Shown here: positions 1-56,386 of the stretch, in pieces
Layout: every line of letters begins with the position of its first letter
How positions within the stretch are numbered: position 1 is the stretch's first letter
Assembly: GCA_905182585.1 (NCBI GenBank)
Contig: CAJJCC010000028.1
Coordinates: forward strand, 1 to 56,386
Length of the DNA stretch: 56,386 nucleotides
Source of the DNA: an uncultured Flavobacteriales bacterium
GTDB lineage: Bacteria > Bacteroidota > Bacteroidia > Flavobacteriales_C > GCA-002722245
Reading direction: 5' to 3'
Position numbers and translations under genes: made by a program
Notes under the pieces: model-generated
What the model was told of the DNA's origin: nothing
The model's database searches: none
What the model saw: only the letters and a program-made list of their open reading frames with translations

Positions 1-83
1 TTCAGGTTGTATGGTATGAAAGAAAAAAGAGTGCCTCTCCTTTTTTAAGAAATCATCTGTTGTTGTTGTTGTTCCCATATTCA

Positions 84-159
84 CGTCATCCAGAGCGCAG
101 CGTGGGATCTTTAAGTAATTGCTTAAAGTTTCGGCAGTCGTGCCTCCTTCTGAATGACG
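84..159. repeat. 76-bp element with inverted ends, copy 1
   Basis: It begins CGTCAT and ends ATGACG, which are inverted repeats of each other. Internally CTTTAAG (109-115) and CTTAAAG (122-128) form a second inverted pair around a 6-nt spacer. It therefore resembles a REP- or MITE-like folded intergenic repeat. CGTCAT...ATGACG intergenic repeats are common in Bacteroidota genomes (general knowledge). No coding potential was seen. Confidence 0.8.
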
Positions 160-280
160 GTTTTGGTTGTTATGTCGTTTGGTTGTAATGAAAGAAAAAT
201 AGCACATCTCCTTTTTTGCATCCTCTTTTTTACGTCTCCTTTTTAATAAATCATCCGTTGCTGTTGTTGCCACCAATTTA

Positions 281-356
281 CGTCATCCAGATCGCAGCGT
301 TGGATCTTTAAGTAATTGCTTAAAGTTTCGGCAATGGTACCTCTTTCTGAATGACG
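281..356. repeat. 76-bp element with inverted ends, copy 2
   Basis: It has the same length and the same CGTCAT/ATGACG ends as the copy at 84-159, differs at only about ten positions, and keeps the internal CTTTAAG/CTTAAAG pair intact. The differences avoid the arms of both inverted repeats, which suggests that the folded form has been retained. Confidence 0.8.
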
Positions 357-537
357 GTTTTGGTTGTTGTTTCGTTTGAGTGTTATGAAATTGTTTAATC
401 AGCGCTCCTTTTTGTATTGTGGTTGCAGATAATTAATACATTTTATTAAATGAACAGGAATCTTAAGGCGTAAATGATGAAAATTAAAATTTAAGCAGAG
501 GTCGTAACTGAATGCCGAGTTAATTTTTATAACTGAG

Positions 538-1101
538 TTATTTCTCGCTTTTAGAGTCGTCTCTTTTCTTATCTACTTCCGGATCCATTAACATTCCAGT
601 ACATAAGCAATGTTTACGTTCAGTTCGGGTAAGGATGTCATAATTAACGCAAGATTGGCACCCTTTCCAGAATGATTCATCATCTGTTAATTCACTAAAC
701 GTAACTGGGCGGTAACCGAGTGCTGAGTTAATTTTCATAACGGGTAGAGAAGTAGTTAACCCGAAAAGTTTTGCGTTGGGGAACTTGGATCGTGATAACT
801 CAAATGCCTTGTTTTTAATTTCTTTGGATAATCCTTTGCCTCGGTAATCTTCGTTTACAATTAACCCAGAGTTGGCAACGTACTTGTCATGTCCCCAGGA
901 TTCGATGTAACAAAAACCAGCAACAATTTCGCCGTCGAGTGCAATGATAGCTTTACCCTCTTGCATTTTTTGAACGATGTATTCGGGCTTACGCTTAGCG
1001 ATTCCAGTCCCTCTCTTTTGAGCAGCATCTTCAATCATGGTCACAATTTTATTTGCGTACTTTGTGTGATCTTCGTTTGCTACTTGTATATCGATTGCCA
1101 T
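538..1101 (-). CDS. GNAT family N-acetyltransferase with C-terminal cysteine cluster
   Basis: A 187-residue protein of the GCN5-related acetyltransferase fold, which transfers acetyl from acetyl-CoA to an amine. The acetyl-CoA loop is visible as YRGKGL (residues 86-91), after the central strands ending in ANSGLIV. The C-terminal tail carries C148, C151, C165 and C167, a CxxC...CxC arrangement that could bind metal. It resembles the acetyltransferases found at the head of arginine gene clusters in many Bacteroidota (family knowledge), but no arginine genes flank it here, so the substrate is unknown. The last residues are very charged. It starts at ATG. A TATTTTTG -7 element lies about 140 bp upstream (1244-1251). 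Confidence 0.8.
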   Translation of the reverse strand: MAIDIQVANEDHTKYANKIVTMIEDAAQKRGTGIAKRKPEYIVQKMQEGKAIIALDGEIVAGFCYIESWGHDKYVANSGLIVNEDYRGKGLSKEIKNKAFELSRSKFPNAKLFGLTTSLPVMKINSALGYRPVTFSELTDDESFWKGCQSCVNYDILTRTERKHCLCTGMLMDPEVDKKRDDSKSEK

Positions 1102-1243
1102 TGTGTGCTGTTTAATTCTTGTTAATAGGTTGAATTGTTTTCGTTAAATACGAATTTAGGCCCTTGATGGCCTGCGGTTTCTAATCCTATTAAGAATGCT
1201 TAACGCAATGATATGTTGAGACGCACTTTTCATTAGTGAAGTG

Positions 1244-1251
1244 CAAAAATA
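1244..1251 (-). promoter_or_regulatory. Candidate -7 promoter element TATTTTTG
   Basis: It matches the Bacteroidota TAnnTTTG consensus on the minus strand, reading toward the acetyltransferase gene whose start is at 1101. No clear -33 TTTG was found at the expected distance, so the call rests on the -7 box and its position in a 216-bp intergenic gap. Confidence 0.35.
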
Positions 1252-1317
1252 CGGATTATTTTTAAAAGTTGTAAGGAGCTGTTTAAAACAGTTGGGAAAT
1301 ACATTGAAATAAAGAGC

Positions 1318-2064
1318 TTATCGGGTTAAAACGATGTAGTCGTTGAGGACTTTTTTTAGAAATTCGGTACGTTTTTTGGGTACTTTTTTAATGTCCAATT
1401 CGGCGCAAATTTTTTCGGCTAATTTTTGGAGTAATTTACGGTAATGATCGTTTGGATTAGATCGGGCTCGGTCGAGGGTGTTTTTAAGCAACAGCATATC
1501 TTCCTCGGTAAACTTAACAACGGCTTCGTATTTTGGTTTGTAGTTTTCTTGTGTTTGAATTTTCAATAAATCCTTAATCGACATTTGATTTCGAGGGTTG
1601 GTTTTAATCACACAAGTATCGCCAACTAAATCCCCAATTCGTTGGTTTTTTTCGTTACTCATAATGGTAATTACAGCAACACTTCCTGCAGACAGCATAA
1701 TATCAATCAACCTAAACATCCATCGCATTCCAAAATCACCAATGTGCATTTGCTGCCCGTCGGCGCGCACTACTTTTATTCCCATGGCTTTTTTGCCAAT
1801 TGATTGTCCGTTAAACAGCGACTCGGAAACCAAATGATAGCTCATAATGACAGGGAAAATTAGGAATACGAAGATTAAAAAAGGAATGGTGTTTTCACCA
1901 AATTCACCAATGAAATTTGTGGCGATTAATAACCAAAAAATCACAAAACAATAAACGGTAACAATTAAGCTGTCTAATAAAAAAGCGAGGAGCCTTTCCA
2001 TTATACCTGCTAATTCATAGTCGATAGTGACGTTTTGAGTCGTATTTATGCTAATTGATCGCAA
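1318..2064 (-). CDS. RDD family membrane protein
   Basis: An RDD-family integral membrane protein of about 248 residues. The typical opening (INTTQNVTIDYELAG), a first helix with ERLLAFLLDSLIV containing the R...D pair, the GQSIGKKAMGIKVVR segment and RWMFRLID all match the family. A soluble, charged C-terminal part of about 90 residues follows. The open frame can be read from a TTG at 2139, but homologous RDD proteins begin just before the NTTQNV motif. The TTG at 2064 is therefore preferred, and it leaves 86 bp for a promoter between this gene and the divergent gene at 2151. RDD genes commonly accompany SpoIIM/MoxR/DUF58 clusters in Bacteroidota. The substrate, if it is a transporter, is unknown. 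Confidence 0.8.
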   Translation of the reverse strand: MRSISINTTQNVTIDYELAGIMERLLAFLLDSLIVTVYCFVIFWLLIATNFIGEFGENTIPFLIFVFLIFPVIMSYHLVSESLFNGQSIGKKAMGIKVVRADGQQMHIGDFGMRWMFRLIDIMLSAGSVAVITIMSNEKNQRIGDLVGDTCVIKTNPRNQMSIKDLLKIQTQENYKPKYEAVVKFTEEDMLLLKNTLDRARSNPNDHYRKLLQKLAEKICAELDIKKVPKKRTEFLKKVLNDYIVLTR

Positions 2065-2150
2065 TGGATGACCAATATAGTAAGAAATATCACAAATAAT
2101 TTTGCATTGATGTGTATAAGTACCAATTTTGAGCTTCAATACTACAAGAG

Positions 2151-4043
2151 TTGAGGGAAACCACTTTTATACGTCAGAAAAAGAAAAGCTGGCAAAAGTT
2201 TGAAGAAATGCAGCGAAGACAAGGATCAGACCCTGATGAGTTGACACGTCTTTTTGTGGAAATTACTGATGACCTTAGCTATTCCCGTACTTTTTACGCC
2301 AAACGATCGGTAAGAGTTTATCTTAACTACCTAGCACAGCTTGTGTTTTTTAAGGTAAACAAGAACAAAAAAGTTAAAATAAAACAATTTTTTAGTTTTT
2401 GGACGACAGGTTTACCCATGGAATTTGCTCGAAGTTGGAAAGCGATGCTTTTTGCTGTATTGATCTTTTTTGGAGCGATGACCGTTGGAGTTGTATCCAC
2501 GATGAATGATATTGGATATGCCGAAGAAATTATGGGCGCGCAGTATATTAGGATGACCGAAGAGAATATAGCAAATGGCGATCCTATGGCGGTTTACCAT
2601 CAACACGGAAGTGCAGGGGAGTCCACTTTTATGCTTACACAAAACAATACTCGTGTTGCTGCATTAACCTATACATCGGGTATTTTGGCTGGTTTACCTC
2701 CCATTATTATTATGGTGAAAAATGGAATAATGATGGGGACGTTTCATTATTATTTGTATTCCAAAGATGTGCTCGTGGATTCGATGTGGGTGGTTTGGAT
2801 TCATGGTGTTTTAGAAATATCTGCGATTGTAATTGCCGGTGGTGCTGGTTTGGTATTGGGTGGTGGATTAATTTTTCCTGGAACTTTCACACGATTACAG
2901 TCTTTGAGAATAAGCGCTAAGCGAAGTTTTAAAATTGCATTAAGTACTCTTTTTATTTTAATTATATCCGGTTTTATTGAAGGAAGTGTTACCCGGTTTA
3001 CGCAAATGCCAATGGGGGTAAAGTATCTGTTGGTGTTGGGATCGTTGGCGTTTATTTGTTTTTACTTTATTGCCTATCCTATTTACTTATACAAGACCAA
3101 AATTCAAACGGGGAAATTTGTTTTTGAAGATAAGATTCCGCACAATCCAACGGGTAGAGTTGAGTTGGAAAAAGTAAGAGAAATAGGTGAAATGTTTAAT
3201 GATTCGTTAAATATTTTTCGGCAAATATTTCCGACGGTTGCAAAATGTTGGTTAGCGCTCTCCTTTCCAATTTTAATTGGTTTAATTGTGTTTCACTTTG
3301 GATTTGCTACTGAATTTAATAAAGAACTTCTTTGGTGGATTAGTATTACCGAATTTTTCACTGTAAATGAATCCATCTGGATTAACCTGAGTTTTTTTAT
3401 GGCTTTAATTATTCCGTTATTTCTCAGTGCCTATTATGCTTTGCAGCAGTATCGTAACAAATGTGCGTTTGGATTAATTGAGTTTTATACGTTTGCAGTG
3501 AAGGGGATTTTAAAGGTATGGCCACTGTTATTGTTTTTGGTGCTTTGTATTTTAGTTGCGCATCCTTTACTTCTTGTGGCGTTCATGGTTTTATGTCCTT
3601 TTATATTTCAGTTTAGTTATTTGGGATTTTATAAAAAAGACACTTACAAAAACAGTTTAAACGACGGTAAAAAGCTGGTGTTTAAATCGTGGTTTGGATC
3701 GGTTGGCTTTTTTATGATTCAAATGACCATTCCGCTATTGTTAATGCTGGCGGCATACTTTTTATTTGGTGAACAAGGCATGGGAATAACCGATTTTGTT
3801 GTTGAATTTATTTTAGAGCATATTTCTCCTTTTGTAAACGACATCGCACCGTTTGCTAACGCCCTTAATTTTGGATTGTATTATATTATTTTTTCAATTG
3901 TACTCACATTTGTAATTGTTGGAATGGCGATTCAATTCCACTCGGTAAGAGAGCGGATAGAGGCGCACAGTTTATATAATAGATTACAAGATTTTGGTAC
4001 AAAACACAACCTTTTCGAACAAATAGATGAAGGTGAATATTAA
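2151..4043 (+). CDS. Stage II sporulation protein M-like (DUF95) membrane protein
   Basis: A 630-residue polytopic membrane protein. The N-terminal half has the SpoIIM/DUF95 arrangement: a soluble start (RETTFIRQKKKSWQKFE), then helices including the GILAGLPPIIIMVKNGIMMG and HGVLEISAIVIAGGAGL motifs. The C-terminal half adds several more hydrophobic helices (about residues 360-600). The start is TTG, and the conserved opening supports it. It is the first gene of a five-gene operon, and its 3' end overlaps the next gene by 17 bp. The organism is not a spore former, so the name reflects homology only. The family often sits with RDD, MoxR and DUF58 genes and is thought to act with them at the membrane. 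Confidence 0.85.
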   Translation: MRETTFIRQKKKSWQKFEEMQRRQGSDPDELTRLFVEITDDLSYSRTFYAKRSVRVYLNYLAQLVFFKVNKNKKVKIKQFFSFWTTGLPMEFARSWKAMLFAVLIFFGAMTVGVVSTMNDIGYAEEIMGAQYIRMTEENIANGDPMAVYHQHGSAGESTFMLTQNNTRVAALTYTSGILAGLPPIIIMVKNGIMMGTFHYYLYSKDVLVDSMWVVWIHGVLEISAIVIAGGAGLVLGGGLIFPGTFTRLQSLRISAKRSFKIALSTLFILIISGFIEGSVTRFTQMPMGVKYLLVLGSLAFICFYFIAYPIYLYKTKIQTGKFVFEDKIPHNPTGRVELEKVREIGEMFNDSLNIFRQIFPTVAKCWLALSFPILIGLIVFHFGFATEFNKELLWWISITEFFTVNESIWINLSFFMALIIPLFLSAYYALQQYRNKCAFGLIEFYTFAVKGILKVWPLLLFLVLCILVAHPLLLVAFMVLCPFIFQFSYLGFYKKDTYKNSLNDGKKLVFKSWFGSVGFFMIQMTIPLLLMLAAYFLFGEQGMGITDFVVEFILEHISPFVNDIAPFANALNFGLYYIIFSIVLTFVIVGMAIQFHSVRERIEAHSLYNRLQDFGTKHNLFEQIDEGEY

Positions 4044-5022
4044 GTTCATATTCTCTGTTTTTTTAGCGATGATCATTAATATATCATTTGCGCAAAAGGA
4101 GCATGTTCTCCCCGTGGAAGTGGATACGGAGGAAGTATTTGCTGAAGAGGTTGAAATCGAACGAAAAAGGTTTAATCAATCGGACTACGATAGTTTAAAA
4201 AATGCAGTAGACCTTATTGAAGTGATGGAAGAAAAGCGACTTAAGGCAGATAGTTCCACTTTTGGAGAGGGCTATGGGGTTGAAAAAGGGGATTCTTACA
4301 CAATTTACAACTATGATTCGATTTCTGGAACCGGAATTTATAGTGAACGGCAAAGAGGAAGCGGTGGTGTTAATGCTGGTGACGGAGTGCTTCCGGAGAA
4401 CAGACAAAATGGTGGGCATAAGGAGTTTCAAAGAAGACATAATAATGATCGGAGAAGAAACTCTAGAAAAGATGTTCAGCGTGAGTATTTAAAAAATAAG
4501 GAAGACTTACATAAAGATAATCCGAGGGAAGAATTTGAAAAGAAGGAAAGGGAAAGAAAACGAAATTCCGGAGGTGGCGCTGGTTTTTTCAAGCTTGTAC
4601 TCATCATTTTGATTGGCGGTATTTTAGCCTTTGCTGTTTATATGTTGTTTTTAAAAACCCCAATGGAAGGGGAGAGTCATAAAATATTATATGATCAGGA
4701 ATTAAATCCGGAAAGTATTAAGTTGACAGAATTGGAACTTAAAATTAAGGCGTCGAAAAAGGCGAATGATTTTAGAGGAGCTACCCGTTTATACTTTGCT
4801 TGGGTAATTAAGGAGTTGTCTGATAGGGACTTTATTGACTGGCGAAAACGTAAAACGAATTCTAATTATTTACTGGAAGTGTCGGATAAGCCGTTTCACA
4901 AAGCTTTTGAGTTGGCTGTGAAAAATTACGAGTTTATTTGGTACGGTAAGTATGAAATTGGCAAGACCGATTTTGAGTTGATTGAGAAAGAGTTTTTGAA
5001 TTTAATTAATAGGATAAAGTAA
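4027..5022 (+). CDS. DUF4129 domain membrane protein
   Basis: A 331-residue protein with a signal peptide (residues 1-22, ending SFAQ), an acidic then strongly basic low-complexity linker (about 126-180, rich in Arg, Lys, Asn and Glu), one membrane segment (187-208), and a cytoplasmic DUF4129 domain to the end (TRLYFAWVIKEL...YEFIWYGKYE). DUF4129 domains also occur at the C-terminus of transglutaminase-like proteins encoded beside MoxR and DUF58 genes. The start codon lies inside the preceding gene (17-bp overlap), which indicates translational coupling. The precise role is unknown. Confidence 0.8.
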   Translation: MKVNIKFIFSVFLAMIINISFAQKEHVLPVEVDTEEVFAEEVEIERKRFNQSDYDSLKNAVDLIEVMEEKRLKADSSTFGEGYGVEKGDSYTIYNYDSISGTGIYSERQRGSGGVNAGDGVLPENRQNGGHKEFQRRHNNDRRRNSRKDVQREYLKNKEDLHKDNPREEFEKKERERKRNSGGGAGFFKLVLIILIGGILAFAVYMLFLKTPMEGESHKILYDQELNPESIKLTELELKIKASKKANDFRGATRLYFAWVIKELSDRDFIDWRKRKTNSNYLLEVSDKPFHKAFELAVKNYEFIWYGKYEIGKTDFELIEKEFLNLINRIK

Positions 5023-5055
5023 AATTAGGTTAATCCATTTGTAAAAGGGAAGGAC

Positions 5056-6375
5056 TTGAGTAAAGGTAATATGAACGATTCAATGAAATACATAATCATC
5101 GCACTTTTGGTTTTGGGACTAGGTGGAGTGCTGTATTTTATTGGAGACGAAAGTGATGATGCTGATGGAAATAAGGTAGAGGCTATTGATTGGAATAAAA
5201 CTTACAACCATGATAGTAAACATCCTTACGGAACATTTTTTATGCGTAAAATCCTTGAAGTAGGGTTGGATGGGCATGAGGTGATTAATATTGATGTTGC
5301 GGTACAGGACTATTTTAAATACGATTCGTTACAGCTTGAAGAGACTAACATTACTTACATGTTTATTGGTAAGTCGTTGAATTTATACGATTATGAAGTG
5401 GATAGTTTATTACAGTTTGCAGCGGCAGGAAACCAATTATTTATAGCTGCCGAGAACCTTCCTGTAAACCTATTAAAAGCCTTGTTTGATAATTACAATG
5501 CCTACGATTATTTCTCTTATGTGGAAGATACTTCTGTTGCGTTAACCTATGAAAATTTAGCTTTTAATACTGAGTTTTTGTTGAATAATGAAATTAAGAA
5601 CAACCTGAAAAGGCAACGATGGAGAAACATCAATTACGGGGTAGATTATAATCACGGAGGGGAGGTGTTAGGAAAAGCTGGTAACCGACCGTGTTATTTG
5701 AAATTTAAGTACGGAGCAGGAACTGTTTTATTGCACACCATTCCACAAGCGTTTACCAATAGAGTTTTAAGTTTGGATGAGGGAAGGAATTATACCGAAA
5801 AGGCTATTTCGTTTTTCCCTAAGAGTACAATTTTGTGGGATAATTATACGAAGTACGTTTATGACGATGGTTTAATGACTTTGGATTATGGTGATAAAAC
5901 ACACTCGAATAGATCGGGAGGAATGTTGGGAGATTTTAAATCATTACATTTTTTACTTAAAAACAAAGCGCTGCGTTGGGGCTATGGCATTATTCTAATG
6001 GGAATGCTTTTGTATTTGATTTTTAAAGGAAAACGGGAACAAAAGATTATACCAACTATGGAATTAAATCATAATTCGTCTCTAGAGTTTACAGAAACGC
6101 TTGCGCGACTTTATTTAAAGCAAAATCAACACAACAAATTAATTGTGCATTTGGAGACGATTTTTAAAAATAAGATTCGAACAAGGTATTATATTCAGTA
6201 CTCGGATGGCCCCTTATTTATTGAACGATTATCCAAAAAATCTGGAGTTGATCAGGAAGAGATTAAGGCTTTATTGAATTTTTTAAAAGGAGGTTCAAAC
6301 ATCACAGAAGTATCGGATGAGTACTTGGTGAATTTGTATAAAAAATTAAATGACTTTTATAAAAAAGCAAAATAA
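5056..6375 (+). CDS. DUF4350 domain-containing protein
   Basis: A 439-residue membrane protein with a helix near the N-terminus (about residues 11-28), an extracytoplasmic region of about 280 residues resembling the DUF4350 / GATase-like domain, a second helix near 312-328 (GYGIILMGMLLYLIF), and a cytoplasmic tail. The TTG start at 5056 follows a purine-rich AGGGAAGGA stretch; an ATG five codons later is possible. DUF4350 proteins sit between DUF4129 and MoxR genes in many Bacteroidota and Actinobacteria. The stop is 2 bp before the MoxR start, so the two are surely co-transcribed. The ligand is unknown. Confidence 0.8.
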   Translation: MSKGNMNDSMKYIIIALLVLGLGGVLYFIGDESDDADGNKVEAIDWNKTYNHDSKHPYGTFFMRKILEVGLDGHEVINIDVAVQDYFKYDSLQLEETNITYMFIGKSLNLYDYEVDSLLQFAAAGNQLFIAAENLPVNLLKALFDNYNAYDYFSYVEDTSVALTYENLAFNTEFLLNNEIKNNLKRQRWRNINYGVDYNHGGEVLGKAGNRPCYLKFKYGAGTVLLHTIPQAFTNRVLSLDEGRNYTEKAISFFPKSTILWDNYTKYVYDDGLMTLDYGDKTHSNRSGGMLGDFKSLHFLLKNKALRWGYGIILMGMLLYLIFKGKREQKIIPTMELNHNSSLEFTETLARLYLKQNQHNKLIVHLETIFKNKIRTRYYIQYSDGPLFIERLSKKSGVDQEEIKALLNFLKGGSNITEVSDEYLVNLYKKLNDFYKKAK

Positions 6376-6377
6376 TT

Positions 6378-7487
6378 ATGGAATCAAACGAAAATAATCC
6401 AGCTGAAAATTTAGACGTAAACAAGCCTCAAGAAGTTGTTGCATCAGAAGCTTCAAAGGAGACTACTCCGGAAATTTCAAGCGAAAGCACAATTGAAGTT
6501 GTTGAAGTAACGGAAAAATTTATACCAGAATCACGATTGAAGTTGCAGAAGTTTCAGGATAAGGTGGCGGCTGTAAAAACCGAAACTCAAAAGATGGTAA
6601 TTGGTCAGCATGAGTTAGTTGATCAAATTATTTTAGCAATTTTTGCTGGTGGTCATGTACTGTTGGAGGGCGTGCCAGGGATTGCTAAAACATTAACGGC
6701 AAAAGTGATTTCGAAAACACTTTCTGTTGCTTATTCAAGAATTCAGTTTACACCAGATTTAATGCCATCTGATGTATTAGGAACCTCTGTTTTTAATGTT
6801 AAAACATCAGAATTCACATATAAGAAAGGACCTATATTTTCTAATATTGTATTGATTGATGAGATTAATAGATCGCCTGCTAAAACGCAAGCTGCTTTGT
6901 TTGAGGTAATGGAAGAGCGACAGATTACAAACGACGGACAAACCTTTAAAATGGAACCTCCATTTTTTATCATTGCTACCCAAAACCCAATTGAGCAAGA
7001 AGGAACTTACCGTTTGCCAGAAGCGCAATTGGATCGTTTCCTTTTTAGAATTAAACTAGAATATCCTTCGATTAAAGATGAGATTAAAATTCTTCACCGT
7101 TTTAAACACTCTATTAAAGAGGTGAGTTTTGCGGATGTTAATCCGGTATTAACTGCTGCTGATATTGAAGAATTTCAAGGTTTGATTGAAAGTGTTAAAA
7201 TTGAAGATCAATTGATTGAATATATTGCGAAAATTGTTGCTGAAACGCGTAATCACGCGATGTTATATTTAGGGGCTTCGCCAAGAGCAAGCTTATCTAT
7301 TTTAAAAGCGGCTAAAACAATTGCAGCAATTAGAGGCCGTGATTTTGTAACGCCGGATGATATTCAGTATGTGTCGGATCCGGTTATGAATCACAGAATT
7401 ATTTTAACGCCAGAAGCTGAAATGGAAGGGGTGTCGGCTGAGGATGTAATTGCTGAGATTGTACAAAAAATTGAAGTGCCAAGATAA
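6378..7487 (+). CDS. MoxR family AAA+ ATPase
   Basis: A 369-residue AAA+ ATPase of the MoxR branch, thought to act as a chaperone that remodels or activates membrane or secreted partners. The first ~50 residues are an acidic Glu/Ser/Thr-rich extension. Walker A is GVPGIAKT (98-105) and Walker B is NIVLIDEINR (156-164), followed by sensor 1 (IIATQNPIEQEGTY) and the LPEAQLDRF motif, then the lid domain with GASPRAS. It follows DUF4350 by 2 bp and precedes DUF58, the usual MoxR partner. Confidence 0.95.
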   Translation: MESNENNPAENLDVNKPQEVVASEASKETTPEISSESTIEVVEVTEKFIPESRLKLQKFQDKVAAVKTETQKMVIGQHELVDQIILAIFAGGHVLLEGVPGIAKTLTAKVISKTLSVAYSRIQFTPDLMPSDVLGTSVFNVKTSEFTYKKGPIFSNIVLIDEINRSPAKTQAALFEVMEERQITNDGQTFKMEPPFFIIATQNPIEQEGTYRLPEAQLDRFLFRIKLEYPSIKDEIKILHRFKHSIKEVSFADVNPVLTAADIEEFQGLIESVKIEDQLIEYIAKIVAETRNHAMLYLGASPRASLSILKAAKTIAAIRGRDFVTPDDIQYVSDPVMNHRIILTPEAEMEGVSAEDVIAEIVQKIEVPR

Positions 7488-7534
7488 ACCCTAAATTAAG
7501 TATTTGAACATTTAAAAGCAATATTAACGGGCGT

Positions 7535-8875
7535 TTGAAAAAAAATAATTTCATATCAAATTTGTACTTAACCAACTGGTTTTTTCTATTGTTAGCGATA
7601 GCTTCTTTGATTTTCATCGTGAGCTTTTTGTTTGATCCGTTGTTCTTTTTTGCACAGTTATTTTTAGCTTTTGTAGTTTGTTACTTGTTGCTTGATATTT
7701 TGATCGTTTACAGTAGCTCTACAAAATTAGAAGCCAAGCGAGAGCTGAAAGAGCAACTGAATTTGGGCGATGATAATCACGTGAAGATTTATATTCAGAA
7801 TCATCATAATTTACCGGCGATATTGAAGGTAATTGATGAGATTCCTTATCAATTTCAAATTAGAGATTTTTCTCGATTTCTCACCTTAAATCCAGGGGAA
7901 AGCAGAACGCTGGATTATTACGTTAAACCTGTAAAAAGGGGAGCTTATAAGTTTGGATCGTTGAATGTGTTTGTAGGTTCTTTTTTAAGAATGGCACAAC
8001 GAAGGGTTAAATTTTCGCAGGATTTTGAAGCGAAGGCTTATCCATCAGTTCGATTAATGCGTGAGTTTGAACTAAAAGTGTTTACGCATTCGAACCTTTC
8101 TCAAGGGGTTAAAAAAGTTAGACGATTAGGGAATAATCAAGAGTTTGAACAAATCAAACCTTATGTTCAGGGAGATGATTTTAGAAAAGTAAATTGGAAA
8201 GCTACAAGTAGGAAAGGGGAGTTGATGGTAAATCAATACCAAGATGAGCGTTCGCAAAGTATTTATTCGATTGTAGATAAAAGTAGAGCGATGAAGATGC
8301 CGTTTAATGACATGACGCTTTTAGACCATAGTATTAATTCAACTTTGGTAATTTCTAACATTGCGCTTAGAAAGGATGATAAAGTTGGTTTATTGACGTT
8401 TTCGGATAAGTTGGGAGTTCACGTGAAGGCAGAGAAATTAGGTGGGCAGTTGAGGAAACTAATGGAAAACCTTTATCGTCAGAAAACAAGATACAATGAA
8501 GCGAATTTTGAAATGCTTTATTACGGTGTTCGTCAAAACATAAAGGGAAGAAGTTTAGTGTTTTTATATACCAATTTCGAAACGATGTACGCAATGGAAC
8601 GTGCGCTTCCTATGTTACGTAAAATAGGGAAATTACATTTATTGGTTGTGGTTTTCTTTGAAAATACTGGTTTGATTGAACGCGCAGAAAGTAAGGCTTT
8701 AACAATAGAAGATATTTACACGCAAACAATGGCTCAAAAAGCGGTAATTGAGAAACAAACAATTGCGGCTGAGTTAGAGAAGTATGGAATAAATACGATT
8801 TTGACTACTCCTGAAAAATTAAATGTGGATACGATTAATAAGTATTTAGAGTTGAAATCAAGAGGGGCAATTTAG
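7535..8875 (+). CDS. DUF58 domain-containing protein
   Basis: A 446-residue protein that follows the MoxR gene, its standard neighbour. Two hydrophobic segments at the N-terminus (about residues 12-55) anchor it. A beta-rich region (about 60-180) is followed by the DUF58 core with GDDFRKVNWKATSRKGELM and then a von Willebrand factor A-like fold (YSIVDKSRAM...). It is translated from a TTG at 7535, 47 bp after MoxR. It ends the operon. Such proteins are inferred to be MoxR clients; the cellular process in this organism is unknown. Confidence 0.9.
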   Translation: MKKNNFISNLYLTNWFFLLLAIASLIFIVSFLFDPLFFFAQLFLAFVVCYLLLDILIVYSSSTKLEAKRELKEQLNLGDDNHVKIYIQNHHNLPAILKVIDEIPYQFQIRDFSRFLTLNPGESRTLDYYVKPVKRGAYKFGSLNVFVGSFLRMAQRRVKFSQDFEAKAYPSVRLMREFELKVFTHSNLSQGVKKVRRLGNNQEFEQIKPYVQGDDFRKVNWKATSRKGELMVNQYQDERSQSIYSIVDKSRAMKMPFNDMTLLDHSINSTLVISNIALRKDDKVGLLTFSDKLGVHVKAEKLGGQLRKLMENLYRQKTRYNEANFEMLYYGVRQNIKGRSLVFLYTNFETMYAMERALPMLRKIGKLHLLVVVFFENTGLIERAESKALTIEDIYTQTMAQKAVIEKQTIAAELEKYGINTILTTPEKLNVDTINKYLELKSRGAI

Positions 8876-8883
8876 GTTTTTTG

Positions 8884-8899
8884 TCTTAATATATTAAGA
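8884..8899. promoter_or_regulatory. 16-bp perfect palindrome after the DUF58 gene
   Basis: TCTTAATATATTAAGA is perfectly self-complementary and begins 9 bp after the stop codon of the DUF58 gene. It is AT-only in the centre and is not followed by a clean T-run, so it would be a weak terminator. It could instead be a protein-binding site. Confidence 0.3.
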
Positions 8900-8948
8900 T
8901 ACTTTCTTAGTTAATTTTAAAATATATAATATTTTTAATTAGAATTCA

Positions 8949-9036
8949 TTACGCTCCCTTTTTAATTGATTTTTGTAAAAGCTTACCGTCAATACTATAA
9001 ATATTAAATTTTTTGATGGATTATCGTTTACAATAA
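8949..9036 (-). pseudogene. Remnant of a T9SS C-terminal sorting domain, frameshifted
   Basis: Directly downstream of the 282-residue gene ending at 9037, other frames of the minus strand read NELIIVNDNPSKNLIFI and then, after another frame change, YSIDGKLLQKSIKKGA followed by TAA at 8951-8949. NPSKNLI...YSIDGKLL resembles the type A T9SS sorting domain (NPxxxxxxI...xxGKxL). Adding one A to the 8-A run just before the stop at 9037 would join the upstream gene to the first half. A further indel is needed for the second half, and the end of the domain is missing. Confidence 0.65.
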
Positions 9037-9885
9037 TTAATTCATTTTTTTTAATTGGAGCTTGCGTAGCGCTTTTTGGAGTTTGAAACTATAAAGGTAA
9101 TTATCTCTGTTATTTTTATTTTCTTCAGCAATAAATACTTCACCAAATGAATTTATACAAACACCTTCTTTTCGGCTCTTTTTGAAGGTTAAAATTTGTA
9201 TTGACGCTACCGGTTGGAAATAGTTTTTAATGACGTATAAGGCCTTTTTTGACAGCAATAGAAGGTTTTCACCATCGGTTGTTAAAGTTGCCGATGTTAT
9301 CCAGCCGTTTGTTAATATAGAATCTTTTAAAACTGCGGTATAGTTTCCGGGAGCAGCTGGGATTTTGTAGATTTTTGTTTGTTTAGATTTTGATCTGTTT
9401 TTGGAAAAAAAGTGTAAAGAATGGTTTGTCCAAATCATAGATTCGCAATCGAAATCTAATTTACCTCCTGCAGGCGAAAAGCTGCTTTGATTTTCATACT
9501 TAAAGTTAATGACTTGAGGTGTTATGGTATCGTATGAAAGTTGTTCGTACGGAAGAATGTAAATTTTTAAATCAACTCTTTTATTTTCATTGTTTCCGAA
9601 GTCACCTATGTATATATTTCCCTGATCATCTTTTGTTAAATCTTCCCAATCGATGTTTCCTCCTCTAACATAGATCGAATGGATAATACTTCCTGTGTGA
9701 TCCAACTTGTAAATTATGGGGTCATTTCCACTATCGTTAATCAACCAGAAATCATTGTTTAAACTAATAATCCCTGAAGCTTCGGGTAACTCTGAAGGTA
9801 TTTGGAAAGTTTGTCGCAAGTTTACTTGTGCTCTTGTAAGTACCGAAATCATAATGAATAATATGAGGCTTATTTCCTTTTTCAT
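9037..9885 (-). CDS. Secreted propeller-like protein, probably lost its T9SS tail
   Basis: A 282-residue protein with a signal peptide (MKKEISLILFIMISVLTRAQ). The body has repeated short beta motifs such as ASGIISLNNDFWLINDSG, DWEDLTKDDQGNIYIGDFG and SATLTTDGENLLLLS, typical of SdiA-regulated/NHL-like beta-propellers in Bacteroidota, which often carry a C-terminal T9SS sorting domain. Here the frame ends at 9037, and a frameshifted sorting-domain remnant follows at 8949-9036. The present protein would enter the periplasm but lack the sorting signal. Its start overlaps (ATGA) the stop of a decayed upstream gene. It may itself be a pseudogene in progress. Function unknown. Confidence 0.65.
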   Translation of the reverse strand: MKKEISLILFIMISVLTRAQVNLRQTFQIPSELPEASGIISLNNDFWLINDSGNDPIIYKLDHTGSIIHSIYVRGGNIDWEDLTKDDQGNIYIGDFGNNENKRVDLKIYILPYEQLSYDTITPQVINFKYENQSSFSPAGGKLDFDCESMIWTNHSLHFFSKNRSKSKQTKIYKIPAAPGNYTAVLKDSILTNGWITSATLTTDGENLLLLSKKALYVIKNYFQPVASIQILTFKKSRKEGVCINSFGEVFIAEENKNNRDNYLYSFKLQKALRKLQLKKMN

Positions 9886-10163
9886 TTTATGATTAATTTA
9901 TTTGAAAGTTTAAATTTAGCGCCATCAATTTGTATAATATACAATCCTTGGTTTAAAAAAGGGAATTTGAAGAGTAGTTTTTTATAACCACTATTGCTTC
10001 AGTTTAGGATGAAGGTGCTATTATTACTAGGTGGAGACGGAAATACTTCTAGTTGATTCGTAAAATCAGTTAAGCGATCAAAACAGGCAGATATGTGCGC
10101 ATCTGAATCAAGCCCGATGTATAAATTTTCGATGCAATAAATGAAATCGGTCTTATGTATAAT
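9882..10163 (-). pseudogene. 3' remnant of a T9SS cargo gene with internal stop
   Basis: The minus strand reads ...ENLYIGLDSDAHISACFD, then LEVFPSPPSNNSTFIL, an in-frame TGA (10001-9999), and then the frame continues through FLNQGLYIIQIDG to a final TGA at 9884-9882. PSPPSNN...GLYIIQIDG...LIIK matches the layout of a type A T9SS sorting domain (YPNPxxx ... GxYxvxI). No start codon or upstream body remains: the frame is closed by TGA at 10166-10164. The final TGA overlaps the start of the next gene as ATGA, so the two were once in one operon. Confidence 0.7.
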
Positions 10164-10190
10164 TCAGTATTTAAATTCAATTTTTTTTGC

Positions 10191-10218
10191 AATAACTCTT
10201 TATAAGAGTTATTTTTTT
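10191..10218 (+). terminator. Orphan intrinsic terminator hairpin
   Basis: AATAACTCTT and AAGAGTTATT form a perfect 10-bp stem around a 3-nt loop (10191-10213) and are followed by a T-tract. The other side also carries a run of 8 T (A on the minus strand). No intact gene reads into it from either side, so it probably belonged to a lost gene. Confidence 0.55.
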
Positions 10219-10716
10219 ATTAAAGTAAACTCCACCCCAAGTGCGGTCGCTGAGGATTTACTAACGTTTTTATGTCATTATAAAGTACTGTTTCCCTAAG
10301 TATTAAAACCCCCGATCATGTTAGGAGGCATAAGTTAGAGTGTTTGATTTTTCTGAATATTGTATCGTTCTTATGAAAACGTGTTGTGCACTAAATCTTT
10401 ATGGCTATTGATGATATATCATTTGGAATGATATATTTTAGAGTAATTGAGGAGCATGTTCAAGTATTTCCCTCTTAATTTAGAATATTAGGGCTTTTCC
10501 TATAAAAGCGTTGAATTTTCTGTAAAAGTGGTATTAGCAAAAACACCTTATCTGAGCTGAAGTATTTAATTCTATAAATTAACTCAGATTCTCATTTGTA
10601 CGATTTAAAACTAAATTGATGTGTTTTTGATGATTGTTTTTCACCTCTTTTAGTGATTGCGATTGGCTTAACAAAAACTCAACTTTGTTTCGGACAGTAA
10701 ACTTTAAAAAGTTAAG
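10214..10716. other. Gene-free stretch with palindromes
   Basis: No supported open frame was found in these ~500 bp. Notable are a perfect 10-bp inverted repeat ATATATCATT-TGG-AATGATATAT (10414-10436) and AACTTT-AA-AAAGTT (10700-10713), which ends just 3 bp before the ATG of the next gene. On the minus strand near 10213-10275 short open tails exist in all frames, but none was recognised. The stretch adjoins decayed genes and may itself be eroded coding sequence. Confidence 0.5.
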
Positions 10717-11034
10717 ATGAGTTGTAAATATCAAAAAATTTCTTCTAACGAGGTTGGAAGCGTTATTAGTTGTACAGGTTGTGATGAATTAATTATAGGA
10801 ATTGAAACGGTTATGCTAAAACTATCAGTAGCAAATTCGAAGTGTTTTATGAAATTATTAAAAGCGTCTGCCTTAAAGGCTCATAAAAATAAAAACGATA
10901 AGATTTTGTTGGAAACACAATTCGACAATTTGTTTATCACGTTTAATTATCGGGAACTCCAAAAGAGTATTGAGCTATTAGAGTTTGCTTTTTTAAGAAT
11001 GGAAATTAATTCACTTTTACAAGTTAGAATTTAA
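10717..11034 (+). CDS. Small conserved Bacteroidota protein (DUF6686-like)
   Basis: A 105-residue protein with three N-terminal cysteines (C3, and C19xxC22 in SCTGCDELIIG), then a mixed alpha/beta region without membrane segments or signal peptide. The pattern of an early Cys, a CxxC and then an I/L-x-F/I-x core is like small Bacteroidota proteins grouped as DUF6686. That assignment is from memory and tentative. A palindrome covers the base pairs immediately before its ATG. Its stop lies 11 bp inside the end of the convergent gene at 11024. Role unknown. Confidence 0.6.
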   Translation: MSCKYQKISSNEVGSVISCTGCDELIIGIETVMLKLSVANSKCFMKLLKASALKAHKNKNDKILLETQFDNLFITFNYRELQKSIELLEFAFLRMEINSLLQVRI

Positions 11035-14000
11035 GTCCCATTACAAGAACATCATCAACTTGTTCGTGTTTTCCCATCCATTCTTTTAAACGGTCGTCAA
11101 GAACTGCTTTTTGATCCATCATGTTTGCATCTGAGGAACCAATTAACATATCTTTCATTACTCTAGTTTTGAATTTCTTGTTTTTAGGTCCACCAAACTG
11201 ATCAGGATAGCCATCTGAAAACATATAGAAATTATCACCTTCTTGGTAATTAATCGTCGTTAACTCAAAATCCTTAACGGGAACGTCTTTGAACCCAATC
11301 GACATTTTAGTTGCTTTGTACTCCGTTAATTCGTTGTCTCTGATTAAGTAGAGTGGACGATAAGCCCCAGCAAATTCTATCGTCTTCTCTTCTGTACAAA
11401 TGGTGATTAAGCTAATATCCATTCCATCATTTGTTTCAGATTCACTGTTTTCAAAAGCAGTTAAAATACCTTGATCTAGTAAATTTAATATAGTTGCAGG
11501 ATTAGTGATTTTGTTTCCTCCAACAATTTCATTTAACAGTGCAATCCCAATCATACTTGTTAATGCTCCAGGAACACCATGCCCAGTACAATCGGCACAA
11601 GCAATTACAAACTTAGTTTCTACTTTACGATACCAATAAAAATCTCCAGAAACAATGTCCCGGGGAAGATGATAAATAAATGAATTTGGAAAAACATCTT
11701 TTAATTCTTGAACGGTAGGGAATGAAGCTTTTTGGATTGTTAATGCATAACGAATACTTGAATTTAAATCGTTGTTTTTTTGTTCGACCTCCTTGTTGAT
11801 CGAAATCATTTCAAGGTTTACTAATTTTAATTCTTTGTTTTTATCACCTACTTCTTGAGTTCTCTCTTTAACCTTCTCTTCTAATAGCTCTCGTTCTGCC
11901 TTTAGTGTTCCTTCTCTTCGTTTAATGAACGCTACTATGGATACTACAATGACGAGAATAACAACTATTATAAACCAAATTTCTTGCCAAAACGGTGGAG
12001 ATACAATGAAGCAGAATGTAGAAGGGGTTTCCTCGTTACAAATATCATCCTTATTACAGGCATAGACTTCAAATGTATATTCGCCAGGAGGTAATTTGGT
12101 GTATTTAGCCTTTAATGAATTTTCAGATGTTAACTTTTTATCTTCATAGCCTTTTAAGTACCAGAAGTATTGAGTGCTTTTAGGGTTGTCGTGGTTTATG
12201 CCAACAAACTCTATAGTAATGGAAGAAGAGTCATAGGGGAGAACTAGGTTTTTAGGCATTCCATTCCAAGGTTCAATATTATAATTTCGTTTTCTCCAAT
12301 CCGTTTTTTCATTGTTAAATTTTAAGCCAGTAAAATAAGTTTGTGGTTCAATGTCACTTGAGTGATCAACACTTCTGTCATGCTTAATTGCTCCTTTGTT
12401 TGTTCCAAACCATAAGTTTCCATCAAAATCTTCACAAACAGCATTACCGTTAATTTCCCCTCCAATTATTCCGTCTGATTTCCCAAAGTGTTTTATTTCC
12501 GAAATATATTCTCCCGTTTGTCGGGTGATTTGAGGAGGGTTGAAACTTATACGATCTAATCCTTTGTCGGATCCCGCCCATAATTGATTGTCCTCATCAA
12601 AAATTAGCATTTTAATGTTATTTGAACTTAATCGGGAATTGTTCATATCAAATGTGATATACGTATTGTGGCTTTCGTCGAATTTTGTAATTCCTTTTTT
12701 AGTTCCGATGAAGATATTTCCTCTAGGCCCTTTAACCATACAGTTTACAAAATTGGATGCGATTAAATCATCTTCTTCTGTTAAATATCCAAACTCAATT
12801 CCGTTAAACCAGTTAATCCCTCCGCCTTGAGTTCCAATCCAAAGCTTTCCGCTCTTATCTTGAACAATGGATGAGATTCTACCTTGATTCATCCCGTCTA
12901 TCATACGGTAGAACTTGAATTTCCCATCAATTAATTTTCCTAAGCCACCTTCAGTCCCAACCCAAATATTGTTTTCGTTATCTTCAAAAACACAAGTGAC
13001 TGGGTTAACAACTCCATCAGCAATAGAGTATACTTTTTCAATTTCTCCGTCTACAATCTTAGCAAGTCCAATTAAGGTTCCAACCCAAATATTTTCATCT
13101 TTGTCTTCATATACTGTAGTTGTGTAGTCAACCGGTAATCCAGATTTTTTATTGTAAATCTTAAAGGAGTCAATTCCATTATATCGAATTAATCCTCCTC
13201 TTGTTGCAAACCAATAATTATCTTCTGAATCTTGTAGAATACCGTTAATTTTTTCATTTTCCAAGCCTTCTTTCTCTCCGAAATAAGTAAATGAAATTCC
13301 TTTGAATTTGTTAATTCCTCCTCCTTTGGTTCCAACCCAAATGTTATCGTTTTTGTCTTCAAGTATACTGAGGACAATATCTTCACTTAAACCTTTGTCT
13401 GTATTATAAATCTTATATTCAAAAGTATTAATGTTTAATCGGACAACACCATTTCTGGAAGTTCCAATCCACATATTATTATTTTTGTCTTCTTCTAATG
13501 TTAATGCTGCGTCGATCGGAAAACCATTTTTCTTATTATAATTTTTAAAGCGTTCGCCATTAAATTGACTCAACCCTGAGGAGGTTGCTAGCCAAATATC
13601 TCCATTTACATCTTCATGTAAATCATAAATATTACGACCTTCTAAGCCGTCTTTTTTACTGTAGGTTTTTAAGTTTCCGTTAAATATTTCAGCTAAACCT
13701 TGATTCGTTGCTACATAGATTTTAGCATCGGGGGTTTCAATTACTTTATTTACGGATACATTGCTTGAGCCACCAAAATCGATGTTATAAGGAACAAATT
13801 CAGCTTTTTCTTTAGCGAAATTATCAAGCATGCAAAGTCCACCATATTGTGTTCCAATCCATAATCGGCCAAACGCATCTTCACACACTGATTTAATAAT
13901 GTTGTTCGGAAGTCCGTCTTCCTGAGTATAGGTTCTAAAGTCTTTGCCATCATAAACGGTAAGGCCTTTATGCGTTCCAATCCAAATATGTCCTTTTACA

Positions 14001-14251
14001 TCTTCGTAAAGACTGTAAATTATGTTTGAAGGAAGTCCTGATTCGGAATTAATATATTCGAAGTTAACACCATTATAAATGGTTATTCCTTGTTGAGTTG
14101 CCATCCAGATAGCACCTCTTTTATCTTGAATTAAATCGTGAACATCATTTTGAGAAAGTCCGTCTTCTACCGTTAGGTTAAGGAAGTGGTAACTCTGGCC
14201 AATTGTGGCAAGGCTAATAAATAGTAGGACAAGTAGTGATAATTTTCTCAT
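11024..14251 (-). CDS. Propeller sensor with SpoIIE/PP2C phosphatase output
   Basis: A 1075-residue membrane receptor. A signal peptide (1-19) leads to about a dozen two-component-regulator propeller repeats of the form GLP-x-N-x-I...E-D-x-x-G-x-I/L-W-I-G-T (to about residue 630), then a Y_Y_Y-type domain (about 690-750), a membrane helix (758-776), a coiled coil (about 780-830) and a SpoIIE-type serine phosphatase (about 850-1075). Metal-binding motifs are present: SGDFYWY (868-874), DCTGHGVPGALTSM (887-900), NDGMD, SDGYPDQ (1012-1018) and DDVLVMG near the end. Most propeller receptors of this class end in a histidine kinase, so this one signals by dephosphorylation. The SiaB-like kinase and SiaC-like gene about 1.5 kb away are plausible partners. 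Confidence 0.9.
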   Translation of the reverse strand: MRKLSLLVLLFISLATIGQSYHFLNLTVEDGLSQNDVHDLIQDKRGAIWMATQQGITIYNGVNFEYINSESGLPSNIIYSLYEDVKGHIWIGTHKGLTVYDGKDFRTYTQEDGLPNNIIKSVCEDAFGRLWIGTQYGGLCMLDNFAKEKAEFVPYNIDFGGSSNVSVNKVIETPDAKIYVATNQGLAEIFNGNLKTYSKKDGLEGRNIYDLHEDVNGDIWLATSSGLSQFNGERFKNYNKKNGFPIDAALTLEEDKNNNMWIGTSRNGVVRLNINTFEYKIYNTDKGLSEDIVLSILEDKNDNIWVGTKGGGINKFKGISFTYFGEKEGLENEKINGILQDSEDNYWFATRGGLIRYNGIDSFKIYNKKSGLPVDYTTTVYEDKDENIWVGTLIGLAKIVDGEIEKVYSIADGVVNPVTCVFEDNENNIWVGTEGGLGKLIDGKFKFYRMIDGMNQGRISSIVQDKSGKLWIGTQGGGINWFNGIEFGYLTEEDDLIASNFVNCMVKGPRGNIFIGTKKGITKFDESHNTYITFDMNNSRLSSNNIKMLIFDEDNQLWAGSDKGLDRISFNPPQITRQTGEYISEIKHFGKSDGIIGGEINGNAVCEDFDGNLWFGTNKGAIKHDRSVDHSSDIEPQTYFTGLKFNNEKTDWRKRNYNIEPWNGMPKNLVLPYDSSSITIEFVGINHDNPKSTQYFWYLKGYEDKKLTSENSLKAKYTKLPPGEYTFEVYACNKDDICNEETPSTFCFIVSPPFWQEIWFIIVVILVIVVSIVAFIKRREGTLKAERELLEEKVKERTQEVGDKNKELKLVNLEMISINKEVEQKNNDLNSSIRYALTIQKASFPTVQELKDVFPNSFIYHLPRDIVSGDFYWYRKVETKFVIACADCTGHGVPGALTSMIGIALLNEIVGGNKITNPATILNLLDQGILTAFENSESETNDGMDISLITICTEEKTIEFAGAYRPLYLIRDNELTEYKATKMSIGFKDVPVKDFELTTINYQEGDNFYMFSDGYPDQFGGPKNKKFKTRVMKDMLIGSSDANMMDQKAVLDDRLKEWMGKHEQVDDVLVMGLKF

Positions 14252-14327
14252 TTCCGAATAATCCTTCCTGTTACGACAGAATCGATAATTTGTTCCTTTA
14301 AAAGTAACAAGTTTACGTTAGGTATAA

Positions 14328-14361
14328 AATAAAAGAGGTATCATAGGATACCTCTTTTATT
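14328..14361. terminator. Bidirectional terminator after gltA
   Basis: A perfect 15-bp inverted repeat, AATAAAAGAGGTATC / GATACCTCTTTTATT, encloses a 4-nt loop. On the minus strand it ends in a T-rich tail, 20 bp after the citrate synthase stop codon. Confidence 0.85.
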
Positions 14362-14380
14362 TCTCGAATTAAACCTTATT

Positions 14381-15667
14381 TTATCTTTTCTCAGCAGCAA
14401 CAAATGATCTTTCCTTTTCTCCTATATAAATTTGGCGAGGACGACCAATTGGCTCTTTGTTTCCGATCATTTCTTTCCATTGTGCAATCCATCCTGGAAG
14501 TCTTCCTAATGCGAACATTACAGTAAACATTTCAGTTGGTATCCCTAATGCTTTGTAGATGATTCCTGAGTAGAAATCAACGTTAGGATATAAGTTTCTT
14601 GCTTTGAAGTATTCGTCATTTAAAGCAACTTCTTCAAGTTGTTTAGCAATTTCAATTAAAGGATCATTAATTCCTAATTTTGATAATACATCATCAGCAG
14701 CTTTTTTAATGATTTTAGCTCTTGGGTCGAAGTTTTTATAAACTCTATGCCCAAATCCCATTAACCTAAATGGATCATTTTTATCTTTTGCTTTGTTTAT
14801 CCAATCCTCTAATGGAGAACCATCTGCATGAATAGATTCTAACATTTCAATTACAGCTTGGTTAGCACCACCATGAAGAGGACCCCATAATGCAATAACT
14901 CCTGCAGAGATTGATGAGTATAAATTGGCGTGAGATGAACCAACGATTCTTACAGTAGATGCAGAACAGTTTTGCTCATGATCAGCGTGTAAGATTAACA
15001 ACTTATTTAATGCGTCAGAAACAACAGGATCGATTTTGTAATCTTCTGATGGTAAACTGAACATCATATTTAAGAAGTTGTCTCCGTAACTTAACTCATT
15101 CTTAGGGTAAACAACTGGATGACCAACGAAGTTCTTGTAGGCCCAAGCAGCAATTGTTGGTAATTTAGCTAATAATCTGAAAATTGTTAATTCAATTTCC
15201 TCTTCAGTTCTATTCGGATTTTGTGAATCTGGGTAGAATGTAGAAAGGGAACATAATAATGAAGCAACGATACCCATTGGGTGTGCCTTTGAAGGATAAG
15301 CTTCAAAGAATCGCTTCATGTCTTCATGAATTAATGTATGATTAGTAATTTCACCTTCAAACTCGCTTAATTGAGCTGTAGTTGGTAATTCACCGTTTAT
15401 TAATAAGTAAGAAACTTCCATGAAAGAAGCTTTTTCAGCTAACTCTTCAATTGAGTAACCCCTATATCTTAAAATTCCGTTTTCACCATCAAGGTAAGTA
15501 ACTGCACTTTTTGTAGCACCAGTATTTTTAAATCCTGAATCAAGAGTAATTGCACCAGACAATGCTCTTAATTTTGTGATATCAATTCCTTTTTCGTCTT
15601 CTGTTCCTGTAATAACTGGTAGTTCGTATGATTTCCCGCTAATCTTTACCTCTGCGAATTCTTCCAT
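14381..15667 (-). CDS. gltA: Citrate synthase
   Basis: Condenses oxaloacetate and acetyl-CoA to citrate, the first step of the TCA cycle, in the cytosol. The 428-residue length is that of the hexameric type II enzymes. The catalytic residues are H265 in GPLHGGANQ, H307 in GFGHRVYKN and D364 in NVDFYSG; HADHEQNCS (228-235) also fits the family. The ATG at 15667 gives a normal N-terminus. A strong terminator follows at 14328-14361. It is apparently a single-gene transcript. Confidence 0.97.
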   Translation of the reverse strand: MEEFAEVKISGKSYELPVITGTEDEKGIDITKLRALSGAITLDSGFKNTGATKSAVTYLDGENGILRYRGYSIEELAEKASFMEVSYLLINGELPTTAQLSEFEGEITNHTLIHEDMKRFFEAYPSKAHPMGIVASLLCSLSTFYPDSQNPNRTEEEIELTIFRLLAKLPTIAAWAYKNFVGHPVVYPKNELSYGDNFLNMMFSLPSEDYKIDPVVSDALNKLLILHADHEQNCSASTVRIVGSSHANLYSSISAGVIALWGPLHGGANQAVIEMLESIHADGSPLEDWINKAKDKNDPFRLMGFGHRVYKNFDPRAKIIKKAADDVLSKLGINDPLIEIAKQLEEVALNDEYFKARNLYPNVDFYSGIIYKALGIPTEMFTVMFALGRLPGWIAQWKEMIGNKEPIGRPRQIYIGEKERSFVAAEKR

Positions 15668-15807
15668 GGATATGTTTTTTTTGGATTTAACAATTGTGCA
15701 TCATAAATATAGTAAAGAAAACGCGCTCATTGAAGACATTGAATAAAAAAATTGCACGAATTTATAACTTTTATAAATTCTTTTCGTACAAATCCGCGAA
15801 AGGCGTT

Positions 15808-16347
15808 ATGAAGAACATTAATTCACAGTTTGCTTACGAGACACATCAGCTTATGGAAGGCGGAGACGTTAGGCTATCCTTTTCTGGAGAATTCTCACCA
15901 GACTTGATTACCGTATTACTTTTAATGGCCAAAAGCAATATTGGTGATAAATCAGTTATGAAAAAGGTTTACAACGTAATGATTGAGTGTTTGGAGAATT
16001 TAACAAAGCATTCCTTAAAAATAGAAGGCGATCAGTTCCCTGCTATGTTTTTATTAGGAAAAGATGACGACTATTATTATTTGGCTACAGGAAATAAGAT
16101 AGCGAGTAATGGAGTTAAAGGATTGGAAAACAAGCTAATAAAAATTAATTCTTTAGATAAAAAGGGATTGATGGTTTGGTATAATGAAATATTAACTTCG
16201 GATACAAGCTTCTCTTCTAAAGGTGGAGCTGGATTAGGTATTATTGATATGGCGTTGAAAAGTGGAAATAAATTTGAATATAGTTTTAATCAAATTGATG
16301 ATTCTAATTCGTTTTTTACATTGAAAGTTAAAGTAGAACAGGAGTAA
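15808..16347 (+). CDS. siaB: SiaB family protein kinase (DUF6272)
   Basis: A 179-residue protein resembling SiaB-type kinases with a GHKL-like ATP-binding fold: an N-box-like helix (MIECLENLTKH, with the Glu/Asn pair) and a glycine-rich loop, KGGAGLGIIDMA. In Pseudomonas, SiaB phosphorylates SiaC (DUF1987) and the SiaA phosphatase reverses it, controlling a diguanylate cyclase; Bacteroidota carry SiaB/SiaC pairs of unstudied output. The open frame extends to an ATG at 15694, but the extra 38 residues are basic and unlike the family, so the ATG at 15808 (MKNINSQFAYE) is chosen. One base separates it from the broken siaC. Confidence 0.8.
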   Translation: MKNINSQFAYETHQLMEGGDVRLSFSGEFSPDLITVLLLMAKSNIGDKSVMKKVYNVMIECLENLTKHSLKIEGDQFPAMFLLGKDDDYYYLATGNKIASNGVKGLENKLIKINSLDKKGLMVWYNEILTSDTSFSSKGGAGLGIIDMALKSGNKFEYSFNQIDDSNSFFTLKVKVEQE

Positions 16348-16348
16348 G

Positions 16349-16730
16349 ATGGAGTCACTTAGAATTAAAAAAGGAGATACTACTCCCAAGTTAGATTTTG
16401 ATCTTGATAAAATGGAATTTTCACTTGAAGGTGAAAGTCGTTCAGAAGACGTTCTTACTTTTTACGAACCAATTATCAAGTGGCTAGACAACTTTAAAGA
16501 ATGGTTCTTCCAAAAAATTGGAGTTTCAATTTAAATTCGAATATTATAACTCATCGTCTGCTAAATTCATGTTTAGCATCTTTAAAAGATTAAAGGAAAT
16601 GCAAGTCAAAGGACTTGAAATCACGATGTTTTGGTTTTATGATGTTTCGGATGAAGATTTATTATAATATGGAGAAGAGTATGAAAAAGTACTAGGTTTT
16701 AAATTCGAATATATTGCATTACAGGATTAG
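16349..16730 (+). pseudogene. siaC: SiaC-like (DUF1987) gene, frameshift plus internal stop
   Basis: The first 57 codons read as a normal DUF1987 N-terminus: MESLRIKKGDTTPKLDFDLD, then FYEPIIKWLDNFKEWFFQK. After the A6 run near 16511-16516 the frame runs to a stop at 16534. One base fewer in that run would restore LEFQFKFEYYNSSSAKFMF, FKRLKEMQVKGLEITMFWFY and DVSDEDLL. A TAA then interrupts (the E codon of a presumed EYGEEYEK), and the frame continues to LGFKFEYIALQD and TAG at 16730. The whole would be about 126 residues, the family norm. The conserved middle includes the SSSAK segment, where the phospho-acceptor lies in homologues. Two lesions argue for a real pseudogene rather than one sequencing error. 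Confidence 0.85.
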
Positions 16731-17680
16731 TTCGCAATCCAATACTCTATTTTATCCGCTAAAACATTACTTAATTTAAAATGAGATTCGTACGTCCAAC
16801 CAGCTATATGGGGACTGAAAATTACATTTTCAGCTTTGCCTAAATACCGAAGAGCCTCTGACGATTCAATATCAGGAACAGTTTCAAAGGATACGGATTC
16901 ATATTCAAGTACATCTAAACAAGCACCAATAATTTTTTTGGATTTTAATCCATTAACAAGATCCGTTGTGTTTACATTAAATCCACGCGCGGTATTAATC
17001 AAAATAAATGCTTTTTTAAACGACTGTATAAATTGATGATTGACTAAATATTTATTGTCGGTGTGATAATTTGTATGGATACTAAGTATATCTGCTTTAG
17101 CGTAAATTTCTTCTAAAGTTGCCTCTTTAACAAATTCATCAGAGAAATTTGTTTTGAATTTATCATACGCTAATACTGTAACATCAAATCCTTTTAACCG
17201 TTGGGCAAAAGCGTTTGCCATTACACCATACCCCATAAGTGCAATTGTTTTCCCTTTTAATTCAAAACCTCTGTTTTCTGCTCTTATCCACACGCCTTCG
17301 CGCACTTGTTGATCTACTCTTTTCAGATGGTTGTTGAGCATAAGTAACATACCCATTGCGTGTTCTGCTACAGCGTCTCTATTTCCTTCTGGAGAACTGA
17401 ATACATGAATGTTGTTTTTTGAACAAAAATCTAAATCTATATTTTCTAATCCCGAACCAGCTCGTGCAATGAATTTTAAATTCCTGCATTTACTTAGTAT
17501 TTCAGCAGTTAATTTAATTTTTGATCGTATAACGATACCTTCATATTGATCAAGTAGTGGGCTTATGTCGTTTGCGTTGAGATGGGTTTTATCATGGCAT
17601 TCCCAATTCATTTTGATTAGTCGTTCAAATAAGATTTGATGAACGGAATCAACAAAAATCACTCGGCCCAAAGGTGTCAT
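16727..17680 (-). CDS. D-2-hydroxyacid dehydrogenase (phosphoglycerate dehydrogenase-like)
   Basis: A 317-residue NAD-dependent dehydrogenase of the D-isomer-specific family. It has the nucleotide-binding GYG motif after KGKTIALMG (150-152) and the catalytic trio R232 (INTARG), E259 (DVLEYE) and H291 (SPHIAGWT). It lacks the C-terminal ACT domain of long SerA forms. The substrate may be 3-phosphoglycerate (serine synthesis) or another 2-hydroxyacid; sequence alone does not decide. Its stop shares bases with the stop of the convergent siaC remnant. Its start overlaps the mgtE stop by 4 bp, so the two form an operon. Confidence 0.85.
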   Translation of the reverse strand: MTPLGRVIFVDSVHQILFERLIKMNWECHDKTHLNANDISPLLDQYEGIVIRSKIKLTAEILSKCRNLKFIARAGSGLENIDLDFCSKNNIHVFSSPEGNRDAVAEHAMGMLLMLNNHLKRVDQQVREGVWIRAENRGFELKGKTIALMGYGVMANAFAQRLKGFDVTVLAYDKFKTNFSDEFVKEATLEEIYAKADILSIHTNYHTDNKYLVNHQFIQSFKKAFILINTARGFNVNTTDLVNGLKSKKIIGACLDVLEYESVSFETVPDIESSEALRYLGKAENVIFSPHIAGWTYESHFKLSNVLADKIEYWIAN

Positions 17681-19026
17681 CCTACTAGTTCTTTACAGAT
17701 ATAAAAATATATAAATAGTCCAAAAATATCATTTGCAGTTGTGATAAAAGGCCCAGTAGCCAGGGCGGGATCTATCTTTATTTTATGAAAAGCAAGCGGG
17801 ATCCAAGTTCCAAATATAGCAGCGAAAATGATAACGCATACTAGAGAGATACTAATTGCTAGGCTAAAATCAAGACTTAGGTCCATAGCTAGGTTTACAG
17901 TCAGAAGTATTACTCCACAAAGTAATCCGTTTACAATACCAACACCAAATTCCTTCATTAGTTTTGCGGCAATTGAGCCTGAAAGGGTTTGATTAGCAAT
18001 ACCCTGAACAACGATAGCAGAGGATTGAATTCCTACGTTCCCACCCATTGCTACTATTAATGGTATAAATGCCATTAAAGCGGGATTTGCATCTTGATCG
18101 AAAATCCCAATTACTTTTGCTCCTAAAATCCCACCAATCATTCCAACCAATAGCCAAGGGAATCTTGCCCGAGTAAGTTGCCATACCGTATCGGATGATT
18201 CTACATCTTCAGAAATCCCAGAAAGCATTTGATAATCTTTCTCTGCTTCCTCAACAATGACATCAACTACATCATCAATTGTAATTCGACCTAGAAGCTG
18301 GTTTATTTCATTAATTACAGGGAGGACAACTAAATCGTATTTGTCCATTATTCTAGAGACTTCCTTGCGGTCTACATCCGATTTAACGGATATAATATCA
18401 GTTTTGGAAATGTCTCGAATCATAGTTTGAGGCGAGCTCAATATTAATTTCTTAAGTGAAGTAATACCAATCAATTTTTCATATTCATCCACAACATAAA
18501 CAGTGTGCACTTCTTCTATTTCTTCGGCTTGTTTTCTTAATTCAACGACACATTCACTAACATTCCAATGGTCTTTAACCTTTACAAGCTCTTTAGCCAT
18601 TAATCCACCAGCTGAATCTTCATCGTAGGTTAAAAGATCAAGGATGTCCTGTGCGTGTTCTGTATTCTTAATTGCTTTTATAACATTGGACTGTTTCTCC
18701 AATGGTAACTCGGCTATTAAATCGGCAGCATCATCCGAATCCATTTTGTTTACAACAGACTCTGCAATTTCAACTGCGGGTAAAAGTTCTAGTAATTTAC
18801 CTCTTTCTTCAGGACCTATTTCTGCTACAACATCGGATCGGACGTCCTCGCTAAGAAGACGAATTAATGCAACTGCATATTCTTCAGGAACATTACTAAT
18901 AACTTCGGCGATATCAGCCACATGCATGGGCTGAAGCTTGGCAATTATTTGCTCAATCTTGCCGTTATCTAGGCGTTTTGGTAGCTTTTCGATAAATAGT
19001 TTTATGAAGTCTTGCTGTCTTCCCAC
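17677..19026 (-). CDS. mgtE: MgtE family magnesium transporter
   Basis: A 449-residue Mg2+ channel/transporter. Domains in order: an N-terminal helical MgtE_N superhelix (about 1-130), two CBS domains (about 135-255; VVDEYEKLIGITSLKKL, ISKTDIISVKSDVDRKEV) and a five-helix pore (about 280-449) with the conserved FIPLIVAMGGNVGIQSS and the closing TANDIFGLFIYF. The cytosolic domains sense Mg2+ and gate the pore in characterised homologues. It is followed at 4-bp overlap by the 2-hydroxyacid dehydrogenase gene. Confidence 0.95.
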   Translation of the reverse strand: MGRQQDFIKLFIEKLPKRLDNGKIEQIIAKLQPMHVADIAEVISNVPEEYAVALIRLLSEDVRSDVVAEIGPEERGKLLELLPAVEIAESVVNKMDSDDAADLIAELPLEKQSNVIKAIKNTEHAQDILDLLTYDEDSAGGLMAKELVKVKDHWNVSECVVELRKQAEEIEEVHTVYVVDEYEKLIGITSLKKLILSSPQTMIRDISKTDIISVKSDVDRKEVSRIMDKYDLVVLPVINEINQLLGRITIDDVVDVIVEEAEKDYQMLSGISEDVESSDTVWQLTRARFPWLLVGMIGGILGAKVIGIFDQDANPALMAFIPLIVAMGGNVGIQSSAIVVQGIANQTLSGSIAAKLMKEFGVGIVNGLLCGVILLTVNLAMDLSLDFSLAISISLVCVIIFAAIFGTWIPLAFHKIKIDPALATGPFITTANDIFGLFIYFYICKELVG

Positions 19027-19065
19027 AGGTACAAAAGTAAGGTTTTGAAAAGGTTATTAAAATAA

Positions 19066-19097
19066 AAAAGCAGTTTGATCGGAATCAAACTGCTTTT
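19066..19097 (-). terminator. Intrinsic terminator
   Basis: A perfect 14-bp inverted repeat, AAAAGCAGTTTGAT / ATCAAACTGCTTTT, encloses a 4-nt loop, with a T-rich tail on the minus strand. It ends transcription of the coiled-coil protein gene at 19115. Confidence 0.85.
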
Positions 19098-19114
19098 AAT
19101 AATTTAATTAAAGC

Positions 19115-20098
19115 TTATTTTAAAGAAAAAGTTTCTACTAAAATCATGTCAGTTTCAGAGTAAACCTGAACCTTGTAATTTCCTTCCTCAAATTCTTTTC
19201 CACCAACTTTTTCTCCATAAAGAATAACGTCGGTAGTTTCGTTTTGATAATTAATTGTTTCTTTTGCAGTATATAACAGTTTTTCATTTTTGTATTGGAA
19301 TTCACTTCCACCATCTGAAATAACTCTGTCATTAGGATCAAAAACTCTTAAATATAAGTTTAAGTTTCCAGCAGCTGCCAATTCGTTTTTACCAATTGTA
19401 AAAGCAATTCTGATTTTATCAGCTCTTCTAGCTCTGTTTGTAGATTTTTCTTCTCCGTTTCTTCTTAACTTGATTCCTTCTGCGATCTTTTCAAAGGTTT
19501 GTAAACGTTTTCCAAGTTTAACCTTTCCTTCTAATGATTGGTTTACATCAGATAACTCAGCGTTGGATTTATTTGCTCCATTTAAATCAACACCTAATTT
19601 TGTGTTCTCCTGTTTTAACCTAGCGTTTTCAGAAATTAAAGCTTGATTTTTAGCCTTTAATTTAGAAACTTCAGATCTTAATAAGTACACATCCGTTTTT
19701 AGTTTAGCATATAAAGCTTTAAACTGCGAGAAATTTTTAGCTTGACCATCAGTCTCTGCTAGTAATTGTTGGATTTGATCTCTTAATTTATTAATTGAAG
19801 CTTCTTTTTCAATTTTGTAAGCTTGAATTTCTGCAATTCCTTCACCTAATAAGTTTGAGTCTAAACCTTGTATATCGATGGATTTTAATAGTTGTTCAGC
19901 TTTATTAATATCGCGAGTTAATCTTTTAAATCGGTCTTCTGCAGAAGTAGACTTTCTTTGTAAAGTGTCTATTTCATCTGCTTTGTCGACAAAAGCGACT
20001 TTTGCTAAAAATCCAGCAGAACCGGTTAAAATACCAATAGAAACCAGTAAAAATATTACAAGTTTTTTTCCCTTACTTTTCTTTTGTTGCTCGCTCAT
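19115..20098 (-). CDS. Single-pass membrane protein with long coiled coil
   Basis: A 327-residue protein not assigned to a named family. A short Lys-rich cytoplasmic start is followed by one membrane helix (about 12-33), a long heptad-rich coiled coil (about 40-205; RLTRDINKAEQLLKS, KLKAKNQALISENARLKQEN) and a C-terminal beta-rich domain of about 100 residues (IRIAFTIGKNELAAAGN...EEGNYKVQVYSE). Similar architecture is frequent in Bacteroidota. The C-terminal domain may bind other envelope proteins (inference). It has its own terminator and a promoter-like TATATTTG 28 bp upstream. Confidence 0.75.
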   Translation of the reverse strand: MSEQQKKSKGKKLVIFLLVSIGILTGSAGFLAKVAFVDKADEIDTLQRKSTSAEDRFKRLTRDINKAEQLLKSIDIQGLDSNLLGEGIAEIQAYKIEKEASINKLRDQIQQLLAETDGQAKNFSQFKALYAKLKTDVYLLRSEVSKLKAKNQALISENARLKQENTKLGVDLNGANKSNAELSDVNQSLEGKVKLGKRLQTFEKIAEGIKLRRNGEEKSTNRARRADKIRIAFTIGKNELAAAGNLNLYLRVFDPNDRVISDGGSEFQYKNEKLLYTAKETINYQNETTDVILYGEKVGGKEFEEGNYKVQVYSETDMILVETFSLK

Positions 20099-20125
20099 AA
20101 TTCTCTTCGAATTCTAATTTACGAG

Positions 20126-20144
20126 CAAATATACTTTATTTTTG
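20126..20144. promoter_or_regulatory. Divergent pair of -7 elements
   Basis: TATATTTG on the minus strand (20133-20126) points to the coiled-coil gene at 20098. TATTTTTG on the plus strand (20137-20144) points to comF at 20169. Both match TAnnTTTG. Clear -33 boxes are absent, so activity is inferred from position in the 70-bp divergent gap. Confidence 0.45.
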
Positions 20145-20168
20145 GTTATTTTTTAATTTCTGTCATTT

Positions 20169-20855
20169 TTGAATTTTTTTAGTAAACTACTTTCTCTTTT
20201 TTATCCTTTAAATTGTTTGTGCTGTAAAAGCAGTTTACACAAAGGGGAAACGCACTTTTGTATGAGCTGTGAAGCCAACTTTTCGGAAAATATTGAACCG
20301 TTAAATAACAAAAGCAGTATTGCTCAATTGTTTTGGGGTAAAGCGAATGTGACCTTTTCTGGCGCACCTTTCAATTTTTTAAAACAAGAAAAGTTACAGC
20401 AGATTATTCATGAATTTAAATATGGAGGAAACTCCAATTTAGCTAAATACATGGGTGGTTATTTAGGTGTGAAAATTAAAGGTGTTAGCGAATTGGCAGA
20501 TGTTGATTGTGTTAGTTTTGTTCCAATGCATCCTAAGAAAATTAAAAAACGTGGATATAATCAAGCTGAAGAATTAGCTTTTGGCGTGGCCAAGAAATTA
20601 AATGTGCAAAATCAATGTGTGTTAAAACGGTTGGTGGAGTCGGCTTCTCAAACGGAGAAAGGAGTATACGAGCGTTATGAAAATATGGATGCTAATTTCA
20701 CAGCGTTACACGGATTTGAAGGAAAGCACATTTTATTAGTAGATGATGTTTTAACAACAGGAGCGACTTTGATTGCTTGTATTAATGCAATTAAGGAAAA
20801 GTATGATGTTAAAGTTAGTATTGTTTGTTTAGCCTTTAGAGCAGTTGAGCGTTAG
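20169..20855 (+). CDS. comF: ComF family protein (phosphoribosyltransferase fold)
   Basis: A 228-residue ComF-like protein. Four cysteines at the N-terminus (CLCCKSSL, then FCMSCE) form the usual zinc-finger-like unit, and the PRTase domain has the PRPP-binding loop HILLVDDVLTTGATL near the C-terminus. In competent bacteria ComF assists transformation; the biochemical activity is not settled, and many carriers are not known to be competent. It starts at TTG, the only start ahead of the cysteine motif. It converges on the VanZ gene with a 4-bp overlap. Confidence 0.9.
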   Translation: MNFFSKLLSLFYPLNCLCCKSSLHKGETHFCMSCEANFSENIEPLNNKSSIAQLFWGKANVTFSGAPFNFLKQEKLQQIIHEFKYGGNSNLAKYMGGYLGVKIKGVSELADVDCVSFVPMHPKKIKKRGYNQAEELAFGVAKKLNVQNQCVLKRLVESASQTEKGVYERYENMDANFTALHGFEGKHILLVDDVLTTGATLIACINAIKEKYDVKVSIVCLAFRAVER

Positions 20856-21232
20856 AATCCGCACTTTTCCTTACCTTTTACAAAAAGGAAAAATATTAAG
20901 GCTAAAACCATTCCTACTAAATCTGCCAAGATATCATAAAGATCAAAATTTCTTCTTGGTATTACATAATGCTGTAGCAACTCAGTTGTGATCGTTAATG
21001 CAGTGGCAATTACGATTACATATTTAACGGCATCATAATGTAGTTTTGGGAATTGGCTCTGTTTTGCAAATCCAACCATTGCGCTAAATGAGAAGCAAAA
21101 AAAGAAAAGAATGTGAATTGCCTTGTCTAGGTTTTGGGTAGCAATATCTGGGAGATTACTTCCGGGTAATAAACAACCCAGAAGTATTAACCCCAAAAAA
21201 AATAAAGTGAAAGTGTTATGCTTTAAAAACAT
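20852..21232 (-). CDS. VanZ family membrane protein
   Basis: A 126-residue VanZ-like protein with four membrane helices. The typical N-terminal pattern is LLGCLLPGSNLP followed by DKAIHILFFFCFSF (the conserved D/K/H next to helix 2), and later ITTELLQHYVIPRRNFDLYDILADLVG, where the E-L-Q and R-x-x-x-x-x-D residues are conserved. VanZ-like proteins are linked to teicoplanin resistance in enterococci, but the general function is unknown. Its ATG shares one base with the aspS stop (TAATG), so it is translationally coupled to aspS. Confidence 0.85.
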   Translation of the reverse strand: MFLKHNTFTLFFLGLILLGCLLPGSNLPDIATQNLDKAIHILFFFCFSFSAMVGFAKQSQFPKLHYDAVKYVIVIATALTITTELLQHYVIPRRNFDLYDILADLVGMVLALIFFLFVKGKEKCGF

Positions 21233-22980
21233 TATGCTTTGAGCTTAATGTTTAATTCGTTTAATTGATCATTGTCAATAGGAGCAGGAGAGTTAATCAT
21301 AACGTCTCTTCCGGAGTTGTTTTTTGGAAAGGCAATGAAGTCTCTAATACTATCTTGTCCACCTAGCATGGCACAAAAACGATCAAATCCAAACGCTAAT
21401 CCACCATGGGGAGGAGCTCCAAATTCAAACGCGTTCATTAGGAATCCAAATTGTTCTTTTGCTTCATTTTCGGTAAAGCCTAAAAGATCAAACATTCTTT
21501 TTTGAAGTTGCTTGTCAAAAATTCTAATCGAACCTCCACCTAACTCCACACCATTCATGCAAAGATCATAGGCATTTGCTCTAACTTCTCCAGGAGCAGA
21601 ATCCATTAACTGGAAATCTTCTTCTTTTGGAGATGTGAAAGGATGATGCATGGCATGGAATCTTTCTGACTCTTCATCCCACTCTAATAATGGAAAATCT
21701 ACAACCCATAAAGGTTTGAATACTTTAGGATTTCTTAAACCAAGTTCGTTACCCATATGTAAACGAAGTTCGTTCATTTGACTTCTTACTTTGTTTGTGT
21801 CTCCAGCAAGTACTAATAATAAATCTCCAGGTTTAGCATTGGCTTTATCTGCCCATGCTTTTAATCCTTCTTGGTCGAAGAATTTATCTACAGATGATTT
21901 AAAAGTTCCGTCTTCATTACATTTAACGTATACAACTCCGTTAGCTCCAACTTGTGGACGTCTAACAAAATCGGTAATTTTGTCTAATGACTTTCTTGTA
22001 TAAGTAGCGGCGTCTTCAACGTTTATTCCTAAAACTAATTCAACATCGTCAAATACTTTGAATCCTTTGTTTTGAGCAACATTATTTAACTCTACGAATT
22101 CCATTCCAAATCTAATATCTGGTTTGTCACTTCCGTAAAGTCTCATTGCTTCAGCGTAGGTCATTCTAGGGAATGCTGATAATTCTACACCCAATACCGA
22201 TTTGAATAAATGAGTTGCTAATCCTTCAAACGTTTGCATAACGTCTTCCTGAGAGACAAACGACATTTCACAGTCAATTTGTGTGAATTCTGGCTGACGA
22301 TCGGCTCTTAAATCCTCATCTCTAAAACATTTTACAATTTGATAATACTTATCTATTCCACCAACCATTAATAGTTGCTTAAATGTTTGAGGAGATTGAG
22401 GTAATGCGTAAAATTCACCTTGGTTCATTCTTGAGGGAACAACAAAATCTCGAGCTCCTTCAGGAGTAGATTTGATTAAATAAGGCGTTTCAACTTCAAG
22501 AAAATCTTGTTGATCTAAATACTTTCTAGTTTCAATCGAAACTTTGTTTCTTAGTTCAAGATTTCTTCTAACTGGACTTCTTCGAATGTCTAAATAACGA
22601 TATTTCATTCTTAACTCTTCACCACCATCTGTTTCATCTTCAATAGTAAAGGGAGGAGTTAATGCTTCGTTTAAAACAGTAATTGTATCAATTTTTATTT
22701 CAATTGCACCTGTTTCGATTTTATTGGTTTTGGATAATCGCTCGATAACCTCACCTGTTGCCGTGATTACATATTCACGACCTAGTTTTTTAGCTGTTTC
22801 CATTGCTTCTCTCGAAGAAACCTCATCTTCCAACGCAAGTTGAGTAATTCCGTATCGATCACGAAGGTCAACCCAAATCATTCCACCTTTATTTCTAACT
22901 TTCTGAACCCAACCACTTAACGTAATTTGTTCATGAACGTTTTCTAATCTTAATTCTCCGCAGTTGTGTGACCTATACAT
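21232..22980 (-). CDS. aspS: Aspartyl-tRNA synthetase
   Basis: Charges tRNA(Asp) with aspartate in the cytosol. The 582 residues match the bacterial type: an N-terminal OB-fold anticodon-binding domain (about 1-110), a class II catalytic core with motif 2 ([18 protein letters not shown]), a GAD insertion (about 290-420) and motif 3 ([13 protein letters not shown]). The presence of the GAD domain separates it from the archaeal type. A TACTTTTG -7 element lies about 25 bp upstream of the ATG. It is co-transcribed with the VanZ gene. Confidence 0.97.
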
Positions 22981-23003
22981 AATCGTAAATTGAAATTACC
23001 ATA

Positions 23004-23011
23004 CAAAAGTA
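23004..23011 (-). promoter_or_regulatory. Candidate -7 element TACTTTTG for aspS
   Basis: It matches TAnnTTTG on the minus strand, 24 bp before the aspS ATG at 22980. No good -33 box was found. Confidence 0.4.
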
Positions 23012-23110
23012 GACAAATTCGCTTGTTCCTCACTAGCTAAAAGTAATAAGGAAGAGAATAATATTAAACTTTTTAATTCGGTAGATATAAAAAGGACTCT
23101 TTTCTTGTTC

Positions 23111-23118
23111 TATCTTTG
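23111..23118 (+). promoter_or_regulatory. -7 element TATCTTTG abutting the tadA start
   Basis: It matches TAnnTTTG exactly and ends 4 bp before the tadA ATG at 23123, so transcription would begin at or very near the start codon. If it is used, the tadA message is leaderless or almost so. Confidence 0.5.
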
Positions 23119-23122
23119 AATT

Positions 23123-23575
23123 ATGAGCTTATCTGTTTTTAGTGATGATCATTTTATGAAACTGGCAATTCAAGAAGCGCAAAAAGCTTTTGATGCTGAT
23201 GAAGTGCCTGTTGGAGCGGTAATTGTTTGTGATAATCAAATTATTGCTAAAGCTCATAATTTAACAGAAACCTTAAATGATGTTACCGCTCATGCAGAAA
23301 TGCAGGCGTTTACAATGGCTGCAAATTATTTAGGAGGTAAGTTTTTAGATCAGTGCACTTTGTATGTAACATTGGAGCCTTGTACGATGTGTGCAGGAGC
23401 AAGTTATTGGACACGTTTAAAACGTATTGTGATAGGAGCTTCTGATGAATCTAGAGGTTTTAGAAGTTTTAACGAAAACATGTTGCATCCTAAGACGGTT
23501 ACGGAATGGGGGTTGATGGAAGAAGCTTCTTCTCGGTTACTAAAAGAATTTTTTCAAAAAAAGAGAGCAATATAA
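23123..23575 (+). CDS. tadA: tRNA-specific adenosine deaminase
   Basis: A 150-residue zinc deaminase that converts adenosine 34 to inosine in tRNA(Arg) anticodons. The cytidine-deaminase fold is shown by H57-A58-E59 (VTAHAEMQAF; the Glu shuttles protons) and by the zinc ligands C87 and C90 in PCTMCAGA (86-93). Length and motifs fit TadA rather than free-base deaminases. It stands alone between divergent aspS and the convergent pseudouridine synthase gene. Confidence 0.92.
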   Translation: MSLSVFSDDHFMKLAIQEAQKAFDADEVPVGAVIVCDNQIIAKAHNLTETLNDVTAHAEMQAFTMAANYLGGKFLDQCTLYVTLEPCTMCAGASYWTRLKRIVIGASDESRGFRSFNENMLHPKTVTEWGLMEEASSRLLKEFFQKKRAI

Positions 23576-23587
23576 TTCATAATTGCT

Positions 23588-23631
23588 AAAGTGACAAACC
23601 CTAATGTGGTAATATTAGAGTTCGTTACTTT
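23588..23631. terminator. Imperfect hairpin between convergent genes
   Basis: The arms 23588-23605 and 23614-23631 pair over about 18 positions with two or three mismatches around an 8-nt loop (CTAAT/ATTAG, AAC/GTT, AC/GT, AAAGT/ACTTT). It lies between the tadA stop and the convergent pseudouridine synthase gene and could end both transcripts. Confidence 0.5.
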
Positions 23632-23644
23632 TAAGATGTGCTTT

Positions 23645-24490
23645 TTATCCAAGCATTTTTAATTGTTGTACTTCAGTTGCAGATAGTTCTCTGTATTCAC
23701 TTCTTGTTAGTTTCTTTTTTGTTATTCCAGCAAATGAAACTCGATCTAGTTTAATTATTTTATAGCCTAATTCTCCAAATATCTTTTCAAGAGCATTCCC
23801 TTTATTATTGAAAATTTCGATTCCAATATTATTACGAGAACCTTTTAAATATGAAACTGCTTCTGCTTTTACCCAAGTTCCCGTGGCCATTCTAAAACCT
23901 TCTGTAATTTTATCAGAGTCTTCTTGAGACAGAGGTTTATCAATCTCTAATTGATAAATCTTTTGAAATTCATGTTTTGGATTTGTTAATTTTAAACACA
24001 AATCATGATCGTTCGATAAAATCATAATCCCTGTAGAGTGTCTATCTAACTTTCCAATAGGTGTTAAAATATATCTACAAGCTTTAGCTAATAACCTTCC
24101 GACAGTACGGTCCTTTAACGGATTGTCGGTTGCTGAACTAAAGTTTTTGGGTTTGTTAATTGCGAAATAAAATAAGTCTCCATGGGAAAGGGTGTCACCT
24201 TCATATTTAACAACATCGGTAGGTTGTACTTTGTAACCCATTTCTGTGATTATACGACCATTTACGGTGATAGCACCAATGGTGATTAATTCATCAGCAT
24301 CTCTACGTGAACAAACTCCAGCGTGAGCAATGTATTTGTTTAAACGGGTTGAACCGTCACCTATATTGGCTTCTTTCGAGTCTAATCTTTTTCTCGGCCC
24401 TCCACCTCGTCTTGTATCTTTTCCAAATCTTACCGCAGCTGGTTCAAAATTTCTTTTCTTACTTCCTCCGGTTTTCTTTTTATTCGCCAT
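23645..24490 (-). CDS. Pseudouridine synthase, RsuA/RluB/RluF family
   Basis: A 281-residue enzyme that isomerises uridine to pseudouridine in rRNA. A basic leader (1-45) is followed by an S4 RNA-binding domain (about 47-105; RLNKYIAHAGVCSRRDADELI) and the catalytic domain with D149 in PIGKLDRHSTGIMILSND. Sequence features fit RluF/RluB; the target site cannot be fixed from sequence. The frame runs on to 24559, but that extension crosses the terminator at 24536-24567. The ATG at 24490 (MANKKK), 8 bp after a TATCTTTG box, is chosen. Confidence 0.88.
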   Translation of the reverse strand: MANKKKTGGSKKRNFEPAAVRFGKDTRRGGGPRKRLDSKEANIGDGSTRLNKYIAHAGVCSRRDADELITIGAITVNGRIITEMGYKVQPTDVVKYEGDTLSHGDLFYFAINKPKNFSSATDNPLKDRTVGRLLAKACRYILTPIGKLDRHSTGIMILSNDHDLCLKLTNPKHEFQKIYQLEIDKPLSQEDSDKITEGFRMATGTWVKAEAVSYLKGSRNNIGIEIFNNKGNALEKIFGELGYKIIKLDRVSFAGITKKKLTRSEYRELSATEVQQLKMLG

Positions 24491-24497
24491 AACTCTG

Positions 24498-24505
24498 CAA
24501 AGATA
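24498..24505 (-). promoter_or_regulatory. -7 element TATCTTTG abutting the pseudouridine synthase start
   Basis: An exact TAnnTTTG match on the minus strand, 7 bp before the ATG at 24490, predicting a very short or absent leader. It also supports the choice of that start. Confidence 0.5.
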
Positions 24506-24535
24506 GTGCTTATTAACAATAGGACACAAAACAAA

Positions 24536-24567
24536 AAAAGTGATTGGAATATCCTCCAATCACTTTT
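24536..24567 (-). terminator. Intrinsic terminator after the outer-membrane protein gene
   Basis: AAAAGTGATTGGA / TCCAATCACTTTT form a perfect 13-bp stem around ATATCC, followed on the minus strand by a T-run. It lies 21 bp after the stop of the gene at 24588. Confidence 0.85.
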
Positions 24568-24587
24568 AAGAAAAAATTATTTTACGC

Positions 24588-25223
24588 CTAAAAGGCGTAT
24601 CCAAAATTCAACACAAATGGAACTTTAAATCCTTGGTAACCTTTGATCTCTTCGATTCCTAAATCTGCTCCTTCACCATTGAAATCCCATTTTTTAGCTT
24701 GATAACCAAAACCTGTAAATACATCAAAGGAGAAACCACCTTTTGATATGAATTGGTAACCCAATGCAGCACTTACAATTTGATTGGTGGCTATTATGTA
24801 ATCATCTGAATCTTCTTTTGAAGATAGTTTTGACATGGAATAACTAAAGTGAGGACCTATGTAAAAGCCTTTTGGTGCAGTTCCTGATACATAGTACTTA
24901 TATAACCCTTGAATTTTAACACCTCTATTACTTACAAGGTCTCTTACTTGATTACCTTCTTCATCTTCAATACTTCCAAGAGCAGACCAACCTAAATACC
25001 CTCCAGCTAACATACCAGCATGGTGTCCTTGTCCGTATTCAACGGCTAATCTTGGTAACTCCGCTGTTAATGGAATAACAGGTCCTAGCCATATACCACT
25101 CCCGAGTGATGACATTGGGTTTGTTTTAATAACAAAATTTTTTTGTTCGTCTTGAGCTTTACTTTGATTACTGAAGAGTAAAAATGATGAAGCAAGCAAA
25201 ATTGATAATGTAATTTTTTTCAT
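24588..25223 (-). CDS. Outer-membrane beta-barrel protein
   Basis: A 211-residue protein from the ATG at 25223. A signal peptide (MKKITLSILLASSFLLF...SKAQ) is followed by alternating hydrophobic strands and ends in a C-terminal aromatic residue (FVLNFGYAF), typical of small outer-membrane barrels. Strand motifs such as IQGLYKYYVSG, KGFYIGPHFSYSMSKL and FSFDVFTGFGYQAK resemble DUF3575-type Bacteroidota proteins (tentative). The frame can be read 10 codons further upstream, but the lipophilic signal starts at MKKITL. Ligand unknown. Confidence 0.75.
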   Translation of the reverse strand: MKKITLSILLASSFLLFSNQSKAQDEQKNFVIKTNPMSSLGSGIWLGPVIPLTAELPRLAVEYGQGHHAGMLAGGYLGWSALGSIEDEEGNQVRDLVSNRGVKIQGLYKYYVSGTAPKGFYIGPHFSYSMSKLSSKEDSDDYIIATNQIVSAALGYQFISKGGFSFDVFTGFGYQAKKWDFNGEGADLGIEEIKGYQGFKVPFVLNFGYAF

Positions 25224-25267
25224 AATAAATTTAGTTTTGCAATGTCTTAACATTTCTTATGCCAAAA

Positions 25268-26188
25268 TTATTTTAAGAATTCGATATTTCGTTTTAACCC
25301 TTTTAATTTTGTTCTGCTAATTGCACTTTTCGAAAATACTTTTTTATAGGTTATTTCAGATATGTTTACCCAATCTTTCTTTGTCATGAATAATAAATCA
25401 GGATGTGGATCGAAAAGTGGTTGGTTGTGTGGACTCGAAAATTTATTCCAAGGGCAAACATCTTGACAAATATCACAACCAAACATCCAATCGTCAAACT
25501 TTCCTTTTACGTCATTTGGAATAGCATCCTTAAGTTCAATTGTGAAGTAAGAAATACATTTTGATCCATCTACAACCATCGGTTCAGTAATTGCATCGGT
25601 AGGACATTCATCTATGCAGGCCGTACAAGTTCCGCAATGATCAGTAGTGATATTATCAACAGGTAATTCCAAATCAAGAATTAATTGAGCTACAAAGTAA
25701 AAACTACCGGATTGTTTATTAATTAAGTTTCCATTTTTACCAATCCAACCTAATCCACTTTTTTTGGCCCAAGCTCTTTCTAAAATTGGAGCGGAATCAA
25801 TAAAACCTCTTCCTGCTACAGCACCTATTTCTGTATTAATAAAATCTTGGAGTTGGTTTAGTTTTTTTCGAATTACTAAATGATAATCTGTTCCGTAAGC
25901 ATATTTAGAGAGCTTATAACTATCTGAGTTTTGTGTTTCGGAAGGGTAATAATTAATTAAAAATGAAACAACCGTTTTGGCATCATTAATTAATAAACGA
26001 GGATCTAATCGTTTATCGAAATGATTCTCCATATATTTCATTTCACCGTGGCTATTATTGTTCAGCCATTGTTCTAATCTTGGAGCGTCCTCTTCTAAAA
26101 AATCAGCTTTGGAAAAACCAACGAAATCAAAACCCAATCGCTGAGCTTCATTTTTGATGATTGCTTTATTTTTTTCAGCTAAACTCAA
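25268..26188 (-). CDS. queG: Epoxyqueuosine reductase
   Basis: A 306-residue cobalamin- and iron-sulfur-dependent enzyme that reduces epoxyqueuosine to queuosine in tRNA wobble positions, the last step of the pathway. The N-terminal cobalamin domain includes [13 protein letters not shown] (the Asp at 131 corresponds to the proposed acid). Two [4Fe-4S] clusters are supplied by [12 protein letters not shown] (185-196) and [11 protein letters not shown] (238-248), with C211 also available. Its start overlaps the MBOAT stop by 4 bp, so it is co-transcribed with the ACP-MBOAT pair, although the functions look unrelated. Confidence 0.95.
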
Positions 26189-27510
26189 AACTGCATGTAA
26201 ATAAAATCAGTTCCAGCGTTGAAGTTTCCGAATAGGAAAATACCTAGCGTGATAATAACAATGTAAAAGACTGAAGCTTTTTCCAATCTGCTAACGAATT
26301 CTAATCGTTTTTCAAACAAAAAGAAAAGTAGTACTAGACTACCGAGTAGTAATAGTCTGAATTGTTGTTCTAAATAACCACCATTACCTAAAATAGCGAT
26401 AACGTCCGAGGTCCAAATAAAACTCCAATTCTCTGCGGAAAAAATTTGTTTTAAATAGTGGAGTGAGTTCCCCCAGTATTTGGCGTTAAAAAATAAATTG
26501 GCAAAACTAACTAACGATATGGTTAAAGTCCAACCTAGGAAATTGGGGAGTTTTATGTTTTTACGTTTCCCTAAGTATTCAATAATCAGATACAATGCAT
26601 TTAATCCACCCCAAATAACAAATCCTATGTGTTTCCCGTGCCATATACCACTAAGTAAGAACGTGATGAATATTCCGAAAACTGCCGCTTTAACAGGTGA
26701 CTTTCGCCACTTGAAAGTGAAGTAGTAAAAGAAGTTTTGCGTAAACCAATCGATTAATGAGATGTGTGTTTTTCGCCAATACTCAGAAATTGATTTTGAA
26801 CGGATGGGTAGTTTAAAGTTTTCCTTGAGTTTTATGTTGAATAACCTTGCGACACCTAAAGCAATATCTGTGTAAGCACTGAAATTTAAATACATTTCGA
26901 GTGTAAAAACAAAGCAAGAAATAATGATTGTAATTGCTTTAAAATCGGATTCAGGATGCTCGAATACGGTATTACTAATTGTAGATAAATGATCAGCAAG
27001 TACTAATTTTTTAAACAATCCAAACAGAACTCTATTGATTCCGTAATAGATGTTAGATGAGTTTAAGACCTGATCGGGATTTAAGGCTTTAATTTCCTTC
27101 GGTAATAAAATCGGACCTGATATGAATTTTGCGAAAAAAGCATTTCCAAAAAGTAGGTCTCTAAATTTAAAACCCTGAGGTTTACTTCGTACGGAAAGTA
27201 ATAAAACTCCAATGTTTTGTAATCCATAATAAGATAAACCTAGTTTGAAAAGAAGTATGTTTTCTAAAAAGTAATTAGCCAGTATTAGAACGCCTAATTG
27301 TAGCGATATACCCAGCCAAGCTTTTCGTTTTGAAAATTGACAGTAATAAGTAATAAATGTTAGCGTGATTAATACAAGTCCAGCAACTGGACTCATCATC
27401 CATATAAATGCTAAAGAAATACAGGTTAGAACATCTTTTGGAGAAAAGGTGGATTTGTAAAAAGCTGTAAGACCAATTGCAAATAACATTATGTAGACTA
27501 ACCATTCCAA
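26185..27510 (-). CDS. MBOAT family O-acyltransferase (DltB/AlgI-like)
   Basis: A 441-residue polytopic membrane acyltransferase. The family signature is clear: [19 protein letters not shown] (207-225), [14 protein letters not shown] (243-256) and the catalytic histidine H291 in [13 protein letters not shown]. Such enzymes pass an acyl group across the membrane onto a polysaccharide or other envelope acceptor; DltB uses a carrier protein, AlgI uses AlgJ/X. The ACP gene just upstream (32-bp gap) points to a DltB-like mechanism with a carrier-bound acyl donor. No DltA-like ligase or DltD/AlgJ-like partner is in this window, so donor and acceptor are unknown. Confidence 0.88.
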
Positions 27511-27542
27511 GTATTCAAAGTTAAGGAAAGAAGTTTTAGTAT

Positions 27543-27797
27543 TTAATTTGCTTTTTTATTGGCTATACTTTTAATTAGTTCCCCTACATTTTCAAAGTCC
27601 ATTACCTCATAAAAGTCAAATGTAATTTCAAATTCTTTTTCAATTTCTGCAATTAAGCTCATATGATTTAGGGAATCCCAACTTTCTATATCTTCTGTAG
27701 TGGTTGTTTTGGAGATAGCAAGTGCTTCGTTTTTAAAAAATGATTTAAAAACTTTCTCAAGTTGAATTGAAATGTTGTGGCTTAAGTGATCACTCAT
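27543..27797 (-). CDS. Acyl carrier protein
   Basis: An 84-residue carrier protein. The phosphopantetheine attachment serine is S41 in ESWDSLNHMSLIAEIEKEF, and helix II follows in normal form. It differs from fatty-acid AcpP (which has DSLD), and DSLNH resembles dedicated carriers like those working with MBOAT or AMP-ligase enzymes. It heads the ACP-MBOAT-queG operon. Its place is away from the fatty-acid operon at 33445-38099, which lacks its own acpP in this window. Confidence 0.88.
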   Translation of the reverse strand: MSDHLSHNISIQLEKVFKSFFKNEALAISKTTTTEDIESWDSLNHMSLIAEIEKEFEITFDFYEVMDFENVGELIKSIANKKAN

Positions 27798-27907
27798 TTG
27801 TTAAAAGAAGTTAATACAAATACAAAAATACAATTATGTGCGTTAATGAATACAAATAAGTTCTTTTATGAAAAAGGCACACATTTTTTCATAGTTATTT
27901 ATAGGTT

Positions 27908-27980
27908 TAGTTTTGGTTAATTAATCTGCTGTGTACAGATAAAGTTTAAATCCCGCCCCTAAGAAGCGGGATTTTTTGTA
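27908..27980 (+). ncRNA. Candidate small RNA with promoter and terminator
   Basis: On the plus strand TAGTTTTG (27908-27915, exact TAnnTTTG) precedes about 60 nt that contain a small hairpin (ATCTG...CAGAT, 27924-27940) and end in a good intrinsic terminator. No plus-strand gene enters from the left for over 4 kb, and no open frame fits between, so a short untranslated transcript would explain the signals. No known RNA family was recognised. Confidence 0.35.
27948..27977 (+). terminator. Intrinsic terminator without an upstream gene
   Basis: AAATCCCGC / GCGGGATTT form a 9-bp GC-rich stem around a 9-nt loop, followed by a run of T on the plus strand only. The strand polarity does not suit the minus-strand gene ending at 28074, which has its own hairpin at 28022-28043. 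Confidence 0.7.
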
Positions 27981-28021
27981 TTTAAATTTGAATGTTTTTG
28001 AGAATACTTATTTTCAGAAAT

Positions 28022-28043
28022 AATAGCAGCTTATGCTGCTATT
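28022..28043 (-). terminator. Hairpin after the T9SS cargo gene
   Basis: AATAGCAGC / GCTGCTATT form a 9-bp stem around TTAT, about 30 bp after the stop at 28074 on the minus strand, followed there by a TATTTCTG stretch rather than a pure T-run. Confidence 0.55.
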
Positions 28044-28073
28044 AAAACGCTTTTTTATGCGGATGCTTGTATT

Positions 28074-30614
28074 TTAACGCGCTAAATGAATAAATCCATT
28101 TATAATTCTATCCTGTACACCTTCTAATCGATTTTCACTGAGGATACAACTGTAATAGTAAACTCCACTACTACAGTTGAGTTTTGTTAATTGATGTTTA
28201 CCATCCCAATTAATATCCAATTCATTTGTTTTAAACACCTGTCGTCCCCAACGATTATAAATTTCTAAATTAATTTCTTTTACATATTTGTAAGGAAACG
28301 GAGTTAGTATTTCATTTACTCCATCATCGTTTGGAGTGAAAATATTGGGTAAAGAATAATAAGGACAGTTGTCAAAGCAAATTTCTTCATTGTCTTCTGA
28401 TTGATTCCCTACCGAATCTGTAGCCATGAATTTATAACATCCCGCTACCTCAAACCGTCCATTATGAATAAAAGAGGTGTCTGTCCAAGGTGCTGTGATT
28501 TCGGCTAATATATTATACTCATCTTCTGGAAATCTTTTAAAGTAAATTGTAATGCTTGATAAATCGGCATTACAGTCTGATGTATCGCCTAACCAGTATA
28601 AACGATTTTCATCTGTATCGCAATCTGACTGCGAGAATACGGTTGGAACACAAGGAGGGATAATATCCTCAGGTGTTTCACATACTTGTTGTGAATTATT
28701 TAAAAGTATAGAATCGTAGTTTTCATAACCACCTATCGTCATAACTTTATAGCAGTATTCAGTTCCGTTTGTAAGGTTTTTGTCAGAGTACGAGTTGTTG
28801 AAGACAGTGTCGATAACCTCCCAAACACCCAATTGCGCCCTTAAAATCAGTGCAGTATCGTTTTGCCAAGGCGTTAAGTAATTCCATGAAAGTTCCACCG
28901 TTTGGTCTGCTGGTACTGCTGTGAGAAATACCGATGAGGCTGTTTCAGAGGATGAAAGTTCATTTTCTTGTCCAGTTATTTCTTCTAGAAGAGTTATGAG
29001 GTAATTATGCTGAATAGTAGTATTGATGCTTATATGAGAAAATGTTGTATCCGATAAATCATTTCCTATATAAATTAAAGAAGGGACACCATTGATGACT
29101 TCATAGAGTTTGTAAAACAAGTTTCCTGAAGCATTCAGGCTGTCAATATTAACTGGGTTTTTCCATCGAATAAAAATCTCTCCGGCATTTTCGGTTGTTG
29201 TAATAACATCAACATTTAACGGAATTGGACTGATTTCAATAGTTTGGCTACACGCCTCATCGCTAACAATACTTTCTGCTCCATCAGGGAAACAAGCAAC
29301 GACTCTGTAACAGTAAAGATTACCTTCAATTAAGTTTTGATCAAAAAAGTTAGTTGAGTTTCTACCTGAGATAGTGGTTATTAATTGGTAATCAGTTTCA
29401 CTTGGCATTCCTGTAACACAAGAGTCTGGTATTAAGCTAGTCGAGTTTATTTTTCGGTAAACTTTATATCCACTAACTTCGGTGCAAATGTTTCTTTTCC
29501 AATTTACACCTATACCATCAACAATTGCCTCTGTTGAAACTTCTTCTGTTTTTGGGCCTAAAATTTTGATGTTTAAAGTTTGGATATCTATAAGTTGCAC
29601 AACTTCATCATTATCTTGAGCTTTGAAATAAACCGGATAAGGGTTTTGTCTTACATGAGAACAACCTGTTATCCATTCAAATTCTCCAGATACCGAATCG
29701 ATACCAATGCTACTGTTGTCAAAAGTTGCCAAATCACCTTCAACCTCACTTAAAGGTCCCCCGGTTGCTGTTAAAGTAATCACATCCAATGAATCTGGAT
29801 CTTTGGCTTTTATAGTTAGCTTAATAGTCGTTCCTGCAACCACACAAAGATCTCTAATCGGATTCAAAATAGGTGGTTGATTGTTACAGCTTTTTACGCT
29901 TATTTGCATATCTCGAACCATTGATCCAATTAAAAAACCACCTCTATACTCATTGATAAGAATAGCGAAATTAAACTCACCTTCAAACGTTGGTTTATCC
30001 CATGTAACTGTTCCCGTTGTGTGATTAATTGTTAAACCAGCAGGGAATTCATATCCAGGTACAATTAGTCCACTTTCACCTCTTGGGTTAACTAATGAGT
30101 AAGCTAAACTATCTCCGTCCTCATCAAATGCTGATGGGTTATGTTGATATATAGCATCAACGCAAGCTTCATCAATAGGAGGGTTTAAAAGAACAGGAGA
30201 GCCATTGGTCCCTAAAAAAGGGTTAATTATAATTTGCGATTCGATGTAAAAAGGGACACTAACTGAGTTGGGGATATTGATTATCCCATTGTTTCTGTTG
30301 GGATCTTCTAAACTAACAGTATAAGTTCCAGGGCCGGGATAAGTATGAATACTTGTGTATTGATTTTTATTAATATCGGTAGAGATAAATTGAGGAAATC
30401 CAGGAGATCTTAACAAAGAATCTACAGCCCCGTCTCCCCAAGAAATCGTTAAAAAAGGACGATCGGCCTCTGTCTCAATTCGAGTGTAGGTTGTTAGGGT
30501 AATTTCAAACTGATTAATTCCAATTTGTTTGTACGATATTTCCCCAGCTCGATTGTGCGTGGCCGAAACCTTTAAAACAGTAAACATCAATAATATGGAA
30601 ATAAAAATCCTCAT
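28074..30614 (-). CDS. T9SS-exported surface protein with gliding-motility-type C-terminus
   Basis: An 846-residue exported protein. After a signal peptide (1-18) come several Ig-like/cadherin-like segments (THNRAGEISYKQIG..., SAFDEDGDSLAYSLVNPRGE, IKAKDPDSLDVITLTATGG), then fibronectin type III-like modules (about 360-680; YKVYRKINS, YCYRVVACFPDG), and a terminal domain starting LPNIFTPNDDGVNE with NRWGRQVFKT, INWDGKHQ and CSSGVYYY. This last part is the type B (CHU_C / gliding motility-associated) T9SS sorting signal. It would be secreted by the T9SS, whose SprA translocon is encoded at 38579-45841. Binding partner unknown. Confidence 0.88.
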   Translation of the reverse strand: MRIFISILLMFTVLKVSATHNRAGEISYKQIGINQFEITLTTYTRIETEADRPFLTISWGDGAVDSLLRSPGFPQFISTDINKNQYTSIHTYPGPGTYTVSLEDPNRNNGIINIPNSVSVPFYIESQIIINPFLGTNGSPVLLNPPIDEACVDAIYQHNPSAFDEDGDSLAYSLVNPRGESGLIVPGYEFPAGLTINHTTGTVTWDKPTFEGEFNFAILINEYRGGFLIGSMVRDMQISVKSCNNQPPILNPIRDLCVVAGTTIKLTIKAKDPDSLDVITLTATGGPLSEVEGDLATFDNSSIGIDSVSGEFEWITGCSHVRQNPYPVYFKAQDNDEVVQLIDIQTLNIKILGPKTEEVSTEAIVDGIGVNWKRNICTEVSGYKVYRKINSTSLIPDSCVTGMPSETDYQLITTISGRNSTNFFDQNLIEGNLYCYRVVACFPDGAESIVSDEACSQTIEISPIPLNVDVITTTENAGEIFIRWKNPVNIDSLNASGNLFYKLYEVINGVPSLIYIGNDLSDTTFSHISINTTIQHNYLITLLEEITGQENELSSSETASSVFLTAVPADQTVELSWNYLTPWQNDTALILRAQLGVWEVIDTVFNNSYSDKNLTNGTEYCYKVMTIGGYENYDSILLNNSQQVCETPEDIIPPCVPTVFSQSDCDTDENRLYWLGDTSDCNADLSSITIYFKRFPEDEYNILAEITAPWTDTSFIHNGRFEVAGCYKFMATDSVGNQSEDNEEICFDNCPYYSLPNIFTPNDDGVNEILTPFPYKYVKEINLEIYNRWGRQVFKTNELDINWDGKHQLTKLNCSSGVYYYSCILSENRLEGVQDRIINGFIHLAR

Positions 30615-30712
30615 GAATTTACAGCGAACACCGGTCGTTTTAAAAATTTAGTTTCTAAGTTATGTAATTCAAATGAAGCTTTTTGGGAATAGTTTGGTAA
30701 TTTCATTAAAAA

Positions 30713-32104
30713 ATGAAGAATATGGAGATTATTGTTTCAAAAAAGGAGAATAAAAGTGCCGGTAAAATCTTTTTGTATAGTGATATTAAAAGTTTAAAAT
30801 CAAAATGCACTAAAGAAGAATTCCAGTTTTTGAAAAATGAATCTTCATCTAATGATGTAGTTGAGTTTGGAAATTATGACACTCGTAAAGTAATTATCTC
30901 TTCTAAAAAGAAGGCAATTGAATTTTTTAGAAAAACGGCAGCGAATTTAAATTTACAAGGTGATTTCGATTTACTTTGTTTAGATGTATCTAAAACCAAA
31001 ACCATTGCATTTTTAGAAGGTGCGTTATTAAACGACTATTCGTTTTCAAAATATAAGTCTGATTATAATTCAGATTCTGCTTCGATAAATGTTGTTTCAA
31101 CTGAAATTAAAGCAACAGATTTAGAACAACTAGAAAACGTTATCAAAAGCGTTAATTCTGCTCGTGACTGGGTGAATGAGCCCGTTAATCAACTAACTAC
31201 AGATAATTATCTTTCTCAAATAAATCAATTAACCAAAATTGGAGTTGAGGTAGACGTATTTAGAAAATCTAAATTAGAATCCCTAAATATGGGTGGGATA
31301 TTAGGCGTAAATAAAGGTTCCAATGAAGAGCCTGCTCTAGCTAAATTAGAGTGGAAACCAAAAGGATATAACAACGATAAGCCAATAGTTTTAATTGGAA
31401 AAGGTATCCTGTTTGATACAGGAGGAATTAATATTAAAACAGGAAACTTCATGACAGACATGAAGGCTGATATGGGCGGTTCGGCTACTGTAGTAGCAAC
31501 AATAAAAGCAATCGCAAAAAATAAATTACCAATTCATGTAATTGTTTTAACGCCAATTACAGAAAACAGAATAAATGGAAATGAATTAGTTCCTGGTGAT
31601 GTTATCACAATGCACAGCGGAAAGACGGTTGAGGTTTTAAATACAGATGCTGAAGGGCGACTTGTTTTGGCTGATGCGTTAAGTTTTGCTAAAAAATTCA
31701 ATCCTGAATTAGTAATCGATGTAGCTACTTTAACAGGCTCGGCATTTAGATTAACGGGCCACAATGGCGCTGTTGTTATGGGGACAAGTGATAAAAATAT
31801 TCATCAGCTAAAAAAATCAAGTGAAACTACATTCGAAAGAATAATTGAGCTACCAATGTGGGAAGAGTTTGAGGATACATTAAAAAGTAACATTGCCGAT
31901 TTAAATAACTTAGGATCAGGGGAAGGACAAGCGGTTTGTGCAGGATTTTTCTTGAAAAATTTTGTTGATTACCCATGGATTCATTTGGATATTGCAGGAC
32001 CTGCTTTTATTCCTTCGGATAAGGATTATCATAAAAAAGGTGGGACAGGATTTGGTGTAAGGTTGCTGTATCAATTTTTAAAGGATAAATTTGACTTGAA
32101 TTAA
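30713..32104 (+). CDS. pepA: M17 family leucyl aminopeptidase
   Basis: A 463-residue two-metal aminopeptidase that removes N-terminal residues from peptides in the cytosol. The catalytic domain contains GKGILFDTGGINIKTG (lysine and aspartate ligands), MKADMGGSATV, and the signature NTDAEGRLVLADAL with the catalytic Arg. GGTGFGVRLLYQFL closes the fold. The N-terminal domain is divergent, as usual. An ATG three codons further (30722) is an alternative start. Eight bases separate it from pdxA, so the two are probably co-transcribed. Confidence 0.93.
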   Translation: MKNMEIIVSKKENKSAGKIFLYSDIKSLKSKCTKEEFQFLKNESSSNDVVEFGNYDTRKVIISSKKKAIEFFRKTAANLNLQGDFDLLCLDVSKTKTIAFLEGALLNDYSFSKYKSDYNSDSASINVVSTEIKATDLEQLENVIKSVNSARDWVNEPVNQLTTDNYLSQINQLTKIGVEVDVFRKSKLESLNMGGILGVNKGSNEEPALAKLEWKPKGYNNDKPIVLIGKGILFDTGGINIKTGNFMTDMKADMGGSATVVATIKAIAKNKLPIHVIVLTPITENRINGNELVPGDVITMHSGKTVEVLNTDAEGRLVLADALSFAKKFNPELVIDVATLTGSAFRLTGHNGAVVMGTSDKNIHQLKKSSETTFERIIELPMWEEFEDTLKSNIADLNNLGSGEGQAVCAGFFLKNFVDYPWIHLDIAGPAFIPSDKDYHKKGGTGFGVRLLYQFLKDKFDLN

Positions 32105-32112
32105 GACGAGAC

Positions 32113-33378
32113 ATGAGCGATAAATTAGATAAGATAAAAATAGGAATCACTCAAGGTGATGTTAACGGAGTTGGTTACGAAGTGATTTTAAAGGCATTCT
32201 CAGATAGTGGAATGCTTGACCTTTGTACGCCAGTTATATATGGATCAAAGAAGTATAGCAACGAGCATAAAAAAAATCTTAAAATGGATGAATTTTCATT
32301 TTTTGTTGTCAACAAAGCTGAAGATTCCAGAGATAATAAAGTGAATCTAATTGAATGTTGCGACGATAAAGTAGATTTAAACATTGGTGAAGCTACACTT
32401 GCTTCTGGAAAAGCGGCGTTCCAATCTTTGGATATTGCCGTTAACGATTTAATGGACGGAAAAATAGATGCTATTGTTACTGCACCAATAAATAAAAAAA
32501 ATATTCAAAGCGATAACTTCGACTTCCCCGGCCATACAGAGTTTTTAGGACAAAAAGATGGCGATACGAAAGGTTTAATGTTTATGATTTCCGAAAAATT
32601 AAAAGTAGGAGTCGTAACAGGGCATATTCCATTAAAAGAGGTAGCCTCGGCAATTTCTGAAGAGAGTATACTGAAGAAATTAAAAGTAATGAGCAATTCA
32701 TTGAAAATGGATTTTAGTATTTCTAAACCAAAAATTGCTGTGCTTGGTTTAAACCCTCATGCCGGTGATAATGGTTTACTTGGTGCTGAAGAGCAAGAAG
32801 TTATTAATGGAGCCGTTAAAAAGGCTGGGGATAATGGCGTTTTTGCTCACGGACCATTTCCTGCTGATGGATTTTTCGGGTCAGCTCAATATTTAAAATA
32901 CGATGGTGTTTTAGCAATGTATCATGATCAAGGTTTAATTCCTTTTAAAGCGTTAAGTTTTGGAGAAGGAGTGAATTTTACAGCTGGACTTTCATTTGTA
33001 AGAACATCTCCTGATCATGGGACTGGTTATGATATTGCTGGGGAAGACAAAGCAGATGCAGCATCGATGAGACAAGCGGTTTACACCGCGATTGATATTT
33101 GTAAAAACCGACGAATGAATAAGGGCTTGTTAGCAAATGCTTTAAAACCGGGTAAAGTAAAGGAGCCCTTTAAAAAAGGCAGACCTTCAAGTGATACAAG
33201 AAAGCCAAGAAGAGAGCCAAGAAAGGATACTCCAAGACCGACACCTAGACCTAAACCAGCAGTTGAACAAGAAGCTAAAGTTGATCTTGACCCTGAAGTG
33301 AAACCTACTGAAATAGTGAAGGAAATACCAAAAGAGGGACCGAAAGATATTGCGAACGAAACACCGAATGAAGAATAA
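32113..33378 (+). CDS. pdxA: 4-hydroxythreonine-4-phosphate dehydrogenase with disordered tail
   Basis: Oxidises 4-phosphohydroxy-L-threonine in the pyridoxal 5'-phosphate pathway. The catalytic part (1 to about 345) has GITQGDVNGVGYEV, DFPGHTEFLGQ, LNPHAGDNGLLG and AMYHDQGLIPFKAL, which supply the divalent-metal histidines, and ends with SPDHGTGYDIAG. Residues 345-421 form an extension absent from usual PdxA: first Lys/Arg/Pro-rich (RREPRKDTPRPTPRPKP), then Glu/Pro-rich. It is predicted to be disordered. The reading frame is intact, so it is not a read-through artefact of a lost stop in an obvious way. Confidence 0.92.
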   Translation: MSDKLDKIKIGITQGDVNGVGYEVILKAFSDSGMLDLCTPVIYGSKKYSNEHKKNLKMDEFSFFVVNKAEDSRDNKVNLIECCDDKVDLNIGEATLASGKAAFQSLDIAVNDLMDGKIDAIVTAPINKKNIQSDNFDFPGHTEFLGQKDGDTKGLMFMISEKLKVGVVTGHIPLKEVASAISEESILKKLKVMSNSLKMDFSISKPKIAVLGLNPHAGDNGLLGAEEQEVINGAVKKAGDNGVFAHGPFPADGFFGSAQYLKYDGVLAMYHDQGLIPFKALSFGEGVNFTAGLSFVRTSPDHGTGYDIAGEDKADAASMRQAVYTAIDICKNRRMNKGLLANALKPGKVKEPFKKGRPSSDTRKPRREPRKDTPRPTPRPKPAVEQEAKVDLDPEVKPTEIVKEIPKEGPKDIANETPNEE

Positions 33379-33381
33379 AAT

Positions 33382-33411
33382 CATAAAGTTCTGCTTTGAT
33401 AAAACTTTATG
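33382..33411. promoter_or_regulatory. Inverted repeat within the lipid-operon promoter region
   Basis: CATAAAGTT (33382-33390) and AACTTTATG (33403-33411) are perfect inverted repeats around 12 nt. There is no T-run, so it is not a good pdxA terminator. It surrounds the putative -33 TTTG (33395-33398) and touches the -7 region, as an operator might. Confidence 0.4.
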
Positions 33412-33422
33412 TTGTAACTTTG
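33395..33422 (+). promoter_or_regulatory. Candidate promoter of the DUF177-accC operon
   Basis: TTTG (33395-33398) and TAACTTTG (33415-33422) fit the Bacteroidota -33/-7 boxes, with 16 bp between (a little short). The -7 box lies 22 bp before the ATG at 33445. This is the only promoter-like site found upstream of the six-gene operon. Confidence 0.5.
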
Positions 33423-33444
33423 TAGGCTCTTAATTTTTGGACAA

Positions 33445-33963
33445 ATGGAATTTGATAAATTTGTAATCGGTTTCGAGGCACTTGAGTTAGGTGAATACAA
33501 CTATAATTTTTTAGTTGACGATGCGTTCTTTAACGATTTAGAGTACGCTGAAATTCAAGGAGGGGAAGTGATTGTTGGTGCAGTTTTGAGGAAATCAGAA
33601 CGTTTAAGCCAAATGGAACTAAACTTTGAGGGAAAGGTTGCGGTGCCTTGTGATCGTTGTAGTGAGGACGTTACATTGCCAGTGAGCTTTACGGAGTCAC
33701 TGATTGTGAAAGTTGGAACTGAAGACAATGAAGACGAAGGCTTGTTAATACTTGATGAGAATGATATTGAGTTTGATATCAGACATTATTTATACGAAAG
33801 TATAAGCTTGAGTTTACCAACGAGAAGAATACATTCTGAAGATGGTGATGATAAAGGTTGTGACGAAGCAATTTTATCAATGCTGAATCAGGATTATGAA
33901 AAAGAAAATAACGACGAAGATAATATCGACCCAAGGTGGTCGGCATTGAAGAATTTAAAATAA
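33445..33963 (+). CDS. DUF177 (YceD-like) protein
   Basis: A 172-residue DUF177/YceD-family protein. It has the conserved core VAVPCDRCSEDVTLPV, with the CxxC pair, and the acidic middle EDNEDEGLLILDENDIEFDI. It is followed 24 bp later by rpmF, the near-universal neighbour of this family; YceD-like proteins are linked to 23S rRNA maturation or L32 expression. The highly acidic C-terminus is normal for the family. Confidence 0.9.
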   Translation: MEFDKFVIGFEALELGEYNYNFLVDDAFFNDLEYAEIQGGEVIVGAVLRKSERLSQMELNFEGKVAVPCDRCSEDVTLPVSFTESLIVKVGTEDNEDEGLLILDENDIEFDIRHYLYESISLSLPTRRIHSEDGDDKGCDEAILSMLNQDYEKENNDEDNIDPRWSALKNLK

Positions 33964-33987
33964 GAATTTAATTAAAGTATACACAAA

Positions 33988-34173
33988 ATGGCGCATCCTA
34001 AACGAAAGATTAGTAAGACAAGAAGAGATAAGAGAAGAACGCATTATAAAGCGGTTGCTCCTACACTTTCAACTTGTTCAAATTGTGGTGCTACTACAGA
34101 ATATCACAGAGTATGTGGTGAATGTGGTTACTACAGAGGGAAACAAGCAATTGAGAAAACGGTTACAGCTTAG
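33988..34173 (+). CDS. rpmF: 50S ribosomal protein L32
   Basis: A 61-residue ribosomal protein L32 of the large subunit. It opens with the basic [19 protein letters not shown] and carries a zinc-ribbon [18 protein letters not shown] (four cysteines, C+ type). It sits between DUF177 and plsX, the common bacterial order that ties ribosome and lipid synthesis together. Confidence 0.97.
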
Positions 34174-34195
34174 TTTCTAATCCAAAAAGCTTAAT

Positions 34196-35131
34196 ATGCG
34201 GATTGGGATAGATATAATGGGTGGCGATTTCGCTCCCAAAACTACTACCGAAGGTGCTGTTTTAGCACAAAAAGAACTGCCAGGGGTTGAGTTAGTTCTT
34301 ATTGGCGACGAAACCAAAATTCTTCCTATTTTGGAAGAAAAGGGTGCTGATAAGAGTAAATTCTCTATTGTCAATACTACCGATTTTATCGGCATGAGTG
34401 AGCACCCTATTAAAGCATTTAAGAAGAAGCCTAAATCATCTATTGGTTTGGGCTTTAAGCTTTTATCTAATGGAGAAATCCAAGGTTTTGCCGGGGCTGG
34501 TAACACGGGAGCCATGATGATTGGTTCAATGTATACTGTTCAAACAATTCCAGGGATTATTCGGCCTTCTATTGCTTCGGTTTTACCGAAGGAAAATGGA
34601 GGTGTAAATCTTATTTTAGATGTTGGCGTAAATGCTGATTGTAAACCTGATGTTTTATATCAATTTGGTATTGTTGGATCATTATACGCTAAACACGTTC
34701 TTGGAATTGAAACGCCACGAGTTAGCTTGTTAAATATTGGAGAGGAACCTGAAAAGGGAAATTTACTTTCACTAGCAACTTATAACTTAATGAAAGATTC
34801 GAAAGACTTTAATTTTGTTGGTAATATAGAAGGAAGAGATATTTTTAATGACGGCTGTGATGTTGTTGTGTGCGACGGTTTTACAGGTAATGTAGTCATT
34901 AAAGAGGCCGAAGCTTTTTATCATTTGATGAAAAAAAGAGGTGTGCTAGATGATTATTTTAGTAGGTTTAACTATGAGATATATGGAGGAAGCCCTATAT
35001 TGGGGATTAATTCCAATGTTGTAGTTGGTCATGGTATCTCAAATGACGTTGCAATTAAGAATATGATTAAATTAGCGGCAGAAATTGCGAAAGCAAAACT
35101 GTCTAACAAGATAAAAGAAGCTTTTAAGTAA
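34196..35131 (+). CDS. plsX: Phosphate acyltransferase PlsX
   Basis: A 311-residue enzyme that turns acyl-ACP into acyl-phosphate, the donor for PlsY in phospholipid synthesis; peripheral to the inner membrane. It has the opening [12 protein letters not shown], then [12 protein letters not shown], and [14 protein letters not shown] near the C-terminus. One base separates its stop from the fabH start, which indicates tight coupling. Confidence 0.96.
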
Positions 35132-35132
35132 T

Positions 35133-36128
35133 ATGAGTACTATAAACGCTGCAATAACTTGTGTTGGAGGTTACTTACCAGAGTATGTAATGACCAATGC
35201 AGAGTTAGAAAAAATTGTTGATACTACCGATGAGTGGATCACAACCAGAACTGGTATAAAGGAACGAAGAGTCCTTAAAGGTGAAGGAAAAGCAACCTCC
35301 GACATGGGGGCTGAAGTAGTTAAGCAAATCTGTGAAAAAAGAGGGATCGCTCCTGAGGAAATAGACTTAGTACTAGTAGCAACTGTTACACCTGATATGC
35401 CTTTCCCATCTACCGCAAATATTATTTGTGATAAAGTAGGTGCAACAAACGCATGGGGTTATGATTTAAGCGCTGCTTGTTCAGGGTTTTTATACGCTTT
35501 AGTTACAGGACAAAGATTTATCGAAAGTGGAGCTTATAAAAAAGTAGTAATCGTTGGTGCCGATAAAATGTCGAGCATAATTGATTATGAAGATAGAACA
35601 ACGTGCATTATCTTTGGAGATGGTGCAGGAGGCGTTTTATTAGAGCCTACTGAAGAAGAAGTTGGAATTGTTGATTCTGTTTTAAAAAGTGATGGTTCTG
35701 GAAGAGAATTCCTAAACATTAAAGCTGGTGGCTCACACAAACCTGCTAGTTTAGAAACGCTTAAAAACAAAGAACATTTTGTTTACCAAGAAGGTAAGTC
35801 GGTATTTAGATTTGCGGTTACAAATATGGCTGATGTTTCAGCTGAAATTTTAAAGCGTAATAATTTAACTGGTGAAGATGTTGATTGGTTGGTTCCGCAT
35901 CAAGCGAACTTAAGAATCATTGAGGCAACAAGAGCAAGAGTTGGTATTCCTAAAGAAAAAGTAATGATTAACATACAAAAGTATGGGAACACTACTGCTG
36001 GAACATTACCACTTTGTTTGTGGGATTGGGAAAAGAAATTAAAAAAAGGGGATAATTTAATATTAGCTGCTTTTGGTGGTGGATTCACATGGGGATCTAT
36101 TTATTTAAAATGGGCATATAACTCATAA
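35133..36128 (+). CDS. fabH: 3-oxoacyl-ACP synthase III
   Basis: A 331-residue condensing enzyme that joins an acyl-CoA to malonyl-ACP to begin fatty-acid synthesis. The Cys-His-Asn triad is C116 ([12 protein letters not shown]), H256 ([10 protein letters not shown]) and N286 (KYGNTTAGT). GFGGGFTWG-type closing ([16 protein letters not shown]) fits the family. Confidence 0.96.
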
Positions 36129-36157
36129 AAATTTTAAGAACGAAAAATCTTTTTGTT

Positions 36158-36661
36158 ATGAAAGTAAATGAAATTCAAGACTTAATTAAGTTCGTTTCAA
36201 AGTCTGGTGTTAGCGAGGTTAACTTAGAAACTAAAGAAGTTAAACTAACCATTAAAAATGATGGTGGTAAAAAAGGAAAAGGTGGTGAAGCACAACTTCT
36301 TCAAGTTCCTTTACAACAAATGATGCCACAGCAAATGCAAGCAGCTCCTATTGCAGCTCCAGTTACTGCAGCACCTGCGCCTGTTGTTGAACCAGCGGCA
36401 CCTGTTGATGACACTTCAAAATACATCGAAGTGAAATCTCCAATGATTGGTACTTTTTACCGTCGCCCTTCTCCAGATAAGAAAAACTTTGTTGAGGTTG
36501 GTTCTGAGATTAAAACAGGAGATGTTATTTGTATCATTGAAGCGATGAAGTTATTTAACGAAATCGAAGCAGAGGTTACAGGTAAAGTTGTTAAGATTTT
36601 TGTTGACGATTCAACTCCAGTTGAATATGATCAACTATTATTCTTAGTTGACCCTAGCTAA
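36158..36661 (+). CDS. accB: Acetyl-CoA carboxylase biotin carboxyl carrier protein
   Basis: A 167-residue carrier of biotin for acetyl-CoA carboxylase. An N-terminal domain (1-45) is joined by a Gln/Ala/Pro-rich flexible linker (about 46-85) to the biotinyl domain (88-167), with the modified lysine K131 in IIEAMKLFNE. It works with AccC, encoded next. Confidence 0.96.
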   Translation: MKVNEIQDLIKFVSKSGVSEVNLETKEVKLTIKNDGGKKGKGGEAQLLQVPLQQMMPQQMQAAPIAAPVTAAPAPVVEPAAPVDDTSKYIEVKSPMIGTFYRRPSPDKKNFVEVGSEIKTGDVICIIEAMKLFNEIEAEVTGKVVKIFVDDSTPVEYDQLLFLVDPS

Positions 36662-36691
36662 TCAAAAGGACTGATTAAATTATTTGTTTAA

Positions 36692-36732
36692 AAAATCATT
36701 TGTCAACCCTGAGCGGAGTCTAAGGATTCAGC
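36692..36732. repeat. Probable relic of a GTCA..CTGAGCGGAGTC-type intergenic repeat
   Basis: Between accB and accC the sequence TTTGTCAACCCTGAGCGGAGTCTAAGGATT... recalls the CGTCA-CCTGAGCG-AGTC-AAGGATC intergenic repeats widespread in Bacteroidota (recognised from memory), with the matching second arm missing. It is related in motif to the 76-bp elements at 84 and 281 (CGTCATCCAGAGCGCAGCGTGGGATC). Confidence 0.4.
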
Positions 36733-36746
36733 CTAAAAATCTGATT

Positions 36747-38099
36747 ATGTTTAAGAAAATATTAATTGCCAACCGTGGTGAAATCGCTTTACGTATTATT
36801 CGTACTTGTAAAGAGATGGGAATTAAAACGGTTGCTGTATACTCTACAGCAGATAAAGATAGTTTACATGTAAGATTTGCAGATGAGGCAATCTGTATAG
36901 GACCACCTCCATCAAAAGAATCTTATTTAGATATTCCAAGAATTATATCAGCAGCAGAAATTACTAATGCTGATGCAATTCACCCAGGATATGGATTCCT
37001 TTCTGAGAATTCAAAGTTCTCAGGAATTTGTGCAGAAAATGGTATCAAGTTTATTGGTGCTACTCCTGATCAAATTGATGGAATGGGAAATAAAGCCCAA
37101 GCTAAAATCACAATGGAAAAAGCTGGTGTGCCTTGTGTGCCTGGTTCTAAAGGATTGATAACGGATTTAGATGATGCGAAGAAAACAGCAAAAAATATTG
37201 GTTATCCAGTAATGGTCAAAGCTTCTGCTGGTGGTGGAGGTAAAGGAATGAGAATGATTCCTTCTGAAGATCAATTGGAAGAGTTGTTAGATAGCGCTAA
37301 GCGTGAATCAGCAGCTTCCTTTGGAAATGATGACATGTACATGGAGAAGTTCATTGAAGAGCCTCGCCACATTGAAATTCAAATTATTGGAGATCAAACA
37401 GGAAATGCATGTCACCTATCAGAAAGAGATTGCTCTGTTCAAAGACGTCACCAAAAATTAGTTGAAGAAGTACCATCTCCTTTCATGACAAAGAAGTTAA
37501 GAGAGAAAATGGGTGAAGCAGCAATTAAGGCTTCTAAGGCTGTTAAGTACGAAGGTGCTGGTACAGTGGAATTCTTAGTGGATAAGCACAGAAACTTCTT
37601 TTTCATGGAAATGAACACACGTATTCAAGTTGAGCACTGTGTTACTGAAGAAGTTGTTGGATTTGATTTAATTAGAGAGCAAATTAAAGTTGCTGCTGGA
37701 TTTAAAATATCAGGGAAGAACTATTTACCTCAATTGCATGCAATCGAGTGTAGAATCAACGCTGAAGACCCTTTAAATAACTTCAGACCATCGCCCGGTA
37801 AAATTGTAAACTTCCACGCACCAGGTGGGCATGGAATCAGATTAGATACGCACGTTTATTCTGGTTATTCAATTCCCCCTAACTACGATTCAATGATCGC
37901 AAAGTTAATTTCTGTTGCTCAAACAAGAGAAGAAGCTATTGCAAAAATGAAAAGAGCGTTAGATGAGTTTATAATCGAAGGAATTAAAACAACCATCCCT
38001 TTTCATTTAAAATTAATGGAGGACCCAACTTTTATCACAACAGGAGTAACAACTAAGTTTTTAGAAGTTACAGAGTTTGATTACTCGGATATGAAGTAA
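36747..38099 (+). CDS. accC: Acetyl-CoA carboxylase biotin carboxylase subunit
   Basis: A 450-residue ATP-grasp enzyme that carboxylates biotin on AccB. It opens with [20 protein letters not shown] and has [10 protein letters not shown], the glycine-rich [13 protein letters not shown] loop, [13 protein letters not shown]-like and [15 protein letters not shown] motifs. The frame extends 21 codons upstream to 36684, but that part translates a repeat relic and is unlike any AccC N-terminus, so the ATG at 36747 is chosen. It ends the operon at a strong terminator. Confidence 0.97.
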
Positions 38100-38117
38100 T
38101 TAGAATACTATTATATT

Positions 38118-38155
38118 AAAAGCGACGAATGAGGAATCATTCGTCGCTTTTTTTT
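38118..38155 (+). terminator. Terminator of the lipid operon
   Basis: AAAAGCGACGAATGA / TCATTCGTCGCTTTT form a perfect 15-bp stem around GGAA, followed by a T-run, 18 bp after the accC stop. Confidence 0.92.
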
Positions 38156-38578
38156 ACCTGAAATTTTTGCTTTTTATTAGGATTGTAAAACGTGTGAAAA
38201 TAACACTGGCGGTTAGAATACTCTTTATAATAAGGGCGGGTATAAAATTTCCAATATTCGAACGATGTCAATAATTACGATGAGGTCACTTATTGGGTTT
38301 TCTACAATCTGAAAAAATAGCCCGTAAAGTATTATAATACCTTCGTGCAGAATTCCAGGCATAATTAGGATAAGGGCTAATAATTAGAATTCAATATCAT
38401 ATGCTTGAGCCATGAAAAGAAGGGTGAAGTTTTGAAATAAAGGGAATAAACCACCAATGACAAAGTTGCTATATAAAAACATAGTTAACTTTCTTATTAT
38501 AATTAAAATGATTGAAATTTTGTGTGGTGGTAATAAAAAGTATAAATGTGAGAGAATTAAACTTGCAGCTATATATAG
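38156..38578. other. Intergenic stretch between accC and sprA
   Basis: No convincing gene was found in ~420 bp between two convergent transcripts. The minus strand holds a hydrophobic open frame (38362-38225, 45 codons, starting MPGILHEGIII), and the plus strand has a frame from 38457 that runs into the sprA 3' end. Neither shows recognisable homology or a ribosome binding site. Confidence 0.5.
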
Positions 38579-41500
38579 TTACAACGTAAACCGAATACTT
38601 ATTCCACCTTTAGAAGTCGAACTCGGGAATGAGCTTTCGATATAAGGATTATTGATCGTTTGGTCGTAGAAAGCTCTTGCTGTTACTTTTTCACTTACTT
38701 TATAATCTCCTGATACTTTTATTGAGGTGACTAAACCTCCACTTAAAGTTTGTCCTGATTCGTCTATTTGAAGTAAAGTTAGACTTGTACTTTTTAATGA
38801 AACATCCAATCTTAAGTTTAAATCTGATTTTAATTTTCGACCTTTGATTTCAACATTTGGAATGACCAAATCTTTAATGGTATAACCACCTCCCACTACG
38901 AAGTCCCATGTATTATTTTCTGTCACTGAAGACCCACCAATTGATAATCCTACAGTTCTTGCTTTTTTAACCTCTACTTTTGCAAGAATCGAATTTTTAA
39001 ATTTCATATCTACTTTTACTAGTGGACTAAAAGATTCAGTTATCGAAATTTTGAATGGCGTATAATCGATGTTTGATTCAAAGTCTCCTAAATCAGTTAG
39101 TTGACCGGTTCCATCAAATGTTAAATCGTTTCGTACATTATTCATACTCAACGTACTTTTATAGCTGTGAGATAAAGCAATAGATCTAAAATGCTTTTTA
39201 AAGAACGCTATGTTTTTAAGTCCATTATACGTAAACCTCCAATCTGGAATTGGAATAGATGGGAAGAAACCACTTGTAGAGCTTGGAGTGCTAAGGTTAG
39301 GTAATTTGATGTTTGCAGCGTTTTTACCTTGGTAGGCAGAAAGAAAAGAGTAGAGGAGTACTTCTTCTTGTTTTTGGCTATATCCTTCAGGGAACGAAGT
39401 AGAAGAGTTTGTTAGTCCACTCCAGTTAATATTTTGAGCAGCTAAACGATCTGCAATTACTTTTCGGTTGTTTAACATTTGCTTGTAAGCGCCTGATCCT
39501 TTGTGACGAGTGTTTTTAGTAAATGCAGTTCTAAAGGTGTTGGATGAGATGGAGAATTCTTGAACTTTCTGTCTTGAGTTTTCAGTATATCCTTTTGTTG
39601 TTGAATTGTCTATTTGGTAAAAGAAATTATCATTTGAAGTTAAACTACGTGTTCCGGTAAGGTTTACTCTAAATTGTTTGAAAGGTTCTAAGGTTGCTCT
39701 TGTATTTAAAGTTTGTTTATTCGTTTTTGCGACCTGTTGTGAAATAAGATGACTGTTGGTGTTAAACCAATTATTATCAATTCCTTTTTCCAAGATATCA
39801 GCTTGAGATCCAAATGCGAATTTGTAACCCGGTGCCATCTGACGACCAAGATCCATTCCCATAACTTGCGTTTCTCCCATAAACCCTGGAAGAAATGTAC
39901 CATTGTTTTCATTGTAATTAATGGATGCGTTCCTAACCATCATTAAAGCTCTTATGGTTGATTCAAGTACATCTTTGGATGTGATGTTTACTTTTTTGGT
40001 CTTGGTTGAATCAATAGTTGCTTTTTTCTTTCGTTTTCTGTTTAACTTTTTAAGATAATCGGACTTGTTGTACAAACTAACAAAGTTTAATTGAGCGCTT
40101 ATTTGTTTCGTGTTATTATTGGATACGCTATGCCCAATTGAATCTACAAAAGCAGGGTTAGTAGCTTGCCAATCGAATTTACCAGTGTATTTAGCATTCG
40201 AAGTAATCCAACTTGTTAATGGGAATTTATTAATTGGGATTCGATAATTAGCATTGAAATTTTGAGTGTATAAAGTATTTCGACCCAATGTTTGAATGTT
40301 TTTCCAAATTGAATCCTTTTCAGATTGCTCATCAATAGCTCCAAAAGGTTCATCAATAATAGCTTTATTACTAGCGTTATAGGATAATTTTAAGGTTTTA
40401 GTTAAATCCCATTTCATGGTATAGTCTCTATTGAAATACCAGTTTTTATTATAGGTAGGAGTAATTAGAAGATCAGCGTTCGAAACGTTTCTTATTTTAC
40501 GTTCGCTAAACATTCTTGTCATGTTGGTTTTAATTCCCACTTGTTTTGGAACATATTGAAAGTTGAAATCACGGTAAAGAGTAAGGTATTTGGACCGCTT
40601 TAACTTGGTCATTTTTTTACGATAATCAACCTTATCCTTTTTAAGGTCAGATATTTGAGTTTGAATTAACTTGGTTGCTTTTGCAGAATTTTTAATTGAA
40701 CGTAAAGCTTTTAATGAATCCTGTAATTGTTTTGTTTCAGCTGCAATTTTGGCAAGATGCTTTTTCTCTATTGAAACAATAAATGGTGTTTTTTTAAATG
40801 GTTTAATTGATTTTGGGCGGTGCGTAAAGTTGTAGTTTAGTCCACCGTTGTAATTTTTAACAAGATCAATTTCGGTGTTTACATCTTGTTTTTTGTTTTC
40901 GTTATAGGCAAATGTTGCATCTAGATTCGAAACGTCGTAAAAGTGCTTTTTCTTGGATCCTTTTTTAATTTTTTTAACGTTTGAGAAGTTTAAACTTTTA
41001 CTGGTTTGTTTCTCGGGAGTAACCTTGTTTAAGTATGATTTATAACCACCATTATCTAAATTCTTTATTTGAATATCAGTATCTAATGGATTATATTTTT
41101 GATCTTTTCTTATTTGATTATAACTCATGTAAACAGGAAGAGAAATACCATAATTTTCAGGAAAGAATTTACCTGCTTGAAAGTTACCTGTAGCATCAAT
41201 ATTGCGAACAGTTTCTCGTTGTCGTTCACTTACTTTCTGGTCAATAGCTCCCCAACCTGGGGTGCTGTATCCACCTGCTAAAGAGACGTTACCAAAATCG
41301 GCTAATTTCATGTTAACACTAGCTGTTGAAGCCCAACCACCAGTTTTATCAAAACCGGAAAGTCTTAATTCATTCACCCAAACTTCTGCACACCTAGAAT
41401 TTCCTGAGGTATTGTTATTTCGAACACCAATCATCATAGAGGTAATATTAGCCATACTTGGAGAACCTTTCACGTAGGCCATATTATCACCGTCGGCAAT

Positions 41501-44500
41501 TGAAAACCGATCTACGCTTGGTGCAGAAAGTTCATTTCTTTTCGCTTTTAATCCAGCAAACACAACTTCGTAATCAAAATCCATTCGATTGGCGGCGTCC
41601 CAAATGGCTTCTCGTTTTTGTTCATCACCAGATGGAAGAGTTGTTGGATCTGTAAATGTTAACGGGATTTCATATTCATAATAATTCTCTGTGTAATCTG
41701 AGCCCATTCTGATAAAGGCGGACATGTTCATGTCTTCTCTATTTGTTGCTGAATTATCGGCTTGTTCAGCATGAATGTCCATTTGTATTTTTTTGTATGA
41801 TAATAAATCTAAACTTACAGTTTTATACATTCCTCTTGCATCTCCGCCATCAAGATCACAAACCTGAATTTGCATTGCCTGCTCGTTTTCGTTTGCTTGA
41901 GATCCTAAGTTAAATTGACGTTGTGTATTAGGAGGTAACATGTAAGGGATAGGTTCTTTTTTAGAATCTTCTTCTAGGTTTACTGCTCCGACATTAAATA
42001 TTGGAGTTGTCCCAGGAAGGCTGTTCTCATCCGATAAATCATTTTCATATTTACGCCAATCACTTCTTATTAAGTCCAATGATGCAAACCTTAAAACAAC
42101 AGGAGCCTTCCAGCCTTTTAACATTAATCTAATAAAACGAATAGATTGAAAACCTTCAATATTTCCAACTATATTTTTGTCAGGATCTTTTATAGGAATA
42201 CGGAAGTTGTACCAATTTACTTTTTTGTTTGAGCCTGAAACTGTAACAGGCACTTTTTGCACTAGGTAATTACTTCCAATATCTTCTTGTTCAAGATCAA
42301 CGGGACGCATACTTAATTTGTATTCATAATAACTTTCACCTTCACTTAATGTATTATCCCTATTTAAATCCTCAATATCGGGGAGTGTTGTTGCTGTACT
42401 TACGTAATCCAATCCTGTACTTTCTTGTGTTGGTGAATTACCGTCTGTACCGTTGAAGTTTTTGTATCGCTCAATAATGTTTGCTTTACGACCATCTAAA
42501 TCAGTACTTCTGAAATATTCGTAATTATCAGCCGCAGGATCAATTCCAATATTACCAGGCAGAGTTCCATCAAAATAATCGATGTAGCTGCTAAATAATT
42601 TAAATTCATCTCTGTCACCCATTCCGTCAAAACCAACATCTTGCTGTTCACGAGCACTAGCGTCGTTATCAAATGCATTTACAAGATTAATTCGGTTAGA
42701 AACAAAACCCCAACTGGTTGTATCAACATCAACGTTTGGGTCATTAGGTGTAGGTAAACCGTTTTCAAATGCTTTTCTACCGTCTCTTAAAATATCCTCT
42801 GAGATATTTCCAATTTGAATATACATATCACCTCCATCATTAGTTCCGTCAAAAGCATCCTTATCTGAAATTGAAGACGGGTCTTCAGAGAACGGATCCA
42901 TAACCCAGAACTCTATAAATTCAATATTTTGACTCGCAAAATCAACGTAGTCGATTTTACGCATAATCCCACCCCAACGAGTTTCGGGACTAAATAACTC
43001 ACCTGTTGTTTTATCAATTCCTTGAGAAATTCCAGGTGTACCAGAGGTGTCATAATTATAAGGGCCTCTTTCATTGGGGAAGAATGCCAAATCTAATATT
43101 GGAAGCGTTGGTGGTACACCTACTGCTAAACTTTTTTGAGGATAAATTTCGTTTTGAAGAACTACTCTTTGGAATAAGTTTTCTTGGATAGCATCATTCC
43201 CTGCTATGTGGCTAGGCGTGTTTGCACCGTTGTCGTCACCAAAAATAGGATCAATATTATACCAAGCAAACTTTGCCCTGTTAAATCCGTAGGTAATATC
43301 GTTAATTAAATCACCTTCTGGCCACTTGGTATTTCCTTGCGGAGTAGAAGCAAGTGTCCAAGCAACTCTATTTCGAATATCGATTCCAGTTTGACCAGCT
43401 TCAAAATCATCAATGAAGGAAACCGCTTCACCATCGTTTTCGATAGCACTTGGCGAGCCCGGGATTAGCTGTGCAAATTCACCTTTTACTTCAATAGAAG
43501 ACTTTGCTTTGGTGTTAATAAATGGAATTTTATCCACTAATTTGGTTAAGTATTCCGATTCGGTTTTGTAATCAGAATTCACACCCCACATTGTGTTTTT
43601 AATTGGTTCTTCACCTTGATTCACTTTTTGGGTAAGTGGACGTTCTGTCAAATTCATAAACGTAGCACCAACGTGAAAGTCTTTATTGATTTCGTAATCT
43701 AGATGAGTTCCGAATAATGTTTTACTCATGATACTAAACATCGAGTTACTTTCAACATTAACTCTAATAGGTGTATTTGAATTTAAGATTGATTGATCCA
43801 ATATGGTTACTTGTCCCATGTTATAATCCACTCTAAAATCAGCACCTTCTGTTAATTTTCTTCCCCCAGCTGTAACAGTCACGGCTCCTTTTGGAATACT
43901 GAATGAGTTAAGGTTAATTACTGAGCTTTTGGATGAATATTGGGCATAAATTTGAAACCTATTATTGGTAGGGAATTCGTTTTTTGCCCTGAATTTACTC
44001 ACATGATATAATGAATCAAAAGCATACTGATCTGCTAATGCGTTATCATTTATTTCCTCTCTTAGTTTTTTTCCGAAAGGCTGAAGAACAGGGAAATAAA
44101 TTTTACCATTTTGAATTCGAATAGTTTGCCCGTCAATGATATCATATTTACCATCCGGTTGTAAATTCTGCATTTGATCAAGTCGATCTAAATCTAAAAT
44201 TTCTAACCATCTTTTATTCTTTACATTGACGTTAGCTGTTGAGGCGTTGAAATAATTTATGTCGTTATTCGTAGACGGGTCACGGTAGCGAATGTCAATT
44301 TCTAAAGTACTGGCATCAACTCCGTAAGTACCTAACGAATAAACGTTTTTCATCATTAAATCCCAAAGTGGAATGTTAACATTGTTTACTTGTGTAGATT
44401 TTAGTAATTTAAGAAATATTGATGATTGCACATCTGGAACTTCATCCGAAAATTCACCAACTTGAAAAACATCATTACTTCCTCTAACTGTATATTGAAA

Positions 44501-45841
44501 CGCTAATGCTAAAACTTCATCGTCTTCCATTTTTCTATTCAAAGAAATGTACCCTAATTGAGGGTGTATAAAATATTCAGCAGCATTTAATTTTCGAGCA
44601 TTTTCAATTTTATTAAAGTGTAATCCCGCTGAGTACTTATAATCACCATCTGTTCTAATTAATTCTCCAGATGCAGCAGTATATTGTCTTATATCTTCAT
44701 TATTAACAAGGTTTGGGTATAAATCATTGCTCGAATTATCAGGATAAACTTGACTTAAAGTGGGCGTTATAGTTGGGTCATAAGTAGTTCGTTCACCTAA
44801 ATCCATAAATCCAATAACATTTCTAGCTCCAGTATTCGCACTAATTCCAACATTGGTTACCCAAACTTCAACTTTTGTAATATTTACAGCCGAGTTGATG
44901 ATTGGCGGATTTGATAGGCCACTGTTGTAATTGTCCGCAAAATATTGAGAAAGGAAAAAGTGACGATTGTCTTCGTATTCATCTGCTTTAATAAAAACTT
45001 CTTTTGTTTGAACTCCACCGCTTAATTCGATAGTTTTCGATTCTGATTTTTGTTGAGATAAAACGGTAGCAACTCTTAGCTTTCCAAATTGCAACTCTGT
45101 TTTAATTCCAAATAAACTCTGACTTCCTTGTATAAGGGAAGAGTTAAGAGGCATGCTTACATTACCTAATTCAATATTTTTGATGATTTGATCCTCTTTT
45201 CCGCCAAATTGTAATTTCATTTGGTTTTCAAAATCGAATGAAGCTTCGGTATTATAATTTGTTCCTAATTGTAATTTATCTCCAATTTTCCCCGTAACGT
45301 TTAATTGAATTTTTTCATCAAAATCAAAACTGGTTACTCGTTGGCTTTGAACTCTAATAATTGGGTTTTCGGTTTTAGTAGAGGTAACACCAAAAATTAA
45401 TTCAGCAGATCCCTGAGGTTTTATTTCTATTTTATTACTTCCAAAAATAGATTCAAATGCGTTTCCAGGAATTCTAACATTATCTAAAATTCCGTTATCA
45501 GACGAACCACCAGAGTTTTCTTTTTTTTTTTGATTCCAGTATTCTTTTTCGGCTTGTTTGTTTTGATTTTCCCAGAAATCATCAAAATCTTGATTATCTG
45601 AAGGGCGGTATTCATTGTCACCTATGGTTTCAACAATTTTGTATTGATTGGTAACAGGATCGTAAACAACTTTAGTTTCAACGTTACTAGGATCTTTTAA
45701 ATCGATAGAAGGTGCATTGTCATCCTTTCCTAAATTAAAAGGAAGCTTCAACGAATCGGGAGCTTGAGCAAAACTTAATAGATTGCAAAATACTATCGAA
45801 AGAGCGAGGATATATTTATTAATGTTAATTTTTAAATTCAA
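38579..45841 (-). CDS. sprA: T9SS translocon protein SprA
   Basis: A 2420-residue protein with a signal peptide (about 1-25, ...LLSFAQ). It forms the giant outer-membrane pore of the type IX secretion system, needed for gliding adhesins and secreted enzymes. Length agrees with known SprA proteins (about 2400). Characteristic segments include ELIFGVTSTKTENPI and the INLNVTGKIGDKLQLGTNYN-like stretch near the start, SFIDDFEAGQTGIDIRN in the middle, CAEVWVNELRLSGFD, and a final beta-strand ending in ISIRFTL. The gene starts 1 bp after ruvA, in the maeB-ruvA-sprA order seen in many Flavobacteriia. No frameshift was seen over the 7.3 kb. Confidence 0.95.
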   Translation of the reverse strand: MNLKININKYILALSIVFCNLLSFAQAPDSLKLPFNLGKDDNAPSIDLKDPSNVETKVVYDPVTNQYKIVETIGDNEYRPSDNQDFDDFWENQNKQAEKEYWNQKKKENSGGSSDNGILDNVRIPGNAFESIFGSNKIEIKPQGSAELIFGVTSTKTENPIIRVQSQRVTSFDFDEKIQLNVTGKIGDKLQLGTNYNTEASFDFENQMKLQFGGKEDQIIKNIELGNVSMPLNSSLIQGSQSLFGIKTELQFGKLRVATVLSQQKSESKTIELSGGVQTKEVFIKADEYEDNRHFFLSQYFADNYNSGLSNPPIINSAVNITKVEVWVTNVGISANTGARNVIGFMDLGERTTYDPTITPTLSQVYPDNSSNDLYPNLVNNEDIRQYTAASGELIRTDGDYKYSAGLHFNKIENARKLNAAEYFIHPQLGYISLNRKMEDDEVLALAFQYTVRGSNDVFQVGEFSDEVPDVQSSIFLKLLKSTQVNNVNIPLWDLMMKNVYSLGTYGVDASTLEIDIRYRDPSTNNDINYFNASTANVNVKNKRWLEILDLDRLDQMQNLQPDGKYDIIDGQTIRIQNGKIYFPVLQPFGKKLREEINDNALADQYAFDSLYHVSKFRAKNEFPTNNRFQIYAQYSSKSSVINLNSFSIPKGAVTVTAGGRKLTEGADFRVDYNMGQVTILDQSILNSNTPIRVNVESNSMFSIMSKTLFGTHLDYEINKDFHVGATFMNLTERPLTQKVNQGEEPIKNTMWGVNSDYKTESEYLTKLVDKIPFINTKAKSSIEVKGEFAQLIPGSPSAIENDGEAVSFIDDFEAGQTGIDIRNRVAWTLASTPQGNTKWPEGDLINDITYGFNRAKFAWYNIDPIFGDDNGANTPSHIAGNDAIQENLFQRVVLQNEIYPQKSLAVGVPPTLPILDLAFFPNERGPYNYDTSGTPGISQGIDKTTGELFSPETRWGGIMRKIDYVDFASQNIEFIEFWVMDPFSEDPSSISDKDAFDGTNDGGDMYIQIGNISEDILRDGRKAFENGLPTPNDPNVDVDTTSWGFVSNRINLVNAFDNDASAREQQDVGFDGMGDRDEFKLFSSYIDYFDGTLPGNIGIDPAADNYEYFRSTDLDGRKANIIERYKNFNGTDGNSPTQESTGLDYVSTATTLPDIEDLNRDNTLSEGESYYEYKLSMRPVDLEQEDIGSNYLVQKVPVTVSGSNKKVNWYNFRIPIKDPDKNIVGNIEGFQSIRFIRLMLKGWKAPVVLRFASLDLIRSDWRKYENDLSDENSLPGTTPIFNVGAVNLEEDSKKEPIPYMLPPNTQRQFNLGSQANENEQAMQIQVCDLDGGDARGMYKTVSLDLLSYKKIQMDIHAEQADNSATNREDMNMSAFIRMGSDYTENYYEYEIPLTFTDPTTLPSGDEQKREAIWDAANRMDFDYEVVFAGLKAKRNELSAPSVDRFSIADGDNMAYVKGSPSMANITSMMIGVRNNNTSGNSRCAEVWVNELRLSGFDKTGGWASTASVNMKLADFGNVSLAGGYSTPGWGAIDQKVSERQRETVRNIDATGNFQAGKFFPENYGISLPVYMSYNQIRKDQKYNPLDTDIQIKNLDNGGYKSYLNKVTPEKQTSKSLNFSNVKKIKKGSKKKHFYDVSNLDATFAYNENKKQDVNTEIDLVKNYNGGLNYNFTHRPKSIKPFKKTPFIVSIEKKHLAKIAAETKQLQDSLKALRSIKNSAKATKLIQTQISDLKKDKVDYRKKMTKLKRSKYLTLYRDFNFQYVPKQVGIKTNMTRMFSERKIRNVSNADLLITPTYNKNWYFNRDYTMKWDLTKTLKLSYNASNKAIIDEPFGAIDEQSEKDSIWKNIQTLGRNTLYTQNFNANYRIPINKFPLTSWITSNAKYTGKFDWQATNPAFVDSIGHSVSNNNTKQISAQLNFVSLYNKSDYLKKLNRKRKKKATIDSTKTKKVNITSKDVLESTIRALMMVRNASINYNENNGTFLPGFMGETQVMGMDLGRQMAPGYKFAFGSQADILEKGIDNNWFNTNSHLISQQVAKTNKQTLNTRATLEPFKQFRVNLTGTRSLTSNDNFFYQIDNSTTKGYTENSRQKVQEFSISSNTFRTAFTKNTRHKGSGAYKQMLNNRKVIADRLAAQNINWSGLTNSSTSFPEGYSQKQEEVLLYSFLSAYQGKNAANIKLPNLSTPSSTSGFFPSIPIPDWRFTYNGLKNIAFFKKHFRSIALSHSYKSTLSMNNVRNDLTFDGTGQLTDLGDFESNIDYTPFKISITESFSPLVKVDMKFKNSILAKVEVKKARTVGLSIGGSSVTENNTWDFVVGGGYTIKDLVIPNVEIKGRKLKSDLNLRLDVSLKSTSLTLLQIDESGQTLSGGLVTSIKVSGDYKVSEKVTARAFYDQTINNPYIESSFPSSTSKGGISIRFTL

Positions 45842-45842
45842 G

Positions 45843-46427
45843 TTAAAGATTTTTCAATGCTTCTTTAATTAATCCTTCAACACCTAAGTCTGGTTGAGCT
45901 TTTAAAACGTTATTTAATACTTTATCCACCGAGTTTTTGGTAAATCCTAATGCCAATAGAGCAGATAACGACTCATCTCGTGCGCTATTGTTAGAAAATG
46001 TTAAAATATTTTGCTCAAGACCTTCAATCTTCCCCAATTTATCCTTTAAATCAACAATAATTCTTTGTGCAGATTTAGCGCCAATACCTTTAATACTCTT
46101 TAAGGTGTCAACATCACCAGTAACAATCGCAGCCGTGATTTCATCGGAACTTAAGCTAGACAGCATAACTCTAGCAGTACTCGCTCCAACGCCGCTAACT
46201 GATATTAATTTCCGGAAGATTTCACGTTCACTTTTTTCAGCAAAACCATACAATGTATGTGCATCTTCTTTGATGGATAAATGCGTGTAAAGCGTACAGT
46301 TTTCGTCGTTTGATATTTTGGAAAAAGTAACCAATGAAATATTTAAAAAATATCCAACACCGCCAGCTTCAATAACTGCATGAGTAGGTGATTTTTCAGT
46401 TAACCTTCCTTTAATATGATGAATCAT
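45843..46427 (-). CDS. ruvA: Holliday junction branch migration protein RuvA
   Basis: A 194-residue subunit that binds four-way junctions and recruits the RuvB motor. It opens with an OB fold (MIHHIKGRLTEKSPTHAVIEAGGVGY), has two helix-hairpin-helix motifs (VSGVGASTARVML and IKGIGAKSAQRIIVDLKDKL) and the C-terminal RuvB-contact domain (LLALGFTKNSVDKVL). Its start shares one base with the maeB stop, and sprA follows at once. Confidence 0.96.
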   Translation of the reverse strand: MIHHIKGRLTEKSPTHAVIEAGGVGYFLNISLVTFSKISNDENCTLYTHLSIKEDAHTLYGFAEKSEREIFRKLISVSGVGASTARVMLSSLSSDEITAAIVTGDVDTLKSIKGIGAKSAQRIIVDLKDKLGKIEGLEQNILTFSNNSARDESLSALLALGFTKNSVDKVLNNVLKAQPDLGVEGLIKEALKNL

Positions 46428-48703
46428 TACTTATCTTGTTTTACTTGTGCATCCACAACTGCTAAAGAAGTCATGTTTACGATTTCACGAACGCTCGCAC
46501 CTAATTGCATGATGTGAACAGATTTATTCATTCCTAATAAAACAGGTCCGATAACTTCAAGCTCACCCATTTCTTGCAATAATTTGTAAGAAATGTTCCC
46601 AGATGAAAGATTTGGGAATACTAAAGTATTCGCTCCTTTATCGCCTAGTTTTGAGAATGGGAATTGTTCGTTTAATAATTTAGGGTTTATGGCGAAATTT
46701 GCTTGAACATCACCATCAACAATGATTTCAGGATGGTTCTTATGTAAAATTTCAACAGCCTTCCTTACGACCTCTGGATTACCTCCGTCAACAGATCCGA
46801 AATTAGAATAACTTAACATTGCAATTCTTGGTTCGATATTAAATTCCTTTACAGCATTATGCGTTAATAGCGCTATATCTACCAAGTCTTCAGCTGAAGG
46901 GTTTTGATTAATTGTGGTATCAGCAAAGAAATAAGGTCCGTTGTTTTTTGTCAAAACAACATACATACCTGCAACTTTACCAATTGTTTTATCAACCCCA
47001 ATCGTTTGTAAAGAAGGACGAATAGAATCTTTATATTTTCGAGTAACTCCAGTAATTAAAGCATCAGCTTCACCACTTTCAACCATGATACTTCCAAAAT
47101 AATTACGGCTACGCATTATTTTTTCTGCTTCATATTCGGTTACACCTCTACGATTTCTTTTTTGAAATAAAATCGCACCGTATTTTTTTCTTCTAGCTTC
47201 TGCCTCGTCAGAGCGTGTATCAATAATTTCAATACCTTCAAGATCCAATTGATATTCTTCAATTAAATCAGCAATGTTTGTTTTATTTCCTAATAAAATT
47301 GGCTGACAAACACCTTCGTCATGCACTAATTGCGCAGCTTTTAATACTTTGTAGTTATCCGCTTCAGCAAAAACAACACGTTTAGGGTTTTGTTTAGCGC
47401 GTAGTGTAACTTGTTGCATCACAGTACTGTTGTAGCCCATTCTGCTAATTAAGTCTTGCTTGTATTTTTCCCAATCGGTAATTGGTTTTTTGGCAACACC
47501 CGATTCCATTGCCGCTTTAGCTACTGCAGGTGCAACAATCGAAATTAATCGTTGATCCGTTGGTTTAGGAATAATATATTCTTTTCCAAAAACTAAGTTT
47601 TTAAGGTTGTAAGCCTTACTTACTTCTTCTGGAACAGTTTCTTTCGTTAATGCAGCAATTGCCCTTACGGCAGCAATTTTCATTTCTTCGTTAATGGTTG
47701 TTGCCCTAACATCCATTGCACCTCTAAAAATGAATGGGAAACCAATAACGTTATTCACTTGGTTAGGATGATCGGATCGCCCAGTTGCCATGATAATATC
47801 TTTACGAGAAGCCATTGCTATTTCGTAAGCGATTTCTGGATTTGGATTTGCACAAGCAAATACAATAGGATCGGCTGCCATAGACTGAACCATTTCTCCA
47901 CTTAAAATATTACCTTTCGATAATCCTAAAAACACATCTGCTCCTTTGATTGCTTCGGATAAAGTTGAAGGTTCAACTTCGTTTGCAAAAAATGCTTTTT
48001 GTTTTGTTAAGTTCCCCCTCGACGGTTTAATAACCCCTTTAGAATCGAGCATCATAATGTTTTTCACATCAGCACCTAATGCAACGTAAAGTTTCGCACA
48101 GCTAACAGCTGAAGCTCCGGCTCCGTTTACTACAATTTTTATTTCGTTTATTTTTTTACCTACGATTTCCAATGCATTGATTAAACCTGCAGTTGTAATA
48201 ATTGCAGTACCATGCTGATCATCGTGCATGATTGGAATATCTAACTCGTCCTTTAATCTTCTTTCGATTTCAAAACACTCTGGAGCCTTAATATCTTCTA
48301 AATTAATTCCTCCGAAAGTAGGAGAAATAGCCTTTACAGTATCAATAAATCGATCAACATCAGTTGCGTCAACTTCGATGTCGAAACAATCTAAGTCTGC
48401 AAATATTTTAAACAAAAGTCCTTTTCCTTCCATTACTGGTTTAGAAGCTTCTGGTCCTATATTTCCTAATCCTAAAACCGCCGTTCCGTTTGAAATTACA
48501 GCAACTAAGTTTCCTTTTGCAGTGTATTTGTAAACATCTTCTTTATTCTCTGCAATTTCTAAACAAGGGTCAGCAACCCCTGGAGAATATGCTAATGATA
48601 AATCTCTTTGAGTACTGTATGGTTTGGTTGGAACTACCTCGATTTTCCCAGGTTTTCCTTGAGAATGGTAATCTAACGCATCTTGTTTTCTAAGTTTGGC
48701 CAT
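46427..48703 (-). CDS. maeB: NADP-dependent malic enzyme with phosphotransacetylase-like domain
   Basis: A 758-residue MaeB-type enzyme that decarboxylates malate to pyruvate. The malic enzyme part (about 1-430) has TKPYSTQRDLSLAYSPGVA, MHDDQHGTAIITTAGL and VVNGAGASAVSCAKLYVALG for NAD(P). The C-terminal part (about 430-758) resembles phosphate acetyltransferase and serves as a regulatory domain sensing acetyl-CoA in known homologues. It heads the maeB-ruvA-sprA run; a TACTTTTG -7 element lies about 55 bp upstream. Confidence 0.95.
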   Translation of the reverse strand: MAKLRKQDALDYHSQGKPGKIEVVPTKPYSTQRDLSLAYSPGVADPCLEIAENKEDVYKYTAKGNLVAVISNGTAVLGLGNIGPEASKPVMEGKGLLFKIFADLDCFDIEVDATDVDRFIDTVKAISPTFGGINLEDIKAPECFEIERRLKDELDIPIMHDDQHGTAIITTAGLINALEIVGKKINEIKIVVNGAGASAVSCAKLYVALGADVKNIMMLDSKGVIKPSRGNLTKQKAFFANEVEPSTLSEAIKGADVFLGLSKGNILSGEMVQSMAADPIVFACANPNPEIAYEIAMASRKDIIMATGRSDHPNQVNNVIGFPFIFRGAMDVRATTINEEMKIAAVRAIAALTKETVPEEVSKAYNLKNLVFGKEYIIPKPTDQRLISIVAPAVAKAAMESGVAKKPITDWEKYKQDLISRMGYNSTVMQQVTLRAKQNPKRVVFAEADNYKVLKAAQLVHDEGVCQPILLGNKTNIADLIEEYQLDLEGIEIIDTRSDEAEARRKKYGAILFQKRNRRGVTEYEAEKIMRSRNYFGSIMVESGEADALITGVTRKYKDSIRPSLQTIGVDKTIGKVAGMYVVLTKNNGPYFFADTTINQNPSAEDLVDIALLTHNAVKEFNIEPRIAMLSYSNFGSVDGGNPEVVRKAVEILHKNHPEIIVDGDVQANFAINPKLLNEQFPFSKLGDKGANTLVFPNLSSGNISYKLLQEMGELEVIGPVLLGMNKSVHIMQLGASVREIVNMTSLAVVDAQVKQDK

Positions 48704-48756
48704 TTTTGTTGTTTAAAATGTGCTTGTATTGTTCCCTATAGGTGGGATAAATCGCA

Positions 48757-48764
48757 CAAAAGTA
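48757..48764 (-). promoter_or_regulatory. Candidate -7 element TACTTTTG for maeB-ruvA-sprA
   Basis: It matches TAnnTTTG on the minus strand, 54 bp before the maeB ATG. This would be the only promoter seen for sprA unless one is hidden inside ruvA. Confidence 0.4.
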
Positions 48765-48842
48765 AGTAATATTATTAAGAAAACAGCTCGTTTTTAGGGC
48801 TGAAAACAATACAAAATCTATTGATTTTCATATTTTGTACTT

Positions 48843-49532
48843 ATGAAAAAGATTGTGGTTTTATCAGGTGCTGGAATTAGTGCTGAAAGTGGGATTTCTA
48901 CCTTTAGAGACAGCAACGGTTTATGGGAGAATCACCGCATTGAAGATGTTGCTACACCAGAGGGTTGGGAGGCTAATCCAGAACTGGTTCTTGAGTTTTA
49001 TAATCAAAGAAGAAAACAGCTTTTTGAAGTTGAACCGAATGAAGGGCATAAAGCTTTGGTAAAGTTGGAAGATTTTTATGATGTTCAGATTGTAACGCAA
49101 AATGTGGATGATTTGCACGAAAGGGCTGGCTCATCAAATATTTTGCATTTACATGGCGAATTAAAAAAAGTAAGGAGTACGATTGATTACAACCTCGTTT
49201 ATGATTTGAGTCATTGGGAATTGAAATCCGGTGATAAATGTGAAAAAGGGAGCCAATTAAGGCCTCACATTGTATGGTTTGGGGAAGCGGTGCCAAGTAT
49301 TGTTCTTGCCGAAGAACATGTAAGAAAGGCAGATGTGTTAATTATTGTAGGAACATCTTTAAATGTTTACCCTGCAGCAGGTTTAGTTGATGTAATCAAA
49401 GAAGGTACTAAAGTTTATATTGTTGATCCCGCTGACGTACCAACAAATGGAGTGGAGAACATTACTGTAATAAAAGCAGGAGCGGGTGAAGGTTTAGCTG
49501 AGTTGGTAAATGAATTAACCAGCAGTAAGTAA
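48843..49532 (+). CDS. cobB: Class III sirtuin NAD-dependent protein deacylase
   Basis: A 229-residue Sir2 enzyme that removes acyl groups from lysines using NAD. The NAD-binding motif is GAGISAESGISTFRD (9-23), the active-site TQNVDDLH (85-92) includes the NVD, and the catalytic histidine is H104 in LHLHGEL. Y53 and R56 in EFYNQRR match the YxxR pocket of SIRT5-like desuccinylases. Only one cysteine (C133) exists in the protein, so the four-cysteine zinc module is absent, as in some Bacteroidota homologues. Confidence 0.92.
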   Translation: MKKIVVLSGAGISAESGISTFRDSNGLWENHRIEDVATPEGWEANPELVLEFYNQRRKQLFEVEPNEGHKALVKLEDFYDVQIVTQNVDDLHERAGSSNILHLHGELKKVRSTIDYNLVYDLSHWELKSGDKCEKGSQLRPHIVWFGEAVPSIVLAEEHVRKADVLIIVGTSLNVYPAAGLVDVIKEGTKVYIVDPADVPTNGVENITVIKAGAGEGLAELVNELTSSK

Positions 49533-49843
49533 TACGGATTTTATTACGTTCTATTTTCCATTGTGGAGTTAATCCTTCCTTTCAGTAAATTGTCTTGTTT
49601 GTTTAGCGTTAATTCATATTTAAAAGTATCCCTATCCTCCAAATCAGAACGTGAAAAAATTTACTCTTTATCTTTGTTAATGTTATTTTTGAAAGTGTTC
49701 TTAACTCCTGGTTTAATGGTTTTACTACAGTATTCTTTAAATGTCATTCATCCAGTGAATTCTTGCGCGCTCCTTCAGTTATAGCCAAGTCATCTAAATC
49801 CATAAAATGAAATAACATTTTTAAAATATAAGCGTAATAGCTC
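49533..49843. other. Gene-free 311-bp gap
   Basis: A GTG-initiated 73-codon plus-strand frame (49563-49784) rich in Leu and Ser exists, but it has no recognisable domain, and a shift into another frame reads equally poorly. No hairpin or promoter stands out. Confidence 0.45.
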
Positions 49844-50857
49844 ATGATGAGAAAATCTAAAATTCTTCTTATTTATACTGGTGGTACTATTGGAATGATG
49901 AAATCTGATGAAGAAAAGTATGTTCCGTTTTCGGTGGATAATTTATTGAAATATATTCCTCGGATTCATCAACTTCCTATTGATATTGCGATAGAATCGT
50001 TTGAAAAACCGTTAGATTCCTCGGCAATTGGTCCTGAGGGATGGTTGAAATTGGTAAGTATCATAAAATCTCGATACAACGAATTTGATGGTTTTGTGGT
50101 ACTTCATGGAACAGACACTATGGCTTATTCAGCAAGTGCATTGGGATTTTTATTAAACGGTTTAAATAAGGCTGTTGTTTTTACGGGATCTCAACTTCCG
50201 ATTAGTGAAGTTAGGAGTGATGCGCGCGATAACTTGATTACTGCTATTGAGATTTCTGCCTCCCAAAAAGTACCAGAGGTATCTATTTTATTCGACAACA
50301 ACCTTTACCGAGGTGTAAGGAGTACGAAAAAAAATGTCGAAAATTTTGATGCTTTTGATTCTCCTAATTTTCCTGTTTTAGCAACTGCAGGAGTGAATAT
50401 TAAATATAATTTAAACCAAGTTTTTAAGTCTGAAAAGGAAGTGTCTTTTTTTAAGAAAGTAAATCAAAATGTAGCTTCAATTAAATTGTTCCCAGGAATG
50501 AACTTTGAATTCTATATTCCAATGCTAGAGCAACCTGAATTGCAAGGGTTGGTTTTAGAAGTGTTTGGATCAGGCACGGTATCCTTTAATAAGGAGCAGT
50601 TTTTTTCTTTTTACAAAGCATTAAAACACGCTATAGAAAGAGGTGTGCTTGTGATGGCTATTTCTCAGTGCTTAAAAGGCGCGTTAGATATTAGCCGATA
50701 TGAAGCAAGTTCTATATTACTTGAGTTAAATGTAATCTCAGGGAGAGACTTAACACTTGAAGCCGCAGTTTCAAAAATGATGATTGGACTCGCTAATTTT
50801 GATGATACAAAATCAGTTAAAGATTATTTAATAAAGAATCAGTGTGGTGAGTTTTAA
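49844..50857 (+). CDS. ansA: Type I L-asparaginase
   Basis: A 337-residue asparaginase that hydrolyses asparagine to aspartate and ammonia. It has no signal peptide, so it is the cytosolic type I. The first threonine is in IYTGGTIGMM (10-19), and the second signature is VVLHGTDTMAYSAS. FTGSQLPISEVRSDARDNL and ATAGVNIKYN follow the family. A second ATG one codon later is an alternative start. It appears monocistronic. Confidence 0.94.
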   Translation: MMRKSKILLIYTGGTIGMMKSDEEKYVPFSVDNLLKYIPRIHQLPIDIAIESFEKPLDSSAIGPEGWLKLVSIIKSRYNEFDGFVVLHGTDTMAYSASALGFLLNGLNKAVVFTGSQLPISEVRSDARDNLITAIEISASQKVPEVSILFDNNLYRGVRSTKKNVENFDAFDSPNFPVLATAGVNIKYNLNQVFKSEKEVSFFKKVNQNVASIKLFPGMNFEFYIPMLEQPELQGLVLEVFGSGTVSFNKEQFFSFYKALKHAIERGVLVMAISQCLKGALDISRYEASSILLELNVISGRDLTLEAAVSKMMIGLANFDDTKSVKDYLIKNQCGEF

Positions 50858-50940
50858 AGGTGCTTTAATAACTCAAATGGGAAATTCTTTTTCCTTTTTA
50901 ATCCAGGCCGATTAGTTTTCAATCAAATGTTTTTTTTGTA

Positions 50941-50970
50941 ATTTTCATCGATTTCTAATCGGATGAAAAT
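50941..50970. terminator. Hairpin between convergent asparaginase and ATL genes
   Basis: ATTTTCATC-GAT and ATC-G-GATGAAAAT pair over 12 bp with one bulged G around a 5-nt loop. It is AT-rich, with T- and A-rich flanks on both sides, so it could end either transcript. Confidence 0.5.
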
Positions 50971-50985
50971 TTCAATTATTCCGGT

Positions 50986-51033
50986 AGGAATTAAACTTTT
51001 TTTTCGTTGATTAGGCTTGTCTGTTTAATTCCT
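50986..51033. repeat. 11-bp inverted repeat enclosing a T-tract
   Basis: AGGAATTAAAC (50986-50996) and GTTTAATTCCT (51023-51033) are perfect inverted repeats with 26 nt between them, of which the first 8 are T. It lies just before the stop of the alkyltransferase-like gene on its downstream side. Confidence 0.5.
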
Positions 51034-51051
51034 CAACAACATATAAAGCCA

Positions 51052-51405
51052 TTAGTAATCCAATTCTTTAGGGTCCCAAAAGATATTTTCGAAATCTTGA
51101 ATTTGATCATTGATAATTAAAACCCCTTCACTTTTTAATTTGTTTTCCATTTCGGTTGGCGTATTAAAATGATTTTTGCCGGTGAGAAGACCGTTCCGGT
51201 TAACTACACGATGTGCAGGGATAGTGCTTTTTAAACTATGTGAAGCATTCATAGCATAACCAACCATTCTGCTACTTTTTGCAGCACTTAAGTATTTTGC
51301 AATGGCTCCATACGAGGTTACCCTGCCAAAAGGTATTTGTGCCGCCACTTGAAAAACCTGTTTGAAAAAGTCGGGTTTGGAATCGTCATAATAATCCTTG
51401 TTCAT
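51052..51405 (-). CDS. Alkyltransferase-like DNA-binding protein (MGMT family)
   Basis: A 117-residue protein with the DNA-binding domain of O6-methylguanine-DNA methyltransferase (PFGRVTSYGAIAKYL with the arginine finger region, SRMVGYAMNAS) but with PAHRV (63-67) in place of PCHRV. Alanine 64 replaces the alkyl-accepting cysteine, so it cannot take up alkyl groups. Such ATL proteins bind alkylated guanine and hand it to nucleotide excision repair. The length fits ATLs. Confidence 0.92.
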   Translation of the reverse strand: MNKDYYDDSKPDFFKQVFQVAAQIPFGRVTSYGAIAKYLSAAKSSRMVGYAMNASHSLKSTIPAHRVVNRNGLLTGKNHFNTPTEMENKLKSEGVLIINDQIQDFENIFWDPKELDY

Positions 51406-51475
51406 TAATGTTTATTTGAAATAAATTTCGAACAGTTATAATTTCAATATTATTAGTAAGGATTTTTATAAAAAC

Positions 51476-52177
51476 TTATGAAGTTAATTTATCTAAGAAA
51501 TACTCAATATATTTAATGGTTTTACCTTCCTCTAACCACATTTTCTCGTAAAACGTCTTTAGAGCTAATTCTTTACCTAATTTAGTTTCTGAGTTTTCAG
51601 GTGTGTATTTCACGTAAATATCATCACATTCGAAAGAAAGCTCAAGTCCTTCTTCTTTTATGACTTCTCTTGTGAATTCATAAAAGAAATCACTGTCTGT
51701 TTTCAACCTTAATTTCCCACCAGGTTTAAGTACTTGCTTATACCTCCCAAGGAAAAGTTTGTTTGTTAATCTTTTTCTTCGACGGTTTTTATTCGGTTGA
51801 GGGTCTGGAAAAGTAATCCAAAGTTCATCCACTTCACCTTCGGCAAAACAGTTGATAATAAAATCGATACGAGTTCTTAAAAAACCAACGTTTGTTAAGT
51901 CTTTCTCAATCGCTTTTGTAGCACCTTTCCAAATTCGATTTCCTTTAATATCAATCCCGATAAAGTTTCTGTCTGGATACATTTCTGCCATTCCAACAGT
52001 ATATTCACCGCCACCACAAGCTAGCTCAACAGTAAGAGGATTGTCGTTTTTAAAAAAGTCTTTATGCCATTTACCTTTTAGTGGAATAGAACCTAATCTG
52101 GCTTCATCCATACTTGGCTCAACACAGTTTGCATAATCAGCAAGCATTGCGAATTTTTCTAATTTCCCTTTACTCAT
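51476..52177 (-). CDS. trmB: tRNA (guanine-N7)-methyltransferase
   Basis: A 233-residue SAM-dependent enzyme that methylates G46 of tRNA. It has the SAM motif ELACGGGEYTVGMAE, NFIGIDIKGNRIWKGA, and the signature ITFPDPQPNKNRRRKRLT with the catalytic Asp. The frame can be read to a TTG at 52207, but this lies inside the preceding gene. The ATG at 52177 (MSKGKLEKF), 1 bp after the SDR stop, is chosen. Confidence 0.93.
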   Translation of the reverse strand: MSKGKLEKFAMLADYANCVEPSMDEARLGSIPLKGKWHKDFFKNDNPLTVELACGGGEYTVGMAEMYPDRNFIGIDIKGNRIWKGATKAIEKDLTNVGFLRTRIDFIINCFAEGEVDELWITFPDPQPNKNRRRKRLTNKLFLGRYKQVLKPGGKLRLKTDSDFFYEFTREVIKEEGLELSFECDDIYVKYTPENSETKLGKELALKTFYEKMWLEEGKTIKYIEYFLDKLTS

Positions 52178-52178
52178 A

Positions 52179-52868
52179 TTAAAAGTTTCGATTTGTTGGA
52201 CGAACAATTATTTGCTCAAAATTAGCGCCTTTTGATGAATTGATAACCATTTTAATTGTATTAACAATGTCAGCTGGTTGGACAAAGTCTTGTTTTGGAG
52301 CATCAATACCATCCCAAGATGAAGTATTTATTGATCCAGGAATTACTTCGGTAACCTTAACACCGTAGTCTTTCAATTCGTCGCAAAGTAATTTTGTATA
52401 ACCTTGAAGCGCAAATTTTGAAATAGTATAAGCTGCAATATCTTTTCTTGGTTGCTCAGTAACAATTGACCCGATATTTATTATCGACCCCGATTGTTGA
52501 TTTTTAAAATCATTTAAATAAGCCTGCGTAATGTTAAAGGTGGCTTTGAAATTTACGTTTAATAGTTTTTCAACCTGTTTAATTTTAGTGGTGCTTAATT
52601 CACCCACCTCAAATGAACCCACATTATTAATCAATACATCAACAGATTTGAAATCTTTTTTTAATTGAGTAATCAATTTTTCAATTTCTCGAGGAATTGA
52701 AAAATCACAACTATAAGTGGTTACATTTTCGTAAGCAAGTTCTGCTTTTGCTTTGTTCAGTCTATCTTGGTCTTTTGCTATTAAGGCAATTTTACCATTG
52801 AAAGATTTGGCCATTTCAGCAATCTCAAATCCTAATCCGCGACTTCCGCCTGTAATAATGAAATTCAT
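52179..52868 (-). CDS. Short-chain dehydrogenase/reductase
   Basis: A 229-residue NAD(P)-dependent oxidoreductase with the Rossmann motif TGGSRGLG (6-13), the NNVG motif (INNVGSFEVG), a catalytic serine in INIGS and the YxxxK pair in AAYTISKFALQG. The substrate cannot be deduced. The frame extends 37 codons upstream into hydrophobic nonsense, so the ATG at 52868 (MNFIITGG) is chosen. It is co-transcribed with trmB (1-bp gap). Confidence 0.9.
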   Translation of the reverse strand: MNFIITGGSRGLGFEIAEMAKSFNGKIALIAKDQDRLNKAKAELAYENVTTYSCDFSIPREIEKLITQLKKDFKSVDVLINNVGSFEVGELSTTKIKQVEKLLNVNFKATFNITQAYLNDFKNQQSGSIINIGSIVTEQPRKDIAAYTISKFALQGYTKLLCDELKDYGVKVTEVIPGSINTSSWDGIDAPKQDFVQPADIVNTIKMVINSSKGANFEQIIVRPTNRNF

Positions 52869-52921
52869 AATTGTGTTTTCAAAAGAAAGAATAAAAATAT
52901 AAGTATAAATTTGAACTACCG

Positions 52922-53935
52922 TTGGAAGAGAAGAAAAAAATATTATTTGGAGTTTTAAATTGGGGCCTAGGTCACGCAACTAGAAGCTGGGAACTTATTA
53001 ATAAGTACGTCCTTGCAGGGCATGAGGTTGTTTTAGCGAGTGATGGAGTAGCTGCCGAATTTTTATCTGCTGAATTTCCTTTGTTAAAAATAATTAGTCT
53101 TCCAAGTTATAACATTAAGTATGGTAAAGGGGCAGGATTGGTACAAATGCTATTTAACGCACTAAGAACCAACCGCGCTGTTGTTGCAGAGAAAAAGTTT
53201 TTAGACGACTATTTAAGCAAAAATGAATTTGATTTAATTGTTAGTGATAACAGGTATGGACTTTTTAGTGACTCGGTTAAATCGATTATTATCACCCATC
53301 AATTAAACATCAAAGTACCATTTGGCAGTAAAGCTGTTAATTGGCAAAATCATAAATGGTTGAATAGATTTGACGAAGTATGGGTTCCTGATAAAAATGC
53401 AGAACTATCTGGAGAATTAACCCATCCAATTCCACATGGGATTAATAAACCAGTTAAGGAAATAGGCTTATTATCAAGATTTAAAAACTTAAATCAAACA
53501 AAAGGTCAGGAGATTGATGTGCTTGCTATTGTTTCAGGGCCAGAGCCTCAAAAGACAATTTTGGTAAAAAAACTTCAACAAATTTTTGAAGAATCACGTT
53601 ATAAAACGGTGATATACACTGGAGAAGTTAACTTGAGAAAAACAATCAAAAAAGGAAATCTAACCATTAAAAGTCATGCTGAAACAAACGATTTTTATAA
53701 AGATTTGTTAACGGCTGAAGTTGTTATTGGAAGGTCGGGATACAGTAGTTTGATGGATTATAGCGTAATGAAAAAGAACTTTATAACTATCCCAACTCCT
53801 GGGCAAGATGAACAATTATATTTAGCAAAGATGTTGTCAAAAAAAGGAATTCCTGTACTTTTACAAAGCGAATTAAGCAAAGAGAAAGTAGAGCAGGCGA
53901 TTCAAAAAGCACAACTTTACAATAGCACAAAATAG
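52922..53935 (+). CDS. Glycosyltransferase (UDP-glucuronosyl/MurG-like fold)
   Basis: A 337-residue GT-B-fold protein. The N-terminal domain opens LFGVLNWGLGHATRSWEL, resembling the GxGHxxR donor/acceptor loop of MurG-type enzymes. The C-terminal domain carries GRSGYSSLMDYSVMKKNFITIPTPGQDEQLYLA, the typical nucleotide-sugar pocket. Donor and acceptor are unknown. The TTG at 52922 is the start. It shares a 1-bp gap with the aquaporin gene. Confidence 0.85.
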   Translation: MEEKKKILFGVLNWGLGHATRSWELINKYVLAGHEVVLASDGVAAEFLSAEFPLLKIISLPSYNIKYGKGAGLVQMLFNALRTNRAVVAEKKFLDDYLSKNEFDLIVSDNRYGLFSDSVKSIIITHQLNIKVPFGSKAVNWQNHKWLNRFDEVWVPDKNAELSGELTHPIPHGINKPVKEIGLLSRFKNLNQTKGQEIDVLAIVSGPEPQKTILVKKLQQIFEESRYKTVIYTGEVNLRKTIKKGNLTIKSHAETNDFYKDLLTAEVVIGRSGYSSLMDYSVMKKNFITIPTPGQDEQLYLAKMLSKKGIPVLLQSELSKEKVEQAIQKAQLYNSTK

Positions 53936-53936
53936 T

Positions 53937-54683
53937 ATGAAAAAGTTATTAGGAGAATATATAGGGACGCTATGTTTAACGTTTATTGGATGTAGTACTG
54001 TAGCTATTGCTGTTTTATACAGTTCGTTTTCGTCCATCGTACCCATTGCCTTAATTTGGGGTGCAGGAGTTACTTTAGCAATTTATATATCAAAGGGATA
54101 CTCAAGCGCACACCTTAATCCTGCTGTCTCTTTTGGGTTTTATGTGCTAAAAAGAATAAGTTTAAAAGAGCTTTTAAGTTATTTTGTGGTTCAGTTTTTA
54201 GGAGGATTGACAGCTGGTGTCTTTGTGTTTTTAACTTTTCGTGCAGATATTATTTTGTTTGATCTTCCCGGAGGAGAACTTAGCGTGGCTACTGCATCTA
54301 TTTTTGGAGAATTCTTTCCTAATCCAGGATATAAGGATTTAGAAGGGCAAGTATCTGTTTTAGAAGCATGTTTATTTGAAGCTGTTGGAACGTTTCTTTT
54401 AATGTTATCAATTCTAATTGTAACCACACTAAAAAGTACTCAGAAATTCGCGCCAATTTTAATTGGCTTATGTGTTGCAGGATTAATAATAATAATTGCT
54501 CCTTTTACACAATGTGGGATGAATCCAGCACGAGATTTTGGACCAAGAATCGCTGCTTATTTTCTACAATGGGGTGCTGTAGCTTTTCCTAAACCGTCGT
54601 TTAGCTTTTTTACCGTTTACATTTTATCTCCTGTTTTAGGTGCTGGCTTATCAGCCCTTATTTTTAAAGCCCTTAAAAAGTAA
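53937..54683 (+). CDS. Aquaporin family protein (aquaglyceroporin-like)
   Basis: A 248-residue six-helix channel of the MIP family. The NPA boxes are HLNPAVSFGF (N61) and GMNPARDFGP (N196). The Asp right after NPAR is the residue typical of glycerol facilitators rather than strict water channels, so it may pass glycerol or other small solutes. A longer extracytoplasmic loop (about 105-140) is present, as in GlpF. It is in tandem with the glycosyltransferase gene. Confidence 0.9.
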   Translation: MKKLLGEYIGTLCLTFIGCSTVAIAVLYSSFSSIVPIALIWGAGVTLAIYISKGYSSAHLNPAVSFGFYVLKRISLKELLSYFVVQFLGGLTAGVFVFLTFRADIILFDLPGGELSVATASIFGEFFPNPGYKDLEGQVSVLEACLFEAVGTFLLMLSILIVTTLKSTQKFAPILIGLCVAGLIIIIAPFTQCGMNPARDFGPRIAAYFLQWGAVAFPKPSFSFFTVYILSPVLGAGLSALIFKALKK

Positions 54684-54744
54684 CCCTTCCGAAAAATCAG
54701 CTGTTTTATTTACTTGGTAACCAATGAGGTAGATCTACGTAATA

Positions 54745-55260
54745 TTGGGTAGTTTTAAAATAAATTGGTTGAAAATATCAAACATTACATATAGAATTAT
54801 CGTATTCTTTGCAATTACTGCTGGTGCATTGGCATTTGTATCTTATCTCGGGTCATCTGATTTCGCTAAGAAGTTTGAATTAATTACAGGCTCAAATTTT
54901 AGTAATAAAACGCCAGTTTTAGTTTTTTTAATTGGAGGTTTAGCAAATTTATATTTTGCAATATATCGTTTTTGGAGTTGTACAAACTCTCGCCTGAACC
55001 ATTACTACATAATGCTGTCCGCAGCTATGGTGATTATTTCTACATTTGTATTGATTATTTGGTTGCTCGATGTAAAATCACTTATTGAATTTGAGTTTTT
55101 AAGTATTAATTTCCCAACGAATGTTGACGTTGCAACAAGAAATGTAAGAAGTTCATTGGTAAGTAGTATAATCGCTATGTTTGCTGTGTTTTCGGCAATT
55201 GGAACAGTTGCTTGCGTGCTTTCCGTGGCACACTTTCGATACATATCTAAATCGGACTAG
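54745..55260 (+). CDS. Small four-helix membrane protein of unknown function
   Basis: A 171-residue protein with four predicted membrane helices (about 15-37, 52-73, 82-105 and 138-163). No recognised family motif. It starts at TTG (54745). A short soluble loop (about 107-137) lies between helices 3 and 4. It sits between the aquaporin gene and sucA and may be part of the preceding operon (61-bp gap). Confidence 0.65.
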   Translation: MGSFKINWLKISNITYRIIVFFAITAGALAFVSYLGSSDFAKKFELITGSNFSNKTPVLVFLIGGLANLYFAIYRFWSCTNSRLNHYYIMLSAAMVIISTFVLIIWLLDVKSLIEFEFLSINFPTNVDVATRNVRSSLVSSIIAMFAVFSAIGTVACVLSVAHFRYISKSD

Positions 55261-55326
55261 TTCTTAAAAATCATCTTTTTCCCCAATTCTTGTTTAAAAC
55301 TGTTGAATAGAGTGGCGGAAATATCT

Positions 55327-55334
55327 TAGATTTG
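55327..55334 (+). promoter_or_regulatory. -7 element TAGATTTG for sucA
   Basis: An exact TAnnTTTG match 24 bp before the sucA ATG, with TGTTG (55301-55305) about 22 bp upstream as a possible -33 box. It predicts a short leader. Confidence 0.5.
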
Positions 55335-55358
55335 CTAGTTGAATCGAAATAATTCAAA

Positions 55359-56386
55359 ATGGACAAATTTACATTTGTAGGTAATGCAGACGTAAACGCA
55401 GTATCAGCGTTATACGAGCAGTTTCTTCAAGACCCAAATCAGGTAGACGAGACTTGGCAGCAGTTTTTTGCAGGTTTTGATTTTGCAAAAGAGAATTTTG
55501 ACAGCGATGTTCCAGAGAATGTTCTAAAAGAATTTAAAGTTCTTGAGTTAATCGGTGCCTACAGAAAATGTGGTCACTTGTTCACGGATACCAACCCAGT
55601 TAGAGAGCGACGTAAGTACTCTCCAACAATGGATATTGAAAACTTTGGTTTAGAAAAAACCGATTTAGAATCAGTATACCAAGCGGGATCTCAAATTGGA
55701 GTTGGAGCAGCAAAGTTAAAAGACATCATTGCACATCTTGAAGCGATTTACTGTGAAAGTATTGGGGTTGAGTATACTTACATTAGAAAGCCAGAGGAGG
55801 TAGAATGGTTAAGAGGGAAAATTGAATCTGGAAAAAACAGAACTCAGTTCTCTCTGCCACAAAAGCAACAAATCTTAAAAAAGCTGAATCAAGCGGTTGT
55901 TTTCGAACAATTTCTTGATAAGAAATATGTTGGCCAAAAACGGTTCTCTTTACAGGGTGCCGAGGTTTTAATTCCAGCGTTAGATTCTATCGTTGAAAAA
56001 GGAGCTGAACTGGGAGTTGACGAATTTATTTTCGGAATGGCGCACCGAGGAAGGTTAAATGTTTTAGCAAATATTTTTTACAAAACATATAAAGAAATTT
56101 TCGCTGAATTTGCGAGTAAGGATTTCGAAGATGAAGATCTTGGTTTTGACGGAGATGTTAAATATCATTTAGGATATACTTGTGACATCAAAACTGATGC
56201 AGGTAAAGATATTAAAATGACATTGGCTCCTAATCCTTCTCACTTAGAAGCGGTTGATCCAGTTGTTGGAGGTATTGCAAGAGCAAAACTAGATAAGGAA
56301 TACGGTAACGACGGAACGAAAGTTTGTCCAGTTATGATTCACGGTGATGCAGCAATTGCTGGTCAAGGAATCGTATATGAAGTAAT
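55359..56386 (+). CDS. sucA: 2-oxoglutarate dehydrogenase E1 component (5' part)
   Basis: The first 342 codons of SucA, cut by the window edge. The enzyme decarboxylates 2-oxoglutarate with thiamine diphosphate in the TCA cycle. The N-terminal E2-binding motif is seen in ALYEQFLQDPNQVDETWQQFF, followed by ELIGAYRKCGHLFTDTNPV, FSLQGAEVLIPALD, the FGMAHRGRLNVLAN segment and APNPSHLEAVDPVVGG, all characteristic of E1o. ATG at 55359 is supported by the typical start MDKFTFVGNAD. No frame break was found in the visible part. Confidence 0.95.
   Translation, partial: MDKFTFVGNADVNAVSALYEQFLQDPNQVDETWQQFFAGFDFAKENFDSDVPENVLKEFKVLELIGAYRKCGHLFTDTNPVRERRKYSPTMDIENFGLEKTDLESVYQAGSQIGVGAAKLKDIIAHLEAIYCESIGVEYTYIRKPEEVEWLRGKIESGKNRTQFSLPQKQQILKKLNQAVVFEQFLDKKYVGQKRFSLQGAEVLIPALDSIVEKGAELGVDEFIFGMAHRGRLNVLANIFYKTYKEIFAEFASKDFEDEDLGFDGDVKYHLGYTCDIKTDAGKDIKMTLAPNPSHLEAVDPVVGGIARAKLDKEYGNDGTKVCPVMIHGDAAIAGQGIVYEV

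Follow-up and report, generated by a model that had tools for sequence, protein, structure and literature searches.

The siaC gene beside an intact siaB kinase gene in this Flavobacteriales genome is very probably a recent pseudogene (siaC_B), part of a spare siaB-siaC module that is eroding its substrate first, with the core function residing on a separate pair elsewhere in the genome. The window, i.e., the whole stretch of 56,386 nucleotides analyzed here, is contig C28 of a 1.52-Mb draft genome (G000) in 63 contigs, with an estimated completeness of 74.5%. It was compared with four congeners (G001, G002, G003, and G004, making five genomes of the genus), the closest relative being G003, a Flavobacteriales MAG (JAQXEE010000141). 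Gene order at the locus is the same in G003, and the flanking proteins are 93 to 99% identical to those of the window; the neighbors of the pair are genes for a citrate synthase and a 2-hydroxyacid dehydrogenase, on the other strand. We refer to the pair in the window as the B module or pair (siaB_B-siaC_B) and to the one found on contig C46 as the A module or pair (siaB_A-siaC_A). The features discussed are listed in Table 1.

TABLE 1 Features of the B module, its surroundings in the window, and the A pair on contig C46
Feature	Position	Strand	Remarks
SpoIIE/PP2C phosphatase with Reg_prop and Y_Y_Y sensor domains	11024..14251	-	Intact; PF07228, PF07494
Upstream stretch of siaB_B, candidate promoter region	15765..15807	+	Conserved AACTTTT...TTTCGTA element
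siaB_B, predicted kinase gene (DUF6272/SiaB family) of the accessory B module	15808..16347	+	Intact, 179 aa
siaC_B, probable pseudogene	16349..16730	+	ATG start at 16349, original-frame stop TAG at 16728-16730; PF09345 in two frames, syntenic intact orthologues
Remaining N-terminal open frame	16349..16534	+	61 aa, runs out of frame to TAA at 16532-16534
Surroundings of the 14-bp deletion junction	16493..16511	+	Imperfect 14-bp tandem repeat reduced to one unit
C-terminal SiaC remnant	16506..16730	+	Second frame, TAA inside
Nonsense codon TAA	16665..16667	+	Glu in three relatives
siaB_A	L033 1458-2018 (contig C46)		Kinase of the intact pair
siaC_A	L033 1067-1450 (contig C46)		Intact, NTSS site

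The pseudogene lies directly 3' of the kinase gene, and its original stop codon faces the 3' end of the 2-hydroxyacid dehydrogenase gene. It passes the cutoff of the Pfam SiaC family (PF09345, 24.5 bits) only as two pieces in different frames, an N-terminal one (16364-16531, 41.8 bits) and a C-terminal one (16470-16718, 61.2 bits) that has stops inside, which confirms the split DUF1987/SiaC reading frame described by the first-pass annotation. The cause given there, a single A too many in an A-run near 16511-16516, had to be dropped, since the run at 16512-16517 lines up position by position with AAGAAA in G003 and shows no shift of register in the relatives. Instead, 14 bp have been lost, and the DNA alignment places the junction of this deletion at 16505/16506 or 16506/16507. 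Removing exactly one 14-bp unit from the imperfect tandem that G003 carries at this point (TTTAAAGAATGGTT/TTTAAAGAATGAAT) gives the sequence seen in the window, the signature of a slipped-strand deletion, so that the frame is shifted after about codon 52. The second lesion had been correctly recognized as a TAA in place of a likely Glu codon, the aligned codon being GAA in G003, GAA in G001, and GAG in G002. Together the two leave no continuous frame across the domain. In these three congeners siaC is intact at the same place (129 aa in G003), and both lesions are confined to the genome of the window among the five of the genus.

The phosphorylation-region motif of the B copy is NSSS, equivalent to the NTSS that contains T68 in Pseudomonas aeruginosa SiaC. 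It lies downstream of the frameshift and is hence absent from the 61-aa product, which has no Ser or Thr at the T68 position. Lacking both the phosphosite and the target-binding helix, this remnant should be incapable both of serving as a kinase substrate and of SiaC-like target binding. The intact sister SiaC_B of G003 (L036 4027-4416) reads NSLS in place of NSSS at its phosphorylation region and stops a few codons short, and it may also be weakly constrained.

The neighboring siaB_B codes for a predicted SiaB-family kinase that, by analogy, would phosphorylate SiaC. Its product matches NF038262 (SiaB_fam_kinase, 125.8 bits versus a cutoff of 85, 1.3e-36), bearing out the intact SiaB-like kinase noted in the first-pass annotation, as well as PF19788 (114.9 bits versus a cutoff of 26.6, 2.7e-33), and its sole sequence match among solved structures is the P. 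aeruginosa SiaB (6kko_A, 4.2e-10). Compared with 37 other SiaB proteins, it keeps the GHKL N-box MIECLENLTKH, with the catalytic Glu, and the G2 (ATP-binding) box KGGAGLG. The conserved element upstream of the gene is present in all five genomes of the genus with small variations, and scanning the surroundings of the B module for promoter and terminator patterns gave nothing reliable above background.

A profile search of the contigs of the genome recovered an intact SiaC on C46 (PF09345, 154.9 bits), beside its own intact and highly conserved SiaB. The search for other DUF1987 proteins thus had a positive outcome, and the idea that SiaC is gone from the whole genome was discarded. The two pairs have the same two-gene order and belong to the same families, but they differ in constraint and distribution. 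The A pair, with its NTSS site, is highly constrained (omega versus G003 of 0.009 for siaC_A and 0.033 for siaB_A) and is present in the genus and family genomes checked, whereas the B pair evolves fast (0.205 for siaC_B and 0.131 for siaB_B) and close SiaB_B orthologues were found, among the genomes compared, only in this genus; these omega values are simple Nei-Gojobori estimates from few changes between the genome of the window and G003. Among the 36 genes compared between these two genomes, siaC_B had the highest dN. Between G001 and G002, SiaC_A is 98.4% identical and SiaC_B 65.6%, and SiaC_A and SiaC_B share only about one-third identity with each other. The fast rates and the restriction to the genus indicate that the B pair is an accessory, fast-evolving copy. 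Two further proteins of the window without a Pfam match (4027-5022 and 9037-9885) are also fast evolving (omega versus G003 of 0.205 and 0.295). A third, divergent SiaC without a SiaB neighbor and without the N-T/S-S-S motif is found in G003 (L045 3133-3540), with similar ones in G001 and G002; nothing closely resembling the corresponding part of G003 turned up in the incomplete assembly to which the window belongs.

The lesions are probably young. Using G001 and G002 to polarize the changes, we counted 6 synonymous and 8 nonsynonymous changes in siaC_B on the branch of the window and 6 and 6 on that of G003, small counts that leave out 15 siaC_B changes that could not be polarized. A siaC_B unconstrained over the whole branch would be expected to show a several-fold excess of nonsynonymous changes, and the counts are far from this neutral expectation. 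The equally limited counts for siaB_B (12 synonymous and 7 nonsynonymous on the branch of the window, 15 and 13 on that of G003) show no acceleration on the branch of the window, so the kinase may perhaps still be doing something. If the lesions are recent, though, an intact kinase is no evidence for its continued use.

A related situation was found in G004. At its locus (L056) the order is SpoIIE, citrate synthase, siaB_B, and 2-hydroxyacid dehydrogenase, the same synteny as in the window, but siaC is completely absent, with about 15 bp between the stop of siaB_B and the end of the dehydrogenase gene. The kinase gene (L056 5062-5607) is full length (181 aa), although its G2 box reads KSDQGIG versus GGxGLG in nearly all others, the strongest departure among 38 SiaB proteins. 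In concatenated trees G004 falls together with G001 and G002, although weakly (UFBoot of 89, and 59 with another gene set), so the absence of siaC there is probably, if not certainly, a loss, most simply a second and independent one.

The first-pass annotation had proposed that the kinase either lost its cis substrate or acts on a paralogue elsewhere. The first part is supported by the split siaC frame, and a paralogue does exist on C46, but the action in trans found no support. In this alternative, SiaB_B would be kept because it acts on another SiaC (SiaC_A or one encoded in the quarter of the genome that the assembly lacks), the module being rewired rather than killed. The genome does have a full SiaC paralogue with an NTSS site, siaB_B retains all its motifs without acceleration on the branch of the window, and G004 likewise keeps a full-length SiaB_B without a cis siaC. 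Unlinked partners are also common, since in a wider survey of 40 relatives 76 of 88 SiaB matches had a SiaC just downstream and 12 did not, while 61 of 129 SiaC matches had no SiaB just upstream. However, SiaC_A has its own adjacent kinase and only about a third of its residues in common with SiaC_B, the integrity of the kinase is uninformative if the lesions are recent, and the damaged G2 box of G004 suggests that its SiaB_B is decaying or has changed its role, and not that it is active as a kinase in trans. We therefore regard this alternative as unlikely. It seems similarly improbable that siaC has been lost repeatedly from the citrate synthase-linked module with the kinase kept as (or becoming) a trans-acting or nonkinase regulator.

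G020 has one more interrupted SiaC (L057 2832-3218, minus strand), again immediately following an intact SiaB. A single in-frame TAG falls in its variable loop, close to the position equivalent to the deletion of the window. A literature search by family names found no study of SiaB or SiaC of Bacteroidota.

It is highly unlikely that the organism has an intact gene in which assembly or binning collapsed a short tandem repeat and introduced one wrong base. The deletion is exactly one unit of a repeat present in the sister genome, and the source is a fragmented draft; on the other hand, the imperfect repeat of 28 bp is far below the usual read length, and G004 likewise has no siaC at this locus. 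Moreover, over about 47 kb of collinear sequence, 33 of the 34 open frames that reach 90 aa in G003 have a complete counterpart in the window and only siaC does not, which makes a generally poor assembly unlikely and led us to drop an error-prone assembly as the explanation. That a gene of 382 bp holds two unrelated lesions when the rest of the assembly is clean favors a genuine pseudogene. We also discarded programmed frameshifting and split translation, because the relatives have one frame, the bases are missing without a slip site, and the second frame has a stop.

The gene is broken as assembled and is very probably a true and recent pseudogene of the ordinary kind. In the decay of a spare module that we favor, a 14-bp unit of the imperfect tandem repeat would have been deleted, most simply by slipped-strand replication, shifting the frame, and a separate GAA-to-TAA change would stop the downstream frame. 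With only a 61-aa remnant devoid of the phosphorylation helix, the B module would be dead at its output, and the kinase would still be intact since the loss of siaC is recent. The A pair on C46 would suffice for the core function of the pathway. Such a module would decay substrate first, for which G004, with siaC gone and the ATP-binding motif of the kinase changed, may offer a parallel. If so, the locus provides a clean example of the decay of a partner-switch module, starting with the substrate, in at least one and probably two lineages that keep a near-invariant sister pair. The presence of SiaB with and without a cis SiaC at one locus also makes it natural material on the specificity of SiaB-SiaC pairing in Bacteroidota, a group with numerous unlinked SiaB and SiaC genes.

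The best-known system of this kind is that of P. aeruginosa, where SiaB phosphorylates SiaC at T68 and SiaA dephosphorylates it (PMC7647112), and where unphosphorylated SiaC activates the diguanylate cyclase SiaD, an activation that phosphorylation blocks (PMC8457831). Unlike in P. aeruginosa, siaC is broken in the window, the phosphosite of the B copies is Ser and not Thr, and no SiaD-type diguanylate cyclase gene adjoins the window locus, which thus does not make up a SiaABCD module. The scores are far under the cutoffs of the P. aeruginosa equivalog models; the siaB_B product reaches 57 bits with the SiaB model NF038264 versus a cutoff of 225. The phosphatase of the window also differs, being a Reg_prop/Y_Y_Y protein encoded on the other strand, beyond the citrate synthase. 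Its C-terminal part is SiaA-like (NF038263, 1.9e-51, residues 790 to 1075, below the model cutoff), and its synteny is kept in G001, G002, G003, and G004, so that by proximity and conserved synteny it is a candidate partner phosphatase. Despite these differences, the window resembles the SiaA/SiaB/SiaC/SiaD module (PMC7647112, PMC8457831) in having a GHKL-type SiaB-family kinase gene directly upstream of SiaC/DUF1987, a conserved Glu in this kinase that aligns to E61 of SiaB, an N-[T/S]-S-S phosphorylation region in SiaC, and a gene with a PP2C (SiaA-like) phosphatase domain near the pair.
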